NCBI RefSeq assembly: GCF_003984645.1
Contig: NZ_RWKI01000003.1
Location: 124,001-188,000, forward strand
Reading direction: 5' to 3'
Source: Variovorax sp. MHTC-1
GTDB taxonomy: Bacteria > Pseudomonadota > Gammaproteobacteria > Burkholderiales > Burkholderiaceae_C
DNA: 64,000 nucleotides
A program made the translations under genes and the position numbers. Below are positions 1-64,000 of this stretch, piece after piece (within the stretch, counting starts at the first letter, position 1; every line of letters begins with the position of its first letter). The notes under the pieces were generated by a model. That model was not told the DNA's origin. It saw nothing but the letters and a program-made list of their open reading frames with translations, and searched no databases.

Positions 1-1
1 C

Positions 2-37
2 CCGACCGCCGTTCAAGCCACCGAAGGAGCAATTTAA
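2..37 (+). CDS. C-terminal end of an upstream gene, probably ABC permease (partial)
   Basis: Frame 2 is open from the window edge and stops at a TAA at 35-37, giving the tail PTAVQATEGAI. The next gene encodes the second permease of a BMP-type purine/nucleoside ABC transporter, so this is most likely the tail of the first permease; that is inferred from order only. An ATG at 37-39 overlaps the stop and opens a 28-codon frame running entirely through a repeat element, which looks like a by-product of the repeat rather than a gene. Confidence 0.45.
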   Translation, partial: PTAVQATEGAI

Positions 38-40
38 TGA

Positions 41-119
41 ACCCCCACGCTCACCACTTCGTGTATTCGCTGCCCCCCGAGGGGGCGCAGGCCTCCCTTG
101 GGGCGGCCCGGCGGGAGGC
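41..119. repeat. Intra-operon GC-rich hairpin repeat, copy 1
   Basis: It contains the hallmarks CACTTCGTGT, a CCCCCCGAGGGGG hairpin and TTGGGGCGGCCCGGCGG. The same blocks recur at 2271-2348 and, in variant form, at five more places in the window. It fills the junction between two permease genes, and its last bases (GGGAGG, 113-118) act as the ribosome binding site of the downstream gene. Confidence 0.8.
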
Positions 120-122
120 ATG

Positions 123-1043
123 ATGGAATCCTACGCACTCCTCCTCGGCTCCACGCTCAGCGCCGGCACCGTGCTCGCGATCGCGGCGCTGGGCCTCTTG
201 ATCAACGAAAAGGCCGGCATCGTGAATCTCGGCGCCGAGGGCATGATGCTGTGCGCCGCGATCGCGGGCTTCGCCACCGTGGTGGTCACGCGCAACACCT
301 GGCTCGGCTTTCTTGCCGGCGCCGCGGCGGGTGCGCTGCTGGCGGCCTTCTTCGGCGTGCTGGTGATCTGGCTCAACACCAACCAGTACGCGACCGGGCT
401 CGCGCTGAGCCTGTTCGGCGTCGGCTTCTCTGCCTTCGTCGGCATCAACTTCGTGCAGGCCAAGCTGCCCGAGAGCATCAACTACGCGCTGCCGGTGCTG
501 GGCGACATCCCGCTCATCGGGCCGGCGCTGTTCCGGCATCACCCGATGGTGTACTTCGCGGTTCTGCTGACCATCGGCCTCATCTGGTTCCTCTACCGCA
601 CGCGCGCCGGGCTGGTGCTGCGCTCGGTCGGCGAGTCGCCGGAGTCCTCGCACGCGCTGGGCTACCCGGTGCGCCGCATCCGCTTCCTGGCGGTGATCGC
701 GGGCGGCGCGCTGTGCGGGCTCTCGGGTGCCTATTTGTCGACGGTCTACACGCCGCTGTGGGTCGAGGGCATGGTGGCCGGCCGCGGCTGGATCGCGCTG
801 GCGCTCACCACTTTCGCCACATGGCGGCCGGTGCGCGTGCTGCTCGGCGCCTACCTGTTCGGCGGCGTCTCGATGCTGGGCTTCCACCTGCAGAGCACGG
901 GCATCGATGTGCCCAGCCAGTTCCTGAGCATGCTGCAGTACATCGCGCCGATCGTGGTGCTGGCGCTGATCTCGCGCAACCCGGCGTTCATCCGCGTCAA
1001 CATGCCGGCGTCGATCGGAAAACCCTTCTACCCCGGCTCATAA
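123..1043 (+). CDS. ABC transporter permease, BMP/nucleoside-type
   Basis: Inner-membrane permease of the BPD_transp_2 family (RbsC/YufQ type), about 306 residues and hydrophobic throughout with roughly eight to ten membrane segments. The motif LINEKAGIVNLGAEGMML near residue 30 is typical of permeases paired with BMP-family binding proteins that import purine nucleosides or bases. It is followed after 51 bp by such a lipoprotein, and purine deaminase genes lie downstream. ATGs occur at 120 and 123; the second gives the better spacing to GGGAGG at 113-118. The ATPase and first permease should lie left of the window. Substrate is inferred from neighbours. Confidence 0.9.
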   Translation: MESYALLLGSTLSAGTVLAIAALGLLINEKAGIVNLGAEGMMLCAAIAGFATVVVTRNTWLGFLAGAAAGALLAAFFGVLVIWLNTNQYATGLALSLFGVGFSAFVGINFVQAKLPESINYALPVLGDIPLIGPALFRHHPMVYFAVLLTIGLIWFLYRTRAGLVLRSVGESPESSHALGYPVRRIRFLAVIAGGALCGLSGAYLSTVYTPLWVEGMVAGRGWIALALTTFATWRPVRVLLGAYLFGGVSMLGFHLQSTGIDVPSQFLSMLQYIAPIVVLALISRNPAFIRVNMPASIGKPFYPGS

Positions 1044-1094
1044 TTGCGTTTCGTTTTGCTTCTCTGCCAACCTGTCCTTTTGAGGATTTCGACA

Positions 1095-2264
1095 ATGAAT
1101 GATCTGAACAAGCGTTCCCTGCTCAAGCTGGCTGCCTTCACCGCGGTCGCTTCGGCAGCTCTCATCGGCTGCGGCAAGAAGGAAGAAGCGCCGACCCCTG
1201 CACCTGCTGCACCGGCAGCCGCCCCGACGGCCGCAGCGCCCGCGCCGGCCGCACCGCTGAACGTCGCATTCGCCTATGTCGGCCCGGTGGGCGATGGCGG
1301 CTGGTCCTTCGCGCACGACAACGGGCGCAAGGCGATCGAGAAGGAGTTCGGCGACAAGATCAAGACCACCTTCGTCGAGAGCGTGCCCGAGTCGGCCGAT
1401 GCCGAGCGCGTGTTCCGCGACATGGTCAGCCAGGGCAACAAGCTGATCTTCGGCACCACCTTCGGCTACATGGAGCCGATGCTCAAGGTCGCGAACGACC
1501 ACAAGGACGTGAAGTTCGAGCACGCGACCGGCTACAAGACGGCCGAGAACATGCGCACCTACGACAGCCGTACCTACGAGGGCGCCTACATGGCCGGCAT
1601 CATCGCCGGCGCAATGACCAAGAGCAACACGCTGGGCGTGGTCGGCTCGGTGCCGATCCCCGAGGTGCTGCGCAACATCAACTCCTTCACGCTGGGCGCG
1701 CAGTCGGTCAATCCGAAGATCACGACCAAGGTGGTGTGGGTCAACGAATGGTTTAGCCCGCCGAAGGAAACCGAGGCGGCCACCGCGCTCATCAACGGCG
1801 GCGCCGACGTGCTGTTCCAGAACACCGACTCGCCGGCCGTGCTCAAGACCGCGCAGGAAAAAGGCAAGCGCGCCTTCGGCTGGGATTCGGACATGACCGC
1901 CTACGGTCCCAAGGCCCACCTGGCCTCGGCCATCATCAACTGGACGCCGTACTACACCAAGGCCGTGCAGGACGCGCTCGACGGCAAGTGGACCACCGGC
2001 CAGACCTGGTGGGGCGTGAAGGAAGGCGCGATCGACATCGTCTCGGTCGCCGAAGACGTGCCGGCCGAGACCAAGGCGAAGGTCGAGGAGGTCAAGAAGG
2101 GCCTGAAGGACGGCAGCTTCTCGATCTGGAAGGGCCCGATCGTCGCCCAAGACGGCAAGGAGCTGATCGCTGGCGGCGCCGTGGCTGATGACAAGTTCCT
2201 CTCGGGCGTGAACTTCTACGTCAAGGGCGTGGAAGGCAAGGTCCCGGGCGGCGATAAGAAATAG
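1095..2264 (+). CDS. BMP-family ABC transporter substrate-binding lipoprotein
   Basis: Periplasmic solute receptor of the basic membrane protein (Med/BmpA) family, 389 residues. The N-terminus has a lipobox LIGC with Cys26, then an Ala/Pro-rich tether to about residue 60, then a BMP core starting NVAFAYVGPVGDGGW. The family binds purine nucleosides, and some members bind purine bases. The open frame extends 17 codons further up, but ATG 1095 gives a proper lipoprotein signal. It follows the permease directly and is paralogous to the protein at 5396-6493, sharing SFGYMEP-like, GSVPIPEVL-like and WGGVKEG segments. Confidence 0.93.
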   Translation: MNDLNKRSLLKLAAFTAVASAALIGCGKKEEAPTPAPAAPAAAPTAAAPAPAAPLNVAFAYVGPVGDGGWSFAHDNGRKAIEKEFGDKIKTTFVESVPESADAERVFRDMVSQGNKLIFGTTFGYMEPMLKVANDHKDVKFEHATGYKTAENMRTYDSRTYEGAYMAGIIAGAMTKSNTLGVVGSVPIPEVLRNINSFTLGAQSVNPKITTKVVWVNEWFSPPKETEAATALINGGADVLFQNTDSPAVLKTAQEKGKRAFGWDSDMTAYGPKAHLASAIINWTPYYTKAVQDALDGKWTTGQTWWGVKEGAIDIVSVAEDVPAETKAKVEEVKKGLKDGSFSIWKGPIVAQDGKELIAGGAVADDKFLSGVNFYVKGVEGKVPGGDKK

Positions 2265-2270
2265 CCCCCG

Positions 2271-2348
2271 GCTTTTCACTTCGCTGCGCTTCGTGTAACT
2301 CCACCCCCCGAGGGGGAGGCGCGGCCGCCTTGGGGCGGCCCGGCGGCG
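2271..2348. repeat. Intra-operon GC-rich hairpin repeat, copy 2
   Basis: It carries CTTCGTGTAACTCCACC, a CCCCCCGAGGGGG hairpin and CCTTGGGGCGGCCCGGCGG, matching copy 1 closely at both ends. It lies between the BMP lipoprotein and the Rieske oxygenase, immediately before a terminator-like hairpin. Confidence 0.8.
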
Positions 2349-2366
2349 TCCGCCTCCCCACCTTGG

Positions 2367-2393
2367 AAGGGTTGCCCATCGGCAACCCTTTTT
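2367..2393 (+). terminator. Rho-independent terminator after the BMP lipoprotein gene
   Basis: AAGGGTTGCC (2367-2376), loop CATC, GGCAACCCTT (2381-2390), then further T residues. The 10-bp stem is perfect. It should limit read-through from the transporter genes into the Rieske/deaminase pair, which start only 14 bp later, so those two genes may depend on partial read-through. No separate promoter is evident in the short gap. Confidence 0.75.
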
Positions 2394-2406
2394 CATTGCC
2401 CCCACG

Positions 2407-4451
<2,045 letters not shown>

Positions 4452-4457
4452 GCCGGC

Positions 4458-4658
4458 CTACTCGTCGAGGAAGTCCCCTCTGTAGAAGCTCCATGCCGTA
4501 CCGTCGTGAAGATAGAAGTGGCCGTCGGCGCAGAAGTCCTTGCCTGGAAAGAACTCCCGGTATGCGCGTGGCACGAGGCGCGCCAGTTGCTCGTCGGACA
4601 TTTCTTCGAATTGATCCGGCGTGATGGGCTGGCCTGCTTTGAGTCTGCGAGTTTCCAT
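4458..4658 (-). CDS. Small hypothetical protein
   Basis: About 66 residues from ATG 4658 (an ATG at 4688 would add ten). The sequence is polar and mixed, ending in DGTAWSFYRGDFLDE, with no signal peptide or membrane segment. It lies convergent to the adenine deaminase gene and 6 bp from its stop. I do not recognise a family, and no clear ribosome binding site supports either start. Confidence 0.5.
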   Translation of the reverse strand: METRRLKAGQPITPDQFEEMSDEQLARLVPRAYREFFPGKDFCADGHFYLHDGTAWSFYRGDFLDE

Positions 4659-4702
4659 GGTCGTGCGTTCTACCGCAAATCCTCCCATGTCGCTGTCGCG
4701 CG

Positions 4703-5089
4703 CTAAGACCTGCGGCCACGCGTCCGCCGCATTTCCTTGCGGGTCTCCTGAAGCTCCTTCAACTGCGCCAGCTGGCTCGGGCAGTCCGCGTTGCTCGCGA
4801 CCAGGACGAAGGGGCTGCGCCGGAGCCCCTCGACCGACTTCTCGACATCCGCGGGCATGCGATTCTTGTTGATCAGCCCGGCGGCGACGGCGGCCCTGGA
4901 TTCCTTGTAGAAAGCCTTCTCGAAGGCCGGGGTGCCGCAGCGCGCCGCGATCACTCGCCAGTCGGCCTCCTGCTGCTCGGCCGCGTTCGGCGCGGCGATC
5001 GTCTCTCGTTCCGTCTGGGCCCCGGCCGGCACGCAGATGCCGAGCACGGAGGCCGATAGGAGTGCTCCCAGTTCAAATCGCGCTTTCAT
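4703..5089 (-). CDS. Hypothetical secreted protein
   Basis: 128 residues with a likely Sec signal peptide (MKARFELGALLSASVLGICV, cleavage near AGA-Q24). The mature part contains two Cys residues (in AARCGTP and NADCPSQ) that could form a disulfide, and an Arg-rich tail. It is probably periplasmic. Function unknown; it reads in the same direction as the small gene at 4458-4658. Confidence 0.7.
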   Translation of the reverse strand: MKARFELGALLSASVLGICVPAGAQTERETIAAPNAAEQQEADWRVIAARCGTPAFEKAFYKESRAAVAAGLINKNRMPADVEKSVEGLRRSPFVLVASNADCPSQLAQLKELQETRKEMRRTRGRRS

Positions 5090-5395
5090 AGTATCCGCCC
5101 GCTTCCAGCGAACGCAGATGGGCGTTCAGCGTTTCCATCCTACTGCTGCATCTTCGCCCGCGCACGTCGATGCCGTGAACTATTGCGCCGGAGCGCGCGC
5201 GAAGTTGCGGATTCGTATCGGCGCGTGGCGCGCTTGCCGCATACGGCCGTCGCCTGGACGGTCGATGCCGATCGGGTTGCGGACTCGGGGGCGACGGCCA
5301 TCCGGCGAGCTTGGGGTGCGTGCCGGTAAAATGACGCCCCGGCGCTGCCGCCCCGCAGCGCCGTTTTTTCATCCGGGGCCATGTAGAGGAACACC
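5090..5395. other. Gene-free leader region upstream of second BMP gene
   Basis: About 306 bp between the start of the secreted-protein gene (minus strand) and the BMP gene at 5396. It holds a possible -10 element TAAAAT at 5327-5332, with no convincing -35, and a strong terminator-like hairpin at 5340-5369. No open frame with coding character is seen in it. Confidence 0.5.
5340..5369 (+). terminator. Terminator-like hairpin in the leader of the second BMP gene
   Basis: CGGCGCTGC (5340-5348), loop CGCCCC, GCAGCGCCG (5355-5363), then six T at 5364-5369. The stem is a perfect 9 bp. It sits 27 bp upstream of the ATG in the sense of the downstream gene, and the preceding gene reads the other way, so it is either an attenuator or a 5-prime stabilising hairpin, not an ordinary end-of-gene terminator. 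Confidence 0.65.
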
Positions 5396-6493
5396 ATGTA
5401 CAAAAACCTCGCGGGCAGCGCCATCGTGGCGCTCGCAGCCGCCTGTTTTTTATCGCCTTCATTCTCCCAACCGAAGCCCGCGGCCGATCCGCTCAAGATC
5501 GGCTTCGTGTACGTCGCGCCTGTCACCGATGCCGGCTGGGTGCGCCAGCATGAAGAGGGCCGCAAGGCCGTCGAGGCCGCATTGCCGGGCAAGGTGAAAA
5601 CCACCTTCGTCGAGAACGTGCCCGAGGGCGCCGATGCCGAGCGCGTGATCCGCGACCTTGCGCAGCAGGGCAACAAGCTCATCTTCACGCCGAGCTTCGG
5701 CTACATGGAGCCCACGCTCAAGGTGGCGCGCGATTTCCCGGACGTGAAGTTCGAATCCGTCACCGGCTACAAGGCCGCACCCAACGTCGCGACCGCGAAC
5801 GCGCGCTACTACCAGGGCCGCTACCTCGCCGGCGTCGCGGCCGGCCGCATGACGAAGACCCATATCGCGGGCTACGTGGCCGGCTTCCCGATCCCCGAGG
5901 TGCTGCAGGGCATCAACGCCTTCACGCTCGGCATGCGCTCGGTGAACCCGAAGGCGCAGGTCAAAGTCGTCTGGCTCGATGCCTGGTTCGACCCGCCGAA
6001 GGAGCGCGATGCCGCGATGACGCTGTTCAACCAGGGCGTCGACGTGATCGCCTTCCATACCGGCTCCACCGCCGTCATGGCTGCGGCGCAGGAGCGCGGC
6101 ATGATGGCTGTGGCCTACCACTCCGACATGCGCAAGGTGGCGCCGGATGCGCAGATCGTCGCCGTCACCCACCAATGGGGCGGCTACTACACGCAGCGTG
6201 CGCAGGCCGTGCTCGACGGCAGCTGGAAGGCCACCAGCGTCTGGGGCGGCGTCAAGGAGGGGATGATCCGCGTCGGCGACTTCGGGCCCAAGGTGCCGAA
6301 GGCCGTGCAGGAGGAGGTGCTGGCGCGCCAGCAGGACATCGCCAGCGGCAAGCTGCAGGTCTTTCGCGCGGTCGCGGACGTGCGCGACAACGAAGGCAAG
6401 CTAGCCATCGCCAAGGGCACGAGCCTGCGCGACGATCAGATCCTCACGATGAACTGGCTGGCCGAGGGCGTGCAGGGGCGCATCGCGCGCTGA
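5396..6493 (+). CDS. BMP-family ABC transporter substrate-binding protein (second copy)
   Basis: 365 residues with a signal peptide (MYKNLAGSAIVALAAACF, cleavage near SFS-Q24) but no lipobox Cys, unlike the paralogue at 1095-2264. The core begins KIGFVYVAPVTDAGW and shares GFPIPEVLQGINAFTLG and WGGVKEGM with it. It should be a soluble periplasmic receptor for purine-type solutes. No transporter subunits adjoin it, so it may feed the transporter at the left edge with another ligand range. It probably has its own regulated leader. Confidence 0.92.
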   Translation: MYKNLAGSAIVALAAACFLSPSFSQPKPAADPLKIGFVYVAPVTDAGWVRQHEEGRKAVEAALPGKVKTTFVENVPEGADAERVIRDLAQQGNKLIFTPSFGYMEPTLKVARDFPDVKFESVTGYKAAPNVATANARYYQGRYLAGVAAGRMTKTHIAGYVAGFPIPEVLQGINAFTLGMRSVNPKAQVKVVWLDAWFDPPKERDAAMTLFNQGVDVIAFHTGSTAVMAAAQERGMMAVAYHSDMRKVAPDAQIVAVTHQWGGYYTQRAQAVLDGSWKATSVWGGVKEGMIRVGDFGPKVPKAVQEEVLARQQDIASGKLQVFRAVADVRDNEGKLAIAKGTSLRDDQILTMNWLAEGVQGRIAR

Positions 6494-6498
6494 GCGGC

Positions 6499-7161
6499 TC
6501 AGTGCACGAAGCCGCGCTCGCGGTGGAAGTACGCCGCCTCGGGGTCGAGCTTTTTCACCTGCACCGCCGGCGAGCCTGCGTACACCGCGTATTCCTCGGT
6601 GTGCGCCTTGTTGAGCACCGAGCCCGCACCCAGCATCGATCGGTCGGGCAAGGCCGCGCCGCCGAGCACCGTGACGCGCGTGCCGAGCAGGCAGTAGGCG
6701 CCGATGCGGATCGGCTTGCAGTCCTGGCGGTTGTCCGCCACGTTGATGCCGTGCGTGATCAGCTGCGAGCGGTAGCCCGCGATGGTGGTGAAGGCGCCGA
6801 TGTCGACGCGATCGGTGCAGTCGATGATGTGCTGCTTGGTGATGGCCGCATGCTCGCCCACCGAGAGGGTCGGATCGCGGTCGGTGCGGTGCGTGAAGTG
6901 CGCGCCCTTCGGCGGATGGCCGGTGATCCAGTTGGAGCGGTCGATGACCGAATGCGCGCCGCATTCGAGCCGGCCCAGGTGGACGGCGACGTTGAAGTGG
7001 CCGATGTAGGCGCCTTCGCCCATGACCAGCTGCCCCGGAAATACGTAGGACAGCCCGATGCGCGCGCCGTCGGCGATCTGGTAGCCCCAGAAGCGGCGCA
7101 GCACCCGGCGCTTGAGCGCCCAGGGCAGGAACACCACGGCGAGCGCCAGCAGCTTCTTCAC
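6499..7161 (-). CDS. Left-handed beta-helix acetyltransferase (WcaF-like)
   Basis: 220 residues from a GTG start at 7161 that overlaps the glycosyltransferase stop (GTGA). Hexapeptide-type turns such as ISDRS-, IGAYCLLGTRVTVLGG- and IDIGAFTTIAG-like segments indicate a trimeric acyltransferase that O-acetylates a sugar. A hydrophobic N-terminus (KKLLALAVVFLPWAL) may associate with the membrane. It is the distal gene of a two-gene operon and likely modifies the glycan built by its neighbour, possibly an exopolysaccharide. Confidence 0.82.
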   Translation of the reverse strand: MKKLLALAVVFLPWALKRRVLRRFWGYQIADGARIGLSYVFPGQLVMGEGAYIGHFNVAVHLGRLECGAHSVIDRSNWITGHPPKGAHFTHRTDRDPTLSVGEHAAITKQHIIDCTDRVDIGAFTTIAGYRSQLITHGINVADNRQDCKPIRIGAYCLLGTRVTVLGGAALPDRSMLGAGSVLNKAHTEEYAVYAGSPAVQVKKLDPEAAYFHRERGFVH

Positions 7162-8312
7162 CGGGCGGTCTTTCGCTCTTCGATCACCCGCCGGTAGGCC
7201 GCCACGTAGTTCGAGGCCATCTGCGCGGCGCTGTAGTGCGTGGCGTTCTCCAGGCCGAGCCGGCGCATCTCGCCGAAGCGCGGCGCGGCCTGCTCGATGG
7301 CTGCCGCGATGGCAGCGGGATCGTTGGGGTCTACGTAGACCGCGCCCGGACCCCCGATCTCGTTCATCGGCGCGAGGTCGGAGGTGAAGACCGGACAGCC
7401 GCAGGCCTGGGCTTCGATGATCGGCCAGCCGAAGCCTTCCTGCAGCGAGGGGAAGAGCAACGCCGTTGCGTTGGCGTAGAGCGCGCGCAGCTGCTCGTGC
7501 GAGACACCCTGTACCGTCTTGACGCGGTCGGCGACGCCGTGCTTGCGCGCCAGCTCGGCCATCTCCGGCACCAGCTCGGGCCCGACGAAAAGGAGCTGCT
7601 CGACCGGCGCCGCGACGCCGCTCGCGGCCGCGCGCTCCTGCAGCGCGATGAAAGCCTCGAGCACGGTGCGGCGGTTCTTGCGCGCCAGGTCCCAGCCGAC
7701 GTGGATCAGGTACTTGTCGTGCACCGAGATCCCAAGGCCTTCGATAAGGGGCTGCGCCTCCTCCGGGGGCACGGGCCGGAAATCGTCGTTCAAGCCGTTC
7801 TGCACCACGCTGACCCTGGATTCCTGCGCGAGGCCCAGCGCCAGCAGCTCGCGCCGAGTCAGGTCCGATACGCAGGTGACCAGATCGGCTGCCGCCAGGC
7901 CCTTGACGATCAACCGCTGGAACAGCCGGCCGGTCCAGCTCACGTTCCAGCCCTCGACCATGCCCTTGGCGGCCTGCACCGCGATCACGTCGTGGCAGGT
8001 GATGATGTTGGGCTTTTTCTTGACCCAGGGGATGTACATGCCGTTGGAATGGTCGGTCACGTGCACCACGTCGGCCCAGCGCAGATGGCGGGCGATCAAG
8101 GGGATGAAGAGGATGAACTTGTCCACGTAGCCCAGCCACTTCCACAGGCGCGAAGTGGTCGGCACCCGCAGCACCCGCCGCGGCGGCGTGAGCACGCGCA
8201 GCTCGCAACCGGCATGGGGGAGTTCGCGTTCCAGGATGCGTTTGAAGGCCAGCATGCTGGTCTGGCCGTCGGGGACATAGTTCCCGATGAGAAGCACTTT
8301 CATGTTCGACAT
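7158..8312 (-). CDS. Glycosyltransferase family 4
   Basis: 384 residues from ATG 8312 (MSNMKVLLIGN). A second ATG lies at 8303. It has a GT-B fold: the C-terminal donor domain contains HVGWDLARKNRRTVLEAF and the retaining-GT4 segment SLQEGFGWPIIEAQACG, with the E-x7-E type pair that contacts the nucleotide sugar. Cytoplasmic or membrane-associated; the acceptor is unknown. It is co-translated with the downstream acetyltransferase. No wzx/wzy genes are nearby, so this is an isolated pair within purine genes. Confidence 0.87.
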   Translation of the reverse strand: MSNMKVLLIGNYVPDGQTSMLAFKRILERELPHAGCELRVLTPPRRVLRVPTTSRLWKWLGYVDKFILFIPLIARHLRWADVVHVTDHSNGMYIPWVKKKPNIITCHDVIAVQAAKGMVEGWNVSWTGRLFQRLIVKGLAAADLVTCVSDLTRRELLALGLAQESRVSVVQNGLNDDFRPVPPEEAQPLIEGLGISVHDKYLIHVGWDLARKNRRTVLEAFIALQERAAASGVAAPVEQLLFVGPELVPEMAELARKHGVADRVKTVQGVSHEQLRALYANATALLFPSLQEGFGWPIIEAQACGCPVFTSDLAPMNEIGGPGAVYVDPNDPAAIAAAIEQAAPRFGEMRRLGLENATHYSAAQMASNYVAAYRRVIEERKTAR

Positions 8313-8485
8313 GCGCGGCGGTCGGCGTCGCGTGGATTCATCGCTGTTCCTGTTGGATTGAAGGCGGATTATGTTCGAGTGGCTGGCGCGGCCTAGGATG
8401 TGCCACTGCCGAGCGCGGCTGTCATATAGCCTCCATATACGCTCGCACATTCCGTACCGGCCCCGCTGCCTTACCCTCGACGCCC

Positions 8486-9772
8486 ATGCAAGCGTACCGC
8501 GCCTCCCTTTTGCGATTCGACGCCGCCGGCCAGCCGGTGTTCGATGAAGACGGCCTGCTGGTGGTCGGCCCCGACGCCGCCGGGCGCCAGCGCGTGCTGG
8601 ACGCCGGCGCCCATGCAGCGGTGGCGGCGCGCCATCCGGGCGTGGCCGTCATGCACTGGCCGGGGCGCATCCTGGCGCCGGGCTTCGTCGACATGCATAT
8701 CCATTTCCCGCAGACCGACATCATCGGCGCGCCCTCGGAAGGCCTGTTGCCTTGGCTCGAGAACTACACCTTCCCGGCCGAGAGCCGCTTTGCCGTCCAG
8801 GCGCATGCGGCGGCGGTGGCGGAGATCTTCTTCGACGAGCTGCTGCGCAACGGCGTCACCACCTCGCTGACCTTCGCGACCTCGCATCCGCAGTCGGTGC
8901 AAGCCTTCTTCGAGGCGGCGCAGCGCCGCCGGCTGCGCATGATCACGGGCAAGGTGCTGCAGGACCGGCATTCGCCCGACGGCGTGCGCGACCAGACCGA
9001 ACAGAGCCTGATCGACACCGAGTCGCTGATCCGCCAATGGCACAGCGTCGACCGGCTGGGCTATGCGATCACGCCGCGCTTCGCGCCGACCAGCACCGAC
9101 GCGCAGCTGCGCGGCGCCGGCGAGCTGGCCGCGAAGTATCCGGACACCTGGATCCACTCGCACGTGGCCGAGAACAAGGACGAAGTGAAGTGGGCGCGCG
9201 AACTGTTCCCCGGCGCGCGCTCCTACCTCGACGTCTATGCCGGTTTCGGCCTGATGCGCGAGCGCGCCGTCTATGCCCACTGCATCCACTTCGACGACGA
9301 CGACCGGCGCCTGATGCGCGACACCGGCACCGCCTCGGCAGTGAGCCCGACCAGCAACCTGTTCCTCGGCAGCGGCTTCTTCGACTTCGAGGGCGCGGAC
9401 CGCATCGGCTGCGCCTACGGCCTGGCCAGCGACGTCGGCGGCGGCACCAGCTTCAGCCCCTTCTCGACCATGATGGCCGCCTACTACGTGGGCCGCGAGG
9501 GCCAGACCAAGCCGGGCATCAGCATCCCGCCGTCGCAGCTGTGGTGGCGCCACACCGCAGGCGCGGCGCGCGCGCTGGGGCTCGACGGCGTCATCGGCAA
9601 CCTGCAGCCGGGCTGCGAGGCGGACTTCCTGGTGATCGATCCGAAGGCAACGCCCTTGCTTGCGCGCAAGACCTCGCTCGCGAACAACCTCGAGGAGCTG
9701 CTGTTCGCGATGATCGTGCTCGGCGACGACCGGCTGATCGAGCGGACCGTGATTTCGCAGGCGCTGCCGTAG
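8486..9772 (+). CDS. guaD: Guanine deaminase
   Basis: 428-residue amidohydrolase converting guanine to xanthine. Zinc ligands His71 and His73 are in GFVDMHIHFPQTD, a guanine deaminase signature. SHVAENKDEV (near residue 231) supplies the next His and Glu, and ASDVGGGTSFS the catalytic Asp. Length matches the family. Together with the adenine-deaminase-type gene it completes deamination of both purine bases, supporting a purine catabolic role for the left part of the window. It is transcribed alone, divergent from the glycosyltransferase. Confidence 0.95.
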   Translation: MQAYRASLLRFDAAGQPVFDEDGLLVVGPDAAGRQRVLDAGAHAAVAARHPGVAVMHWPGRILAPGFVDMHIHFPQTDIIGAPSEGLLPWLENYTFPAESRFAVQAHAAAVAEIFFDELLRNGVTTSLTFATSHPQSVQAFFEAAQRRRLRMITGKVLQDRHSPDGVRDQTEQSLIDTESLIRQWHSVDRLGYAITPRFAPTSTDAQLRGAGELAAKYPDTWIHSHVAENKDEVKWARELFPGARSYLDVYAGFGLMRERAVYAHCIHFDDDDRRLMRDTGTASAVSPTSNLFLGSGFFDFEGADRIGCAYGLASDVGGGTSFSPFSTMMAAYYVGREGQTKPGISIPPSQLWWRHTAGAARALGLDGVIGNLQPGCEADFLVIDPKATPLLARKTSLANNLEELLFAMIVLGDDRLIERTVISQALP

Positions 9773-9775
9773 CGA

Positions 9776-10378
9776 TCAGCCGCGTCGGGTCGCTATCAGC
9801 GAGCGCACCTCGGGCGATTGCAGCCGCGGACGGCCCTCCTCAATGGCGGGCAGCGGCTCGGTTTCCACCAGGCTGGCCAGGCAGCGCCGCGTGAGGTCCT
9901 GGTAGGTCTCGGTGCCTTCGCGCTTCCACGCGATCTCGTCGTCGCCGAGCTCGCGCCGCACCGTGGCGGGGATGCCGGCCACCAGGCTCTTCGCCGGCAC
10001 CCGCATGCCGGCGGGCACGAAGGCGCAGGCGGCGACGAAGGCGTTGGCGCCGATCTCGGCCTCGTCCATCACCACCGCATTCATGCCCACCAGCGCATCG
10101 CGCCGCACCACGCAGCTGTGGAGCACGGCGCCGTGGCCGATGTGGCCGTTCTCCTCGACCACCGTGTCCTGGTCGGGGAAGCCGTGGATCGTGCAGTTGT
10201 CCTGTACGTTGGCGCCGCGCTCGAGCACGATGCGGCCGAAGTCGCCGCGCAGGCTCGCACAGGGGCCGACATAGCAGCCGGGGCCGACGATCACGTCGCC
10301 GATCAGCACGGCCGTGGGATGGACGTAGGCAGTGGCGTCGACCACCGGGACGACGCCTTCGAGTGCATAGCAGGGCAT
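9776..10378 (-). CDS. paaY: PaaY-type gamma-carbonic-anhydrase-fold thioesterase
   Basis: 200 residues of left-handed beta-helix repeats ([20 protein letters not shown] and following), with the gamma-carbonic anhydrase His residues in [15 protein letters not shown]. Divergent placement from the paa operon identifies it as PaaY, described as a thioesterase that removes inhibitory CoA adducts during phenylacetate degradation. It ends 4 bp from guaD, convergently, and its promoter region is shared with paaG. Confidence 0.88.
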
Positions 10379-10453
10379 GGGGATGCGCTCCAGCGAGGTT
10401 GGAAAAACAGGTAGCGCGCGCTAGCCTTGAGGGTTAGTACCAAAGGACAAGGC

Positions 10454-10499
10454 TTGCTGTGGCAACACGGCGAATCCTATAATCAACCGAACGGTCGGT
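10454..10499 (+). promoter_or_regulatory. paaG promoter with overlapping palindromic operator
   Basis: A -35 TTGCTG (10454-10459), 18-bp spacer and consensus -10 TATAAT (10478-10483) are followed at the expected start by ACCGAACGGTCGGT (10486-10499), whose half-sites match at 6 of 7 positions. TetR-type PaaR repressors of other bacteria bind comparable ACCG/CGGT palindromes. Placement over the start site suggests repression relieved by phenylacetyl-CoA; the regulator gene is not in this window. Confidence 0.7.
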
Positions 10500-10551
10500 C
10501 AATTATTGAATCATTCCTTTGGCACCGATCAACCTCACATCTCAGACCACG

Positions 10552-11355
10552 ATGGACGAACCCCTGGTACGCATCACACAGTCGGGCGCCGTGCGCACGC
10601 TCCAGCTCAACCGGCCGGAAGCGCTCAACAGCTTCAACTCGCAACTGCATGCCGCGCTCATGGCGGCCCTCGACGACGCCGCGGCCGACAGTGCCGTGCG
10701 CTGCGTGGTGCTCGGCGGCGCGGGGCGTGCCTTCTGCGCCGGCCAGGACCTGGCCGACCCGATGGTCGCGCCCGATCCCACGCCGGGCGCGCCGCCCAAG
10801 GACCTCGGCCACGTGATCGAGTCGCTCTACGCACCGCTGGTGCTGCGCCTGCGCTCGATGCCGGTGCCGGTGATCGCCGAGGTCCACGGCGTCGCCGCCG
10901 GCGCTGGCGCCAACCTCGCGCTGGCCTGCGATCTCGTCGTGGCCGCGAAATCGGCGAGCTTCATCCAGGCCTTCACCAAGATCGGGCTGGTGCCCGACAC
11001 CGGCGGCACCTGGCTCTTGCCGCGGCTCGTGGGCCAGGCGCGCGCGCTCGGCCTCGCCTTGCTGGGCGACAAGCTGCCGGCCGCCGAGGCGGCGCAGATG
11101 GGCCTGATCTGGAAGTGCGTGGAAGACGCCGAATTGGCGCTCACGGTCGAGACGCTGGCCACGCGCCTCGCCGACATGCCGCTCGCCGCACTGGTCGCCA
11201 CGCGCCAGGCGCTGGCCGATGCGCAGCAGCTCGACCTGCAGTCCGCGCTCGCGATGGAAGCCGAGCTGCAAGGCCGCCTCGGCGGCGCGAACGACTACCG
11301 CGAGGGCGTCGAAGCCTTCCGCGCCAAGCGCCCGCCGCGCTTCACCGACCGCTGA
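10552..11355 (+). CDS. paaG: 1,2-epoxyphenylacetyl-CoA isomerase
   Basis: 267-residue enoyl-CoA hydratase/isomerase superfamily protein. The oxyanion-hole segments are AFCAGQDLAD (about residue 62) and HGVAAGAGANLALACD (about residue 111). It isomerises the ring epoxide to the oxepin in the PaaABCDE-initiated pathway. First gene of the paa operon. ATG 10552 is chosen; a TTG at 10519 is in frame, and neither has a good ribosome binding site. The hydratase PaaF is a related alternative, but AGQDL and first position favour PaaG. Confidence 0.88.
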   Translation: MDEPLVRITQSGAVRTLQLNRPEALNSFNSQLHAALMAALDDAAADSAVRCVVLGGAGRAFCAGQDLADPMVAPDPTPGAPPKDLGHVIESLYAPLVLRLRSMPVPVIAEVHGVAAGAGANLALACDLVVAAKSASFIQAFTKIGLVPDTGGTWLLPRLVGQARALGLALLGDKLPAAEAAQMGLIWKCVEDAELALTVETLATRLADMPLAALVATRQALADAQQLDLQSALAMEAELQGRLGGANDYREGVEAFRAKRPPRFTDR

Positions 11356-11367
11356 GGAGTTCCGTCG

Positions 11368-11805
11368 ATGAGCGAGACACATCCCCAACACACCGCCGAA
11401 CGCGTGCGCGACGCCATGTTCGCCAACGATCGCGCGGTGCGCGGCCTCGGCATGGAGGTCGAGGCCATCGGGCCGGGCCGCGCCGACATCGCGATGACCG
11501 TGCGCGAAGACATGCTCAACGGCCACGACATCTGCCACGGCGGCTTCATCTCGACCCTGGCCGATTCGGCCTTCGCCTATGCCTGCAACTCCTACAACGA
11601 GGTCACCGTCGCCTCGGGATTCGGCATCGACTTCGTCGCGCCCGCGCGCCACGGCGACCGGCTGGTCGCGCGCTGCGTCGAGGTCTCGAAGACCGGCCGC
11701 ACCGGCGTCTACGACGCCGAGGTGCTGAACCAGCGCGGCGAGCGGATCGCGGTGTTCCGCGGACGCTCCTACACGATCAAAGGCAAGCCCGTCGTTGCGG
11801 CTTGA
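11368..11805 (+). CDS. paaI: Hydroxyphenylacetyl-CoA thioesterase PaaI
   Basis: 145-residue hot-dog-fold thioesterase with the family segment NGHDICHGGFISTLADSAFA. It rescues CoA from dead-end phenylacetyl-CoA intermediates. Starts 12 bp after paaG with AGGAG upstream, and lies in the usual position in the operon. Confidence 0.92.
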   Translation: MSETHPQHTAERVRDAMFANDRAVRGLGMEVEAIGPGRADIAMTVREDMLNGHDICHGGFISTLADSAFAYACNSYNEVTVASGFGIDFVAPARHGDRLVARCVEVSKTGRTGVYDAEVLNQRGERIAVFRGRSYTIKGKPVVAA

Positions 11806-11823
11806 AGAGAAGGAGACACCCCC

Positions 11824-13143
11824 ATGCCTGTCCAACGCCCGGCACCCGGCGACCTCGAGGCGATCGAGAAGGCCAGCCGCGACGAGATCGCCGCGCTGCA
11901 GCTGCGGCGCCTGCAGTCCACCCTGCAGCGCGCCTACGACAAGGTGCCGCACTACCGCAAGGCCTTCGATGAAAAAGGCGTGCACCCTGGCGAGCTCAAG
12001 CAATTGAGCGACCTCTCGAAGTTTCCGTTCACCGTCAAGAAGGACCTGCGCGACAACTACCCCTTCGGCCTGTTCGCCGTGCCGCGCGAACAGGTCGCGC
12101 GCATCCATGCGTCCTCCGGCACCACCGGCAAGCCGACAGTGGTGGGCTACACGCTGAAGGACATCGACAACTGGGCCGACCTGGTGGCGCGCTCCATTCG
12201 CGCCGCCGGCGGACGGCCCGGCGACATCGTGCACGTGGCCTACGGCTACGGCCTGTTCACCGGCGGGCTGGGCGCGCACTACGGCGCCGAGCGCGCGGGC
12301 TGCACGGTGATCCCGATGTCGGGCGGCCAGACCGAGAAGCAGGTGCAGCTGATCCGTGACCTGAAGCCCGACATCATCATGGTCACCCCGAGCTACATGC
12401 AGGTCATCATCGAGGAGTTCCAGCGCCAGGGGCTGGATCCGCGCGAGAACTCGCTCAAGGTCGGCATCTTCGGCGCCGAACCCTGGACCGAGGCCATGCG
12501 CCGCGAGATCGAGGCCAAGGGCGGCATGGACGCGGTCGACATCTACGGGCTCTCGGAGGTGATGGGCCCCGGCGTCGCCAGCGAGTGCATCGAGAGCAAG
12601 GACGGGCCGGTGGTCTGGGAAGACCATTTCTATCCGGAGATCATCGATCCCGAGACCGGCGCGGTGCTGCCGGACGGCGAAGAGGGCGAACTCGTCTTCA
12701 CCTCACTGACCAAGGAAGCGCTGCCCATCGTCCGCTACCGCACGCGCGACCTCACGCGCCTGCTGCCGCCCACCTCGCGCAGCTTCCGCCGCATGGGAAA
12801 GATCGTCGGTCGCAGCGACGACATGCTGATCATCCGCGGCGTCAACGTGTTCCCGACGCAGATCGAGGAGATCGTGCTCGCGCACGAGAAGCTCTCGGGC
12901 CAGTACCTGATCAAGGTCGGCCGCGAGGGCCATCTCGACTGCGTGGAAGTGCATTGCGAAGTGCAGGCCGGCGCCGGCGACCTCGGCGATGCCGAGCGCG
13001 AGCAGATCGCGCAATGGGTGCAGCAGCGCGTGAAGACGATGGTTGGCATCTCCACCAGGGTGCTCGTGAAGCGCCCCGAATCGATCGAACGCACGCTGAC
13101 CGGCAAGGCTCGGCGCGTGGTCGACGAGCGCCCCAAGACTTGA
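11824..13143 (+). CDS. paaK: Phenylacetate-CoA ligase
   Basis: 439-residue AMP-forming ligase of the PaaK branch of the ANL superfamily. The ATP-binding P-loop is [15 protein letters not shown] (about residue 95). The motif [17 protein letters not shown] follows near residue 240, and [13 protein letters not shown] marks the C-terminal domain. It activates phenylacetate to phenylacetyl-CoA, the inducer and substrate for PaaABCDE. Preceded by AAGGAGA; 18 bp after paaI. Confidence 0.95.
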
Positions 13144-13156
13144 AAGGAAAAGAGCC

Positions 13157-14167
13157 ATGTACACCCAAGCCATGGACACTGCGAGCAAGGAGCAGGGCGA
13201 CGGCCGCAAGACCGTGCGCTCCGCCGAGGAGATGCGCCTCGAAGAGCGCTTCGACGAGCGCATCGACGCCGGCGGCTTCATCGAGGCGAAGGACTGGATG
13301 CCCGAGCACTACCGCAAGACGCTGGTGCGCCAGATCAGCCAGCATGCGCATTCCGAGATCGTCGGCATGCTGCCCGAAGGCAACTGGATCAGCCGTGCGC
13401 CCACGCTCAAGCGCAAGGCCATCCTCCTGGCCAAAGTGCAGGACGAGGGCGGCCATGGCCTCTACCTCTATGCCGCGGCCGAGACGCTCGGCACCAGCCG
13501 CGACCAGATGCTGGATGCGCTGCACACGGGCCGCGCCAAGTACAGCTCGATCTTCAACTACCCCACGCTCACCTGGGCCGACATGGGCACCATCGGCTGG
13601 CTGGTCGACGGCGCGGCGATCATGAACCAGGTGCCGATCTGCCGCTGCTCCTACGCGCCCTATGCGCGCGCGATGATCCGCATCTGCCGTGAGGAGAGCT
13701 TCCACCAGCGCCAGGGCTACGAGGCGCTGCTCACGATGATGCAGCACGGCACCGAGGCGCAGAAGGCGATGGTGCAGGACGCGGTGAACCGCTGGTGGTG
13801 GCCTTCCATCATGATGTTCGGCCCGCCCGACGACCAGTCGCCCAACAGCGCGCAATCGATGCGCTGGGGCATCAAGCGCTTTTCCAACGACGAGCTGCGG
13901 CAGAAGTTCATCGATGCCGCGGTCGAGCAGGCCAAGGTGCTCGGCGTGACCCTGCCCGACCCCGATCTCAAGTGGAACGAGGAGCGCCAGGCGCACGACC
14001 ACGGGCCGATCGACTGGAGCGAGTTCTGGCGCGTGATCGGTGGCGACGGCCCCTGCAACCGCGAACGTCTCGGCGCCCGAGTGAAGGCCTGGGAGGAGGG
14101 CGCATGGGTGCGCGAAGCCGCATTGGCCTATGGCCGAAAGAAGAACCCGCTGAAGGAGGCTGCATGA
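13157..14167 (+). CDS. paaA: Phenylacetyl-CoA epoxidase catalytic subunit PaaA
   Basis: 336-residue ferritin-like di-iron oxygenase subunit. Two E-x2-H di-iron motifs are visible, [11 protein letters not shown] (about residue 95) and [11 protein letters not shown] (about residue 178). It forms the 1,2-epoxide of phenylacetyl-CoA in complex with PaaC; electrons come from PaaE. Good AAGGAAA ribosome site. Stop overlaps paaB start (ATGA). Confidence 0.96.
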
Positions 14168-14460
14168 GCGACACGACCGAACACGAATGGCCGCTGTGGG
14201 AAGTGTTCGTGCGCAGCAAGGCCGGCCTGGACCACAAGCATTGCGGCAGCCTGCACGCGCCCGACCCCAAGATGGCACTGCAGATGGCGCGCGACGTCTA
14301 CACCCGGCGCCAGGAAGGCGTGAGCGTGTGGGTGGTGCGCTCCGACCAGATCGTGGCCAGCGACCCGGGCGACAAGGACATGTTCTTCGATCCGGCGGAA
14401 GACAAGGTCTATCGCCACCCCACTTTCTACGTGCTGCCCAAGTCCGTCGACCACATGTGA
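14164..14460 (+). CDS. paaB: Phenylacetyl-CoA epoxidase subunit PaaB
   Basis: 98-residue PaaB family protein ([22 protein letters not shown] near the N-terminus), which bridges PaaAC heterodimers in the epoxidase. Translation is coupled to paaA by a 4-bp overlap. It is followed not by immediate paaC but by a 115-bp gap filled with repeat copy 3. Confidence 0.95.
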
Positions 14461-14462
14461 GG

Positions 14463-14562
14463 ATGACCCACCCCCGTTTCTTGCTCGCTTCGCGTAGCCG
14501 AATCCCCCCTCAAGGGGGCAATACCAGCGGCCCGGCAAAGCCGGTTCCGCGGTATTCCTGGA
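14463..14562. repeat. Intra-operon hairpin repeat, copy 3 (paaB-paaC gap)
   Basis: It contains GCTCGCTTCGCGTAGCCGAA, a CCCCCCTCAAGGGGG hairpin, then CAGCGGCCCGGCAAAGCCGG and TTCCGCGGTATTCC. The second half (CCGGC-AAA-GCCGG hairpin plus TTCCGCGG) recurs at 18240-18338 and, inverted, at 52984-53091. It separates two genes whose products act in one complex. Confidence 0.8.
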
Positions 14563-14575
14563 AGGAATCTTTTGT

Positions 14576-15355
14576 ATGCCCGTAGCGTCCATCCCACTCG
14601 AGCGCAGCCCTGCTGTGCAGTATCTGCTGCGCATCGCCGACACCTGCCTGATCCTGGCCCAGCGCCTGGGCGAGTGGTGCGGCCACGCGCCGGCGCTCGA
14701 AGAAGACATCGCCATGACCAACATGGCGCTCGACCTCGTGGGCCAGGCGCGAGCGCTGTTCACACGCGCCGGCCAGATCGAGGGCCGCCGCGCGCACGAC
14801 GAGGACCAGCTCGCCTTCCTGCGCGACGAGCGCGACTACTTCAATGCCACGCTGGTCGAGCTTCCGCGCGGCGATTTCGCCTTCAGCGTGCTGCGCAATG
14901 CGATGGTCGCGACGCTGCTCAAGCTGTTGTGGGAGCGCCTGGCCTCGTCGAACGACGGGGAGGTCGCCGCCATCGCCGGCAAGGCGATCAAGGAAGCGCG
15001 CTACCACCAGCAGCATTCGGCCGACTGGGTGGTGCGCCTGGGCGATGGCACGGACGAATCCCACGCGCGCATTGACGCCGCGCTGAAGGAGCTGTGGCGC
15101 TTCGTGCCCGAGCTGTTCGCCTCGGACGCCGTGGACGAAGAGGCCAGCGCCAGCGGCCTGGGCCCGGCGTGGGCCGTGTTGCGCGAAGCCTGGCTCGCGG
15201 AGATGGGCGCCGTGCTCGACGAGGCCTTGCTCGCGCCGCCGGCCGAGTCGGCCTTCCTGAGCACCGGCAAGCACGGCGTGCACAGCGAGCACATGGGCTA
15301 CATCCTGGCCGAGATGCAGCATCTGCAGCGTACTTATCCGGGAGGCGTATGGTGA
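14576..15355 (+). CDS. paaC: Phenylacetyl-CoA epoxidase structural subunit PaaC
   Basis: 259-residue ferritin-fold subunit related to PaaA but lacking a working di-iron site in the family; it is needed for complex formation with PaaA. Begins MPVASIPLERSPAVQYLLRI, with GAAGGAA upstream. Its stop lies inside the paaD start (ATGGTGA). Confidence 0.94.
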   Translation: MPVASIPLERSPAVQYLLRIADTCLILAQRLGEWCGHAPALEEDIAMTNMALDLVGQARALFTRAGQIEGRRAHDEDQLAFLRDERDYFNATLVELPRGDFAFSVLRNAMVATLLKLLWERLASSNDGEVAAIAGKAIKEARYHQQHSADWVVRLGDGTDESHARIDAALKELWRFVPELFASDAVDEEASASGLGPAWAVLREAWLAEMGAVLDEALLAPPAESAFLSTGKHGVHSEHMGYILAEMQHLQRTYPGGVW

Positions 15356-15972
15356 ATATTGCTCTCCCCCCAGGCTCCGCGCACTTCGTGTCGCTTCGCC
15401 AACCCCCCTCACCGGGGGGCGAGGCGGCCGCTTCGGGCGTCCGTGCGCGGCGGCTCTCCCGCGAAGAGCGCGTTGCACGGATCGAGTTCGCTTGGCAGGT
15501 GCTCGGCACCGTGCTCGACCCCGAAGTGCCGGCCCTGTCGGTGCGCGACCTCGGCATCGTTCGCGACGTGATCGAGCGTGGCGACGCACTCGAGATCGTG
15601 CTGACGCCGACCTACTCCGGCTGCCCCGCCACCGAAGTGATCGAGCGCGACGTGCTCGAAGCCATCGAGAAGGCAGGCCTCGGCCCGGCCCGTGTCGCGC
15701 TGCAGCGCGCGCCGGCCTGGACCACCGACTGGATCAGCGCCGAAGGCCGGCGCAAGCTGGCCGAGTACGGCATTGCTCCGCCCGGACCGGCGGGGCCGGG
15801 CGATGCCGTCCCAATCCGCATCGTCGGCCGCAGGGCGGATGCAGCGCTTGCCTGCCCCCGCTGCGGCAGCAAGAACACCGAGCGCCTCTCGGCTTTCGGC
15901 GCCACCGCCTGCAAATCGCTCTACCGCTGCGTGGCTTGCCGCGAACCGTTCGAACACTTCAAGGCTCTATGA
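15349..15972 (+). CDS. paaD: PaaD, iron-sulfur assembly-like factor for the epoxidase, with repeat-derived N-terminus
   Basis: 207 residues. Residues from about 33 onward match PaaD: a DUF59/MIP18-like domain (FAWQVLGTVLDPEVPALSVRD) and a C-terminal four-Cys zinc-ribbon-like segment (CPRCG...CVACRE). It is required to mature the epoxidase system. The first ~30 residues (MVNIALPPGSAHFVSLRQPP and on) are translated from hairpin repeat copy 4. ATG 15349 overlaps the paaC stop by 7 bp, so the repeat appears to have become coding. A GTG start after the repeat, near 15442, is possible. Confidence 0.88.
   Translation: MVNIALPPGSAHFVSLRQPPSPGGEAAASGVRARRLSREERVARIEFAWQVLGTVLDPEVPALSVRDLGIVRDVIERGDALEIVLTPTYSGCPATEVIERDVLEAIEKAGLGPARVALQRAPAWTTDWISAEGRRKLAEYGIAPPGPAGPGDAVPIRIVGRRADAALACPRCGSKNTERLSAFGATACKSLYRCVACREPFEHFKAL
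15358..15438. repeat. Hairpin repeat copy 4, inside the paaD reading frame
   Basis: It has CACTTCGTGTCGCTTCGCC, a CCCCCCTCACCGGGGGG hairpin and GAGGCGGCCGCTTCGGG, matching the first half of the family. Unlike the other copies it is open in the frame of the downstream gene and is predicted to be translated as its N-terminus. Confidence 0.75.
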
Positions 15973-17051
15973 GCGTCATCTTCCACCCCCTGCGAGTGCG
16001 CAGGATCGAGCCCGACACCTCCGAGGCCGTGATCATCTCCTTCGACGTGCCGGAAGAATTGCGCGAGGTCTTCGGTTTCACGCAGGGCCAGTACCTCACG
16101 CTGCGCAAGGAAATCGACGGCCAGGACCTGCGGCGCTCCTATTCGATCTGCGCCGGCGTCGACGACGGCGAGCTGCGCGTGGGCGTGCGCAAGGTGCAGG
16201 GCGGCACCTTCTCCAACTGGATCAACAGCGCGCTGCAGCCGGGCGACACGCTGCAGGTGATGGCGCCGGAGGGGCGCTTCTTCGTGCCGATCGAGCCGGA
16301 GGCGCACCGCCACCATGTGGGCATCGCGGGCGGCAGCGGCATCACGCCCATCCTTTCGATCATGAAGACCGTGCTGGCGCGCGAGCCCTTCGCCCGCTTC
16401 ACGCTGATCTACGGCAACCGGTCGCTCAAGTCCACGATGTTCAAGGAAGAGATCGAGGACCTCAAGAACCGCTACATGACGCGGCTCGCGCTGCAGCACG
16501 TGTTCTCCGACGAGCACACCGACGTGCCGATCAACATGGGCGTGATGAACCGCGAGAAGATCGCCGAGTTCCTCGAAGGCCTGGTGCCCGCCGGGCAGAT
16601 CGACCACGTCTACATCTGCGGGCCTTTCCAGATGAACGACGAGGCCGAGGCGGCACTGCTGGCGGCCGGCGTGCCGGAGGAGCGCATCCATATCGAGCGC
16701 TTCGGCATCGCCCAGCCCGCCGGCCCGGTCGGCGCCGTGGTGCACGAGGCCTTGCCCGGCGATGCCGAGCAGGCGCGCATCACCATCGTGCGCGACGGCG
16801 TCAGCCGAGAGATCCCGTTTACCAAGGGCCAGCCGAGCATCCTCGACGCCGCTTCTTCGGCGGGTCTGGAGGTGCCGTATTCCTGCACTTCGGGCGTGTG
16901 CGGCACCTGCCGCGCCAAGCTGCTGGAAGGGGAAGTGCGGATGGAGCGCAACTTCGCGCTCGACAAGAATGAGGTGGCGGGCGGCTTCATCTTGACCTGC
17001 CAGGCGCATCCCTTGACCGAGCGCGTGGTGTTGTCCTTCGACGAGCGCTGA
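15969..17051 (+). CDS. paaE: Phenylacetyl-CoA epoxidase reductase PaaE
   Basis: 360-residue NAD(P)H reductase. The N-terminal FAD domain has the RRSYSICAG flavin motif (about residue 55). The NAD(P) domain has GIAGGSGITPILS. The C-terminal plant-type [2Fe-2S] domain has C-x4-C-x2-C in SCTSGVCGTCRAK and a fourth Cys in LTCQAHP. It passes electrons to PaaABC. Starts at ATG overlapping the paaD stop (ATGA). Confidence 0.95.
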   Translation: MSVIFHPLRVRRIEPDTSEAVIISFDVPEELREVFGFTQGQYLTLRKEIDGQDLRRSYSICAGVDDGELRVGVRKVQGGTFSNWINSALQPGDTLQVMAPEGRFFVPIEPEAHRHHVGIAGGSGITPILSIMKTVLAREPFARFTLIYGNRSLKSTMFKEEIEDLKNRYMTRLALQHVFSDEHTDVPINMGVMNREKIAEFLEGLVPAGQIDHVYICGPFQMNDEAEAALLAAGVPEERIHIERFGIAQPAGPVGAVVHEALPGDAEQARITIVRDGVSREIPFTKGQPSILDAASSAGLEVPYSCTSGVCGTCRAKLLEGEVRMERNFALDKNEVAGGFILTCQAHPLTERVVLSFDER

Positions 17052-17085
17052 AGCCGCTGCTACTTTTCAACCAACGGAGACTTTC

Positions 17086-18237
17086 ATGAAAACATTCACC
17101 CGGCTCGCAGGGGCGCTCCTGTGCGCGACGGCCTTTGCCGCGCAGGCCGACGTCAACGTCGGCGTCACGCTGTCGGCGACCGGCCCGGCCGCGTCCCTCG
17201 GCATCCCCGAGAAGAACACCATCGCCCTGATGCCCAAGACCATCGGCGGCCAGAAGATCAACTACATCGTGCTCGACGACGCCTCCGACACCACCGCGGC
17301 GGTGTCGAACACGCGCAAGCTGATCAGCGAGAACAAGGTCGACATCGTGATCGGCTCGACCGTCACGCCCAACTCGCTGGCCATGATCGACGTGGTCGCC
17401 GAGGAAAAGGTGCCGATGATCTCGATGGCGGCCTCGGCGCGCATCGTCGAGCCCGTGGACGAGAAGCGCAAGTGGGTCTTCAAGACGCCGCAGAACGACA
17501 TCATGATGTCGCTCGCCATCGCCGAGCACATGGCGGCCAACGGCGTCAAGACGGTCGGCTTCATCGGCTTTTCCGACGCCTACGGCGAAGGCTGGTTCCA
17601 GGAGTTCAGCAAGGCCGCCGCGCTCAAGAAGCTGCAGGTAACCGCGAACGAGCGCTATGCGCGCAGCGACACCTCCGTCACGGGCCAGACGCTGAAGCTG
17701 ATCTCCGCCAAGCCCGATGCGGTGCTGATCGCCGGCTCCGGCACGCCGGCCGCGCTGCCGCAGAAAACGCTCAAGGAGCGGGGCTACACCGGCAAGATCT
17801 ACCAGACCCACGGCGTCGCGAACGCCGACTTCCTGCGCGTCGGCGGCAAGGACGTCGAAGGCACGCTGCTGCCCTCCGGCCCGATGCTGGTGGCGTCGCA
17901 GCTGCCCGACTCGCATCCGCTGAAGAAGTCGGCGCTGGCCTACGTCAACGCCTACGAGGCGGCCCACGGCAAGGGCAGCGCCTCGACCTTCGGCGGCCAT
18001 GCCTGGGATGCGGGCCTGCTCATGACCGCCGCCATTCCGGTGGCGCTCAAAAAGGCCCAGCCCGGCACGCCGGCCTTCCGCGCCGCCCTGCGCGATGCGC
18101 TCGAATCGGTGAAGGACGTTCCCGGCGCCCATGGCATCTTCACCATGTCGCCCACGGACCACCTGGGTCTGGACCAGCGTGCTCGCGTGATGGTCAAGAT
18201 CGAGAAGGGCGCCTGGAAGTACCAGCCCCAAGACTGA
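17086..18237 (+). CDS. Branched-chain-type ABC transporter substrate-binding protein
   Basis: 383 residues with signal peptide (cleavage near AQA-D22) and a Peripla_BP_6 (LivJ-type) fold starting NVGVTLSATGPAASLGIPEK. It begins 34 bp after paaE with GGAGA upstream and is followed by matching permease and ATPase genes. Its position suggests uptake of phenylacetate or a related aromatic acid, an inference from context. Confidence 0.9.
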   Translation: MKTFTRLAGALLCATAFAAQADVNVGVTLSATGPAASLGIPEKNTIALMPKTIGGQKINYIVLDDASDTTAAVSNTRKLISENKVDIVIGSTVTPNSLAMIDVVAEEKVPMISMAASARIVEPVDEKRKWVFKTPQNDIMMSLAIAEHMAANGVKTVGFIGFSDAYGEGWFQEFSKAAALKKLQVTANERYARSDTSVTGQTLKLISAKPDAVLIAGSGTPAALPQKTLKERGYTGKIYQTHGVANADFLRVGGKDVEGTLLPSGPMLVASQLPDSHPLKKSALAYVNAYEAAHGKGSASTFGGHAWDAGLLMTAAIPVALKKAQPGTPAFRAALRDALESVKDVPGAHGIFTMSPTDHLGLDQRARVMVKIEKGAWKYQPQD

Positions 18238-18239
18238 AA

Positions 18240-18338
18240 TCAAGCTCACCCCAGGCTCCCCCACTTCGTGTGGTCCGCCAACCCCTCTCTGGGGGCAACA
18301 CCAGCGGCCCGGCAGAGCCGGTTCCGCGGTGTTCCCCG
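18240..18338. repeat. Intra-operon hairpin repeat, copy 5
   Basis: It contains CACTTCGTGTGGTCCGCCAA, a CCCCTCTCTGGGGG hairpin, CCAGCGGCCCGGCAGAGCCGG and TTCCGCGGTGTTCC (each block separated). It matches copy 3 in both halves and lies between binding-protein and permease genes of one transporter. About 100 bp of apparently non-coding sequence follows it before the permease. Confidence 0.8.
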
Positions 18339-18439
18339 ACTCGCGTGCACGCTTCATGCGTCATAGGTTGTGCGAAGCGTGGTGGAGCCGCTGAGTTGAG
18401 CATCTCCAACCGACAGGCGTGGCCGCGCCGGAGGAACTG

Positions 18440-19468
18440 ATGGACATGCAAATCGCCCTGATACTGGGGCAGGACGGTATCGTGAACGGGGCGATCTACG
18501 GGCTCATGGCGCTGGCGCTGGTGCTGGTGTTTTCGGTCACCCGCGTCATCTTCATTCCCCAGGGCGAGTTCGTCGCCTTCAGCGCCTTGTCCGTGGTGGC
18601 TTTGCAGGCCGGCCGCGTGCCGGCCACGCTGTGGCTGCTGGTGGCGCTGGCCGTGGCCGCGCTGGCGGTGGAGCTGTGGCGATGGAAGCGAGGCGTCGCG
18701 GTCGACTGGGCTTCGACCATCGCCTGGTGCGTGGTGCTGCCGGCGGTGGCCTGCGCGCTGGTGCTGCTGCTGCGCCCGGAATCGCTGGTGATGCAGACGC
18801 TGACGGCGCTCGCGGTGATCGTGCCGCTCGGCCCGCTGCTCTATCGGTTGGCCTACCGGCCGCTGGCCGATGCCACCGTGCTCACGCTCCTGATCGTCTC
18901 GGTGGCGCTGCATGGCGTGCTGGTCGGCCTGGGCCTGCTCTTCTTCGGCGCCGAGGGTTCGCGTACGCCGGCCTTCTCGGACCTGCGGCTCGACCTGGGC
19001 GGCGTGGCGTTGACGGGCCAGTCGCTGGTCGTGGTGGCGGTCACCGCCGCGCTGGTGGTGCTGATGTTCCTGTTCTTCGAGCGCTCGATCGTCGGCAAGG
19101 CGCTGCGCGCCACTGCGATCAACCGCGTCGGCGCGCGGCTGATGGGCATTCCGACCGGCCTCTCGGGTGACCTGAGCTTCGCGCTGGCGGCGGCGATCGG
19201 CGCGATCTCGGGGCTCCTGATCGCGCCGCTCACCACCATCTACTACGACACCGGCTTCCTGATCGGCCTCAAGGGCTTCGTGGCTGCCATCGTCGGCGGC
19301 CTGGCCAGCTATCCACTGGCACTGGTGGGGGCGCTGATCGTCGGCCAGCTCGAAGCTTTCTCCTCCTTCTGGGCCAGCGCGTTCAAGGAGGTCTTCGTAT
19401 TCACGCTGATCATCCCTGTGCTCTGGTGGCGCTCGCTGAGCAGCCGCCATGTGGAGGACGAGGAATGA
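18440..19468 (+). CDS. Branched-chain-type ABC permease (LivH family)
   Basis: 342-residue polytopic membrane protein, with roughly eight membrane segments from GIVNGAIYGLMALALVLVF onward. It belongs to the BPD_transp_2 / LivH class and forms the transport channel with the fused LivM-LivG protein downstream. ATG 18440 has GGAGGA 4 bases before it; an upstream in-frame ATG at 18419 has no such site. Confidence 0.9.
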   Translation: MDMQIALILGQDGIVNGAIYGLMALALVLVFSVTRVIFIPQGEFVAFSALSVVALQAGRVPATLWLLVALAVAALAVELWRWKRGVAVDWASTIAWCVVLPAVACALVLLLRPESLVMQTLTALAVIVPLGPLLYRLAYRPLADATVLTLLIVSVALHGVLVGLGLLFFGAEGSRTPAFSDLRLDLGGVALTGQSLVVVAVTAALVVLMFLFFERSIVGKALRATAINRVGARLMGIPTGLSGDLSFALAAAIGAISGLLIAPLTTIYYDTGFLIGLKGFVAAIVGGLASYPLALVGALIVGQLEAFSSFWASAFKEVFVFTLIIPVLWWRSLSSRHVEDEE

Positions 19469-19472
19469 GCGC

Positions 19473-19557
19473 CGCCCGGCCGCCCGAAGGCGCTCGCCCC
19501 CTCCTTCAGGAGGGGGTGCGCGAAGTACACGAAGCGACGAGCCTGGGGGAGGCTACC
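19473..19557. repeat. Intra-operon hairpin repeat, copy 6 (inverted)
   Basis: Reads as the reverse complement of the family: CCCCCTCCTTCAGGAGGGGG hairpin, then GCGCGAAGTACACGAAGCG and AGCCTGGGGGAGG. The final GGGGGAGG serves as the ribosome binding site of the next gene at 19560, so both orientations of the repeat can donate this signal. Confidence 0.8.
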
Positions 19558-19559
19558 CA

Positions 19560-21404
19560 ATGAACCGCAGGCACCTGACGCTGGCCTTCGTCGTCGCGCT
19601 CGCGGCGCTGTGGGGCTTGTTGCCGGACTTCTCGGTCACCGTGCTCAGCTACATCGGCCTCTACGCGCTGGTCGCCGCCGGTCTGGTAATGCTGACCGGC
19701 GTAGGCGGCATGACATCCTTCGGCCAGGCCGCCTTCGTCGGCGCCGGTGCCTACGCGACCGCCTGGGTCTGCACCTCGCCGATGGTGGCCGCCGCGATCG
19801 GCACGGTGGTGAATCCCGCGCTGCTGCCGTGGATCGGGCTCTTGTTCGGCATCGTCGTGACCTTCGTCGTGGCCTGGGGATTGGGCGCGGTCACGCTGCG
19901 GCTCTCGGGCCACTACCTGCCGCTGTGCACCATCGCCTGGGGCCTGAGCTTCTATTTCCTGTTCGGCAACCTCGACTTCCTCGGCGGCCACACGGGTGTG
20001 GCCGGCGTGCCGCCGATCGTGGTGGCCGGCATGTCCCTCGCGTCGCCGCGCTCGCTGGGCCTGGTGATCTGGGGCGTGCTGCTGCTCGCGCTGTGGGCGC
20101 TGCACAACCTGCTGGATTCGCGCGAGGGCCGCGCCATCCGCGCGCTGAAGGGCGGCCGCGTGATGGCCGAGTCGATGGGCGTGGACACCGGGCGCTACCG
20201 CATCAAGGTCTTCGTGCTGGCAGCGCTGCTGGCGGCCGTGTCGGGCTGGCTCTATGCGCACATGCAGCGTTTCATCAATCCGACGCCCTTCAACCTCAAC
20301 ATCGGCATCGAGTACCTCTTCATGGCGGTGGTCGGCGGCGCCGGCCATCTGTGGGGCGCGGTGCTCGGCGCTGCGCTGATCACCTTGCTCAAGGAGCAGC
20401 TGCAGGACATCCTGCCGCGCCTGCTGGGCTCCAGCGGCAACTTCGAGGTGATCGTGTTCGGGCTCCTGATGCTGGTGGTGCTGCAGCGCTTTGCCGACGG
20501 CCTGTGGCCGACCGTGGCGCGCCTCGGCGGCCGCTTTCTGAAGCCGGTGAAGGCGCGCGCTCCGCGCCAGACCCTCACGCTGCCGGAGGCGGCCCTGCCG
20601 CCGCGCGGGCAGATCGTTCTGCAGGCGGACGCCGTGACCAAGCGCTTCGGCGGCCTGGTCGCCAACGACGCGGTCAGCATGGACGTGAAGGCGGGCGAGA
20701 TCCATGCGCTGATCGGCCCCAACGGCGCGGGCAAGAGCACCTTCTTCAACATGATCTCTGGCGTGGACGATCCCAGCTCGGGCGAGGTGCGGCTGATGGG
20801 CCGGCCGATGACCGGCCAGCCCTCGCGCGCCTTCGCCGCGCTCGGCCTGGGCCGGACCTTCCAGCATGTGCGCCTGCTGGGGCAGCGCCGCGTGATCGAG
20901 AACGTCGCGCTCGGCGCGCACCGCCGCGGGCGGCGCGGATGGATCGCCTCGATGCTGCGGCTCGACCGCGCGGAAGAGGCCGCATTGCTCGCGCAGGCGC
21001 GGCGCCAGCTCGAACGCTGCGGGCTCGGCGAGTTCGCGGAAGTGCCGGCGGGCTCGCTGGCGCTGGGGCAACAGCGCGTGATCGAGATCGCACGTGCTTT
21101 GGCGGGCCATCCGGCGGTGCTGCTGCTCGACGAGCCGGCCGCCGGACTGCGCCACCTGGAAAAACGCGCGCTCGCCACCCTGCTCGATCAGTTGCGTGCC
21201 GAGGGGCTGGCGATCCTGGTGGTGGAGCACGACATGGAGTTCGTCATGAATCTGGCCGATCGCGTGACCGTGCTGGAGTTCGGCTCCGTCATCGCGCGCG
21301 GAACGCCGCTCGAAGTGCAGGCCGATCCGAAGGTGCTGGATGCCTACCTCGGCGGCGTCGACGAGCCGGCCGAAGCAGGCCGCTTGGTGGAGCAGTCCGC
21401 ATGA
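19560..21404 (+). CDS. Fused ABC permease (LivM) and ATP-binding protein (LivG)
   Basis: 614 residues. Residues ~1-320 form a LivM-type membrane domain. Residues ~355-614 form a LivG-type ATPase with Walker A GPNGAGKST, a relaxed signature SLALGQQR and Walker B VLLLDEP. Fusion of these two subunits is found in some aromatic-acid uptake systems. The stop overlaps the second ATPase gene (ATGA). Start follows a repeat-derived GGGGGAGG. Confidence 0.93.
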   Translation: MNRRHLTLAFVVALAALWGLLPDFSVTVLSYIGLYALVAAGLVMLTGVGGMTSFGQAAFVGAGAYATAWVCTSPMVAAAIGTVVNPALLPWIGLLFGIVVTFVVAWGLGAVTLRLSGHYLPLCTIAWGLSFYFLFGNLDFLGGHTGVAGVPPIVVAGMSLASPRSLGLVIWGVLLLALWALHNLLDSREGRAIRALKGGRVMAESMGVDTGRYRIKVFVLAALLAAVSGWLYAHMQRFINPTPFNLNIGIEYLFMAVVGGAGHLWGAVLGAALITLLKEQLQDILPRLLGSSGNFEVIVFGLLMLVVLQRFADGLWPTVARLGGRFLKPVKARAPRQTLTLPEAALPPRGQIVLQADAVTKRFGGLVANDAVSMDVKAGEIHALIGPNGAGKSTFFNMISGVDDPSSGEVRLMGRPMTGQPSRAFAALGLGRTFQHVRLLGQRRVIENVALGAHRRGRRGWIASMLRLDRAEEAALLAQARRQLERCGLGEFAEVPAGSLALGQQRVIEIARALAGHPAVLLLDEPAAGLRHLEKRALATLLDQLRAEGLAILVVEHDMEFVMNLADRVTVLEFGSVIARGTPLEVQADPKVLDAYLGGVDEPAEAGRLVEQSA

Positions 21405-22138
21405 GCAAGCCCTTGCTGCAACTCGAAGACTTCTGCGTCTCCTACGGCGCGGTGGAAGCGGTGCACCACATCGACCTGCGCGTCGATGCGGGCGAGATCG
21501 TCACGGTGATCGGGCCCAACGGCGCGGGCAAGACCACGCTGCTGTGCGCCGCGATGGGTCTATTGCCTTCGCGCGGCGGCGTGCTGCTCGACGGCGAGCG
21601 CATGGCGCGCACCAGTGTCGAAGCGATGGTGGCGCGCGGCGTCGGGCTGGTGCCGGAAAAGCGCGAGCTCTTCGGCGAGATGTCGGTCGAGGACAACCTG
21701 CTCCTGGGCGGCTTCTCGCGCTGGTGGCGCGGCGAGCGCGACCAGCGCCAGCGCATGACGGAGGTCTTCGCCATCTTCCCGCGCCTGCAGGAGCGCCGCG
21801 CGCAGCTCGCGTCCACCCTGTCCGGCGGCGAGCGGCAGATGCTCGCGATCGGCCGGGCGCTGATGGCGCGGCCGCGCCTCCTGATGCTCGACGAGCCCTC
21901 GCTCGGCCTCGCGCCGCTGATCGTGCGCGAGGTGCTGCACGTGGTGTCCTCGCTGCGCCAGCATGGCGTCTCGGTGCTGCTGGTGGAGCAGAACGCGCGC
22001 GCCGCGCTGCAGGTGGCGGACCGCGCCTACGTGCTCGAGATGGGCGCCGTCGCGCTGCAGGGGCCGGCCAAGGAGCTGCTGCACGACCGCCGTATCATCG
22101 ACACCTACCTGGGGCTGGGCGCGCGTACCGAAGCCTAG
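21401..22138 (+). CDS. Branched-chain-type ABC transporter ATP-binding protein (LivF)
   Basis: 245-residue ATPase with Walker A GPNGAGKTT, signature LSGGERQML, Walker B LLMLDEPSLG and H-loop region VSVLLVEQN. It pairs with the LivG half of the fused protein to energise uptake. Last gene of the paa-linked transporter; the downstream gene is convergent. Confidence 0.93.
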   Translation: MSKPLLQLEDFCVSYGAVEAVHHIDLRVDAGEIVTVIGPNGAGKTTLLCAAMGLLPSRGGVLLDGERMARTSVEAMVARGVGLVPEKRELFGEMSVEDNLLLGGFSRWWRGERDQRQRMTEVFAIFPRLQERRAQLASTLSGGERQMLAIGRALMARPRLLMLDEPSLGLAPLIVREVLHVVSSLRQHGVSVLLVEQNARAALQVADRAYVLEMGAVALQGPAKELLHDRRIIDTYLGLGARTEA

Positions 22139-22178
22139 GCCGGCAGCGCTTCGCAACTCGCAAGCCGAGAAAACCTGA

Positions 22179-23273
22179 TCACTTCGGCCGCTTGAAGCTC
22201 CACCACGGCAGCAGGGCGTTCAGCGACTGCACCTCGCCGCTGCCGGCGCTTTCGTAGCCCGCGAGCGTGCCGAGGCGATGCTGCCACGCGGCGCCGCGCA
22301 GCAGCGCGAGCAGGGCCAGGATCGCGGGCTGGTCGAGCGCCGACTTCAGGCAGGCCAGGTGGTAGCGCTCGTGAACCAGCGGCACGAAGCCCAGCCCTGC
22401 GTTGTGCGCGGCGGATTCGATCCCCAGTCCTGCATCGGCCTGGCCGGCCGCCACCGCGTGCGCGACGGCGGCGTGCGAGGGTTCGCAGAGCGCGTAGCCT
22501 TCGAGCGCGCCGGCGTCGATTTGCTGTTCCTCGAGCAGTTCGTCGAAGAGTACCCGTGTGCCGGTGCCGAGCGCGCGGTTCACGTAGCGAACGCGCCGGC
22601 TCGCGGCATCGGCCAGGCCGCGCAAGCCCAGTGGATTGCCGGGCGCGACGATCAACCCCTGCGTGCGGCGGGCAAAGCCGATGATCTTGTGCAGTCCGGG
22701 CTTGAGCAGCGGCTTGTAGGTGCGCTGCGCCAGCGAGCCGCGCGGCGGGCGCTCCCGCGTGTGGAAGCCCGCCATCACGCAGCGGCCCTGGTTGAGCGCG
22801 CCGATCGCGTCCACGCTGCCGGTGAAGCGGATGTCGAGTTGCAGGTGCGCGCTCTCGGCTGCGTGCGCGCGCAGCAGCACCAGCGCATCGTCATGGCTCG
22901 CATGCAGGCTCAACACGTGGATGCTGTCGTCGAAGGCGAGCGCGAAGGCGCGTTCGAGATCGGCATGCAGCGCCTCGATCTGCGGCGCGAGCCGAGCCTG
23001 CGCCTGGCGCTCGGCCCACAGGAGCTTGTCGCCGAACTCGGAGAGCTGCGCCGAGCGGCCCTGCTCGCCGGTCACCAGCGGATGGCCCAGGGTCTGCTCC
23101 CAGCGCTTGAGCTCGCCCCACACATGCCGGTACGAAAGCCCCAGCACCCGTGACGCGGCAGAAATGGAGCCGTGCTCGCGCACTGCGTGCAGCAGCTCCA
23201 TGAGCGGATTGCGAATCAGCGTCCGGCCGTTGCGGCGCGGTGCGATGGCGTAGGAGAGTTCGATCTGTTGCAC
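22179..23273 (-). CDS. ModE-like HTH regulator with periplasmic-binding-protein-like domain
   Basis: 364 residues from GTG 23273. The N-terminal winged helix (RNPLMELLHAVREHGSISAA) is of the ModE/LysR type. The C-terminal ~230 residues resemble a solute-binding domain that would sense an oxyanion or cofactor. It is divergent from tupBCA, so it likely controls tungstate uptake. An ATG at 23201 would give 340 residues, but the preceding 24 residues look like the conserved ModE N-terminus. No clear ribosome site supports either. Confidence 0.8.
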   Translation of the reverse strand: MQQIELSYAIAPRRNGRTLIRNPLMELLHAVREHGSISAASRVLGLSYRHVWGELKRWEQTLGHPLVTGEQGRSAQLSEFGDKLLWAERQAQARLAPQIEALHADLERAFALAFDDSIHVLSLHASHDDALVLLRAHAAESAHLQLDIRFTGSVDAIGALNQGRCVMAGFHTRERPPRGSLAQRTYKPLLKPGLHKIIGFARRTQGLIVAPGNPLGLRGLADAASRRVRYVNRALGTGTRVLFDELLEEQQIDAGALEGYALCEPSHAAVAHAVAAGQADAGLGIESAAHNAGLGFVPLVHERYHLACLKSALDQPAILALLALLRGAAWQHRLGTLAGYESAGSGEVQSLNALLPWWSFKRPK

Positions 23274-23307
23274 GCGGGAAAAAGGGAAGGCGGGATGCCG
23301 CGAAGGA

Positions 23308-23348
23308 TTATGCAGAGGCCGACCCCAACCTATGCAGGCGATTGCATA
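23308..23348. promoter_or_regulatory. Candidate operator between ModE-like regulator and tup genes
   Basis: TATGCA (23331-23336), GGCGAT, TGCATA (23343-23348) is a perfect 6-bp inverted repeat; a further TTATGCA is at 23308-23314. Three copies of the same hexamer in the divergent intergenic region suggest binding of the adjacent regulator. Experimental support is absent. Confidence 0.5.
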
Positions 23349-23402
23349 AGCAGGCTTCCCGCATTTGCCCATACTGCGCCGGCTTCCGATTCCAACCTTT
23401 GC

Positions 23403-24152
23403 ATGAACACCTTCACCGACAGCGCCGTCGCGGCCTGGCACCTCGTCGTCTCGGGCGATCCGGCGCTGCTCGCCATCGTCGGCCGTTCGCTGGCCGTCAG
23501 CGCCAGCGCCTGCGCGCTGGCCTGCGGCTTCGGCCTGCTGCTGGGCGCCTGGCTCGCGGTGGCCCGCTTCGCCGGCCGCGGCCTGCTGCTCACGCTGCTC
23601 AACACGCTGCTGGCGCTGCCCTCGGTGGTGGTGGGGCTGGTGATCTACCTGCTGCTCTCGCGCTCGGGGCCGCTGGGCTTCCTGGGCTGGCTGTTCTCCT
23701 TCAAGGCCATGGTGCTGGCGCAGACGCTGCTGGTGCTGCCGGTGGTCACCGCCCTGACGCGGCAGACCATCGAGGATGCCGACCGCGCGCATGGCGAGCA
23801 GCTGCGCTCGCTCGGCGCCGGCGGGCTGGTGCGCGCGCTGCTGCTGGTGTGGGACGAGCGCTATGCGCTGATCACGGTGCTGATCGCCGCCTTCGGCCGT
23901 GCCGTGTCCGAGGTCGGCGCGGTGATGATCGTCGGCGGCAACATCGACGGCTTCACGCGGGTGATGACCACCGCGATCGCGCTCGAAACCAGCAAAGGCG
24001 ACCTGCCGCTCGCGCTCGCGCTCGGGCTGGTGCTGCTGGGCGTGGTGCTGCTGCTCAACCTCGCAATCTCGGCCGTGCGCGGCTGGCGCGAGCGCGTCGA
24101 CGGCGGCGCGGCCGACGCGGCTGCGGCGCGGCGGGTGGAGGTGCTGTCGTGA
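23403..24152 (+). CDS. tupB: Tungstate ABC transporter permease
   Basis: 249-residue membrane protein with five to six membrane segments. The permease EAA loop is replaced by the TupB-like segment GEQLRSLGAGGLVRALLLVWDERYALITV. FGRAVSEVGAVMIVGGNI is typical of TupB/WtpB permeases. Overlaps the ATPase gene by GTGA. Confidence 0.9.
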   Translation: MNTFTDSAVAAWHLVVSGDPALLAIVGRSLAVSASACALACGFGLLLGAWLAVARFAGRGLLLTLLNTLLALPSVVVGLVIYLLLSRSGPLGFLGWLFSFKAMVLAQTLLVLPVVTALTRQTIEDADRAHGEQLRSLGAGGLVRALLLVWDERYALITVLIAAFGRAVSEVGAVMIVGGNIDGFTRVMTTAIALETSKGDLPLALALGLVLLGVVLLLNLAISAVRGWRERVDGGAADAAAARRVEVLS

Positions 24153-24841
24153 GCGAGGCGCTCTTCAGCCTGCACGAGATCGACGTGCGCTACGGCCGCG
24201 TGCCGGCGCTGGTCGACGCCACGCTGTCGATCCATGCCGGCGAGCGCGTCGCGCTGATCGGCGCCAACGGCAGCGGCAAGAGCACGCTGCTGCGCGTGCT
24301 GCACGGCCTGGTGCCGCATGCGTCCGGCGCCTTCGTGGGGTCGGTGCCGCTGCGCGCGCAGGCCATGCTGTTCCAGCGGCCGCACATGCTGCGCATGAGC
24401 GTGCGCAACAACGTCGCGCTCGCGCTTTGGCTGCACGGCGCGCGGTGGCGCAGCGCGCAGCGCGAGGCCACGGCGGCGCTCGGGCGCGTCGGCCTCGAGG
24501 CGCTGGCCGGCCGCAACGCGCGCACGCTGTCGGGCGGCCAGCAGCAGCGCCTGGCGCTGGCGCGCGCCTGGGCGCTGAAGCCGGCCGTGCTGCTGCTCGA
24601 CGAACCCACCGCGAGCCTGGACCCGACCGCCAAGCGCGAGGTCGAAACCCTGATCGCCGATGCGGCGCACGGCCGCACGCTGGTGTTCGCGAGCCACAAC
24701 CTCGGGCAAGTCAAGCGGCTCGCGAGCCGCGTCGTCTATCTGGAGCGCGGCCGGGTGCTCGCCGACCTGCCGGTCGACGATTTCTTCAAGGGGCCTCTTC
24801 CCGAAGAGGCCCGCATGTTCGTCAAGGGAGAACTGGCATGA
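24149..24841 (+). CDS. tupC: Tungstate ABC transporter ATP-binding protein
   Basis: 230-residue ATPase starting with GTG. Walker A is GANGSGKST, signature LSGGQQQRLALARAW and Walker B VLLLDEPTASLD. It lacks the C-terminal TOBE domain seen in ModC, as expected for TupC. Both ends overlap neighbours by 4 bp, indicating tight translational coupling. Confidence 0.9.
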   Translation: MSEALFSLHEIDVRYGRVPALVDATLSIHAGERVALIGANGSGKSTLLRVLHGLVPHASGAFVGSVPLRAQAMLFQRPHMLRMSVRNNVALALWLHGARWRSAQREATAALGRVGLEALAGRNARTLSGGQQQRLALARAWALKPAVLLLDEPTASLDPTAKREVETLIADAAHGRTLVFASHNLGQVKRLASRVVYLERGRVLADLPVDDFFKGPLPEEARMFVKGELA

Positions 24842-25668
24842 AGTCATTCAGGTTCGTGGCGCTCGCGATCGTCCTCGCGGCCGGCGGGTTCTCGGCGAAT
24901 GCCGAGACCATCACCATGGCCTCCACGACCTCGACCGAGCAGTCGGGCCTGTTCTCGCATCTGCTGCCTGCCTTCAAGCAGGCCAGCAGCATCGACGTCA
25001 AGGTGGTGGCGGTCGGCACGGGCCAGGCGATCGACATGGCCAGGCGCGGCGATGCCGACGTGCTCTTCGTGCACGACGCGGCAGCCGAGGAGAAGTTCGT
25101 CGCCGAGGGCTTCGCGGCCAGGCGCTTTCCCGTCATGTACAACGACTTCGTGCTGGTCGGGCCCAAGAACGACCCGGCCGCGGTGAAGGGCAAGGACATC
25201 GCCGCCGCGCTCAAGAAGATCGCCGCCCGCAACGCGGCCTTTGTCTCGCGCGGCGACAAGAGCGGCACCGATGCCGCCGAGCACCGGCTCTGGTCGCAGG
25301 CCGGGGTCGCCAAAGCGGGCCAGCCGGTGCCCAACGACAGGAAAGGCACCGGCTACAGGGAATGCGGCTGCGGCATGGGCCCGGCGCTCAACATCGCCGC
25401 CTCGAGCGGCGCCTACGTGCTGGCGGACCGCGGCACCTGGCTCAGCTTCAAGAACCGCGGCGACCTGGCGGTGCTGGTGGAAGGCGACAAGCGCCTCTTC
25501 AACCAGTACGGCGTGATGGTCGTGAGCCCGGCGAAGTTTCCGCATCTCAACGGCGCCGGCGCGCAGAAGTTCGTCGACTGGGTGATCTCGCCGGCCGGGC
25601 AATCGACCGTCGCGAGCTACAGGATCGGCGGCGAGCAACTGTTCTTTCCCAATGCGGGCAGCCAGTAG
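24838..25668 (+). CDS. tupA: Tungstate-binding periplasmic protein
   Basis: 276 residues with signal peptide (cleavage near ANA-E23). The mature start ITMASTTSTEQSGLF holds the TTTS-like oxyanion-binding motif of TupA, and SRGDKSGTDAAEH supplies the second binding loop. Tungstate specificity versus molybdate is a family expectation. The genome window also encodes a separate ModABC, which supports division of labour. Confidence 0.92.
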   Translation: MKSFRFVALAIVLAAGGFSANAETITMASTTSTEQSGLFSHLLPAFKQASSIDVKVVAVGTGQAIDMARRGDADVLFVHDAAAEEKFVAEGFAARRFPVMYNDFVLVGPKNDPAAVKGKDIAAALKKIAARNAAFVSRGDKSGTDAAEHRLWSQAGVAKAGQPVPNDRKGTGYRECGCGMGPALNIAASSGAYVLADRGTWLSFKNRGDLAVLVEGDKRLFNQYGVMVVSPAKFPHLNGAGAQKFVDWVISPAGQSTVASYRIGGEQLFFPNAGSQ

Positions 25669-25785
25669 GCGCTCCGCCGCCAAGGTGGATTTTTCGCTTC
25701 AGGCTTCAGGACTGTGCGTTTCCGTCTTACAGCAATGGGGGCGCTCCGGCTCTAGCCTGCGACTTTCAATGTCGGGGAGGTATGG

Positions 25786-26034
25786 ATGGTCACCATCGAT
25801 GGGGAACACGTGCAGGCGGTCACCGGCAAGCTGATCACCTACAAGGTGGACTTGGACCCGGGTCCGGAGTCCACCTACTACACAGCCCGCGTGTTGCTGT
25901 CGGGTGCGACCTGGCACGAACTCGAAGGAGGAACGGTTACCGGACCCGAGCAGAATGCGCGCACGCCCCAGGTCTTGCAGGCCGTGTTCGCGCAAATCGA
26001 TCGCCTGGATTTCGACGCGCTCAATCGCGTCTGA
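25786..26034 (+). CDS. Small hypothetical protein
   Basis: 82 residues beginning MVTIDGEHVQAVTGKLITYK, with a strong GGGGAGG site at 25774-25780. Acidic, soluble, without membrane segment or Cys. The sequence gives no recognised family. It stands alone between tupA and the convergent Lrp-type regulator. Confidence 0.65.
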   Translation: MVTIDGEHVQAVTGKLITYKVDLDPGPESTYYTARVLLSGATWHELEGGTVTGPEQNARTPQVLQAVFAQIDRLDFDALNRV

Positions 26035-26061
26035 GGACGTGCGCTGATCCGCTCCGAAGCC

Positions 26062-26538
26062 TCAGCGATCCAGCGGCATGTAGAGACTCTCCTTGACCTC
26101 TTCCATCACGACGTAGCTGTGCGATTCGGCGGTGACCGGCAGCTTCTTCAGCAGGTCGCCCAGGAGGTTGCGGTAGTCGCTCATCGCGCGCAGGCGGGCC
26201 TTCACCAGGTAGTCGAAGCCACCCGACACCAGGTGGCATTCCATGACCTCGGGCACGTGCAGCAGCTCCTTCCTCACCTTGTCGAAGACGTCGGCCGACT
26301 TCGAGGACAGCGTGATCTCCACGAACACGAGCAGCGTCTTGCCGATCGCCTGCGGATCGATGCGCGCGTGGTAGCCGGTGATGACGCCTTCGCGCTCCAT
26401 TCGCCTCACGCGCTCGGAGCAGGGCGAGGTCGAGAGGCCGATCTGCTCGGCCAGTTCGGTCATCGAGATGCGGCCCTGGCGCTGCAGGATGTCGAGAATC
26501 TTGCGGTCGGTGCGGTCGAGTTCGGTCATGGTCAGCAA
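26062..26538 (-). CDS. Lrp/AsnC-family regulator, probably of dadA
   Basis: 158 residues (155 from ATG 26529). N-terminal HTH is LDRTDRKILDILQRQGRISMTELAEQIGLS; the C-terminal RAM ligand-binding domain includes VMECHLVSGGFDYLVKARL. Family members sense amino acids as octamers. Divergent from a D-amino-acid dehydrogenase gene, it is a likely alanine-responsive activator (DadR/AlaR-like). Confidence 0.9.
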   Translation of the reverse strand: MLTMTELDRTDRKILDILQRQGRISMTELAEQIGLSTSPCSERVRRMEREGVITGYHARIDPQAIGKTLLVFVEITLSSKSADVFDKVRKELLHVPEVMECHLVSGGFDYLVKARLRAMSDYRNLLGDLLKKLPVTAESHSYVVMEEVKESLYMPLDR

Positions 26539-26542
26539 AAAG

Positions 26543-26568
26543 CACTGAGATTGGTCGATATTTCAGTG
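26543..26568. promoter_or_regulatory. Candidate Lrp-type operator between regulator and dadA
   Basis: CACTGA (26543-26548) and TCAGTG (26563-26568) form an inverted repeat, and CAGTGAAG is repeated directly at 26564-26571 and 26611-26618. A TTGACA hexamer lies at 26596-26601 but has no good -10 partner. This is a weak, sequence-only prediction. Confidence 0.35.
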
Positions 26569-26628
26569 AAGTTTATGGCAGATGAATGAATACGCTTGAC
26601 ACTTCTTTCGCAGTGAAGGTGTCTTGCC

Positions 26629-27939
26629 ATGAAAGTGATCGTTCTGGGCGGTGGTGTCATCGGCGTCACGACCGCCTACTACCTGGCGCGTGCCGGCGCA
26701 GAAGTGACGCTGGTTGACCGTCAAAGCGGCCCCGCGGAGGAGACCAGCTTCGCCAACGCCGGCCAGGTGTCGCCCGGCTATTCCACGCCGTGGGCCGCGC
26801 CGGGCATTCCCTTCAAGGCGCTCAAGTGGATGTTCCAGAAGCACGCGCCGCTCTCGATCCGGCCCGACGGCAGCCTGTTCCAGCTGCGCTGGATGGCGGC
26901 GATGCTGAAGAACTGCGCGCCCGAGCGCTACGCGATCAACAAGGAACGCATGATGCGCGTGGCCGAGTACAGCCGCGACTGCCTGCGCGAGCTGCGCGCC
27001 GAGACCGGCATCCGCTACGAGCATCGCACCCAGGGCACGCTGCAGCTGTTCCGCACCCAGGCGCAGCTCGATGGCGTGCAGCGCGACGTGGCCGTGCTGC
27101 AGGAGTGCGGCGTGCCCTACCAGTTGCTCGATCGCAGCCAGTTGGCGACGGCCGAGCCGGCGCTGGCGCGCACGGGCGACCTGCTGGCCGGCGGCCTGCG
27201 ACTGCCCAACGACGAGACCGGCGACTGCCACCTGTTCACGTGCGGACTGGCCGAGGTCGCGCGCGGGCTGGGCGTTGATTTCCGTTTCGACCAGAGCGTC
27301 GAAGGGCTCGCCACCGAAGGCGGCCGCATCACCGGCGTGCGCCTGGGCGGCCCGGGGCGCGAAGTGCTCGCGGCCGACCGCTACGTGCTCGCCTTCGGCA
27401 GCTATTCGCGCGACTTCGCAGCCGAGCTGGGCCTGGACATCCCGGTGTACCCGGTCAAGGGCTACTCGCTGACGGTGCCGCTCGTCGACCCCGCCGCTGC
27501 ACCGCAATCCACCGTGCTCGACGAGACCTACAAGGTAGCGGTCACGCGCTTCGACGACCGCATCCGCGTCGGCGGCATGGCCGAGCTCGCTGGCTTCGAC
27601 CTGCGCCTGAACCCACGCCGGCGCGAGACGCTGGAACGCGTCATCACCGACCTGTTCCCCTGCGGCGACCTGCCGCGCGCCACTTTTTGGACCGGCCTGC
27701 GGCCGATGACGCCCGACAGCACGCCGATCGTCGGCGCAACGCCGTATGCCAACTTGTTCCTCAACACGGGCCACGGCACGCTGGGCTGGACCATGGCCTG
27801 CGGCTCTGCCAAGGTGGTGGCCGACCAGGTGATGGGGCGGCGGCCCGATATCCGGACCGACGGCCTGGCGATGGACCGCTACCTGCAGCCCGCGCCGCAC
27901 CGTTCCGTCGGCGCGTTGCCTAGCGGCGCCTCGGCCTAG
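26629..27939 (+). CDS. dadA: D-amino-acid dehydrogenase (small subunit type)
   Basis: 436-residue FAD oxidoreductase. The dinucleotide fold is at the N-terminus ([19 protein letters not shown]), and [19 protein letters not shown] near the C-terminus is characteristic of DadA. It oxidises D-alanine and other D-amino acids to 2-oxo acids, feeding electrons to the respiratory chain at the inner membrane. Regulated probably by the divergent Lrp protein. An alanine racemase gene (dadX) is not adjacent. Confidence 0.93.
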
Positions 27940-27943
27940 GGCC

Positions 27944-28097
27944 ACTCCATCCCGACCTCGCCATCGGCGTCATGAAGGCGAGGAGCGCATGGTCGCCAAG
28001 CTCAACGAGGGTCACGGCCAATCTCCAGAGCGGTAAGCTCAACGCCATCGACAAGAAGCTCTACGGCAGCGACCTGCCCGCGAACATGCGTGCTTGA
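27944..28097 (+). pseudogene. Remnant of a family-3 solute-binding protein (C-terminus only)
   Basis: Three short frames read in sequence as DLAIGVMKA, EERMVAKLNEG and LQSGKLNAIDKKLYGSDLPANMRA-stop (28095-28097). Joined, they resemble the C-terminal end of amino-acid-type binding proteins. At least two frameshifts separate the pieces and no N-terminal part is present, so this is decayed DNA. Identification is by eye. Confidence 0.55.
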
Positions 28098-28123
28098 ATC
28101 ATTCACAACCCGAAGAGGAATCC

Positions 28124-28267
28124 ATGCGTCTCGTCATCGGTTCGGACCACGCCGGCGGGCTCCCGCCGACCTCTCCAGCTGCTACCTGGGCGCGCGCTTC
28201 CGCGGTGGAAGACGAGGACTTCCGGCGCCGCGTCGAGAAGCTTCAACAGATGGACGCCGAGACTTGA
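28124..28267 (+). pseudogene. rpiB: Internally deleted rpiB remnant
   Basis: A 47-codon frame begins MRLVIGSDHAGG, the N-terminus of ribose-5-phosphate isomerase B (normally ~150 residues), then passes into a short tail ending EDEDFRRRVEKLQQMDAET. The alternate frame shows SSCYLGARFRGG, so a frameshift accompanies the large internal deletion. A good AAGAGGA ribosome site survives, and its TGA overlaps the ribokinase start. Confidence 0.6.
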
Positions 28268-29220
28268 ACCCCGAGCACGCCAAGCCCGAGGTCGTGGTGT
28301 TCGGCAGCCTCAACATGGACCTGGTGTTCCGTGTGCCGCGCGTGCCGGATGCTGGTGAAACCCTGCAGGCGCGTTCCTTCATGAGCAATCCGGGCGGCAA
28401 GGGTGCCAACCAGGCCGTGGCCTGCGTACGGCAGGGCGCCCGTGTCGCCATGGTCGGCCGCGTGGGCGACGACGCCTTCGGACTTGCGCTGAAGGCCTCG
28501 CTCGAAGCCGACGGCGTGGATGCTCGCCATGTGGCCACCGATGCAGCGTCGACCGGCGTGGCCTTGATCATGGTCGACGACGGCGCGCAGAACCGCATTG
28601 CGCTGAGTCCCGGCGCGAACGCGTCCGTCGGCACCGAAGACATCGGCCGGCTGCGCAGCGCTCTCGCGGCGGCGCGCATCGTGTCGCTGCAGCTCGAGGT
28701 GCCCATGCCGGCGGTGTGCGAGGCGGCGGCGATCGCGCATGCCGCCGGTTGCACGGTGGTGCTGAACCCGGCCCCCGCTCAGCCGCTACCCGACACGCTG
28801 TGGCCGCGGGTGAGCATCCTGGTGCTCAACGAAACCGAGGCCGCGATGCTGAGCGGCATGACCGTCTGCGACACGGCGAGTGCCGCCCGCGCGGCGGATG
28901 CCCTGCGACAGCGGGGTCCGGCGCAGGTCATCCTCACCATGGGCGGCGAAGGCGTCGTGATCGCCAACGCCGAGGGCTGCCGCCACTTCGCGGCCTTGAC
29001 GGTCCAGGCGGTCGACACCACGGCGGCCGGCGACACCTTCATCGGCGCGCTGTGTGCCGCGCTCGCGATGGAAGAGTCCGTCGATGCCGGCATCGCGCTC
29101 GGCATCCAGGCCGCGGCGCTCAGCGTGACGAAGGCGGGCGCGCAGGTCTCGATGCCCTATCGGCAGGACCTCGCGGCGCTGCCCGCGGTGCGGCAGCCGA
29201 GCCCGGTGGCGCCGCGCTGA
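28264..29220 (+). CDS. rbsK: Ribokinase-type PfkB sugar kinase
   Basis: 318 residues from a TTG overlapping the rpiB remnant stop (TTGA). PfkB signatures are NPGGKGANQAVAC (about residue 42) and VDTTAAGDTFIGAL (about residue 250) with the catalytic Asp. It phosphorylates ribose or a similar sugar. The frame is intact although the genes before it are decayed; translation may still depend on the remnant rpiB frame. Confidence 0.85.
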   Translation: MNPEHAKPEVVVFGSLNMDLVFRVPRVPDAGETLQARSFMSNPGGKGANQAVACVRQGARVAMVGRVGDDAFGLALKASLEADGVDARHVATDAASTGVALIMVDDGAQNRIALSPGANASVGTEDIGRLRSALAAARIVSLQLEVPMPAVCEAAAIAHAAGCTVVLNPAPAQPLPDTLWPRVSILVLNETEAAMLSGMTVCDTASAARAADALRQRGPAQVILTMGGEGVVIANAEGCRHFAALTVQAVDTTAAGDTFIGALCAALAMEESVDAGIALGIQAAALSVTKAGAQVSMPYRQDLAALPAVRQPSPVAPR

Positions 29221-29245
29221 GGCGGCTCAGGCCGCGGCCCGTCGA

Positions 29246-30220
29246 TCAGCTTGACCCGGCAGATCTCCGAGCCCGGGTGCTGACCGAAGGCGCGGGCGTT
29301 GCGAGCCGCGCCGGCTTGCCCATCGAATCCTCGAGGAATTGCAGCAGCGCCTGCACCCGCGCCGTGCGGCCGCGGCGCGTGGGAACGAGCGCCAGCACCG
29401 GCGCGCTGTCGAGGCGCCAGTCGACCATCACCCGCACCAGGGCGCCGCGCGCGACTGCCTCGGCCGCGTCCCATTCCGAGCGCAGCACCAGGCCCAGGCC
29501 CTGCTCGGCCCACTCGCGCGCAACCGTGCCGTCGTTGGTGGTGAAGGCCGGCACGATGCGCACCGTCTCGCGCACCTTGCGCGATCGCGAAGCATCGGCG
29601 CTCGGGCGATGGAAGTGCCACAGCGTCACGTCTTCGTCGTTTTCGCGAATGCTGATGCAGGCATGCGCCAGCAGCTCGCGCGGTTCGCTCGGCGCGCCGT
29701 TCCGGCGCAGGTAGTCGGGACTCGCGCACAGCCAGCGCTCATTGAAGGCGAGGGTGCGCGCGACCCAGGACGAATCGCGCACCGTGCCGATGTGTATCAC
29801 CACGTCCGAATCGTGCCGGTCGGGCCAGGGCGTCTCTCGCAGGTCCAGTTGCAGGCGCAGGCCTGGATGCAAGCGCGAGAAGCGCGCGAGCATGGGCGCG
29901 ATGCGCTGCCGTCCGTAGCCGAAGGGTGCCGCGATGCGCAGCGTGCCGGTGAGCTGGCGGTCATCCCGCTGGAAGGCCTGGGGCAGGGCGTCGAGCCTGG
30001 CGAGCAACTCGGCGGCCTCGCGCGCGAAGCGCTCGCCTTCGGGCGTCAGGCCCAGTCGGCGGGCCGTACGCACCGCCAGCGCCAGGCCGAGCGTGGCTTC
30101 CAGCTTGCGCAGGCGCATCGACAGCGCGGGCGGCGTGACGTTCAGGGCGCGAGCGGCGGCGCTCAGGGACGGCGCCTGCGCCAGGGCCGCGGCGAGTTGC
30201 AGGTCTTCGATGCGAATCAT
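29246..30220 (-). CDS. LysR-family transcriptional regulator
   Basis: 324 residues. N-terminal HTH is AQAPSLSAAARALNVTPPALSMRLRKLE, followed by a LysR substrate-binding domain. It is divergent from the D-amino-acid PLP enzyme gene and likely activates it in response to the amino acid. It reads toward ribokinase and ends 25 bp after its stop on the opposite strand. Confidence 0.9.
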   Translation of the reverse strand: MIRIEDLQLAAALAQAPSLSAAARALNVTPPALSMRLRKLEATLGLALAVRTARRLGLTPEGERFAREAAELLARLDALPQAFQRDDRQLTGTLRIAAPFGYGRQRIAPMLARFSRLHPGLRLQLDLRETPWPDRHDSDVVIHIGTVRDSSWVARTLAFNERWLCASPDYLRRNGAPSEPRELLAHACISIRENDEDVTLWHFHRPSADASRSRKVRETVRIVPAFTTNDGTVAREWAEQGLGLVLRSEWDAAEAVARGALVRVMVDWRLDSAPVLALVPTRRGRTARVQALLQFLEDSMGKPARLATPAPSVSTRARRSAGSS

Positions 30221-30240
30221 TCAGCCGAGCTTAACGATTG

Positions 30241-30253
30241 ATGCAGCCAGCAT
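30241..30253. promoter_or_regulatory. Possible LysR binding site
   Basis: ATGC-AGCCA-GCAT is a short dyad in the 119-bp divergent gap between the LysR gene and its presumed target. It fits the loose T-N11-A style of LysR boxes when extended, but is short; low support. Confidence 0.3.
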
Positions 30254-30339
30254 AAACCACGATCGGGGCGTGACTTCCTACAGTAGAGCCCATCGCCTGC
30301 GCTCGAGGGCAAGGGCGAATTCCTCGATTGAGACCCACC

Positions 30340-31485
30340 ATGACACCCACTTCCCACCCTCTCGCCATGCTCGACACGCCGTCGGCCATCGTCGACCTTG
30401 CGCGCATGCGGCACAACATCGAACGCATGCAGTCCCGCATGGATGCGCTCGGCAAGCGCCTGCGCCCACATGTGAAGACCACCAAGTGCACGTCGGTGGT
30501 CGGCGCCCAGATCGCGGCCGGCGCGCAGGGCATCACCGTGTCCACGCTCAAGGAGGCCGAGCAGTTCTTCGCCGACGGCGTGACCGACATCGTCTACGCC
30601 GTCGGCATGGCGCAGCATCGACTGCCGCAAGCGCTGGCGCTGCGGCGGCGCGGTTGCGACTTGAAGATCATCACCGACAGCCCGACGTCGGCGCGCCAGA
30701 TCGCGGAGTTCGGGCGCGCGCAGGGCGAGGCCTTCGAGGTATGGATCGAGATCGATACCGACGGCCATCGCTCCGGCATGCGGCCCGGCGAGGCGGACCT
30801 GATCGAGGTGGGCCGGCTGCTTCACGAGGCCGGAATGCGGCTGGGCGGCGTGCTCACGCATGCCGGTTCCAGCTACGAGCTCGACACGCCCGCGGCGCTC
30901 GCGGCCCTGGCCGAGCAGGAGCGCGCCGGCTGCGTGCAGGCGGCGGAGCGGCTGCGCGCGGCGGGGCTGCCCTGCGCGGTGGTCAGTGTCGGTTCGACAC
31001 CGACCGCGCTGTCGGCACAGGCACTGGACGGCGTGACCGAGGTGCGCGCCGGCGTCTACGTGTTCTTCGACCTGGTGATGCACAACACCGGCGTGTGCGC
31101 CATCGACGAGCTCGCGCTCAGCGTGCTCACCACCGTGATCGGCCATCAGCCCGAGAAGGGCTGGGCCATCGTCGATGCCGGTTGGATGGCAATGAGCCGC
31201 GACCGCGGCACGCAGAAGCAGAAACGCGACTGGGGCTACGGCCAGGTCTGCAGCGTCGACGGCGCGGTGCTGCCGGGCTACGTGCTGCAGGGCGCCAACC
31301 AGGAGCACGGCATCCTGGCGCGCGAGGACAAGGCTGACGCCGACATCGCGGCGCGCTTTCCGATCGGCACGCGGCTGCGCATCCTGCCCAACCATGCGTG
31401 CGCTACCGGGGCCCAGTTCCCCGAATACCACGCGCTGGACCGCGACGGCAGCGTCCACAGCTGGAGCCGCTTCCATGGCTGGTGA
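30340..31485 (+). CDS. Zn/PLP-dependent D-serine dehydratase or D-threonine aldolase family protein
   Basis: 381-residue fold-type III PLP enzyme. The N-terminal alanine-racemase-like domain has the PLP-binding LRPHVKTTKC (about residue 48), and the C-terminus has PNHACAT with His and Cys ligands for the zinc used by DSD and D-threonine aldolase. Overlap by 11 bp with a RidA gene favours a dehydratase, since RidA removes the enamine that such a reaction releases. D-threonine aldolase remains possible. Confidence 0.85.
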   Translation: MTPTSHPLAMLDTPSAIVDLARMRHNIERMQSRMDALGKRLRPHVKTTKCTSVVGAQIAAGAQGITVSTLKEAEQFFADGVTDIVYAVGMAQHRLPQALALRRRGCDLKIITDSPTSARQIAEFGRAQGEAFEVWIEIDTDGHRSGMRPGEADLIEVGRLLHEAGMRLGGVLTHAGSSYELDTPAALAALAEQERAGCVQAAERLRAAGLPCAVVSVGSTPTALSAQALDGVTEVRAGVYVFFDLVMHNTGVCAIDELALSVLTTVIGHQPEKGWAIVDAGWMAMSRDRGTQKQKRDWGYGQVCSVDGAVLPGYVLQGANQEHGILAREDKADADIAARFPIGTRLRILPNHACATGAQFPEYHALDRDGSVHSWSRFHGW

Positions 31486-31867
31486 AAACACGGCGCGCTT
31501 CATCTCGCCGCAGCAGCTGTCCGCGCCCGGCGGCCACTATAGCCATGTGGCCGTTGCCAATGGCTTCGTCTTCGTCTCCGGCCAGTTGCCCATCACGGCC
31601 GAAGGCGTGCGGCTCACGGACGCACCCTTCGAGCAGCAGGCGCTGCAGGTGCTTGCCAACATCGAGGCGGCACTGGCCGCGTCCGGCAGCGGCATCGACC
31701 GATTGGTGCAGGTGCGCGTCTACGTGGTCGACATCGCGCACTGGCCGGCCTTCAACGCGATCTATGCGGCATGGGCCGGCGATGCGCGGCCGGCGAGGGC
31801 CGTTGTGCCGACCGGCCCGCTGCACCATGGGCTGCTGGTCGAGATGGAGGCGGTGGCGCTGGCTTAG
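31475..31867 (+). CDS. RidA-family enamine/imine deaminase
   Basis: 130 residues, YjgF/RidA fold, with the conserved Arg region ARPARAVVPTG near the C-terminus. It hydrolyses reactive 2-aminoacrylate-type intermediates formed by PLP enzymes. Start ATG lies inside the end of the upstream PLP-enzyme gene. It ends convergently, overlapping the stop of the reductase gene by 3 bp. Confidence 0.92.
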   Translation: MAGENTARFISPQQLSAPGGHYSHVAVANGFVFVSGQLPITAEGVRLTDAPFEQQALQVLANIEAALAASGSGIDRLVQVRVYVVDIAHWPAFNAIYAAWAGDARPARAVVPTGPLHHGLLVEMEAVALA

Positions 31868-32754
31868 CCACGCGCCTCCAGCAGCTTCACCAAGGTGTGC
31901 AGCACGCGGTTGGCCGGTGTCGCGATGCCCAGCGCTTCGCCCTTGCGCAGCACGTAGCCGTTGAGGTGGTCGATCTCGCTGCGTTTGCCGCGCGCCAAGT
32001 CTTGCGCGGTGGAGGAGAACTGCGTGGGCATGCTCTGCGCGATGCGATCGACGGCGGCCCAGCTGTCGCCGGGCACGGTCACGCCGCTGGCCTCGGCCAC
32101 GGCCAGGCACTCCTGCACCACATCCCGCATCACGGCGTCCACGCCGACGCCCTGCACGAGCCGGCCGTAAGGCAGCTGTGAAATCGCCGACAGTGCGTTG
32201 TAGGCGCAGTTGAGGATCAGCTTGGCCCACAGCGCGCCTGCCACGTTGTCGGAGATCTGCGTCGGCACGCCGGCCTCGATGAAGAGGCGCGCGGCCTCAT
32301 CGCTGCGGGGCGACGGCGCGATGACCAGCTCGCCGCGGCCGTGGTGCCTGACATGGCCCGGTCCCGCCATCTCGGTCGCGACATACACCACCGTCGCAGC
32401 GACCTGCTGGCGCAGTGCGTCCTGCAGCCGCTCGGCGTTGTCGACGCCGTTCTGCAGCGTGAGCACCAGCGCGTCCGGCATCAGGTGCGGGCCCATCTGC
32501 GCCGCAGCATCTTCGGTGTCGGTGGACTTGACGCAGAACAGCACCAGCTGCGCGCCCTGCACGGCGCTGACTTCCGTGCTGGCCTCGATCGGCACGTGCG
32601 CCTTGAAGGACTGCGTATCGAGCAGCAGGCCGTCGCGCCGGATCGCATCGACGTGCTGCGGCCTGCCGATCAGCACCACCGAATGGCCGGCGCGCGCCAG
32701 CATGCCGCCGTAGTAGCAACCCACCGCACCTGCACCCATCACCGCGATCTTCAT
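31864..32754 (-). CDS. Ketopantoate reductase family protein (2-dehydropantoate 2-reductase)
   Basis: 296 residues. The N-terminal Rossmann motif is MGAGAVGCYYGGMLARAG and the C-terminal ApbA domain contains KLILNCAYNALSAI with the family Lys and Asn. It would reduce ketopantoate with NADPH for coenzyme A synthesis, although genomes of this group carry several PanE-like paralogues of unknown substrate. Confidence 0.85.
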   Translation of the reverse strand: MKIAVMGAGAVGCYYGGMLARAGHSVVLIGRPQHVDAIRRDGLLLDTQSFKAHVPIEASTEVSAVQGAQLVLFCVKSTDTEDAAAQMGPHLMPDALVLTLQNGVDNAERLQDALRQQVAATVVYVATEMAGPGHVRHHGRGELVIAPSPRSDEAARLFIEAGVPTQISDNVAGALWAKLILNCAYNALSAISQLPYGRLVQGVGVDAVMRDVVQECLAVAEASGVTVPGDSWAAVDRIAQSMPTQFSSTAQDLARGKRSEIDHLNGYVLRKGEALGIATPANRVLHTLVKLLEARG

Positions 32755-32892
32755 GACCTGCTCCGCAAAAATCCTCTCTGCATGGTAGTGCCGTTGCGCA
32801 CATGACCTCCCACGTCATCGACCCGCGGTGCGCTCGCGACGACCATTCGTTCACCCCGCGCCGTTGCGGGCCTTGAACAGAAAGGAAATGCC

Positions 32893-33270
32893 ATGAACAC
32901 CGCCGCCCCCGATGCCGCGCGCATTGCCGAGCACTACATCGCCGTCTGGAACGAAACCGATGCCGAGCGCCGCCTTGCGCTGATCGAAAGTCATTGGACC
33001 GCCGACGCGCGCTACGTCGACCCGATCATGCAAGGCAGCGGCCGCGCGCAGATCAGCGCGCTAGTCGGCGACGTGCACCAGCGCTATCCGGGCTTCCGCT
33101 TCAAGCTCAAAGGCCAGGCCGATGCGCATGGCGACCACCTGCGCTTCTCGTGGACGCTGGGTCCGAGCGGCGCCGAGGACCTGATCGAAGGCACCGACTT
33201 CGTCCAGCTCGACGCGGGCAAGCTGCGGTCGGTCACGGGCTTCCTGGACAAGGTGCCGGTCGGCGCCTGA
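32893..33270 (+). CDS. NTF2-like (SnoaL-type) protein
   Basis: 125 residues with a single NTF2-like alpha+beta fold: AEHYIAVWNETDAERR, then WTADARYVDPIM, then HQRYPGFRFKL. This fold serves small cyclases, isomerases and binding proteins; no catalytic assignment can be made. AAGGAAATGCC upstream gives a ribosome site. It is isolated between panE-like and modC, both minus strand. Confidence 0.75.
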   Translation: MNTAAPDAARIAEHYIAVWNETDAERRLALIESHWTADARYVDPIMQGSGRAQISALVGDVHQRYPGFRFKLKGQADAHGDHLRFSWTLGPSGAEDLIEGTDFVQLDAGKLRSVTGFLDKVPVGA

Positions 33271-33273
33271 GGC

Positions 33274-34347
33274 CTACTCGAGGATCGCAACGCCCTTGAC
33301 CTGCGCATGCACGGCCGAGCCCACGCCAAGCCGCAGCAGCTCGGCCGACTTGCGCGTGATGCGCGCGAGCATGCGCGCGCCGCCGACATCCAGCCCCACC
33401 ATCACCTGGGCCGGCCCGTCTTCGGCGAGGTCCATCACGGTCGCCGGCAGGATGTTGAGCACGCTGGTTGCGGCTTGGTGCTGCAGCGTGAGGCTCACGT
33501 CGCGCGCCTGGATGCGAACCCGCACCGCCTGCCCCACGCGCGCGCCGCTGTGCGGCAGGCAGAGCGTTCCGCCCGCGAACGCGAGCTGCGTGAGGCCATA
33601 GGCGGCGTCGTAGCCCGTCACCACTGCCGCGATCACGGCACCCGCTGCATCGCCGTGCGCCAGCGGCAGATCGAGCCGTGTCATCAGCGCGTTGGCCGGG
33701 CCGCTCGCGGTCACGCGCCCGGCATCGAGCAGCACCAGGTGGTCGGCCAGGCGCGCCACTTCGTCGGGCGCATGGCTCACGTAGATCACCGGCATGTCGA
33801 GCTCGGCATGCAGCCGCTCGAGGTAGGGCAGGATCTCGCGCTTGCGCTGCAGGTCCAGCGAGGCGAGCGGCTCATCCATCAGCAGCAGCCTGGGGCTGGT
33901 GGCCAGCGCACGCGCGATGCCCACGCGCTGGCGTTCGCCGCCCGAGAGCGTGCCGGGCCGGCGCGCGAGCAGGTGGCCGATGCCCAGCAGGTCCACCGTC
34001 TGCGCGAGCGACACGCGCCGCCGGGATGCAGCGACGCGCTTCATGCCGTATTCGAGGTTGCGCCGAACGTCGAGGTGGGCGAAGAGCCGCGTCTCCTGGA
34101 ACACATAGCCCAGCGGCCGCCGGTGCGTGGGCAGGAAGGTGTCGCCGTCCTGCCAGACCTCGCCGTTGATCGTCACCTGCGCGCCCGGCATGTGCTGCAG
34201 CCCCGCGATCGCGCGCAGGCAAGTGGTCTTGCCGCAGCCGGAAGGGCCGAAGAGCGCGCTCACGCCGCGGCCGGGCAGGTCGAGATCGACCCGAAGCGAG
34301 AAGCCGGGGTGGTCGACCTTCAACTGCGCACGCACGCCATCGCTCAT
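33274..34347 (-). CDS. modC: Molybdate ABC transporter ATP-binding protein
   Basis: 357 residues. Walker A is GPSGCGKTT, signature [15 protein letters not shown], Walker [13 protein letters not shown], and the C-terminal TOBE/Mop domain (about residues 290-357) is typical of ModC. ATG 34347 overlaps the modB stop (ATGA). It energises molybdate import for molybdenum cofactor. Confidence 0.95.
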
Positions 34348-35018
34348 CGCCGCTGTCCCGTCGGATTGAGCGCATAGAGCGCCAGCAGCACGAGGAAGGA
34401 GAAGGCCACCATGCCGGCTGCCAGCCAGTGCGCCTGCGTGTACTCGAGCGCCTCGACATGGTCGTAGATCTGCACCGATATCACGCGCGTCCTGTCGGGG
34501 ATGTTGCCGCCGATCATCAGCACCACGCCGAACTCGCCCACCGTGTGGGCAAAGCCCATCACGATCGCCGTCAGGTAGCCCGGCCGCGCGAGCGGCAGCA
34601 CCACGCTCAAGAAAGTGTCGAGCGGCGAGGCCCGGAGCGTCGCCGCCGCCTCGAGCGGCTCCTGGCCGATGGCCTCGAAGGCGTTCTGGATCGGCTGGAC
34701 CACGAAGGGCATCGAATAGACCACCGAGCCGACGACCAGCCCCGCGAAGGTGAAGGGCAGCACGCCGATGCCGAGCCATTGCGTCAACGCGCCGATCGGA
34801 CCGCTGGGCCCCATCGTCACCAGGAAGTAGAAGCCAAGCACGGTGGGCGGCAGCACCAGCGGCAGCGCGACCAGCGCGCCGACCGGCCCCTTCCATGCCG
34901 AGCGCGTGCGCGCCAGCCACCAGGCGAGCGGCGTGCCCACCAGCAGCAGGATCAGCGTCGTCAGCGACGCCAGCTTCAGCGTGAGGACGATGGCGCCGAG
35001 GTCGGAGGCACTGGGCAT
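34344..35018 (-). CDS. modB: Molybdate ABC transporter permease
   Basis: 224 residues with about five membrane segments. The coupling EAA-type loop is [29 protein letters not shown], and [18 protein letters not shown] is the ModB signature. Lies between modA (13-bp gap) and modC (overlap). Confidence 0.95.
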
Positions 35019-35031
35019 GCAGGATCGGGGC

Positions 35032-35820
<789 letters not shown>

Positions 35821-35850
35821 AGAGTGTAGGCCCAACGGCACAATCCGCGC

Positions 35851-36606
35851 ATGGCATCTCCCCGTTTCGGCGACGCGCTCGGCCATGGCATGAGCGACAA
35901 GCGCATCGACATCCTGCGCGGCATCGGCCGCACGGGCAGCATCTCCCAGGCCGCGCGCGAGGCGGCCGTGAGCTACAAGGCCGCGTGGCAAGCGGTCGCC
36001 ACGCTCACCAACCTGGCCGGCGTCTCGCTGGTGGAGCGCGCGGTCGGCGGCGCGGGCGGCGGCGGCGCCGTGCTCACCGCGCACGGCGCGCAGCTGCTCG
36101 AACTGGCGGATGCGCTCGATGCGGCGCGCCGTGCCGTGCAGTCGCGTGCGGGCGCCAGTGCCGGCACTGCGGCGGCGCGGCTCTCGATCCGCACCAGCAT
36201 GCGCAACCAGCTGCCGGCCACCGTCGGCGCGATCGAATCCACCGGCCGCATCGTGCGCGTGCACATGCGGCTCGGCGGCGATGCGCAGCAGCCCATCGCC
36301 GCGCGCATTACGCAGGAGAGCGCGGAACTGCTGGGCCTGGCGGAAGGCATGGCGGCGATCGCGCTGTGCAAGGCGACCGCGGTGCGCGTGGAGCGCGCTG
36401 CGGCGCCGCGAAGGGTTCGGAGGAACCAGCTGGGCGGGGTGATCCAGGGCACGGCGCGCGGCGAGGACGGCGACGAGATCGCGATCATGCTCGACAGCGG
36501 CCTGCAGCTGGTCGGCTTCGCGCCGGCCGGCTCCGGGCTGCGCACGCGGCAGCGCGTCGTGGCTGCCATCGACGAGGCGGCAGTGGTGGTGGCGCTGCCG
36601 GGCTGA
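35851..36606 (+). CDS. modE: Molybdate-responsive regulator ModE
   Basis: 251 residues. N-terminal winged helix IDILRGIGRTGSISQAAREAAVSYKAAWQAV; C-terminal tandem Mop domains (RTSMRNQLPATVGAI and RRNQLGGVIQGTARGE). Mo-loaded ModE represses modABC. Divergent from modA with the palindrome between them, allowing autoregulation. Confidence 0.95.
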   Translation: MASPRFGDALGHGMSDKRIDILRGIGRTGSISQAAREAAVSYKAAWQAVATLTNLAGVSLVERAVGGAGGGGAVLTAHGAQLLELADALDAARRAVQSRAGASAGTAAARLSIRTSMRNQLPATVGAIESTGRIVRVHMRLGGDAQQPIAARITQESAELLGLAEGMAAIALCKATAVRVERAAAPRRVRRNQLGGVIQGTARGEDGDEIAIMLDSGLQLVGFAPAGSGLRTRQRVVAAIDEAAVVVALPG

Positions 36607-36613
36607 GTGCGGT

Positions 36614-37081
36614 TCAGAGTCCCAGGTCGCTCAGTCCGGGATGATCGTCCGGCCGAGGCCCCATCGGCCAGAAGAACTTGCGTTCGCTCTGCTTGATCGG
36701 CAGGTCGTTGATGCTCGCATGGCGGTGCGTCATCAAGCCGTGCTCGTTGAACTCCCAGTTCTCGTTGCCGTAGCTGCGGAACCAGTTGCCGGCATCGTCG
36801 TGCCATTCGTAGGCGAAGCGAACCGCGATGCGCGGGCCGCCGAAGGCCCACAGCTCCTTGATCAGGCGGTAGTCGAGCTCGCGAGCCCACTTGCGCTCGA
36901 GCAGCGCCTGCGCGGCCGCCCGGCCGACCGGGAACTCGGCGCGGTTGCGCCAGCGCGTGTCTTCGCTGTAGGCCAGCGCGACGCGCGCCGGGTCGCGCGA
37001 GTTCCAGCCATCCTCGGCCAAGCGCACTTTCCGGGTCGCGGTTTCGACGGTGAACGGAGGCAGGGGCGGGCGTGTTTCCAT
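36614..37081 (-). CDS. DUF1348 NTF2-like protein
   Basis: 155 residues of the DUF1348 family (conserved [22 protein letters not shown] and [22 protein letters not shown]). Function unknown; the fold is NTF2-like and it commonly lies beside TetR regulators. Here it is divergent from one, with two identical operators between. Confidence 0.88.
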
Positions 37082-37116
37082 GGCGGCGAATTCCTGAAGG
37101 AGATGAACGAGATGAT

Positions 37117-37170
37117 GTAGACAACTCTGTCTACATGGCCAGTCTAACGCACGTAGACAGGCCTGTCTAC
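37117..37170. promoter_or_regulatory. Twin TetR-type operators
   Basis: GTAGACAACTCTGTCTAC (37117-37134) and GTAGACAGGCCTGTCTAC (37153-37170) share GTAGACA-N4-TGTCTAC; the second is a full 18-bp palindrome. Centres are 36 bp apart. They occupy the DUF1348/TetR divergent promoter region and are almost certainly bound by the adjacent TetR protein. Confidence 0.88.
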
Positions 37171-37179
37171 AATGGCTTC

Positions 37180-37767
37180 ATGCCAAGCCCCACGACTCTC
37201 GAACTCAAGGACCGCCCCGCCGGCGAGCGCATCCTGCTGACCGCGCACGAGCTGTTCTACCGCGAAGGCATTCGCGCCACCGGCATCGACCGCGTGATCG
37301 CCGAGTCGGGCGTGACCAAGGTCACCTTCTACCGCCACTTCCCGAGCAAGAACGAGCTGATCCGCGCCTTCCTGGCCTACCGCCACGAGCGCTGGATGAA
37401 ATGGTTCGTCGATGCGCTGGAGCGCCACGGTGCGCACCGCGGCAAGGGCATCGATGCGCTGGTGCCCGCGCTGCGCGACTGGTTCGCGGATGCGGGCTAT
37501 CGCGGCTGCGCCTTCCTCAACAGCGTGAGCGAGCTCGGCACTGCCTTGCCCGAAGTGGTGGGGATGGCGCGCAGCCACAAGCGCGAGATGACGGCGGAGA
37601 TCGAGAGGCTGCTGCCGCCGTCGCGCCAGCGCGCGAAGGATGCACAGCTCGTCGCGCTGGCGGTCGACGGCGCCATCGTTCATGCGCAGTTCGACGAAAC
37701 GCCGGACGCAGCGCTGAAGACGCTGGACCGGCTGGTGAAGCTGCTGCGAAGCAGCAGCGAAGCCTGA
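37180..37767 (+). CDS. TetR-family transcriptional regulator
   Basis: 195 residues. HTH: AGERILLTAHELFYREGIRA and VTKVTFYRHFPSKNEL; C-terminal ligand domain unassigned. ATG 37180 lies 10 bp past the second operator; upstream in-frame starts would place translation through both operators, so this start is preferred. It likely represses itself and the DUF1348 gene. Confidence 0.92.
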   Translation: MPSPTTLELKDRPAGERILLTAHELFYREGIRATGIDRVIAESGVTKVTFYRHFPSKNELIRAFLAYRHERWMKWFVDALERHGAHRGKGIDALVPALRDWFADAGYRGCAFLNSVSELGTALPEVVGMARSHKREMTAEIERLLPPSRQRAKDAQLVALAVDGAIVHAQFDETPDAALKTLDRLVKLLRSSSEA

Positions 37768-37768
37768 T

Positions 37769-38119
37769 TTACAAGCCGGCCTGGCGCGTGAACGAGACCG
37801 TCGGCTTCTTGTAGGCGGCCGGCACCTCGTCGCGATAGAAGGCGCGGCGATCCAGGCTCTGGTACGGGTCGTGCGCCTTGGCGACCGCTTCCGCGCGAAT
37901 CGTGGCGCGGTCGGCGGTGGACGTGAAGGTCTGCGCGCCGGCGCTGGCGCCTTCGGCGTAGAGGTTGCCGGCGCGTGCGGCTGCGACGCCTTCGGCGGCC
38001 ACTTCCGAGCGGCTGGCCGCCGAGGTCAGGGTGTGCACGCCGTCATAGGTTTCCGCTTGCGCGCCGACTGCGGCCACAAGCGAAAAGGCAGCAGCGGCGA
38101 TGAGCTTCGAGGCATTCAT
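37769..38119 (-). CDS. Small secreted protein with internal repeat
   Basis: 116 residues with signal peptide (cleavage near AQA-E23). Two related stretches, TLTSAASRSEVAAEGVAAAR and TFTSTADRATIRAEAVAKA, indicate an internal duplication of ~20-residue helices. Probably periplasmic. Proteins of this type are common in Comamonadaceae and have no assigned function. Confidence 0.7.
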   Translation of the reverse strand: MNASKLIAAAAFSLVAAVGAQAETYDGVHTLTSAASRSEVAAEGVAAARAGNLYAEGASAGAQTFTSTADRATIRAEAVAKAHDPYQSLDRRAFYRDEVPAAYKKPTVSFTRQAGL

Positions 38120-38248
38120 TTCGGTTCCTTCAAATCGGTTGGTTGGTGAGATGAAGTTTGCGTGCGAAGGCGCTCGAAAAAACGCCGCGAAAAGAACCGC
38201 GGCGTTTGCGACTTGGAAACAATGGGACGCGCCGTCCCTCGGACGGCG

Positions 38249-39208
38249 CTACCTCGTGCGAGGCGCGCGAACCGGATTGACCAGCGGCCCGGGGCCGATG
38301 GCGATCGGCGGCCCCGAGTCGTCGGCGGCCCATGCGGGCGTACGGCTGACGAGCGGGCCTGGACCGGGGACGACCGGCGGCCCCGGGTCGTCGAATTTCG
38401 GTTCGGGTGAGCGAGACGAGCTGAACACTGGACCTGGACCCGGCACGATCGGCGGTCCCGGATCGTCGCGCGTCCACGCTTGCGCGCGCGCAGAGCCGAC
38501 CAGCGGCCCCGGACCGGGGGCGATCGGAGGCCCCAAGTCGCCGCGGGCCCATGCGGGCGTGTACGCCTGCTGCGGCGCTGGCGATGGATCCGCAGGAATG
38601 CGCTCCGGGGACGCGGTGGAGCGGCGACTCGCGGCGGGCGCCGCCGCGGACTTTTCCGCGCTGGACTGAGAAGGCTTCGCAGCGACGGGGGTCGCAGGTG
38701 CAGGTGCAGGCGCAGGCGCAGGCGCAGGCGCCGCGGGCGCGGCCGCGACGGGCACGGCAGGTGCGGGCGCTGCGGCTGCCGGCGGTTTCGACGCGGGCTC
38801 GGGCACTGCCACCGCAGCTTTTTCCGGCGATGGCATCCTGGCTTCAGGTGCCGCATCCGTCGTGTTCAGCTTCGGCCACGACGACGACTCGCCGACATCG
38901 CGCGTGACGTACACATACCAGCCGATGAAAGCGATGCTCATGGCGACGGCCGACAACCCCAGGCGAAGCCAGAAGGCAGGCGTCTCGGCCGGCAGCAGAG
39001 CGAGAGAAGGATTCCTGCGCCGCGACGGGCCGTCCAGGGACGGGATGGAGTCTTCGAATCCTGTCGTCCTTGGCGTTGGCCTTATCGCTTCGAGTGCCGA
39101 CGGGCCGGTCGGCGCAAAGCCGGGCAGCCGGCCGGCGCAGCCGCTGCAGAACATGGCTTTCTCGCGGTTGGGGGCCCCGCAAATCGGACAAACGACGGAC
39201 ATGAACAA
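38249..39208 (-). CDS. Zinc-ribbon membrane protein with Pro-rich domain and GPGP repeats
   Basis: 319 residues (317 from ATG 39202). Cys7, Cys10, Cys21 and Cys24 form an N-terminal zinc ribbon. One membrane segment lies at about residues 82-102. A long Ala/Pro-rich linker follows, then four copies of a 14-residue unit of the form D-x-GPP-x2-x-GPGP-L-V at 224-237, 249-262, 274-287 and 297-310. Function unknown; the architecture suggests an envelope-tethered protein with a cytoplasmic ribbon. Confidence 0.75.
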   Translation of the reverse strand: MFMSVVCPICGAPNREKAMFCSGCAGRLPGFAPTGPSALEAIRPTPRTTGFEDSIPSLDGPSRRRNPSLALLPAETPAFWLRLGLSAVAMSIAFIGWYVYVTRDVGESSSWPKLNTTDAAPEARMPSPEKAAVAVPEPASKPPAAAAPAPAVPVAAAPAAPAPAPAPAPAPATPVAAKPSQSSAEKSAAAPAASRRSTASPERIPADPSPAPQQAYTPAWARGDLGPPIAPGPGPLVGSARAQAWTRDDPGPPIVPGPGPVFSSSRSPEPKFDDPGPPVVPGPGPLVSRTPAWAADDSGPPIAIGPGPLVNPVRAPRTR

Positions 39209-39477
39209 ACTTCCTGCGAAACCAAGTATTGCGTACTGTCCACGTGCAGCGGCGTCTGTCTGTCAGCCGTTTCCCACGTCGTGCTGCGCAACGCGCGCGT
39301 CATTGCCGCACTATTTCCGCCGCTTATGGATCAGGAAGGATTCCGGCAATTTCACCGCCGCCCGCCTGCCCGCGCGGCGGCGCGACTGAGGGCCCAGGAG
39401 GCACACCGAGGGAGGTGCTCGCTGCCGTGCTTCCCCATATGCAGCACGCCGTGTGATCGGCAGCGGCTGCGGGCGTG

Positions 39478-39837
39478 TCAACTGAACAGCGCAAACAGCG
39501 CGTAAAGCCCCGCGAGAAACCAGTTGGCTGCCTTTGCCGCGTCCGCGTTCTCCTTCGGAATCGGCGTCAACTCGGCGCGTCTCCAGGCCCAGATGTTGTA
39601 CGCGACCGCGAGGCAGGCACCGGGCACGACGACGAGAAAGGTCTGCAGGCCGGCCGCGATGATCACGGAGACCACGAGTATCAAGACCCCGACGAACCCG
39701 ATCCCGCCGGAGGTGCTCGCCAGCACGTGGGAAAGCCCACCGCAGAATTCGCATGTCGCCGGGTTGGCGCGATCCGACCATCGCTTCGCCAAGTCGGAGA
39801 TGCCGGGCTTCCGGCAGCTTGGGCAGTTGTGCTTCAC
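39478..39837 (-). CDS. Zinc-ribbon membrane protein
   Basis: 119 residues from a GTG overlapping the hydrolase stop (GTGA). The N-terminus VKHNCPSC and CEFCGG give four Cys of a zinc ribbon, followed by two to three membrane segments (GFVGVLILVVSVIIAAGL and after). Function unknown. Co-translated with the upstream hydrolase. Confidence 0.7.
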   Translation of the reverse strand: MKHNCPSCRKPGISDLAKRWSDRANPATCEFCGGLSHVLASTSGGIGFVGVLILVVSVIIAAGLQTFLVVVPGACLAVAYNIWAWRRAELTPIPKENADAAKAANWFLAGLYALFALFS

Positions 39838-40697
39838 CTCGCGCCCCCAAGGTGGCGCGCGAGAAAGGTCCCGACCTTCTGCTCGTATTCGCGCTGCGCG
39901 AGCGCATGCAGGTCGACATGCGCAGCGCCATCCACGATCCACAGTTGCTTCGGCTCGACCGCCATGCGGAAGAGCTGCCGCGACTCGTCCGCCGTGGTGC
40001 TGCGATCCGCGGCGCCGGAGATGATGAAGACGGCGGCGCCGATGCCGCCGACACGCTCGATCGGCCGCAGCCGAGCCGCAGACACGCCGGCGCGCAGCGG
40101 CAGCTGCCACAGCAGCAGCGGCGACAGCAGTCCGCCCGCCGGGCCCAGGTAGGTCGTCAAGCGGTTTCGCACCGCCTCGTCGACCGTGGGATACATCGAT
40201 TCGAGGATCACCGCCCGGACTTGCGCATCGGGCTCGCCCAGCGCGAATGCCGCCGCGCCCAGCGATACGCCGATGACGCCGATCGGCTCCGACGGCATCT
40301 CGTGCCGGAGATGGGCCAGCGCGGCCTTGACGCCCTCGGCTTCCCGCGCGCCGAAGGTGATTCGGTCGCCCGTGCTTTCGCCATGTGCGGGCAGGTCGAT
40401 CAGCAGGACCGAATACCCGAGCCGATGCAGGAATCGCGCGCGGCCGATCATCTGGCGGCGATCGGATCGCACCCCATGCAGGAGCAGGATGGCACCGGCG
40501 CCGGCATTGCCGCGGCTTTGCCAGCCCGATAGACGTTCCCGGTCGGCATAGGGGATTTGCACGGCCGCCGCCGGCAGGTCCGGCGGCAAGGTGCCGATGG
40601 CCGAGCGCACAGGGCGGCTCAGCAGCTCCCCGACGGCGGCGCTGCACAAAGCCCCAAGCACGACGGCAGCAAGAACGAGGTAGGACCATCCAGGCAT
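39834..40697 (-). CDS. Membrane-anchored alpha/beta hydrolase
   Basis: 287 residues from ATG 40697. N-terminal signal anchor WSYLVLAAVVLGALCSAAVG; nucleophile elbow IGVSLGAAAF; acid loop SGAADRSTTADES; His in DGAAHVDLH. This completes a Ser-Asp-His triad. The substrate is unknown; it resembles Bem46/YfhR-like hydrolases facing the periplasm. Confidence 0.82.
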   Translation of the reverse strand: MPGWSYLVLAAVVLGALCSAAVGELLSRPVRSAIGTLPPDLPAAAVQIPYADRERLSGWQSRGNAGAGAILLLHGVRSDRRQMIGRARFLHRLGYSVLLIDLPAHGESTGDRITFGAREAEGVKAALAHLRHEMPSEPIGVIGVSLGAAAFALGEPDAQVRAVILESMYPTVDEAVRNRLTTYLGPAGGLLSPLLLWQLPLRAGVSAARLRPIERVGGIGAAVFIISGAADRSTTADESRQLFRMAVEPKQLWIVDGAAHVDLHALAQREYEQKVGTFLARHLGGAR

Positions 40698-40843
40698 GGT
40701 TGCGGAGTATGCGACGGCGGCGCGGCCTGTAGGCCGCCGCTTCTCGCTGGCCGGTGGATTCGTCCTACGCCCGAAGACCTGTTTGCAGCGCATGACGCTT
40801 CAGCCGCAGTGTCGCGGCTGCCGGGCAAGAAGCGGGAGGCATC

Positions 40844-42679
40844 ATGCAAGCAAATAGCCGATTCGATTTTCGGGTGAAGGTGCTGTTCCGCGTGGCGTGC
40901 GTCGCGGCTGCGGCCGGGCTTGCGGCATGCGGCGGCGGAGGAGGCGGCGGAGGCGGCGGCGTGGTGCCGCCCCCCAGCCAGACGAAATTGAGCTGCGACG
41001 ACTCGATCAAGAGCGGCTTCAAGCCGGACGCCAACACCACCGTGCTGCTGGTCAAGTCCTTCAAGACCGGCGACCCGCTGCTCCTGTCCGGAACGCCGAC
41101 GCCCACGACGCCCACGGCAACCACCGACGTCTGCGTCGTGAAGCTTCTGGTCGGGCCGGGCAATCCCGGCCCGGCGGACGCGCCGTCGACCTCGCCCGGC
41201 ATCGGCATCGAGGTCTGGCTGCCCAATGAGGCGAAGTGGAACCAGCGGGTGCATGTGAAGGGCGGCGGCGGCTGGGCGGGCGGTGTCCACACCTCGCTGA
41301 CGGCGCTCGCGGGCATTACCGGCGGCACCGCGGGCGCGCCGGCGCAAACCGCGATGGTCGAAGGCGCAGTCTCGGCCAGCACCGATACTGGCCATGCGAA
41401 CACTGCCAACGGCGGTTCCTTCGCGATGAGGCCTGACGGCACCATCAACATCCTGCTGTGGAACGACTTCGCGCAGCGCGGCATCCACGAGATGGCGGTC
41501 AAGACCAAGGCGCTGACCGCCGCCTTCTATGGCACGCCCGCCAAGTTCGCGTACTGGAACGGCTTCTCCACCGGCGGCCGCCAGGGCCACATGGAAGCGC
41601 AGGCGCACCCGGCCGACTTCGACGGCATCCTGGCCGGCGCGCCGGCCATCAACTGGACCAAGTTCATCACCGCCGAGCTCTATCCGCAGATCGTCTACCA
41701 GCGCGACCTGGGCGGCGTGCCGCTCACGCCGGCCCAGCTCACGCTGATGGGCAACGCCGCCATCAACGCCTGCGACGTGGTGAACGGGCAGCATCTCGGC
41801 TACATCCCCGACCCATCGCAATGCCGCTACGACCCGCTGCTGGACGCCAGCGTGCTGTGCGCGAGCAGCGGCGGAACGGGTCCCGCAGGCAGCTGCGTCA
41901 CGGCCGCCCAGGCATTGGCGATGAACAAGATCTGGTACGGCCAGACAGCCGACGGCTCCGTGCCTTCGCCTTCCGCGGACAACGGCTTCGCGACCTCGCC
42001 CTCGGTCTCGGCCAACCAGCGCTGGTACGGGCTCACGCGCGGCACCAACCCGAGCGGGCTCGCCGGCCCGGCGCCCTTCAGCATCGCGACCGACATGGTG
42101 GCGCTCGAGCTGCAGGACCCGACCTGGGCCCGGCCCAACTTCATCAACGCGACGGGCAACGGCATCGATCGCTGGAGGACGCTGTCCTATGCAGCTCTCT
42201 CGAACGCCTACGACCAGGGCGTCGCCCTGCAATCAGCGTTCGCCAACATCAACACGGACGATCCGAACCTCGAGCGCTTCGCCGTGCGGGGTGCAAAGAT
42301 GCTGGTCTACCACGGCCTGGCGGATACATTGATCCCGCCGCAAGGCACGACCCACTACTACACGCGCCTGTCGGACCGCATGGGCGGCGATGCGGTGGTG
42401 CGCAACTTCTACCGGCTCTTCCTGGTGCCGGGCATGGGCCATGGCCTGAGCAACGGCACCACCAATCCGGCTGCGAATCCGCCGCTGCCGACGATCGACC
42501 AGCTCTACAGCACGCTCACGGCCTGGGTGGAAGGCGGCAATTCGCCGGAGCGCATCGACATCTCGGCGGCCGCCAGCGGCAGCTCGCCGGCCAGTTCGCG
42601 GCCGATCTGCATGTATCCGACCAAGGCCACGCTGACCGGCGGCGATCCGCGCGTGGCGGCGTCGTACGTCTGCTCCTGA
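40844..42679 (+). CDS. Tannase/feruloyl esterase-family lipoprotein
   Basis: 611 residues. Lipobox GLAAC near residue 28 is followed by a run of about ten Gly and Pro residues as a tether. The catalytic Ser motif is FSTGGRQG (about residue 246), with Asp in GLADTLIPPQ and His in VPGMGHGLSNG. The family cleaves aromatic esters such as gallates, ferulates or MHET-like compounds. It is an outer-membrane or periplasmic lipoprotein; substrate not determinable here. Confidence 0.88.
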   Translation: MQANSRFDFRVKVLFRVACVAAAAGLAACGGGGGGGGGGVVPPPSQTKLSCDDSIKSGFKPDANTTVLLVKSFKTGDPLLLSGTPTPTTPTATTDVCVVKLLVGPGNPGPADAPSTSPGIGIEVWLPNEAKWNQRVHVKGGGGWAGGVHTSLTALAGITGGTAGAPAQTAMVEGAVSASTDTGHANTANGGSFAMRPDGTINILLWNDFAQRGIHEMAVKTKALTAAFYGTPAKFAYWNGFSTGGRQGHMEAQAHPADFDGILAGAPAINWTKFITAELYPQIVYQRDLGGVPLTPAQLTLMGNAAINACDVVNGQHLGYIPDPSQCRYDPLLDASVLCASSGGTGPAGSCVTAAQALAMNKIWYGQTADGSVPSPSADNGFATSPSVSANQRWYGLTRGTNPSGLAGPAPFSIATDMVALELQDPTWARPNFINATGNGIDRWRTLSYAALSNAYDQGVALQSAFANINTDDPNLERFAVRGAKMLVYHGLADTLIPPQGTTHYYTRLSDRMGGDAVVRNFYRLFLVPGMGHGLSNGTTNPAANPPLPTIDQLYSTLTAWVEGGNSPERIDISAAASGSSPASSRPICMYPTKATLTGGDPRVAASYVCS

Positions 42680-42685
42680 GGCACG

Positions 42686-43909
42686 CTAGGGCGGCGGCAG
42701 CTCCGCCGCCCTGCGCATCGCCGGCCAGGCGCCGACCGTCAGCGCGCGCAGCGCCCACTCCACGGGCCCGTAGCTGAAGTGGCGCAGCCACAGGCGGCTG
42801 GCGGCCAGCTGGGTCGCGAAGATGATCGATGCGATCAGCACGCAGGCGGCCGGCGAGACGCGGCCCATCCAGCCCAGCCCGTAGGCCGTGAAGATCAGCG
42901 CGCAGACGAGCGACTGCATGAGGTAGTTGCTCAGGGCCATGCGCCCCGCTGGCGCCAGCAGCCGGGCGATGCGCATGCCGCGTGCGCGCTCGAACAGCAT
43001 CATCGCGAACCCGACGTAGGCGGCGCTCAGGAAGGGTGCGCTCAAGAGGCTCACGGCCAGGCCCACGATCTCCCAGCCCGAGCCGATCCGGTAGACCGTG
43101 GCCGTGGCATAGACCAGCGCGCCGGGCAGGCCCACCGCCAGGCCCCAGCCGGCCAGGCGTCGCCAAAGTCCGCGGTAGCGGTCGAGCCGCGCGAACATGT
43201 CGCGCTTGCCGGCCAGGAAGCCGAGCATGAACATGGCGAGCGCGCAGGGGCCCTGGATCAGCACCACGATCCACCAGGTCTGGCCGAGTTCCTGCAGGCG
43301 CTGGGCGACCACCGTCGCCGGCGTGCCCAGCCAGGCCATCTGCGCGGCGCTCGCGCGCGCCGCGGCGCCGGCGAAGTCGACGGCCTCGCCGGCGTGGATC
43401 CGGAGCCCGCCGAGCACGGCCATGACGGCCGCGGGCATCAGCGTGAGTACGCAGGCGCGCCAGGCCGCCTGGGCATCGGTCTGCTGGCGCAGCCAGAGCA
43501 GGACCAAGCCCAGCACGGCATAGGTGCCGAGGATGTCGCCGTGAAACAGCCACACCGCATGTGCGGCGCCGATGAGCCAGAGCCCGAGCAGGCGGCGCAG
43601 CATCCTCGGCTCGAAGGCTTTGCCGCTGCGCTCGGCCGCAGTCATCTGCAGCGTGAAGCTGTAGCCGAACAGGAAGGAGAAGAGCAGGTAGAACTTGGTC
43701 TCGAACAGGAAGGCCACGAGCCAGCGCACGGCACGGTCCACGGGCCGCGCGAAGGCCGGGTCGGGCGCGGCGATGCCGAAGTAGGCTGAGGCGAAGGCCG
43801 TGATGTTGACCATCAGGATGCCCAGCAGCGCGAAGCCGCGCAGCGCATCCAGGTGCAGCAGCCGCGGCGGCTGAAGCGCGCGGGCCCCGTGTGGAGAAGC
43901 GTCGTTCAT
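42686..43909 (-). CDS. DUF418 membrane protein (YeiB-like)
   Basis: 407 residues, with about ten membrane segments. It starts with the family segment LDALRGFALLGILMVNI, and ends with the DUF418 domain (GRMALSNYLMQSLVCALIFTAYGLG). Members may move or modify cell-envelope groups, but no reaction is established. Convergent with the tannase gene, 7 bp apart. Confidence 0.88.
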   Translation of the reverse strand: MNDASPHGARALQPPRLLHLDALRGFALLGILMVNITAFASAYFGIAAPDPAFARPVDRAVRWLVAFLFETKFYLLFSFLFGYSFTLQMTAAERSGKAFEPRMLRRLLGLWLIGAAHAVWLFHGDILGTYAVLGLVLLWLRQQTDAQAAWRACVLTLMPAAVMAVLGGLRIHAGEAVDFAGAAARASAAQMAWLGTPATVVAQRLQELGQTWWIVVLIQGPCALAMFMLGFLAGKRDMFARLDRYRGLWRRLAGWGLAVGLPGALVYATATVYRIGSGWEIVGLAVSLLSAPFLSAAYVGFAMMLFERARGMRIARLLAPAGRMALSNYLMQSLVCALIFTAYGLGWMGRVSPAACVLIASIIFATQLAASRLWLRHFSYGPVEWALRALTVGAWPAMRRAAELPPP

Positions 43910-43939
43910 GACGCATCGTAGAGCCCGCGCGTGACCGGA

Positions 43940-44392
43940 CTATGCCTTCTCGGGAATCGGGTTGCGGAAGCTCACGTTGAGAAGGTTCCAGGCATTGATG
44001 ACCGCGATCGTGAAGCCGAGCTCGACGATCTCGACGTCGGTGAAGTGCACCTTCAGCCGCGCGAATTCCTCGTCGCTCGCGTCGCTGTGCGGCGTGGCGT
44101 TGACGAGCTCCGCCCAGCGCAGTGCCGCGCGCTCGCGTTCGCTGAAGAAGGGCGCCTCGCGCCAGCCGGCCAGTGCGTTGAGGTGGCGCGGATCGACCTC
44201 CAGCCGGATCAGGTCGCGCCAGTGCATGTCGATGCAGTAGCCGCAGCCGTTGATCTGCGAGAGCCGCAGCAGCACGAGGTCGACGAGACGGCTGCCGAGC
44301 GAGCCTTTGTGGACGGCGGCGGAGGTGTCGAGCAGCCCCTGGAAAGCCTTCGGAGCGAGCTGGTAGTAGGGAAGACGGGCGGTGTGTGCCAT
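43940..44392 (-). CDS. AhpD-like carboxymuconolactone decarboxylase-family protein
   Basis: 150 residues. The redox motif CGYC with a following His (INGCGYCIDMHW) marks an AhpD-type alkylhydroperoxidase of the CMD family. It may reduce peroxides as a thiol enzyme. ATG 44392 is preferred over the upstream 44446. Divergent from aspA. Confidence 0.88.
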   Translation of the reverse strand: MAHTARLPYYQLAPKAFQGLLDTSAAVHKGSLGSRLVDLVLLRLSQINGCGYCIDMHWRDLIRLEVDPRHLNALAGWREAPFFSERERAALRWAELVNATPHSDASDEEFARLKVHFTDVEIVELGFTIAVINAWNLLNVSFRNPIPEKA

Positions 44393-44525
44393 GAAAATGA
44401 TCCTTGGTTGCGTCAGGACGGCCGCCCCATGCGGCCTTCCATGCACTCAAGACGCGGCAGGGCCCGCGTTTGTGACAGCGGCGGGAGTACGCTGTCGGTT
44501 CGACACCATCACCGAGGAGCAAGCC

Positions 44526-45950
44526 ATGAGCCAGAAGATGCGCATCGAACACGACCTGCTGGGGGATCGCGAGGTGCCCGACGAGGCCTACTACGGCGTG
44601 CACACGCTGCGCGCCAAGGAGAACTTCCAGATCTCGGGCACCACCATCTCGTCCTACCCGGAGCTGGTGGTCGCGCTTGCCTCGGTCAAGCAGGCGGCCG
44701 CCGAGGCCAACACCGAGCTGGGCCTCCTGCCCGCCGAGCTGCGCGACGTGATCGTCGCGGCCTGCAAGGAAATCCGTGGCGGCGCGCTGCACGAGCAGTT
44801 CGTGGTCGACGTGATCCAGGGCGGCGCCGGCACCTCGACCAACATGAACGCCAACGAGGTGGTCTGCAACCGCGCGCTCGAGATCATGGGCCACCGCCGC
44901 GGCGACTACCAGTACCTGCATCCCAACGAGCACGTCAACATGGCGCAGAGCACCAACGACGTCTATCCGACTGCGATCCGCATCGCCACCTGCTTCGCGA
45001 TCGAAGAGCTGCTCGCGGCCATGGACTATCTGCGCGAAGCCTTCGATGCCAAGGCCAAGGAGTTCGCGCATCTGCTGAAGATCGGCCGCACCCAGCTGCA
45101 AGACGCGGTGCCGATGACGCTCGGACAGGAGTTCTCGACCTATGCGGTCATGCTGGAGGAAGACATCGCGCGCCTGACCGAAGCCTCGGCCCTGATCCGC
45201 GAAGTCAACCTCGGCGCCACGGCCATCGGCACCGGCATTACCGCGCATCCCGAGTACGCGGGCCGTGCGCTGGCCGCGCTGCGCGGCATCACCGGACTCG
45301 ATCTTTCCACCGCGCCCAACCTGATCGAGGCGACGCAGGACTGCGGCGCCTTCGTGCAGTTGTCGGGCGTGTTGAAGCGCATCGCGGTCAAGCTGTCGAA
45401 GACCTGCAACGACCTGCGGCTGCTCTCCAGCGGCCCGCGCTCGGGCTTCGGCGAGATCAACCTGCCGCCGATGCAGGCCGGCTCGTCGATCATGCCGGGC
45501 AAGGTCAACCCGGTGATTCCGGAGGTCGTCAACCAGGTCGCCTTCGAGGTGTTCGGCAACGACCTGACCGTGACCTTCGCGGCCGAGGCCGGGCAGCTGC
45601 AGTTGAACGCCTTCGAGCCGATCATCGCGAGCGCGTTGTTCCGCAGCTTCAAGCACCTGACCAACGGCTGCATGACCCTGGCCGACCTGTGCGTGAAAGG
45701 CATCACCGCCAATCCGGACCGGCTGCGCGAGAGCATCGAGCGCTCGATCTCGCTGGTGACGGCGCTGAATCCGATCATCGGCTACAAGGAAGCGACCGAG
45801 GTCGCGGCCGAGGCCTTCGCCAACGGCACCAACGTTCGCGAGGTGGTGCTGCGCCGCAAGCTGATGACCGAGGCCGAACTCGAAGATGCGCTGCGCCACG
45901 AGGTGCTGACGCAGCCGCGCGCCTACGAGAAGGCGCGTAAGTCGGACTGA
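44526..45950 (+). CDS. aspA: Aspartate ammonia-lyase
   Basis: 474-residue member of the fumarase/aspartase superfamily. The signature GSSIMPGKVNPVIPE (about residue 321) contains the catalytic Ser, and NMNANEVVCNRA and HVNMAQSTNDVYPT are substrate-binding segments. It converts L-aspartate to fumarate and ammonia. GAGGAG lies 7 bases before the ATG. Monocistronic. Confidence 0.95.
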   Translation: MSQKMRIEHDLLGDREVPDEAYYGVHTLRAKENFQISGTTISSYPELVVALASVKQAAAEANTELGLLPAELRDVIVAACKEIRGGALHEQFVVDVIQGGAGTSTNMNANEVVCNRALEIMGHRRGDYQYLHPNEHVNMAQSTNDVYPTAIRIATCFAIEELLAAMDYLREAFDAKAKEFAHLLKIGRTQLQDAVPMTLGQEFSTYAVMLEEDIARLTEASALIREVNLGATAIGTGITAHPEYAGRALAALRGITGLDLSTAPNLIEATQDCGAFVQLSGVLKRIAVKLSKTCNDLRLLSSGPRSGFGEINLPPMQAGSSIMPGKVNPVIPEVVNQVAFEVFGNDLTVTFAAEAGQLQLNAFEPIIASALFRSFKHLTNGCMTLADLCVKGITANPDRLRESIERSISLVTALNPIIGYKEATEVAAEAFANGTNVREVVLRRKLMTEAELEDALRHEVLTQPRAYEKARKSD

Positions 45951-45972
45951 AGCGGCTTGCTTCGCGCAGGCC

Positions 45973-46263
45973 TCACGGCATCATTCCGATGATCTTCTTG
46001 ATTTCCGCGGCCGAGTAGGCGCGCAGCGTTTGCGAGCGCACATTGCCGAGCGAGCCGACGCTGAGCAGCGTGGCCATCGCCGCTTCGTCGCTGCCTTCGG
46101 TCGTGACCACCAGGTCGTAGCTGCCGGTGGTCCAGTGAATGCTCTTGACGGCGAGGCCCAGCTTGCTTGCCAGGGTCGCGAATGCCTCGGCGCGATTGGG
46201 CGACTCCTTGACGTCGCGGATGCCCTGGTCCGTGAAGTTGATGAGCGAGATGTAGGTGGCCAT
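45973..46263 (-). CDS. GYD-domain protein
   Basis: 96 residues with the GYD fold (YISLINFTDQGIRDVK, then HWTTGSYDLVVTTEG). This family has ferredoxin-like small proteins of unknown function. ATG 46263 chosen; the upstream frame lacks matching sequence. Confidence 0.85.
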   Translation of the reverse strand: MATYISLINFTDQGIRDVKESPNRAEAFATLASKLGLAVKSIHWTTGSYDLVVTTEGSDEAAMATLLSVGSLGNVRSQTLRAYSAAEIKKIIGMMP

Positions 46264-46414
46264 GGCGCTTCCCTCGTTGCAGGTGGAGGCCTGGCCGCCG
46301 CGGCCGCGGCACAAAGCCGATGAGGGGATGACATCGAGCCGCGATCCCCGGAGACGGATCGCTGACACTCAATATAGGCGGCGTGCCCGCCGAATTCCAT
46401 TCGGCGGCCGTTCG

Positions 46415-46744
46415 CTACTGGACGGAGTCGAGGAGTTCCCCGAGCTCGCGCCGGATCTCGTCCGCGCTGCCGGGCCGCACCAGGCGGCCGAGCTCCTTGC
46501 CGTCGCGCATGAAGATCAGCGTCGGCCACAGCTTGATGCCGAAGGAGCGGCCCAGCGGCCGTCCGCTGGCATCTTCGATCTTCAGATGGCGCAGCGGCGG
46601 CACCTCGGCCAGCGCCTCGGCGAGCAGCGGCTGCGCCGCCTTGCAGATGCCGCACCAGGGGGCGCCGAATTCGATGAGCGTGGGGCCGGAGAGCGCGTCG
46701 ACTTCGCTGCGCGAAGGTTCGACCGGGGCGTAGGAATCGTTCAT
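46415..46744 (-). CDS. Thioredoxin-family protein
   Basis: 109 residues with active site WCGIC (GAPWCGICKAAQP) in place of the usual CGPC and the cis-Pro segment IKLWPTLIFM. Cytoplasmic; thiol-disulfide exchange likely. Reads just downstream of the GAF regulator gene, 27 bp from its stop, possibly in the same transcript. Confidence 0.88.
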   Translation of the reverse strand: MNDSYAPVEPSRSEVDALSGPTLIEFGAPWCGICKAAQPLLAEALAEVPPLRHLKIEDASGRPLGRSFGIKLWPTLIFMRDGKELGRLVRPGSADEIRRELGELLDSVQ

Positions 46745-46770
46745 CGCTCCATTCTGCGTTGGGCTGCGAT

Positions 46771-47877
46771 TTATTGCCGGCGCCGGGCCAGTTTGCGGTA
46801 GACCGTGGCGCGGCTGATGCCGAGTGCGCGCGCCGCCTCGGCCACGTTGCCGCGCGCGTCGTCCACCGCGCGGCGGATCAACGTGGTTTCGAGGTCGCGC
46901 AGCCGCGGACGCTCCTGGCTCGCGCCGCGCGGTGCGCGGTGCGCGAGCTGCGGATGGGCCTGCACGCGCAGGCCTGACCACAACGGCACTTCGAGTGCAG
47001 TGTCGCCGCGCCGCGCCGCATCGAAGAGCATTTGCGGCGGCAGCGCGAACAGATCGTTGCAATGTAGCGTCGTGTCGGCGCCCAGCGGCCGGTGAAGCAT
47101 CTGGCGCGCCGCGGTATTGGCGCCGGTCACGCGGCCGTCGGCGTCGACGCACAGCAGGCCCTCGGTGGCCGGACCCGCGGCATAGCCCGGCCAATCGATG
47201 CGCAGCAGCAGTTCGCAGGGCAAGGCCAGCATCAGCGCGTTCTCGATGCTGCGCGCCGACAGCGCCGCCAGATGCCGCAGCTCGGGGCGTTCGATCACCT
47301 GCACGCCGGTCAGGTCCAGCATGCCGATGCATTGGCCCTGCGGTCCGAACAGCGGCGCGCCGGCGCAGCTGTAGATGCCGGTGTCATCGAAGAAATGCTC
47401 GTTGCGGTGCAGCCATACCGATTCGCGCTCGGCCAGCGCTGCGCCGATGGCGGTGGTGCCGACTGCGCGCTCGGAAAGATCGACGCCGATGCGCGCGATG
47501 TCGCGCGCATGGCGAGCCGCGGGATCGCTGCCGCCGGGCAGGGCGCCGATGTCGATCACGATGCCTTCGGCATCGGTCAGGACCGCGAAGTAGTGCGTAT
47601 CGGCGATCGCGCGCGACAGCTTGTCGAGCACCGGGCGCGCGGCAGAAACCAGGGCCCGGTTGCGCTCCGCGACATGCCGGGCGGCGGCCGCCGAGACCGG
47701 ATCGAAGCAGACGCGCTGCTGCGGACGGTGGCCGGCCGCCAGGCAGCGTTGCCACGAGCGGACGAGCCAGGGTTCGATGCGGGCGCCGCGCGGATCCGCG
47801 GCTTCACCTTCGATCCATTCGCGCCGCGCTTGTGCGATGGAGAGGGAGCGTTCGGGCGCGGCGGAGTAGGTGGTCAT
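46771..47877 (-). CDS. AcoR-like GAF/PAS/Fis-HTH regulator lacking the sigma54 AAA+ domain
   Basis: 368 residues. A GAF region (about 80-215, with AVGTTAIGAALAERESVW) is followed by a short PAS-like part (about 225-290) and a C-terminal Fis-type HTH (GNVAEAARALGISRATVYRKLARR). No Walker A, GAFTGA or other AAA+ sequence is present, so it cannot act as a classical sigma54 activator. Divergent from the cox-type genes and probably their regulator. Confidence 0.85.
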   Translation of the reverse strand: MTTYSAAPERSLSIAQARREWIEGEAADPRGARIEPWLVRSWQRCLAAGHRPQQRVCFDPVSAAAARHVAERNRALVSAARPVLDKLSRAIADTHYFAVLTDAEGIVIDIGALPGGSDPAARHARDIARIGVDLSERAVGTTAIGAALAERESVWLHRNEHFFDDTGIYSCAGAPLFGPQGQCIGMLDLTGVQVIERPELRHLAALSARSIENALMLALPCELLLRIDWPGYAAGPATEGLLCVDADGRVTGANTAARQMLHRPLGADTTLHCNDLFALPPQMLFDAARRGDTALEVPLWSGLRVQAHPQLAHRAPRGASQERPRLRDLETTLIRRAVDDARGNVAEAARALGISRATVYRKLARRRQ

Positions 47878-47917
47878 CGTGTTTCATTTTGAGAATTTCA
47901 AGCGCGCGCTGCAAGCG

Positions 47918-47935
47918 CCTAGGGTTTTGCCTAGG
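47918..47935. promoter_or_regulatory. Candidate operator upstream of the cox-type operon
   Basis: CCTAGG (47918-47923), GTTTTG, CCTAGG (47930-47935): two self-complementary hexamers 12 bp apart, in the gap between regulator and coxS. TTGA-GAAT-TTCAA just upstream is another dyad. Binding by the GAF protein is a guess from position. Confidence 0.4.
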
Positions 47936-48004
47936 ATGGTGCCCCTGCACGGCGTCCAAGATTCCAGTTGCCCAGCCATCTCACCCCACAACGGAGACAG
48001 CCAC

Positions 48005-48499
48005 ATGCAGGTTCCATTGACGGTCAACGGCCGCGAGGTCACGGTCGACGCGCCCCCCAACACCTTTCTCGTGCAGGCGCTGCGCGAGCATCTTCACCTG
48101 ACCGGAACGCACGTGGGCTGCGACACCGCCCAGTGCGGCGCCTGCACCGTCCACGTCAACGGCCGCGCTGTCAAGTCATGCAACGTGCTGGTGGCGCAAG
48201 TGAGCGGCGCGAAGATCACGACCATCGAAGGCATCGCCCAGCCCGACGGCACCATGCACCCGATGCAGGCGGCCTTCAAGGAATGCCACGGCCTGCAATG
48301 CGGCTTCTGCACGCCGGGCATGGTGATGAGCGCGATCGACCTGTGCACGCACCATCCCAAAGCCAGCGAAACCGAGGTCCGCGAACTGCTGGACGGCAAC
48401 ATGTGCCGTTGCACCGGCTACCAGAACATCGTCAAGGCCGTGCAGATGGGCGGCGAGGCCATGGCCGCCGCACCGGTCAAAGCGGCTGCCACGGCATAA
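48005..48499 (+). CDS. coxS: Molybdenum hydroxylase [2Fe-2S] small subunit (CoxS-type)
   Basis: 164 residues. The plant-type cluster motif is GCDTAQCGACTVHVNGRAVKSC and the second, proximal cluster is in CGFCTPGM and MCRCTGYQNI. Transfers electrons from the Mo site to the FAD subunit. First gene of a CoxSLM set; order S-L-M is used by some related clusters. Confidence 0.93.
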   Translation: MQVPLTVNGREVTVDAPPNTFLVQALREHLHLTGTHVGCDTAQCGACTVHVNGRAVKSCNVLVAQVSGAKITTIEGIAQPDGTMHPMQAAFKECHGLQCGFCTPGMVMSAIDLCTHHPKASETEVRELLDGNMCRCTGYQNIVKAVQMGGEAMAAAPVKAAATA

Positions 48500-48510
48500 G
48501 GAGCAGCATC

Positions 48511-50955
<2,445 letters not shown>

Positions 50956-50975
50956 CCATCGAAGGAACCACAACC

Positions 50976-51767
50976 ATGTACGCCTTCACCCTCGAACGTC
51001 CCGCCAACGTCGCCGACGCAGCCAAGCTGGTCGCCGCCGGCGGCAAGGTGCTCGCCGGCGGCCAGACGCTGCTGGCCTCGATGAAGCTGCGCCTCTCGGC
51101 GCCCGAACAACTGGTCGACCTCGGCGGCATCAAGGAGCTCGTCGGCATCAAGAAGGAGGGCAATGCCTTCGTGATCGGTGCGATGACGCGCCACCTCGAC
51201 GTCGGCAGCCATGCCGAGGTCAAGGCGGCTTTTCCCGCGCTGGCCTGGCTGGCCGACCACATCGGCGACCGGCAGGTGCGAGCCATGGGCACCATCGGCG
51301 GCTCGATCGCCAACAACGATCCGGCGGCCTGCTACCCGAGCGCGGTGCTGGCTTCCGGCGCGACCATCGTCACCAGCAAGCGCGAGATCGCGGCCGACGA
51401 TTTCTTCCTCGGTCTCTTCACCACCGCGCTGGAAGAGGGCGAGCTCATCACCGCGATCCGCTTCCCGATCCCGAAGCGCGCCGCCTACGAGAAGCTGCGC
51501 CAGAAGGCCTCGAACTTCCCGCTGGTCGGCGTGTTCGTCACGCAGGGCGACAGCGGCGTGCGCGTCGCTGTCACCGGCGCGGGCAACGGCGTGTTCCGGC
51601 ACAAGGGGCTGGAAGATGCGCTCGCGAAGAGTTTCTCCCCCGAAGCAGCGGCCGGCGTGAAGATCGACTCGAGCGATCTCAACAGCGACCTGCATGCCTC
51701 GGCAGCCTACCGTGCCAACCTGATCAACGTACTCACACAGCGCGCAGTGAAGAAGGCGCTCGCGTAG
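50976..51767 (+). CDS. coxM: Molybdenum hydroxylase FAD subunit (CoxM-type)
   Basis: 263 residues with the FAD motifs AGGQTLLASMKLRLS and TIGGSIANNDPAACYP. It accepts electrons from CoxS and passes them to an acceptor. Its TAG stop (51765-51767) is formed by the terminus of a repeat element, so the original C-terminus may have been altered. Confidence 0.92.
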   Translation: MYAFTLERPANVADAAKLVAAGGKVLAGGQTLLASMKLRLSAPEQLVDLGGIKELVGIKKEGNAFVIGAMTRHLDVGSHAEVKAAFPALAWLADHIGDRQVRAMGTIGGSIANNDPAACYPSAVLASGATIVTSKREIAADDFFLGLFTTALEEGELITAIRFPIPKRAAYEKLRQKASNFPLVGVFVTQGDSGVRVAVTGAGNGVFRHKGLEDALAKSFSPEAAAGVKIDSSDLNSDLHASAAYRANLINVLTQRAVKKALA

Positions 51768-52034
51768 GGCCTGTTAGCCCATGAATCACCCCCGCGTGAG
51801 GCCCCACAGAGGGCCCAATCTAGGCGCCAAGCGGAACTGGGTTGCACACCCAGTGAGCATTGGCAACGACGAGTGGGCCCTCTGTGGGGCCTCACCCGGA
51901 GGGCCGGGGCGGCAAGGGGCGCATGGCGTCGTTGCGGTCCTTGCCCGGGGGGCGACCCCGGGCTGCGGCCCGCGCCTAGCCCTGCACCCCTTGCCGTCTC
52001 GGCGCGGGGGTGATTCACGGGCTAACAGGCCCTA
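51765..52034. repeat. Nested-hairpin inverted-repeat element, copy 1
   Basis: GGGCCTGTTA (51767-51776) and TAACAGGCCC (52023-52032) are the ends, flanked by TA on both sides; the terminal arms match over 29 of 30 bases. Inside, TGAGGCCCCACAGAGGGCCC (51797-51816) pairs perfectly with 51875-51894. An inner hairpin CTGGGT/ACCCAG, a second module CGGCAAGGGG/CCCCTTGCCG with inner CCCGGGG/CCCCGGG, and a cross-module pair GCAACGACG/CGTCGTTGC are also present. No transposase; likely a MITE or structured RNA element. Confidence 0.85.
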
Positions 52035-52044
52035 AGCTGGACAG

Positions 52045-52974
52045 ATGACAGACACCACGCCTGCAACGACCGCCCCCTTCAATACCATCGACGCGGTCGT
52101 GCAGGCGCTGGAAGGCGCCGCCTACTACGCCGACCGGCGGCTCGCGACGGCGGTCTTTCTCGCGCTCAAGCTGCAGCGTCCGCTGCTGCTGGAAGGCGAG
52201 CCCGGCGTCGGCAAGACCGAATTGGCCAAGGCGCTGGCCAGCGCATTGCAGCGCGAGCTGCTGCGCCTGCAGTGCTACGACGGCCTGGAGCAGCGCGAGG
52301 CGCTCTACGAGTGGAACTATGCGGCGCAGCTGCTGCACATGCGCGCGGCCGAGGCGCACGGCGCTTCGAGCGATGTCGAATCGGAGGTCTACCAGCCGCG
52401 CTACCTGATCCGCCGGCCGCTGCTGCAGGCCCTGCAGGCGCCGGCGCCGGGTGCCGTGCTGCTGATCGACGAGGTCGATCGCGCCGACGAGCCCTTCGAG
52501 GCCTTCCTGCTCGAGTACCTGGGCGAGTACCAGGTCAGCATTCCCGAGCTGGGCACGGTGCGGGCGCTGGTGCCGCCGGTCACCATCCTGACCAGCAACC
52601 GCACGCGCGAACTCAACGATGCCGTCAAGCGGCGCTGCCTCTACCACTGGCTGGACTACCCCGAGCGCGAGCGCGAGCTGGCCATCGTGCGCGCGCAGGT
52701 GCCGAAGGCGGGCGAGGTGCTCTCCGAACAGGTCGCCGCTTTCGTCGCGCGGCTGCGCAGCGCACCCTTTGCCAGCGCCTTCCAGCGTGCGCCAGGCATT
52801 GCCGAAAGCGTCGAATGGGCCCGGGCGCTGATCGCGCTCGACACCGTGGAGCTCGATCCCGAGATCGTGGTCGACACCGCGGGCATTCTCTTCAAGCAGC
52901 GCGACGACGTGGCGGCGCTGACGCATGAGCTGGCGTCCGAGCTGCTGAAGCCCAGCGAAGAAGAGCAGGCATGA
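52045..52974 (+). CDS. coxD: MoxR-type AAA+ ATPase (CoxD-like)
   Basis: 309 residues. Walker A is EGEPGVGKTELA, Walker B LLIDEVDRADE, and sensor 1 TSNRTRELNDA. CoxD-type proteins help insert or mature the Cu/Mo centre of the hydroxylase together with the VWA protein encoded next. Start is 11 bp downstream of the nested-hairpin element. Confidence 0.9.
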   Translation: MTDTTPATTAPFNTIDAVVQALEGAAYYADRRLATAVFLALKLQRPLLLEGEPGVGKTELAKALASALQRELLRLQCYDGLEQREALYEWNYAAQLLHMRAAEAHGASSDVESEVYQPRYLIRRPLLQALQAPAPGAVLLIDEVDRADEPFEAFLLEYLGEYQVSIPELGTVRALVPPVTILTSNRTRELNDAVKRRCLYHWLDYPERERELAIVRAQVPKAGEVLSEQVAAFVARLRSAPFASAFQRAPGIAESVEWARALIALDTVELDPEIVVDTAGILFKQRDDVAALTHELASELLKPSEEEQA

Positions 52975-52983
52975 ACGCTCGCC

Positions 52984-53091
52984 GGTTTGTTCCAGGAACA
53001 CCGCGGAACCGGCTTTGCCGCGTCGCTGGTGTTGCCCCTGCAAGGGGGAAGGCGCGCGCGACACGAAGTGCGCGAAGCCTGGGGGTGGGTT
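52984..53091. repeat. Intra-operon hairpin repeat, copy 7 (inverted)
   Basis: Reverse-complement layout: GGAACACCGCGGAACCGGC, TTTGCCGCGTCGCTGGTGTT, CCCCTGCAAGGGGG hairpin, then CACGAAGTGCGCGAAGCCTG and GGGGGTGGG. Both halves match copies 3 and 5. It separates the MoxR and VWA genes and again supplies a G-rich tract before a start codon. Confidence 0.8.
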
Positions 53092-53092
53092 G

Positions 53093-54289
53093 ATGATTCC
53101 GCAGTTGGGCGATGCGCGCCGGGGCAAGCTGGCCGGCAACATGATGGGCTTCGGCCGCGCGCTGCGCCGCGCCGGCGTGCGGACCGATTCGGCGCGCATT
53201 GCGCTCGCCGCCGAAGCCGCGACGCTGGTCGGCGTCGACAGCCGGTTCGATCTGGCGGCAGCGATGGAGGCCGTGATGATCAGCCGTGAGCAGGATCGCC
53301 TGGTGTTCCGCGAACTCTTCGATGCCTGGTTCCGCGATCCCGAACTCGCCAACAAGCTGCTCGCCCAGATGCTGCCGAGCGCCGAAGGCAAGGCCGAGCC
53401 TTCGAAACGCCGGCCGCGCGTGCGCGAGGCGCTCGCGGCGCCGCGCGATCCGGTCAGGCCCGCACAAACGGAGCGCGAGGTCGACTTCGACGCTGCGATG
53501 ACGGCGAGCGATCGCCGGCGGGTGCACCACGCCGACTTCAACGCGCTCGGCGCCGCCGAGTACCGCCTGGTGGAGCGGCTGGCCCGCGACATCGCGCTGC
53601 CGGTGCCGGTGCTGCCCTCGCGCCGCCTGCGCGTGACCGGCGATGCCGGCGCGCATTCGCGCATGCACTGGCCGGGCGTCTGGCACGAGGCCGGGCGCAC
53701 CGGCGGAGAGATGCTGCGCCTGCCGCGACTCTCGCGGCGCAAGCAGCCGCTGCCTTTGCTGGTGCTGGTCGATGTCTCCGGATCGATGGAGCGCTATGCG
53801 CGGCTGCTGCTGGCCTTTCTGCATGCGGCGACGCGCCGCGCCGGCCGCCGCGACGTGTTCGCCTTCGGCACCCAGCTGACCGACCTGACGCCGGCCTTCC
53901 GCATCGCGGATACCGACGCGATGCTGGCGGCAGCCGGCGAGGCCATCGCCGATTTCGCCGGCGGCACGCGCTTCGGCGCATCGCTCGGCGAACTGCGCGA
54001 GCGTCATGCGCGCCGCCTGACCGGCCGCCGCACGCTGGTGCTGGTGATCAGCGACGGCCTGGACACCGGCGAACCCGAAGCCCTGGAGCGCGAGCTGCTG
54101 TGGCTCAAGCGCCATTCGCGGCGCGTGCTGTGGCTCAATCCGCTGCTGCGCTACGAAGGCTATGCGCCGCTCGCGCGCGGCGCGGCCGTCCTGCACCGCC
54201 ATGCAGACGCGATGCTCGCGGTCCACAATCTCGATGCACTCGAACAACTGGCCGCGAGCCTCGCGGCTCTGATGCGCTCCGGCCGATAG
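53093..54289 (+). CDS. coxE: VWA-domain protein (CoxE-like)
   Basis: 398 residues. The von Willebrand A MIDAS motif is DVSGSMERYA (about residue 226), with the completing Thr/Asp in GGTRFGASL and ISDGLDTGE. Works with the MoxR ATPase on the hydroxylase. ATG 53093 follows the repeat and the GGGGGTGGG tract; earlier in-frame ATG lies inside the repeat. Confidence 0.9.
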   Translation: MIPQLGDARRGKLAGNMMGFGRALRRAGVRTDSARIALAAEAATLVGVDSRFDLAAAMEAVMISREQDRLVFRELFDAWFRDPELANKLLAQMLPSAEGKAEPSKRRPRVREALAAPRDPVRPAQTEREVDFDAAMTASDRRRVHHADFNALGAAEYRLVERLARDIALPVPVLPSRRLRVTGDAGAHSRMHWPGVWHEAGRTGGEMLRLPRLSRRKQPLPLLVLVDVSGSMERYARLLLAFLHAATRRAGRRDVFAFGTQLTDLTPAFRIADTDAMLAAAGEAIADFAGGTRFGASLGELRERHARRLTGRRTLVLVISDGLDTGEPEALERELLWLKRHSRRVLWLNPLLRYEGYAPLARGAAVLHRHADAMLAVHNLDALEQLAASLAALMRSGR

Positions 54290-54315
54290 GCCAGCCAGAC
54301 ACACAAGGAACCACA

Positions 54316-54924
54316 ATGGAAATGCTCGGCAACCGCCGGCTCGGCATCACGCAGCAGCAGGCCTGGGAGGCGCTCAACGATCCCGAGACGCTGAAGAAAT
54401 GCATTCCCGGCTGCGACAAGTTCGAGGCCACGGGCGATGACCAGTACGCCGTGGCGCTCGCCCTCAAGATCGGCCCGGTGTCGGCCAAGTTCAACGGCAA
54501 GGTCGCGCTGGCCGAGATCATGCCGCCCGACAGCTACCGCCTCTCCTTCGAAGGACAGGGCGGCGTGGCGGGCTTCGCCAAGGGTTCGTCGAGCGTGACG
54601 CTGAGGCCGGTCGCCGATGGAACGCCCGGCTGCGAGCTCGACTACACGGTGCAGGCGCAGGTGGGCGGCAAGATCGCGCAGCTCGGGCAGCGCCTGATCG
54701 ACGGCGCCGCCAAGTCGACGGCCGACGATTTCTTCAAGCGCTTCGAGGCCGAGATGCAGAGCCGCTACGGCCCGCCGCCCGCGGCGGCCGAGAGCACCGA
54801 GGCAGCGCCCGCTGCCGAGCCGGAGGAGAAGACCGGCGCGATGGCCGGCCTGATGCGCAAGATCGGCATCGGCAAAAAGTCCGACAAGCCGGCAGACGGC
54901 ACGGACGAAAAGACGGACGCATAG
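54316..54924 (+). CDS. coxG: CoxG-family SRPBCC protein
   Basis: 202 residues with a CoxG/START-like fold (GNRRLGITQQQAWEALNDPE, then CIPGCDKFEATGDDQY). In CO oxidisers CoxG recruits the enzyme to the membrane. The C-terminal ~40 residues are a charged, flexible tail ending DEKTDA. Confidence 0.9.
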   Translation: MEMLGNRRLGITQQQAWEALNDPETLKKCIPGCDKFEATGDDQYAVALALKIGPVSAKFNGKVALAEIMPPDSYRLSFEGQGGVAGFAKGSSSVTLRPVADGTPGCELDYTVQAQVGGKIAQLGQRLIDGAAKSTADDFFKRFEAEMQSRYGPPPAAAESTEAAPAAEPEEKTGAMAGLMRKIGIGKKSDKPADGTDEKTDA

Positions 54925-54928
54925 GACC

Positions 54929-55945
54929 ATGGAAAACCTCGACGTGATGGTCCTGCGCTCGCTGCGCGACTGGCGGCTCGCGGGACGGCGCGCGCTGCTC
55001 ACGACCGTGGTGCGCACCTGGGGATCCTCGCCGCGGCCGATCGGCTCGATCATGGCGCTGGCGGAGGACGGCGCCGTCATCGGCTCGGTCTCGGGCGGCT
55101 GCATCGAAGACGACTTGATCGCGCGCTATAGCCGCGCGCACGGCGCACCGGGCGAGATGCCTTCGGGCACGCCGGCGCTGGTCAAGTACGGCATCACGGC
55201 GGATGAGGCGCACCGCTTCGGCCTGCCCTGCGGCGGTACGCTGGAACTGCTGCTCGAATACGACCCCGACGCCGCCTCGCTCGAAACGCTGGTGGCCGCG
55301 CTCGAAAAAGGGCGGCTGATGCAGCGGAGCGTGTCGCTGGCCGACGGCGCCGTGCGCGTGACCGAGGCGAGCGCGCCGGCAGAGCTCACGATCAGCGACG
55401 CCGAGCTGGTGAACACCTTCGGCCCCGAGTACCGCATGCTGCTGATCGGTGCCGGCCAGTTGGCCGAGTACCTGTCGACGATGGCGAAGTTCAGCGGCTT
55501 CGCGGTGACGCTGTGCGATCCGCGCACCGAATACCGCACCGCCTGGTCGGTGCCGGGCGTGACGCTGAGCACCGAGATGCCCGACGATGCAGTGAGCGCT
55601 TTCAAGCCCGATCGCCGCAGCTGCGTGGTCGCGCTCACGCACGACCCGAAGCTCGACGACTTGGCCCTGCTCGAGGCGCTGCAGAGCGAGGCCTTCTACG
55701 TCGGCGCGATCGGCTCGCGCCGCAATGCCCAGGCGCGGCGCGAACGCATGATCGAGCACTTCGAGCAGACCGAGGCATCGCTTTCGCGCCTGCGCGGCCC
55801 GATCGGCATCTACATCGGCAGCAAGACGCCGCCCGAGATCGCGGTGAGCGTGATGGCCGAGATCCTGGCGGTGAAGAACGGCGTCAGGCTGCCGCGCGAG
55901 ACCGAGGTCGCGCATGCCAAGGAGGCCGCGGGCGCCCCCAAATAG
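54929..55945 (+). CDS. coxF: XdhC/CoxF-family Mo-cofactor insertion protein
   Basis: 338 residues: N-terminal XdhC_CoxI domain (VVRTWGSSPRPIGSIMALAE, then SVSGGCIEDDL with conserved Cys) and C-terminal Rossmann domain (MLLIGAGQLAEYLSTMAKFS). It binds and delivers molybdenum cofactor to the hydroxylase. Last gene of the set. Confidence 0.9.
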   Translation: MENLDVMVLRSLRDWRLAGRRALLTTVVRTWGSSPRPIGSIMALAEDGAVIGSVSGGCIEDDLIARYSRAHGAPGEMPSGTPALVKYGITADEAHRFGLPCGGTLELLLEYDPDAASLETLVAALEKGRLMQRSVSLADGAVRVTEASAPAELTISDAELVNTFGPEYRMLLIGAGQLAEYLSTMAKFSGFAVTLCDPRTEYRTAWSVPGVTLSTEMPDDAVSAFKPDRRSCVVALTHDPKLDDLALLEALQSEAFYVGAIGSRRNAQARRERMIEHFEQTEASLSRLRGPIGIYIGSKTPPEIAVSVMAEILAVKNGVRLPRETEVAHAKEAAGAPK

Positions 55946-55954
55946 AAGAAGCCG

Positions 55955-56173
55955 TCAGTGCCTGCGCAGGCCGGCGAGGAAGGTGGTGCTGCGGCCGAAG
56001 GCGCGCTGCATGTCCTTGGATTCGCGCGCTTCCATGCGGGACCTGGAGAAGAGGAAGGTCGCGGCCGCCAGTGCGAAGCACGCGCCGACCACGATCATCA
56101 ATCCGGCGAAGGATCCCAGCCACCAGGCGAGGCCGAGGGTTGCGATGCTGGCGAGAAGAAGAGTGGTGCGCAT
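55955..56173 (-). CDS. Small membrane protein, hypothetical
   Basis: 72 residues with two membrane segments (LLLASIATLGLAWWLGSFAG and LMIVVGACFALAAATFLFS) and a basic C-terminal tail. Orphan gene convergent with coxF. No family recognised. Confidence 0.6.
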   Translation of the reverse strand: MRTTLLLASIATLGLAWWLGSFAGLMIVVGACFALAAATFLFSRSRMEARESKDMQRAFGRSTTFLAGLRRH

Positions 56174-56246
56174 GGGAGAGAGGCTAGCAGAGCCCGGGCC
56201 GAACCCGGTATGAACTATTGCTCGGAAGCCGTGGGCGCGGCAGCTT

Positions 56247-57881
56247 TCATTCTGCGCTGCCCAGCGGCGCGTCGGTAGTCCCGTCGAATGCGGCGAGCAG
56301 CACCGACGTCAGCTCATGCATGCCCGCGGTCGAAGGCCGCATCGGCAGCAGGTCCGGCGTGAAGCCGAGGGCCTCGAAGCGTTTCAGCAGTTGCGTGTCC
56401 GCGCTGATGATGTGGACCGGCACGTCCCACGAAGCGCCCGCGCCGCTCACGCTCGCCATCGGCTGGTGGTCGCCGATCACGATGGTGAGCAGCTGCCGCG
56501 GCGCGCGGCCCGACAGGTAGTCGCCCAGCCAGCGGAAGGTGTAGGCCAGCGATTCGACGTACGCGTGCACTGGCTGCAGCCACGAACCCGGCTGTGCGAC
56601 GGCCTGCGCGACTTCGCCTGGCGTGTAGGCGTCGGCGCCCAGCAGGCGCTGCCAGTCGGGCACATAGGGCGCGATCGGGCGGAAAGGCGCATGGCTCGTC
56701 AGCGTCGGGAAGACAATGAAGCGCGGCGCGCGCTGCCCGGGAGCCTCCGCCAGTTCCTGCGCGTGCAGCAGCGCCATCGAGGCCTGGTCGGGAATGCGCC
56801 AGTAGCCGAAGGGCGGACCGCGATAGCCGATGCGGTCGCGGTCGGCATAGCGGTCGAAGCCGTAGAAGCTGCCTTCGGGCCAGGGCTTCTGCAGGCCCGG
56901 CATCCAGTTCACCGTGCGCCAGCCGCGGGTCTTGAAATGACGCACCAGCGTCGGCCGGTCGGTGGTCAGCAGCAGTTCGTAGGCGCCGGGATCCCGCGTG
57001 TCCACGCCGGAGAGCAGCGCCGCATGGGCCAGCCAGGAGGCGCCGCCGAATGTGGGGGAGCGCACGCGCGCCGAGACGACCTGCCGGCCGCCGGACGCCA
57101 CCGCCTGCGCGAGCTGTGCGCGGGCCGGCGCGAGCGCGGCGGCCTGCTGCGGATCGTCGAGCGCCGTGACGCCATAGGACTCGGCAAAGATCAGCAGCAC
57201 GTCGGCGCCGCGCAGGCCTGCGAGCGAGCTGTGCTCGAAGGCCGGGCTGGTCGAGAGCTGCGAAGCCGCCTGGCCGGGCAGCAGCTGGCCGGCCAGGATC
57301 TCCGCCTGCTGCGCAAGAATGGGCGCGACCGGCATCGAAAAGAACCAGCGCGTGTCGCGCCCGCCGAGGCCATGCGCGGCAAAGCTCGCGAAGAGCAGCA
57401 GGCCGACGAGGCCGATCGCGGGCCGCGGCCGCGGCCGGGCCAGTTCGTGTGCGATCGCACGCCAGCATCGCCATGCCAGGCCGTACAGCAGCACAGGGAT
57501 GGCCAACGCTGCCAGCGCTGCCAGGCCGATCTGCCATGCTGCGAGCTCGCCCATGCGCAGCACGTCGAGCGCGTGCCTGCTGTCCCAGTAGAGATTGATC
57601 TGCCGGCCGAACACGGCCGACACTGTCACGTCGAAATAGCGCGCGACCATCCAGAAGGCAGTGACGCCCGCCAGCAGGCGCAGCATGCGCGCGCCAGCCT
57701 GCCCGCGCCAGGACACCCAGGCCGTGAGCGCGAGCAGCACCATGGCGAGCTCGAAGGACAGGCGCAGCGCCGGACGCGGCCACAGCCCCGGCCCGTGGTT
57801 CTCCATCGTCAGCAGCGCATTGAGCAGCAGCAGCGGCAGGGCGAAGCGCAGCAGCCATCCGCCCCAGGTGACGGGCCTCAT
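56247..57881 (-). CDS. LTA synthase-like sulfatase-superfamily membrane protein
   Basis: 544 residues. Five N-terminal membrane segments (to about residue 170) are followed by a periplasmic alkaline-phosphatase-fold domain: metal site LLIFAESYGVTAL, likely nucleophile Thr in RSPTFGGASW, and FPTLTSHAPF and VIGDHQPM. It probably transfers a phosphoglycerol-like or phosphoethanolamine-like group to a glycan or lipid. Distal gene of a three-gene, ATGA-coupled operon with YceI and a CDP-alcohol phosphotransferase, implying envelope polar-lipid modification. Confidence 0.85.
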   Translation of the reverse strand: MRPVTWGGWLLRFALPLLLLNALLTMENHGPGLWPRPALRLSFELAMVLLALTAWVSWRGQAGARMLRLLAGVTAFWMVARYFDVTVSAVFGRQINLYWDSRHALDVLRMGELAAWQIGLAALAALAIPVLLYGLAWRCWRAIAHELARPRPRPAIGLVGLLLFASFAAHGLGGRDTRWFFSMPVAPILAQQAEILAGQLLPGQAASQLSTSPAFEHSSLAGLRGADVLLIFAESYGVTALDDPQQAAALAPARAQLAQAVASGGRQVVSARVRSPTFGGASWLAHAALLSGVDTRDPGAYELLLTTDRPTLVRHFKTRGWRTVNWMPGLQKPWPEGSFYGFDRYADRDRIGYRGPPFGYWRIPDQASMALLHAQELAEAPGQRAPRFIVFPTLTSHAPFRPIAPYVPDWQRLLGADAYTPGEVAQAVAQPGSWLQPVHAYVESLAYTFRWLGDYLSGRAPRQLLTIVIGDHQPMASVSGAGASWDVPVHIISADTQLLKRFEALGFTPDLLPMRPSTAGMHELTSVLLAAFDGTTDAPLGSAE

Positions 57882-58474
57882 TTGCGCTTGGCCTCGAACT
57901 CGATGATGAGCGGCACCTCGTCGCCGACCCAGCCGTTGCTGACGGCGTAGTTCATCCCGTAGCTGCTGCGCTTGAAGCTGCCGCGCGCGGACACGCCCAT
58001 CACGTAGCTCTTCTCGATCGGAGAGGGCCCGCTCTTGTTCCAGGTCGCGGCGAGCGTCAGCGGCTGGGAGCGGCCCAGCAGCTCGAGCTGGCCGGGAATT
58101 TCGAAGGTGCGCTCGCCGGTGCGCTTGGCGCCGGCCGCGGTGAACACCATGCGCGGGAACTCGGCGGTATTGAGGAAGTCGGCGCTCTTCAGGTGCTGGT
58201 CGCGCTTGGCGAAATTGCTGAAGACGCTCTGGGTGTCGACCTCGATGCGCACATTGCTGAGCGTGGCCGTGGCCTCGTCGAAGCTGTAGCTGCCGCGCGC
58301 CGCGCGGAACATGCCCAGCACCTTGGCGTAACCGATGTGATCGGCCAGGAAGGCGATGGTGAGGTGCTCGGGATCGAGCTCGTAGCGTGCGGCCTCGGCG
58401 CGCGCGGGCAGGGCGTTCGCCATGAGGCATGACACGATCAGGGCGTACGGCAGACGGGTAGCGAGTGCTTTCAT
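57878..58474 (-). CDS. YceI-family periplasmic protein
   Basis: 198 residues with signal peptide (cleavage near ARA-E27) and a lipocalin-like YceI domain (YELDPEHLTIAFLADHIGYA, then HLKSADFLNTAEFPRMVF). Members bind polyprenoid or amphiphilic ligands. Coupled by 4-bp overlaps on both sides, it may carry the lipid handled by its neighbours. Confidence 0.9.
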   Translation of the reverse strand: MKALATRLPYALIVSCLMANALPARAEAARYELDPEHLTIAFLADHIGYAKVLGMFRAARGSYSFDEATATLSNVRIEVDTQSVFSNFAKRDQHLKSADFLNTAEFPRMVFTAAGAKRTGERTFEIPGQLELLGRSQPLTLAATWNKSGPSPIEKSYVMGVSARGSFKRSSYGMNYAVSNGWVGDEVPLIIEFEAKRK

Positions 58475-59259
58475 GAGGCAGGCTCCAGTGAGGATGCGCG
58501 ATGGCGGATCAGCCACGCGATGTCGATCGCAAAAGACGCAGCGAGCGCGGCCAGGCTCGCGGCCGCGATGGCCCGGCTCCAGGGCAGCGCGATGATCGGC
58601 CCGAGGCAGACGAGCAGGCTGGTGATCTGCGCCACGCACACCGCCTTGCGCCGCTGGCTCGGCGCGAGCGGCCGCGCCAGCCAGGGCCAGGGCTTCATCG
58701 CCAGCACGAAGGCGTAGCGCATCAGGCCGGCAGCCAGGATCCAGGCGCCGGCCTTGTCGAAGTGGAACACCAGCAGGCTCAGCACCAGGACCAGCAGGGC
58801 ATCGGTCTCCATGTCGAAGCGCGCGCCGAATTCGCTGGCCAGACCGTTGCGGCGCGCGATCGGGCCATCGACGGCATCGAGCAGCGCGGCGGTGGTTCCC
58901 GCCACGACGACGCACCAAGCCATCGCTTCGGCATCGGCCAGCGGCTCGCCGATGCAGGCCGAGATCAGCGCGACGAGCGCGAGACGCGCCAGCGTCACGC
59001 GGTTGGCGGCGCCGAAGCGCGCGTTCGGCGCATGGGCCGGCAGGCCGTGCAGCACCCACGCGAAGGCGGCCGCAAAGACGGCGGCTGCCTTGAGCTTGAA
59101 CCAGGGACTGAGTTCGCCCAGCACCGTGAGCCCGCCGGCCGCCACGGCCAGCAGCAGGAAGCAGGGCACGGCCTCGCGCCAGGCATCGCGCCGCAGCGCC
59201 GCGAGCCGGCCCGCGCCGAGTGCGGGGCCATCGGCAGGAGGATGAGTGAGCATCGTCAT
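58471..59259 (-). CDS. CDP-alcohol phosphatidyltransferase family protein
   Basis: 262 residues (260 from ATG 59253). The complete CDP-OH-P motif DG-x2-AR-x8-G-x3-D-x3-D starts at Asp131 (DGPIARRNG...FDMETD). Six or so membrane segments surround it. It condenses a CDP-alcohol with a second alcohol to make a phosphodiester, such as a phospholipid headgroup. Divergent from the dehydrogenase gene with a 12-bp gap, so promoters must overlap coding ends. Confidence 0.9.
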
Positions 59260-59271
59260 AAGATCCGTTGC

Positions 59272-60270
59272 ATGCCAGCATATCCCTCCCGCGCCGCTCC
59301 TGCCGAGTCCTGGGCCTGCTGGATCGAGGCGCCGGGCCGGGCCGGCATCCGGCGCGCTGCCTTCGATGCGCCCAGTCCCGAAGAGGTGCAGGTTCGGGCG
59401 CTGCACAGCGGCATCAGCCGCGGCACCGAGCTGCTGGTGTTCGGCGGCGATGTGCCCGCCAGCGAATTCGAGCGCATGCGCGCGCCCTTCCAGGAAGGCG
59501 AATTTCCAGCGCCGGTGAAGTACGGCTATGCGAGCGTCGGCACGGTCGAGCAAGGGCCCGAGGCGCTTCTGGGCCGCGAGGTGTTCTGCCTCTATCCGCA
59601 CCAGACCCGCTACGTGGTGCCGGCCGACGCCGTGCACCTGCTGCCCGAGGGCCTGCCGCCCGCACGCGCGGTGCTGGCGGCCAACATGGAGACCGCCGTC
59701 AATGCACTGTGGGACGCGGCGCCGCGGGTCGGCGACCGCATCGCCGTCGTGGGCGCGGGCGTGGTCGGCCTGCTGGTGGCGTGGCTGGCCGGGCGCATGC
59801 CGGGTTGCGCGGTCGAGGTGATCGACACCCATCCCGCGCGCCGCGTGGTGGCAGAAGGGCTGGGCGTGGCTTTCGCCAGTCCGCAGGCTGCGAGTCCCGA
59901 TGCCGACCTGGTGCTGCATGCCAGTGGCAGCGCAGCGGGCCTGGCCACGGCGCTGCGCCTGGCCGCGTTCGAGGCCACGGTGCTGGAGCTGAGCTGGTAC
60001 GGGCAGCGCGCGGTGACGCTGCCGCTGGGCGAAGCCTTCCATTCGCGCCGCCTCACGCTCAAGAGCTCGCAGGTCGGCCAGGTGGCCACGGCGCAGCGCG
60101 CGCGCTGGAGCCATCGGCGGCGCATGGCGCTGGCGCTCTCGCTGCTGCGCGAGCCGGCGCTCGATGCGCTCGTCACCGACAGCGCGCCTTTCGCCGAGCT
60201 GCCGGCGGTGCTCGGCCGGCTCGCCGCCGGCGCGCCGGATACCTTGTGCCACCGCATCGACTACCCCTGA
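59272..60270 (+). CDS. MDR-family zinc-type dehydrogenase
   Basis: 332 residues, medium-chain dehydrogenase/reductase with GroES-like part ([20 protein letters not shown]) and Rossmann motif [16 protein letters not shown] (about residue 160). The usual Cys-His-Glu catalytic zinc set and the structural four-Cys lobe are not evident, as in the BchC-like and quinone-reductase-like branches. Substrate unknown; the neighbours suggest reduction in a pterin- or sugar-related pathway. Confidence 0.85.
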
Positions 60271-60295
60271 CCCCCTTCACCTGGAAAGACTTCGC

Positions 60296-60694
60296 ATGTA
60301 CAGCGTCAACGTCCGCGACCATTTCATGATTGCCCACAGCTTCCGCGGCCAGGTCTTCGGCCCCGCGCAGCGCCTGCATGGGGCGACCTATGTGGTGGAT
60401 CTCGAACTGCGCCGCGCCGAGCTCGATGCCGACGGCGTGGTGGTCGACATCGCGCTCGCCACCGAGGTGTTGCGCAGCGTGCTGGGCGAGCTCAACCTGC
60501 GCAACCTCGACGACGACCCGGCCTTCGAGGGGCGCAACACCACCACGGAATTCATGGCGCGCGTGATCTTCGACCGCGTCGCCGCGCGCATCGCGGCCGG
60601 TGAACTCGGCCCGCATGCCGGCGGCCTGGCGGGCATGCGCGTGAAGTTGAACGAATCGCACGTGGCCTGGGCGGCCTACGAGGGCACACTTTGA
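60296..60694 (+). CDS. 6-pyruvoyl-tetrahydropterin synthase-like protein, active-site residues lost
   Basis: 132 residues aligned by eye with QueD/PTPS. His14 and His28 match two zinc ligands, but the third (the HGH motif) is Ala30, the catalytic Cys is Ala24, and the LDH dyad reads Leu63-Gly64-Glu65. The substrate-anchoring Glu survives in KLNESH. So the fold is retained while classical PTPS or QueD chemistry is unlikely. The stop overlaps the TTG start of the glycosyltransferase. Confidence 0.82.
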
Positions 60695-61761
60695 CGATCA
60701 AGCGTTGCAGCTTCCTGGTGCCGGGTGACCTGAACACGCGCACCGGCGGCTACACCTACGACCGCCGCATCATCGACGGCCTGCGCGCGCAGCAGTGGGA
60801 GGTCGAGGTCCGGACCTTGGGCGAAGGCTATCCGGCACCCGATGCGGCAGCGCTTGCGCAGGCCGGCCGTGCGGCCGATGCCTTGCCCGATGGTTCGCTG
60901 GCGGTGGTCGACAGCCTCGGCTTCGGCGTCTTGCCCGATCTGGCGCAACGGCATGCGGAACGGCTTTGCTGGATCGCGCTGGTGCATCACCCGTTGTCGC
61001 TGGAGACCGGCCTCGACGCGGCGCAGCAGCGTGCCTTGTTCGAAAGCGAGCGGCGTGCGCTGGCCAGCGCGCGTGGCGTGATCGTCACCAGCCCTTCCAC
61101 GGCGCGAGCGCTGGCGGCTTTCGACGTCCCCGCTTCGCGCATCGTGGTGGTCGAGCCCGGCACCGAGCCGGCCCCCTTGGCTGCCGGCTCCGGCGACGGC
61201 GCCTTGTCGCTGCTGTGCGTGGCGACCGTGACGCCGCGCAAGGGGCATGCCCTGCTGATCGAAGCGCTGGCCGGGTTGAAGAACAGGCGCTGGACGCTGC
61301 ATTGCGCCGGCAGCCTGGTCATGGACGCCGCATGCGCATCGTCATTGATGCAGGCCATCGAAGATCACGGCCTGCGCGAACGCGTCGTGCTGCATGGCGA
61401 GCAGGACGAGGCGGGCCTGCGCGCGCTCTATGCGAAGGCCGATGCCTTCGTTCTGCCCTCGTTCCATGAAGGCTACGGCATGGCCCTTGCGGAGGCGCTG
61501 GCGCACGGCCTGCCGGTGATCAGCACCCGCGCGGGCGCCATTCCGGACACGGTGCCGGCCGATGCGGGGATGCTGGTGCCGCCCGGCGACGCGATCGCGC
61601 TGCGTGCCGCGTTGCAGCGGCTGGTGGACGATGCGGCGTGGCGCGCCCAACTCAGTGCCGGCGCGCAAATGGCCCGAGGCCGCCTGCCGACCTGGTCTCA
61701 GAGCAGCGTGCGCTTTGCATCGGCGCTTGCCGATTTCCGGCAGCAGGCCGGAGGCGCATGA
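60691..61761 (+). CDS. Glycosyltransferase family 4
   Basis: 356 residues from a TTG start (TTGA overlap). GT-B fold with acceptor domain from [20 protein letters not shown] and donor domain [19 protein letters not shown] and [17 protein letters not shown], the retaining GT4 motif. Between a pterin-synthase-like and a methyltransferase gene, it may glycosylate a small heterocycle or lipid rather than a polysaccharide. Confidence 0.9.
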
Positions 61762-62564
61762 CAGGCTTCAGCACCGACTGGCTCGCGCTGCGCGAGCCCT
61801 TCGATCGCACGGCGCGCAGTGCGTCGGCGGCGCTTCTGGATCTGCAGGCTGCGGCGGTCCGGCTGCGCGGCGACGATCCGGTCTTGCACGTGATCGACCT
61901 GGGCTGCGGCACCGGCGCCAATCTGCGCGAGTTGGCACCGCGACTCGGCGGCGCCCAGCAGTGGCTGATGGTCGACGACGACCCGTGCCTGCTGGCGGCG
62001 CTGCCGGAATCGATCGAAGCGCCGGGATGGCATGCGAACGTGCGTCCGATCCATCTCGACCTCGCGCTGGCGCTCGACGCCGTGCCTTTCGAAGAAGCCC
62101 GGCTCGTCACCGCCTCCGCGCTGCTGGACCTCGTGTCCGCCTCGTGGCTCGATGCGCTGCTTGACCATGTGCGGGCGGCGAACGTGGCCGCGCTCTTCGC
62201 GCTGAACGTCGATGGTCGGGCTGCGTGGGAGCCCGGCCTGGCGGGCGACGCGGAGGTCCATGAACTGTTCGCCGCCCATCAACGGCGCGACAAGGGTTTC
62301 GGGCCCGCGCTCGGCGGCGAAGCAGCGGCGCTGGCCGTCGCCCGCCTCGATGCGATGGGCTACCGCGTCACGCAGGCGCAGAGCGACTGGTGCATCGAGG
62401 AGCCGGGCATGTTGCGAGCGATGATCGAAGGCATGGCCGACGCGGCGCTGGAACAGGATCCGTCTGCGCAGGAGCGCGTCGGCGCATGGAAGGCGCGGCG
62501 GCTTGCGCTTGTCGATCGCACGTGCTTGCGCATCGGACATCTGGACATCCTGGCGTTGCCTTAG
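61758..62564 (+). CDS. Class I SAM-dependent methyltransferase
   Basis: 268 residues. The SAM-binding motif I is HVIDLGCGTGANLRELAPRL (about residue 46) with the acidic end of strand 2 in MVDDDP. Coupled to the glycosyltransferase by ATGA. Its TAG stop (62562-62564) is created by the end of the nested-hairpin element, so the C-terminus may have been set by insertion. Confidence 0.88.
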   Translation: MTGFSTDWLALREPFDRTARSASAALLDLQAAAVRLRGDDPVLHVIDLGCGTGANLRELAPRLGGAQQWLMVDDDPCLLAALPESIEAPGWHANVRPIHLDLALALDAVPFEEARLVTASALLDLVSASWLDALLDHVRAANVAALFALNVDGRAAWEPGLAGDAEVHELFAAHQRRDKGFGPALGGEAAALAVARLDAMGYRVTQAQSDWCIEEPGMLRAMIEGMADAALEQDPSAQERVGAWKARRLALVDRTCLRIGHLDILALP

Positions 62565-62834
62565 GGCCTGTTAGCGCTATTTGCGGGGTCGCGAAGGCCT
62601 GCCAGGGCGGGCCAATCAAGGCGCGCGACGCCGTGCGTGCGTCGGCACGCACAAGGAGCGCAACGCCGAGTGGCGCGCCCTGGCAGGCCTTCCCTTCGGG
62701 TTGCCCAGCCAAGGAGCCGTCTGCGGCGTTGCCCGCGCTTGCAAGGCGCAAGCCTTGCAAGCGCGGGCGCCTGGCATCCAGCCCCTTGGCTGGGCAACGC
62801 GATCCCCGCAAATAGCGTTATTTAACAGGCCCTA
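62562..62834. repeat. Nested-hairpin inverted-repeat element, copy 2
   Basis: GGGCCTGTTA (62564-62573) and TAACAGGCCC (62823-62832), flanked by TA. Module A: GAAGGCCTGCCAGGGCG (62593-62609) pairs with 62676-62692, inner GTGCGTGC/GCACGCAC. Module B: TTGCCCAGCCAAGG (62701-62714) pairs with 62784-62797; inner 17-bp stem 62731-62747/62752-62768 closes on GCAA, a GNRA-type loop. Cross pair GCAACGCCG/CGGCGTTGC. The architecture is that of copy 1 with different stem sequences. Its two ends form the TAG stops of both convergent genes. Confidence 0.85.
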
Positions 62835-63698
62835 CCCGGGATCCCGCAAATCCAGATCCCACAGCACATCCGCCCCCATGCGAAAAACCCGGCTCGCGGG
62901 GCGCGCGCAATCGCGCATCGATGCGCTTTGCGGCAGCAGCAGGCCGGGGCGCCCGCCGCCGATCAGCACCGGCGCGACGCTGAGGTGCAGCCGGTCCATG
63001 CAGCCCTGCGCGATGAAGTGCGAGACCGTGACGCCGCCGCCTTCGACGAACAGCACGCGCAGGCCGCGTTGCTGCAGCGCAGGGAGCAGTGCGCGCAAGT
63101 CCATCGCGCCCTTGGCGTCCATCAGACCCGGCACGCCCAGCACCTGATCGGCACCCACGCGCTGCGCCGCTTCGGCCTCGCGTGCTGCATCGCAGACGAG
63201 CAGGGTCGACGCCTGGCGATCCGTGAAGACGCGCAGCGTGGGCGCAAGGCGCAGGCCCGGATCGAGCACGACGCGTACCGGATTCGCACCCGCCACCCGG
63301 CGCGTCGTGAGCTGCGGGTTGTCGATGGCCGCGCTGCCGGAGCCCACGATGACCGCATCGCTGAGGGCGCGCAGCCGGTGCAGATGCAGCAGCACCTGCT
63401 CACCATTCACGTAGCTGGAATCGCCGCCGCGCGTGGCGATGCAGCCGTCGAGGCTCTGGCCCAGCTGGCCGATGACCCAGGGCGCGCCGTCGGGCGGCCG
63501 ATCGAGCAGGGGTTGGAGCAGCGCGAGCAGCTCGATCGCTTCGTCGTCCCAATCGTCGTCCGCCACCAGCGGCGTCGCCTGCGGCTGGCCGCTGCGGCGA
63601 CGCCGGGCGATGTCCAGGCACAGCGGCCACAGCCCTTGCACGCCGAACCTGCGGGGCTGGGTCGTGCTCATGAGCGGGCGCGGGTTGTGGGCATTCAC
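62832..63698 (-). CDS. RibD C-terminal-domain reductase (dihydrofolate-reductase-like)
   Basis: 288 residues from GTG 63698, which overlaps the upstream stop (GTGA); ATG 63671 is an alternative. The RibD_C fold shows VIGQLGQSLDGCIATRGGDS (about residue 75), VIVGSGSAAIDNPQLTTR and FVEGGGVTVSHFI. Relatives reduce the ribityl side chain of pyrimidines or pterins with NADPH. No deaminase domain. Its TAG stop is the end of the nested-hairpin element. Links to the pterin-like genes across the element. Confidence 0.85.
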   Translation of the reverse strand: MNAHNPRPLMSTTQPRRFGVQGLWPLCLDIARRRRSGQPQATPLVADDDWDDEAIELLALLQPLLDRPPDGAPWVIGQLGQSLDGCIATRGGDSSYVNGEQVLLHLHRLRALSDAVIVGSGSAAIDNPQLTTRRVAGANPVRVVLDPGLRLAPTLRVFTDRQASTLLVCDAAREAEAAQRVGADQVLGVPGLMDAKGAMDLRALLPALQQRGLRVLFVEGGGVTVSHFIAQGCMDRLHLSVAPVLIGGGRPGLLLPQSASMRDCARPASRVFRMGADVLWDLDLRDPG

Positions 63699-64000
63699 CA
63701 CCTGGGCTTGTAATAAGGGTCGTCCATGTTAGCGGCGGGCGTGTCGACCCCGCCCCAGTAGGCCAGTGCCAGCGCGGCGGCCACCCAAAGGGCTGCCACC
63801 GCGGCGACGATCAGCGTTTCGACCCAGGATCGGCCTTCGCCGCGCCGCAGGCGCCGATGCCCCCATCGCACCAGTGAGCCGGAAGTGAAGCACGCCGCCA
63901 GCAGCAGCAGCGCGCCCGGCGGGGCCGGCGTCAGCAGTGCCGTGGCCTGCGCCAGCGCCAGCCAGGCCAGCAGCGCGACGACAGCGCCGCTGGCGCCGAA
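63695..64000 (-). CDS. Membrane protein, C-terminal part (gene runs off the window)
   Basis: 101 residues are visible, open to the window edge. Three hydrophobic stretches (AVVALLAWLALAQATALL; GALLLLAACF; TLIVAAVAALWVAAALALAY) and a tail NMDDPYYKPRW. TGA at 63695-63697 overlaps the reductase GTG. Probably part of the same operon; family not recognised. Confidence 0.7.
   Translation of the reverse strand, partial: FGASGAVVALLAWLALAQATALLTPAPPGALLLLAACFTSGSLVRWGHRRLRRGEGRSWVETLIVAAVAALWVAAALALAYWGGVDTPAANMDDPYYKPRW

What the first reader, a model, noticed from the sequence alone, without database searches (positions are those of the whole stretch)
51765..52034. Nested-hairpin element whose stems differ between copies yet stay paired
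Copy 1 and copy 2 (62562-62834) share ends TA-GGGCCTGTTA...TAACAGGCCC-TA, length (266 and 269 bp between TAs) and a fixed plan: terminal arms, hairpin A with inner hairpin, hairpin B with inner hairpin, and a cross pair linking A to B. Arm sequences are unrelated (TGAGGCCCC... versus GAAGGCCTG...) but each is perfectly complementary to its partner. The cross pair changes in a compensated way: GCAACGACG/CGTCGTTGC in copy 1, GCAACGCCG/CGGCGTTGC in copy 2. That is covariation, so structure rather than sequence seems conserved. TA flanks resemble target duplication by IS630/Tc1-type transposases, suggesting a MITE, but the inner structure is far richer than typical MITEs.
Basis: partly seen in the sequence, partly recalled or inferred. 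Interest (0 to 1): 0.85.

Follow-up and report, generated by a model that had tools for sequence, protein, structure and literature searches.

The report
Folded mobile DNA carrying twin hairpins
These are two copies of a small jumping DNA element, probably moved by a borrowed cut-and-paste enzyme, that carries two back-to-back folded hairpins whose shape, but not sequence, has been kept across many distantly related bacteria, which is unusual for such tiny hitch-hiking elements.

Summary
The window's two copies (51767-52032 and 62564-62832, each flanked by TA) belong to a mobile family with 26 near-full-length copies found in this genome and relatives in Beta-, Gamma- and Zetaproteobacteria. 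They are non-autonomous elements (MITEs). Their 18-bp ends match an 827-bp insertion sequence with an IS5-family transposase, not IS630; they duplicate TA at YTAR sites, and three same-genus genomes have the empty site of copy 1. Inside are two head-to-head copies of one ~100-nt hairpin module on opposite strands. Stem sequences turn over while pairing is kept (covariation score 0.82, shuffles 0.20). Instead, the two sides of each module's internal loop are strongly coupled. The same module also occurs singly in 159-bp MITEs with other ends and a TCA duplication, so it is a portable part of several MITE families. No Rfam family matched. What the module does is unknown; I favour a folded strand that aids transposition, with an RNA role as close rival. 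New variant of a known kind.

The parts
51765..51766 (.). left TA target duplication of copy 1; with the first G of the element it forms the TAG stop codon of the upstream ORF
   Evidence: empty site GGCTAAGC in three same-genus genomes
51767..52032 (.). copy 1, 266 bp (copy-1 type; one other element of this type found in the genome)
51762..51796 (+). copy 1 left outer arm, including the terminal repeat GGGCCTGTTA (pairs with 52003-52037)
   Evidence: 35 nt, 94% complementary
51793..51897 (+). copy 1 hairpin module A, forward on + strand; core motif CTAGGCGC ... GCAACGACG
   Evidence: covariance model R1, 56.5 bits, E 2.7e-10
51901..52006 (-). copy 1 hairpin module B, forward on - strand
   Evidence: covariance model R1, 44.9 bits, E 9.9e-8
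52003..52037 (-). copy 1 right outer arm / terminal repeat
52033..52034 (.). right TA target duplication of copy 1
62562..62563 (.). left TA of copy 2; TA+G is the stop codon of the ORF 61638-62564 (+)
62564..62832 (.). copy 2, 269 bp (copy-2 type; 24 such elements found in the genome, 90-97% identical to copy 2)
62590..62694 (+). copy 2 hairpin module A, forward on + strand; core CAAGGCGC ... GCAACGCCG
   Evidence: R1 59.6 bits, E 5.3e-11
62698..62801 (-). copy 2 hairpin module B, forward on - strand
   Evidence: R1 56.6 bits, E 2.5e-10
62833..62834 (.). right TA of copy 2; on the - strand TA+G is the stop codon of the ORF 62832-63701 (-), so both convergent ORFs end on the element

Best explanation
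What it is (shown by sequence): a non-autonomous transposable element (MITE). Its ends are those of an 827-bp IS5-family insertion sequence, whose transposase would act in trans (inferred) and insert it at YTAR with duplication of TA, often into a gene's stop codon, which it restores as TAG. Between the ends sit two head-to-head copies of a ~100-nt hairpin module: a ~20-bp arm whose sequence is free but whose pairing is kept, a conserved two-sided internal loop ([A/T]AGGC ... AACG[C/A]CG), and an inner stem-loop. Each module is forward on its own 5' strand. How it works (inferred): the module acts as a folded strand, and I think it most likely that this fold, as DNA, takes part in or eases transposition by IS5-type transposases (about 0.35 on its own), because it is kept in mobile lineages with several different ends and near-fixed length, while resident copies do not repair it.
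For: Mobility: TA on both sides in 112 of 150 flanked elements, YTAR target in 102 of those 112; empty site of copy 1 in three same-genus genomes. Mobilizer: IS at L216:526-1352 with the 18-bp end TAGGGCCTGTTAACACTA, DUF4096 and DDE_Tnp_1 domains; ~828-bp relatives on plasmids with CTAG (4) or TTAG (1) flanks in the five read at both ends; no hairpin module in seven such IS loci at E <= 1. Fold: 16 of 16 RNAalifold pairs with double changes over 70 modules; 91.0% of cells paired against 56.2% shuffled, covariation 0.818 against 0.197 (sd 0.009) shuffled and at most 0.211 slid (150 modules). Near-fixed geometry: half-elements 130-132 nt in 255 of 294. Loop coupling: TAGG with AACnA in 25 of 27, AAGG with AACnC in 107 of 121; odds ratio 125, p 1.3e-17 (first cut). 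Inner arm next to the loop: T.G 104, G.T 17, A.C 9, C.A 7 of 1035 cells. Portability: same module in single-hairpin MITEs with other ends. Resident copies: 32 one-sided and no two-sided base substitutions at paired sites over 24 copies.
Against: No transposition, cruciform or binding was measured. IS5-type elements need only their short ends as far as known (recalled), and the IS here lacks the module. The strand asymmetry is confined to the five inner pairs: over arm positions 0-14 of the same table G-T type pairs are 89 and A-C type 98, and at positions 4-6 39 against 49, so a strand-specific fold of the whole arm is not shown; the inner T.G excess may partly be conservation of G in the 3' arm. 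This genome shows no match to the first frame of the transposase (no positive control). The covariation counts treat related sequences as independent.
Confidence: 0.6

Rival explanations
1. The hairpin acts as RNA: inserted at or just after stop codons, the element becomes a 3' untranslated region whose forward hairpin (first in the transcript from either side, because the two modules are head to head) stabilises, ends or shields the transcript, so that the insertion is harmless or useful to the host.
For: 38 of 108 gene 3' ends beside elements use the element's TAG as stop; 79 of 226 flanks have an open frame of at least 100 codons ending there against 46 and 31 in the other two frames; T.G excess in the inner arm; conserved, coupled loop sequence with variable stems is typical of structured RNA.
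Against: In single-hairpin relatives the forward strand is antisense to the right-hand gene, which reads toward the element in 23 of 26. Genes are tandem 46, convergent 31, divergent 22 around 99 double elements, with no strong 3' bias. Pairing in the middle of the arm almost lacks wobble (5 of 1035 cells) and outside the inner five pairs wobbles do not exceed A-C mismatches.
Confidence: 0.25
2. No selection on the arms: imperfect palindromes are corrected at DNA level by template switching in hairpins (a mechanism recalled, not looked up), which copies one arm onto the other and produces apparent covariation; the element is otherwise an ordinary MITE.
For: The middle of the arm is 92-100% Watson-Crick with almost no wobble intermediates, and most of the arm has no wobble excess; the segment between the arms is found inverted in L073 and L074, as palindrome rearrangement would give.
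Against: 24 resident copies show only one-sided substitutions at paired sites, none corrected; conserved loop motifs, loop coupling and near-fixed length are not expected from correction alone.
Confidence: 0.2
3. IS630/Tc1-type MITE as first suggested.
For: TA duplication and CTAG-type targets also fit IS630 (recalled).
Against: An IS with the same 18-bp end encodes an IS5-family transposase; none of the three PF13358 genes of the genome has these ends.
Confidence: 0.03

Closest known systems
IS5-family insertion sequences of about 828 bp (IS427-like group; group name recalled), e.g. on plasmids of Variovorax sp. SRS16 and Polaromonas sp. JS666
   Same: terminal repeats of the type TAGGGC(C/G)TGTTAACACTA with small variations, mostly CTA^G targets, TA on both sides
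   Different: they encode a transposase, and no hairpin module was found in seven of them
RUP of pneumococcus, ERIC of enterobacteria, Correia/NEMIS of Neisseria
   Same: short mobile elements with TA at their termini; RUP is proposed to be moved by the transposase of IS630-Spn1; ERIC RNA structure affects mRNA stability (passages of PMC2229807)
   Different: given there for single genera or groups; the passages read mention no head-to-head copies of one module and no module shared by families with different ends
CIR repeats of Caulobacter and Brucella
   Same: two long inverted-repeat arms joined by a linker and a phylogenetically conserved proposed RNA fold (passages of PMC2229807)
   Different: exposed GANTC motif in a terminal loop; no ordinary terminal repeat in its table; about 110 bp; alphaproteobacteria
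prokaryotic MITEs as reviewed in PMC10969869
   Same: non-autonomous elements thought to derive from insertion sequences
   Different: a find search of the main text gave no occurrence of nested, hairpin, covariation or cruciform (the paper was not read through)

Membership tests
MITE (miniature inverted-repeat transposable element) | short element with terminal inverted repeats in many copies | tested here: met
   26 elements of 252-273 bp with both ends in the genome
MITE (miniature inverted-repeat transposable element) | target duplication and empty sites | tested here: met
   TA both sides in 112 of 150 flanked elements; empty site of copy 1 in three same-genus genomes
MITE (miniature inverted-repeat transposable element) | related autonomous element with the same ends | tested here: met
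   L216 IS, in another genome of the same family; not found in this genome (no positive control)
MITE (miniature inverted-repeat transposable element) | no transposase of its own | tested here: met
   266 and 269 bp, too short for one; the ORFs of 150 aa or more that touch them run across their ends and were not run against protein families
MITE (miniature inverted-repeat transposable element) | transposition in trans demonstrated | not testable with these tools
   needs a bench assay
IS5 family (IS427-like group) derivative | ends match an IS with IS5-family transposase domains | tested here: met
   PF13340 E 1.5e-21, PF01609 E 6.4e-12; group label recalled
IS630/Tc1 derivative | ends match an IS with a DDE_3 transposase | tested here: not met
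   three PF13358 genes in the genome, none with these ends as its own; other genomes not searched
known structured RNA (Rfam 15) | match to a covariance model | tested here: not met
   no match at gathering threshold over the window, none at E<=1 over copy 1; in eight related loci only tRNAs and one sub-threshold match overlapping a tRNA, none on an element
REP/RAYT elements | short palindromes with GTAG tag mobilised by a Y1 transposase without target duplication (recalled) | tested here: inconclusive
   a TA duplication is present; tag and Y1 gene not searched
IS110/IS1111 bridge RNA | two-loop RNA inside a DEDD-transposase IS, no target duplication (recalled) | tested here: inconclusive
   two-hairpin look is similar, but a TA duplication is present; no bridge-RNA model or guide pairing was tested

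The most novel reading that the evidence does not exclude
A portable nucleic-acid module, a hairpin with a coupled internal loop, has been kept across much of the Proteobacteria because it does something for transposition itself (for instance presenting the ends as a folded strand, or steering target choice and orientation), and it has been exchanged between MITE families with different ends. This would be the first such structural 'accessory' of MITEs known to me.
Probability: 0.3. Interest if true: 0.85.

Novelty: new variant of a known kind. Interest (0 to 1): 0.68.

Why it matters
MITEs are usually regarded as short-lived debris of insertion sequences (recalled). Here a non-coding element keeps one fold, with turnover of stem sequence, over several proteobacterial classes, and the same fold appears in MITEs with different ends. 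That makes it testable whether parasitic DNA can be under long-term selection for a folded strand, and whether structure-aware surveys have overlooked a widespread family: 68 of 249 sampled genomes of the phylum, this one included, hold a match to the module, and no Rfam model covered it where I looked.

Tried and rejected
Rfam searches found no RNA family on the elements searched. An IS630 gene beside one end (L203/L213) looked like the mobilizer but is itself inserted into a copy-2-type element and has other ends. The first frame of the L216 transposase was not found in this genome, a search without positive control. Viral contigs gave five stretches with one or two ends and no IS with them, and no mobilizer or module beside the 15 matches to the ends of the TCA type. 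Searches of plasmids and phages with copy 2 gave one plasmid record and no phage. Literature: searches for the end sequence, IS427+MITE (58), MITE with structure terms, DUF4096+MITE (71) and MITE with host genera (94) listed nothing that, by title and start of abstract, describes this element; the library holds open-licence papers only, and the listings were capped at 10-25 rows.

I first thought the single-hairpin elements might leave no true duplication, because left and right triplets often differ (TCA/TTA). At the one such site examined, the two relatives whose empty site I could read have TCA there (ten genomes searched), so a TCA duplication with a later TGA-to-TAA change is simpler. Whether orientation bias also holds away from stop codons stayed open: the 7:0 count includes short loci in which the open frame was cut off by the locus end, so I do not use it.

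For this I lowered the main reading from 0.62 to 0.60 and the RNA rival from 0.27 to 0.25, and raised palindrome correction from 0.15 to 0.20. The loop states were defined loosely and were recounted.

Rows dropped: 5 of 155 elements with under 40 nt of flank; 11 of 218 half-elements with under 12 of 18 arm pairs; 8 of 155 elements without a recognisable centre; 52 of 218 half-elements in which the loop motifs could not both be read; elements with under 600 nt of flank, with no ORF on one side or with repeated flanks, and 24 with a neighbour more than 500 bp away; six single-hairpin loci whose ends were not recognised; the 9 of 35 rows whose ends were not placed at 159 bp.

Full report
Observation. 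Each folds about 15-16 standard deviations better than its shuffles. Arms are 84-94% complementary in copy 1. Identity between copies is 52%, about the same as to the reverse complement (50%).

Copies in this genome. The 12-mer TAGGGCCTGTTA occurs 56 times against 1 for its reversed, uncomplemented control. Read out, this gives 26 elements of 252-273 bp with both ends: 2 of the copy-1 type and 24 of the copy-2 type, the latter 90-97% identical to copy 2 in either orientation. Others are cut by a contig end, truncated, interrupted by an IS630-like element, or reduced to 28-bp palindromes holding only the two ends.

Relatives. Exact-ended elements of this length occur in 19 of 150 genomes of the same family, this one included. 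In all, 155 distinct elements, 117 after thinning. Within the allowed range 114 of 142 end pairs are 264-267 bp apart; a CCC...GGG centre is present in 147 of 155, in 142 of them as CCCNNNGGG, and half-elements are 130-132 nt long in 255 of 294.

Anatomy. Each half, read from its own 5' end, has the same plan: terminal repeat, outer arm shared with the other half, then a hairpin with a ~20-bp arm, an internal loop with 5' motif [A/T]AGGC and 3' motif AACG[C/A]CG, and an inner stem-loop. A covariance model of the half (R1) gives 203 matches in 100 loci, typically as pairs about 3 nt apart on opposite strands, for example in L096, L157 and L202, and both halves of both window copies. So the element is two head-to-head copies of one module.

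Covariation. Over 150 modules the 16 modelled pairs are 91.0% paired against 56.2% in shuffles; the covariation score is 0.818 against 0.197 (sd 0.009) in shuffles and at most 0.211 with partners slid. That alignment was fitted to the model's structure, which leans it that way, and the counts treat related sequences as independent; the MAFFT alignment of 70 modules from which the model came gave double changes at 16 of 16 RNAalifold pairs. In the middle of the arm (positions 9-13) pairing is 92-100% Watson-Crick while all four pair types occur.

Strand. In the five inner pairs of the arm (positions 15-19, 207 half-elements, 1035 cells) T.G occurs 104 times, G.T 17, A.C 9, C.A 7. In the middle (positions 9-13) wobbles are 5 and A-C mismatches 9. 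Over positions 0-14 taken together there is no excess of wobbles (89 against 98), and at positions 4-6 A-C types are the more frequent (49 against 39). The outer stem shows no asymmetry either (72 against 65). So a forward-strand signal exists only beside the internal loop, and conservation of G in the 3' arm may contribute to it.

Loop and cross pair. What is coupled is within a module: TAGG goes with AACnA in 25 of 27 and AAGG with AACnC in 107 of 121 (11 with A, 3 with other bases); odds ratio 125, p = 1.3e-17; a further 18 of the 166 modules read carry GAGG or CAGG.

Mobility. Of 150 elements with flanks, 112 have TA on both sides, and 102 of these 112 lie in YTAR (CTAG 52, CTAA 40, TTAA 10). 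For copy 1, three of the eight other same-genus genomes in the search carry the uninterrupted site GGCTAAGC with one TA; in the other five the region is more diverged or aligns in pieces. The target is often a stop codon that the element's first G restores as TAG: 38 of 108 gene 3' ends by a simple ORF call, 79 of 226 flanks against 46 and 31 in other frames. In copy 2 both convergent ORFs end this way.

Mobilizer. In a genome of the same family (G030) a contig ends with an IS of 827 bp with the same 18-bp end; the contig stops at its right end and has an N just before its left end, so its flanks are not fully seen. Its two frames, divided at a run of A, match DUF4096 and DDE_Tnp_1. Relatives aligned over their full length on three plasmids are 75-79% identical; in the five read at both ends the flanks are CTAG in four and TTAG in one. 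Seven IS loci contain no hairpin module. The IS427-group label is recalled.

Other families with the module. R1 matches 68 of 249 genomes of the phylum at E <= 0.01, this one included, with end variants GGGCCTGTTC, GGGTCTGTTG, GGGCGTGTTG and GGAGCCTGTCGG. In the same genus the module also occurs once per element, in 159-bp MITEs with ends of the kinds GAAGGTGTGAATGAA or GAGGCTGAGAGG and a 3-bp duplication, and once with ends GGGCCGTAACAG. For one such insertion the seven same-genus loci that I aligned have the empty site with a single TCA. In core-forward orientation the left triplet is TCA in 23, TTA in 2 and TGA in 1 of the 26 rows placed at 159 bp out of 35 read, and the right-hand gene reads toward the element in 23 of 26. 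Some of these insertions may be shared by descent. The orientation bias is unexplained: symmetric ends should not give it, but selection at stop codons could.

Tempo. Among the 24 copy-2-type residents, all 32 base substitutions at paired sites are one-sided (8 to wobble, 13 to A-C, 11 other; 25 further changes are gaps) and none is compensated. So the fold is not seen to be repaired where copies sit; it is kept over the longer history of mobile lineages.

Mechanism. Shown: a mobile family with IS5-type ends, conserved pairing, loop coupling, reuse of the module. Inferred: that the transposase moves it in trans, and that the fold aids transposition as DNA (my first choice), acts in RNA (second), or that the arms are kept by palindrome correction (third). 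The data do not decide between them.

Novelty. The kind (IS-derived MITE, some with RNA-level effects such as ERIC; passages of PMC2229807) is known. A portable, covarying hairpin module spread over a phylum is not described in what the listed searches returned, and no Rfam 15 family matched.

Noticed in passing
L308-L337, L373-L376 (same-genus genomes): 159-bp single-hairpin MITEs with the same module but other ends and a TCA duplication, inserted in almost one orientation only (TCA 23: TGA 1), often at a TGA stop codon read from the right.
   Followed up: partly
L034, L057 (28 bp), L220 (58 bp), L219 (169 bp, one half lost), L286 (module B collapsed): Terminal-only or half-lost remnants, as expected from deletion inside palindromes.
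   Followed up: partly
L073 and L074, right half: The segment between the two arms of a module is inverted relative to other copies.
   Followed up: partly
L203 / L213 (own genome C82): An IS630-like element with ends TTGATCAG...CTGATCAA sits at a TA inside a copy-2-type element, close to its right end.
   Followed up: yes
L296, L297 (G185): Elements in which module A is present but module B is replaced by a plain hairpin without the loop core.
   Followed up: no
L324, L326, L328, L330, L374: Right-hand triplet of single-hairpin elements often TTA where the left is TCA; at one site two relatives show TCA, suggesting repeated TGA-to-TAA change of the neighbouring stop codon after insertion.
   Followed up: partly
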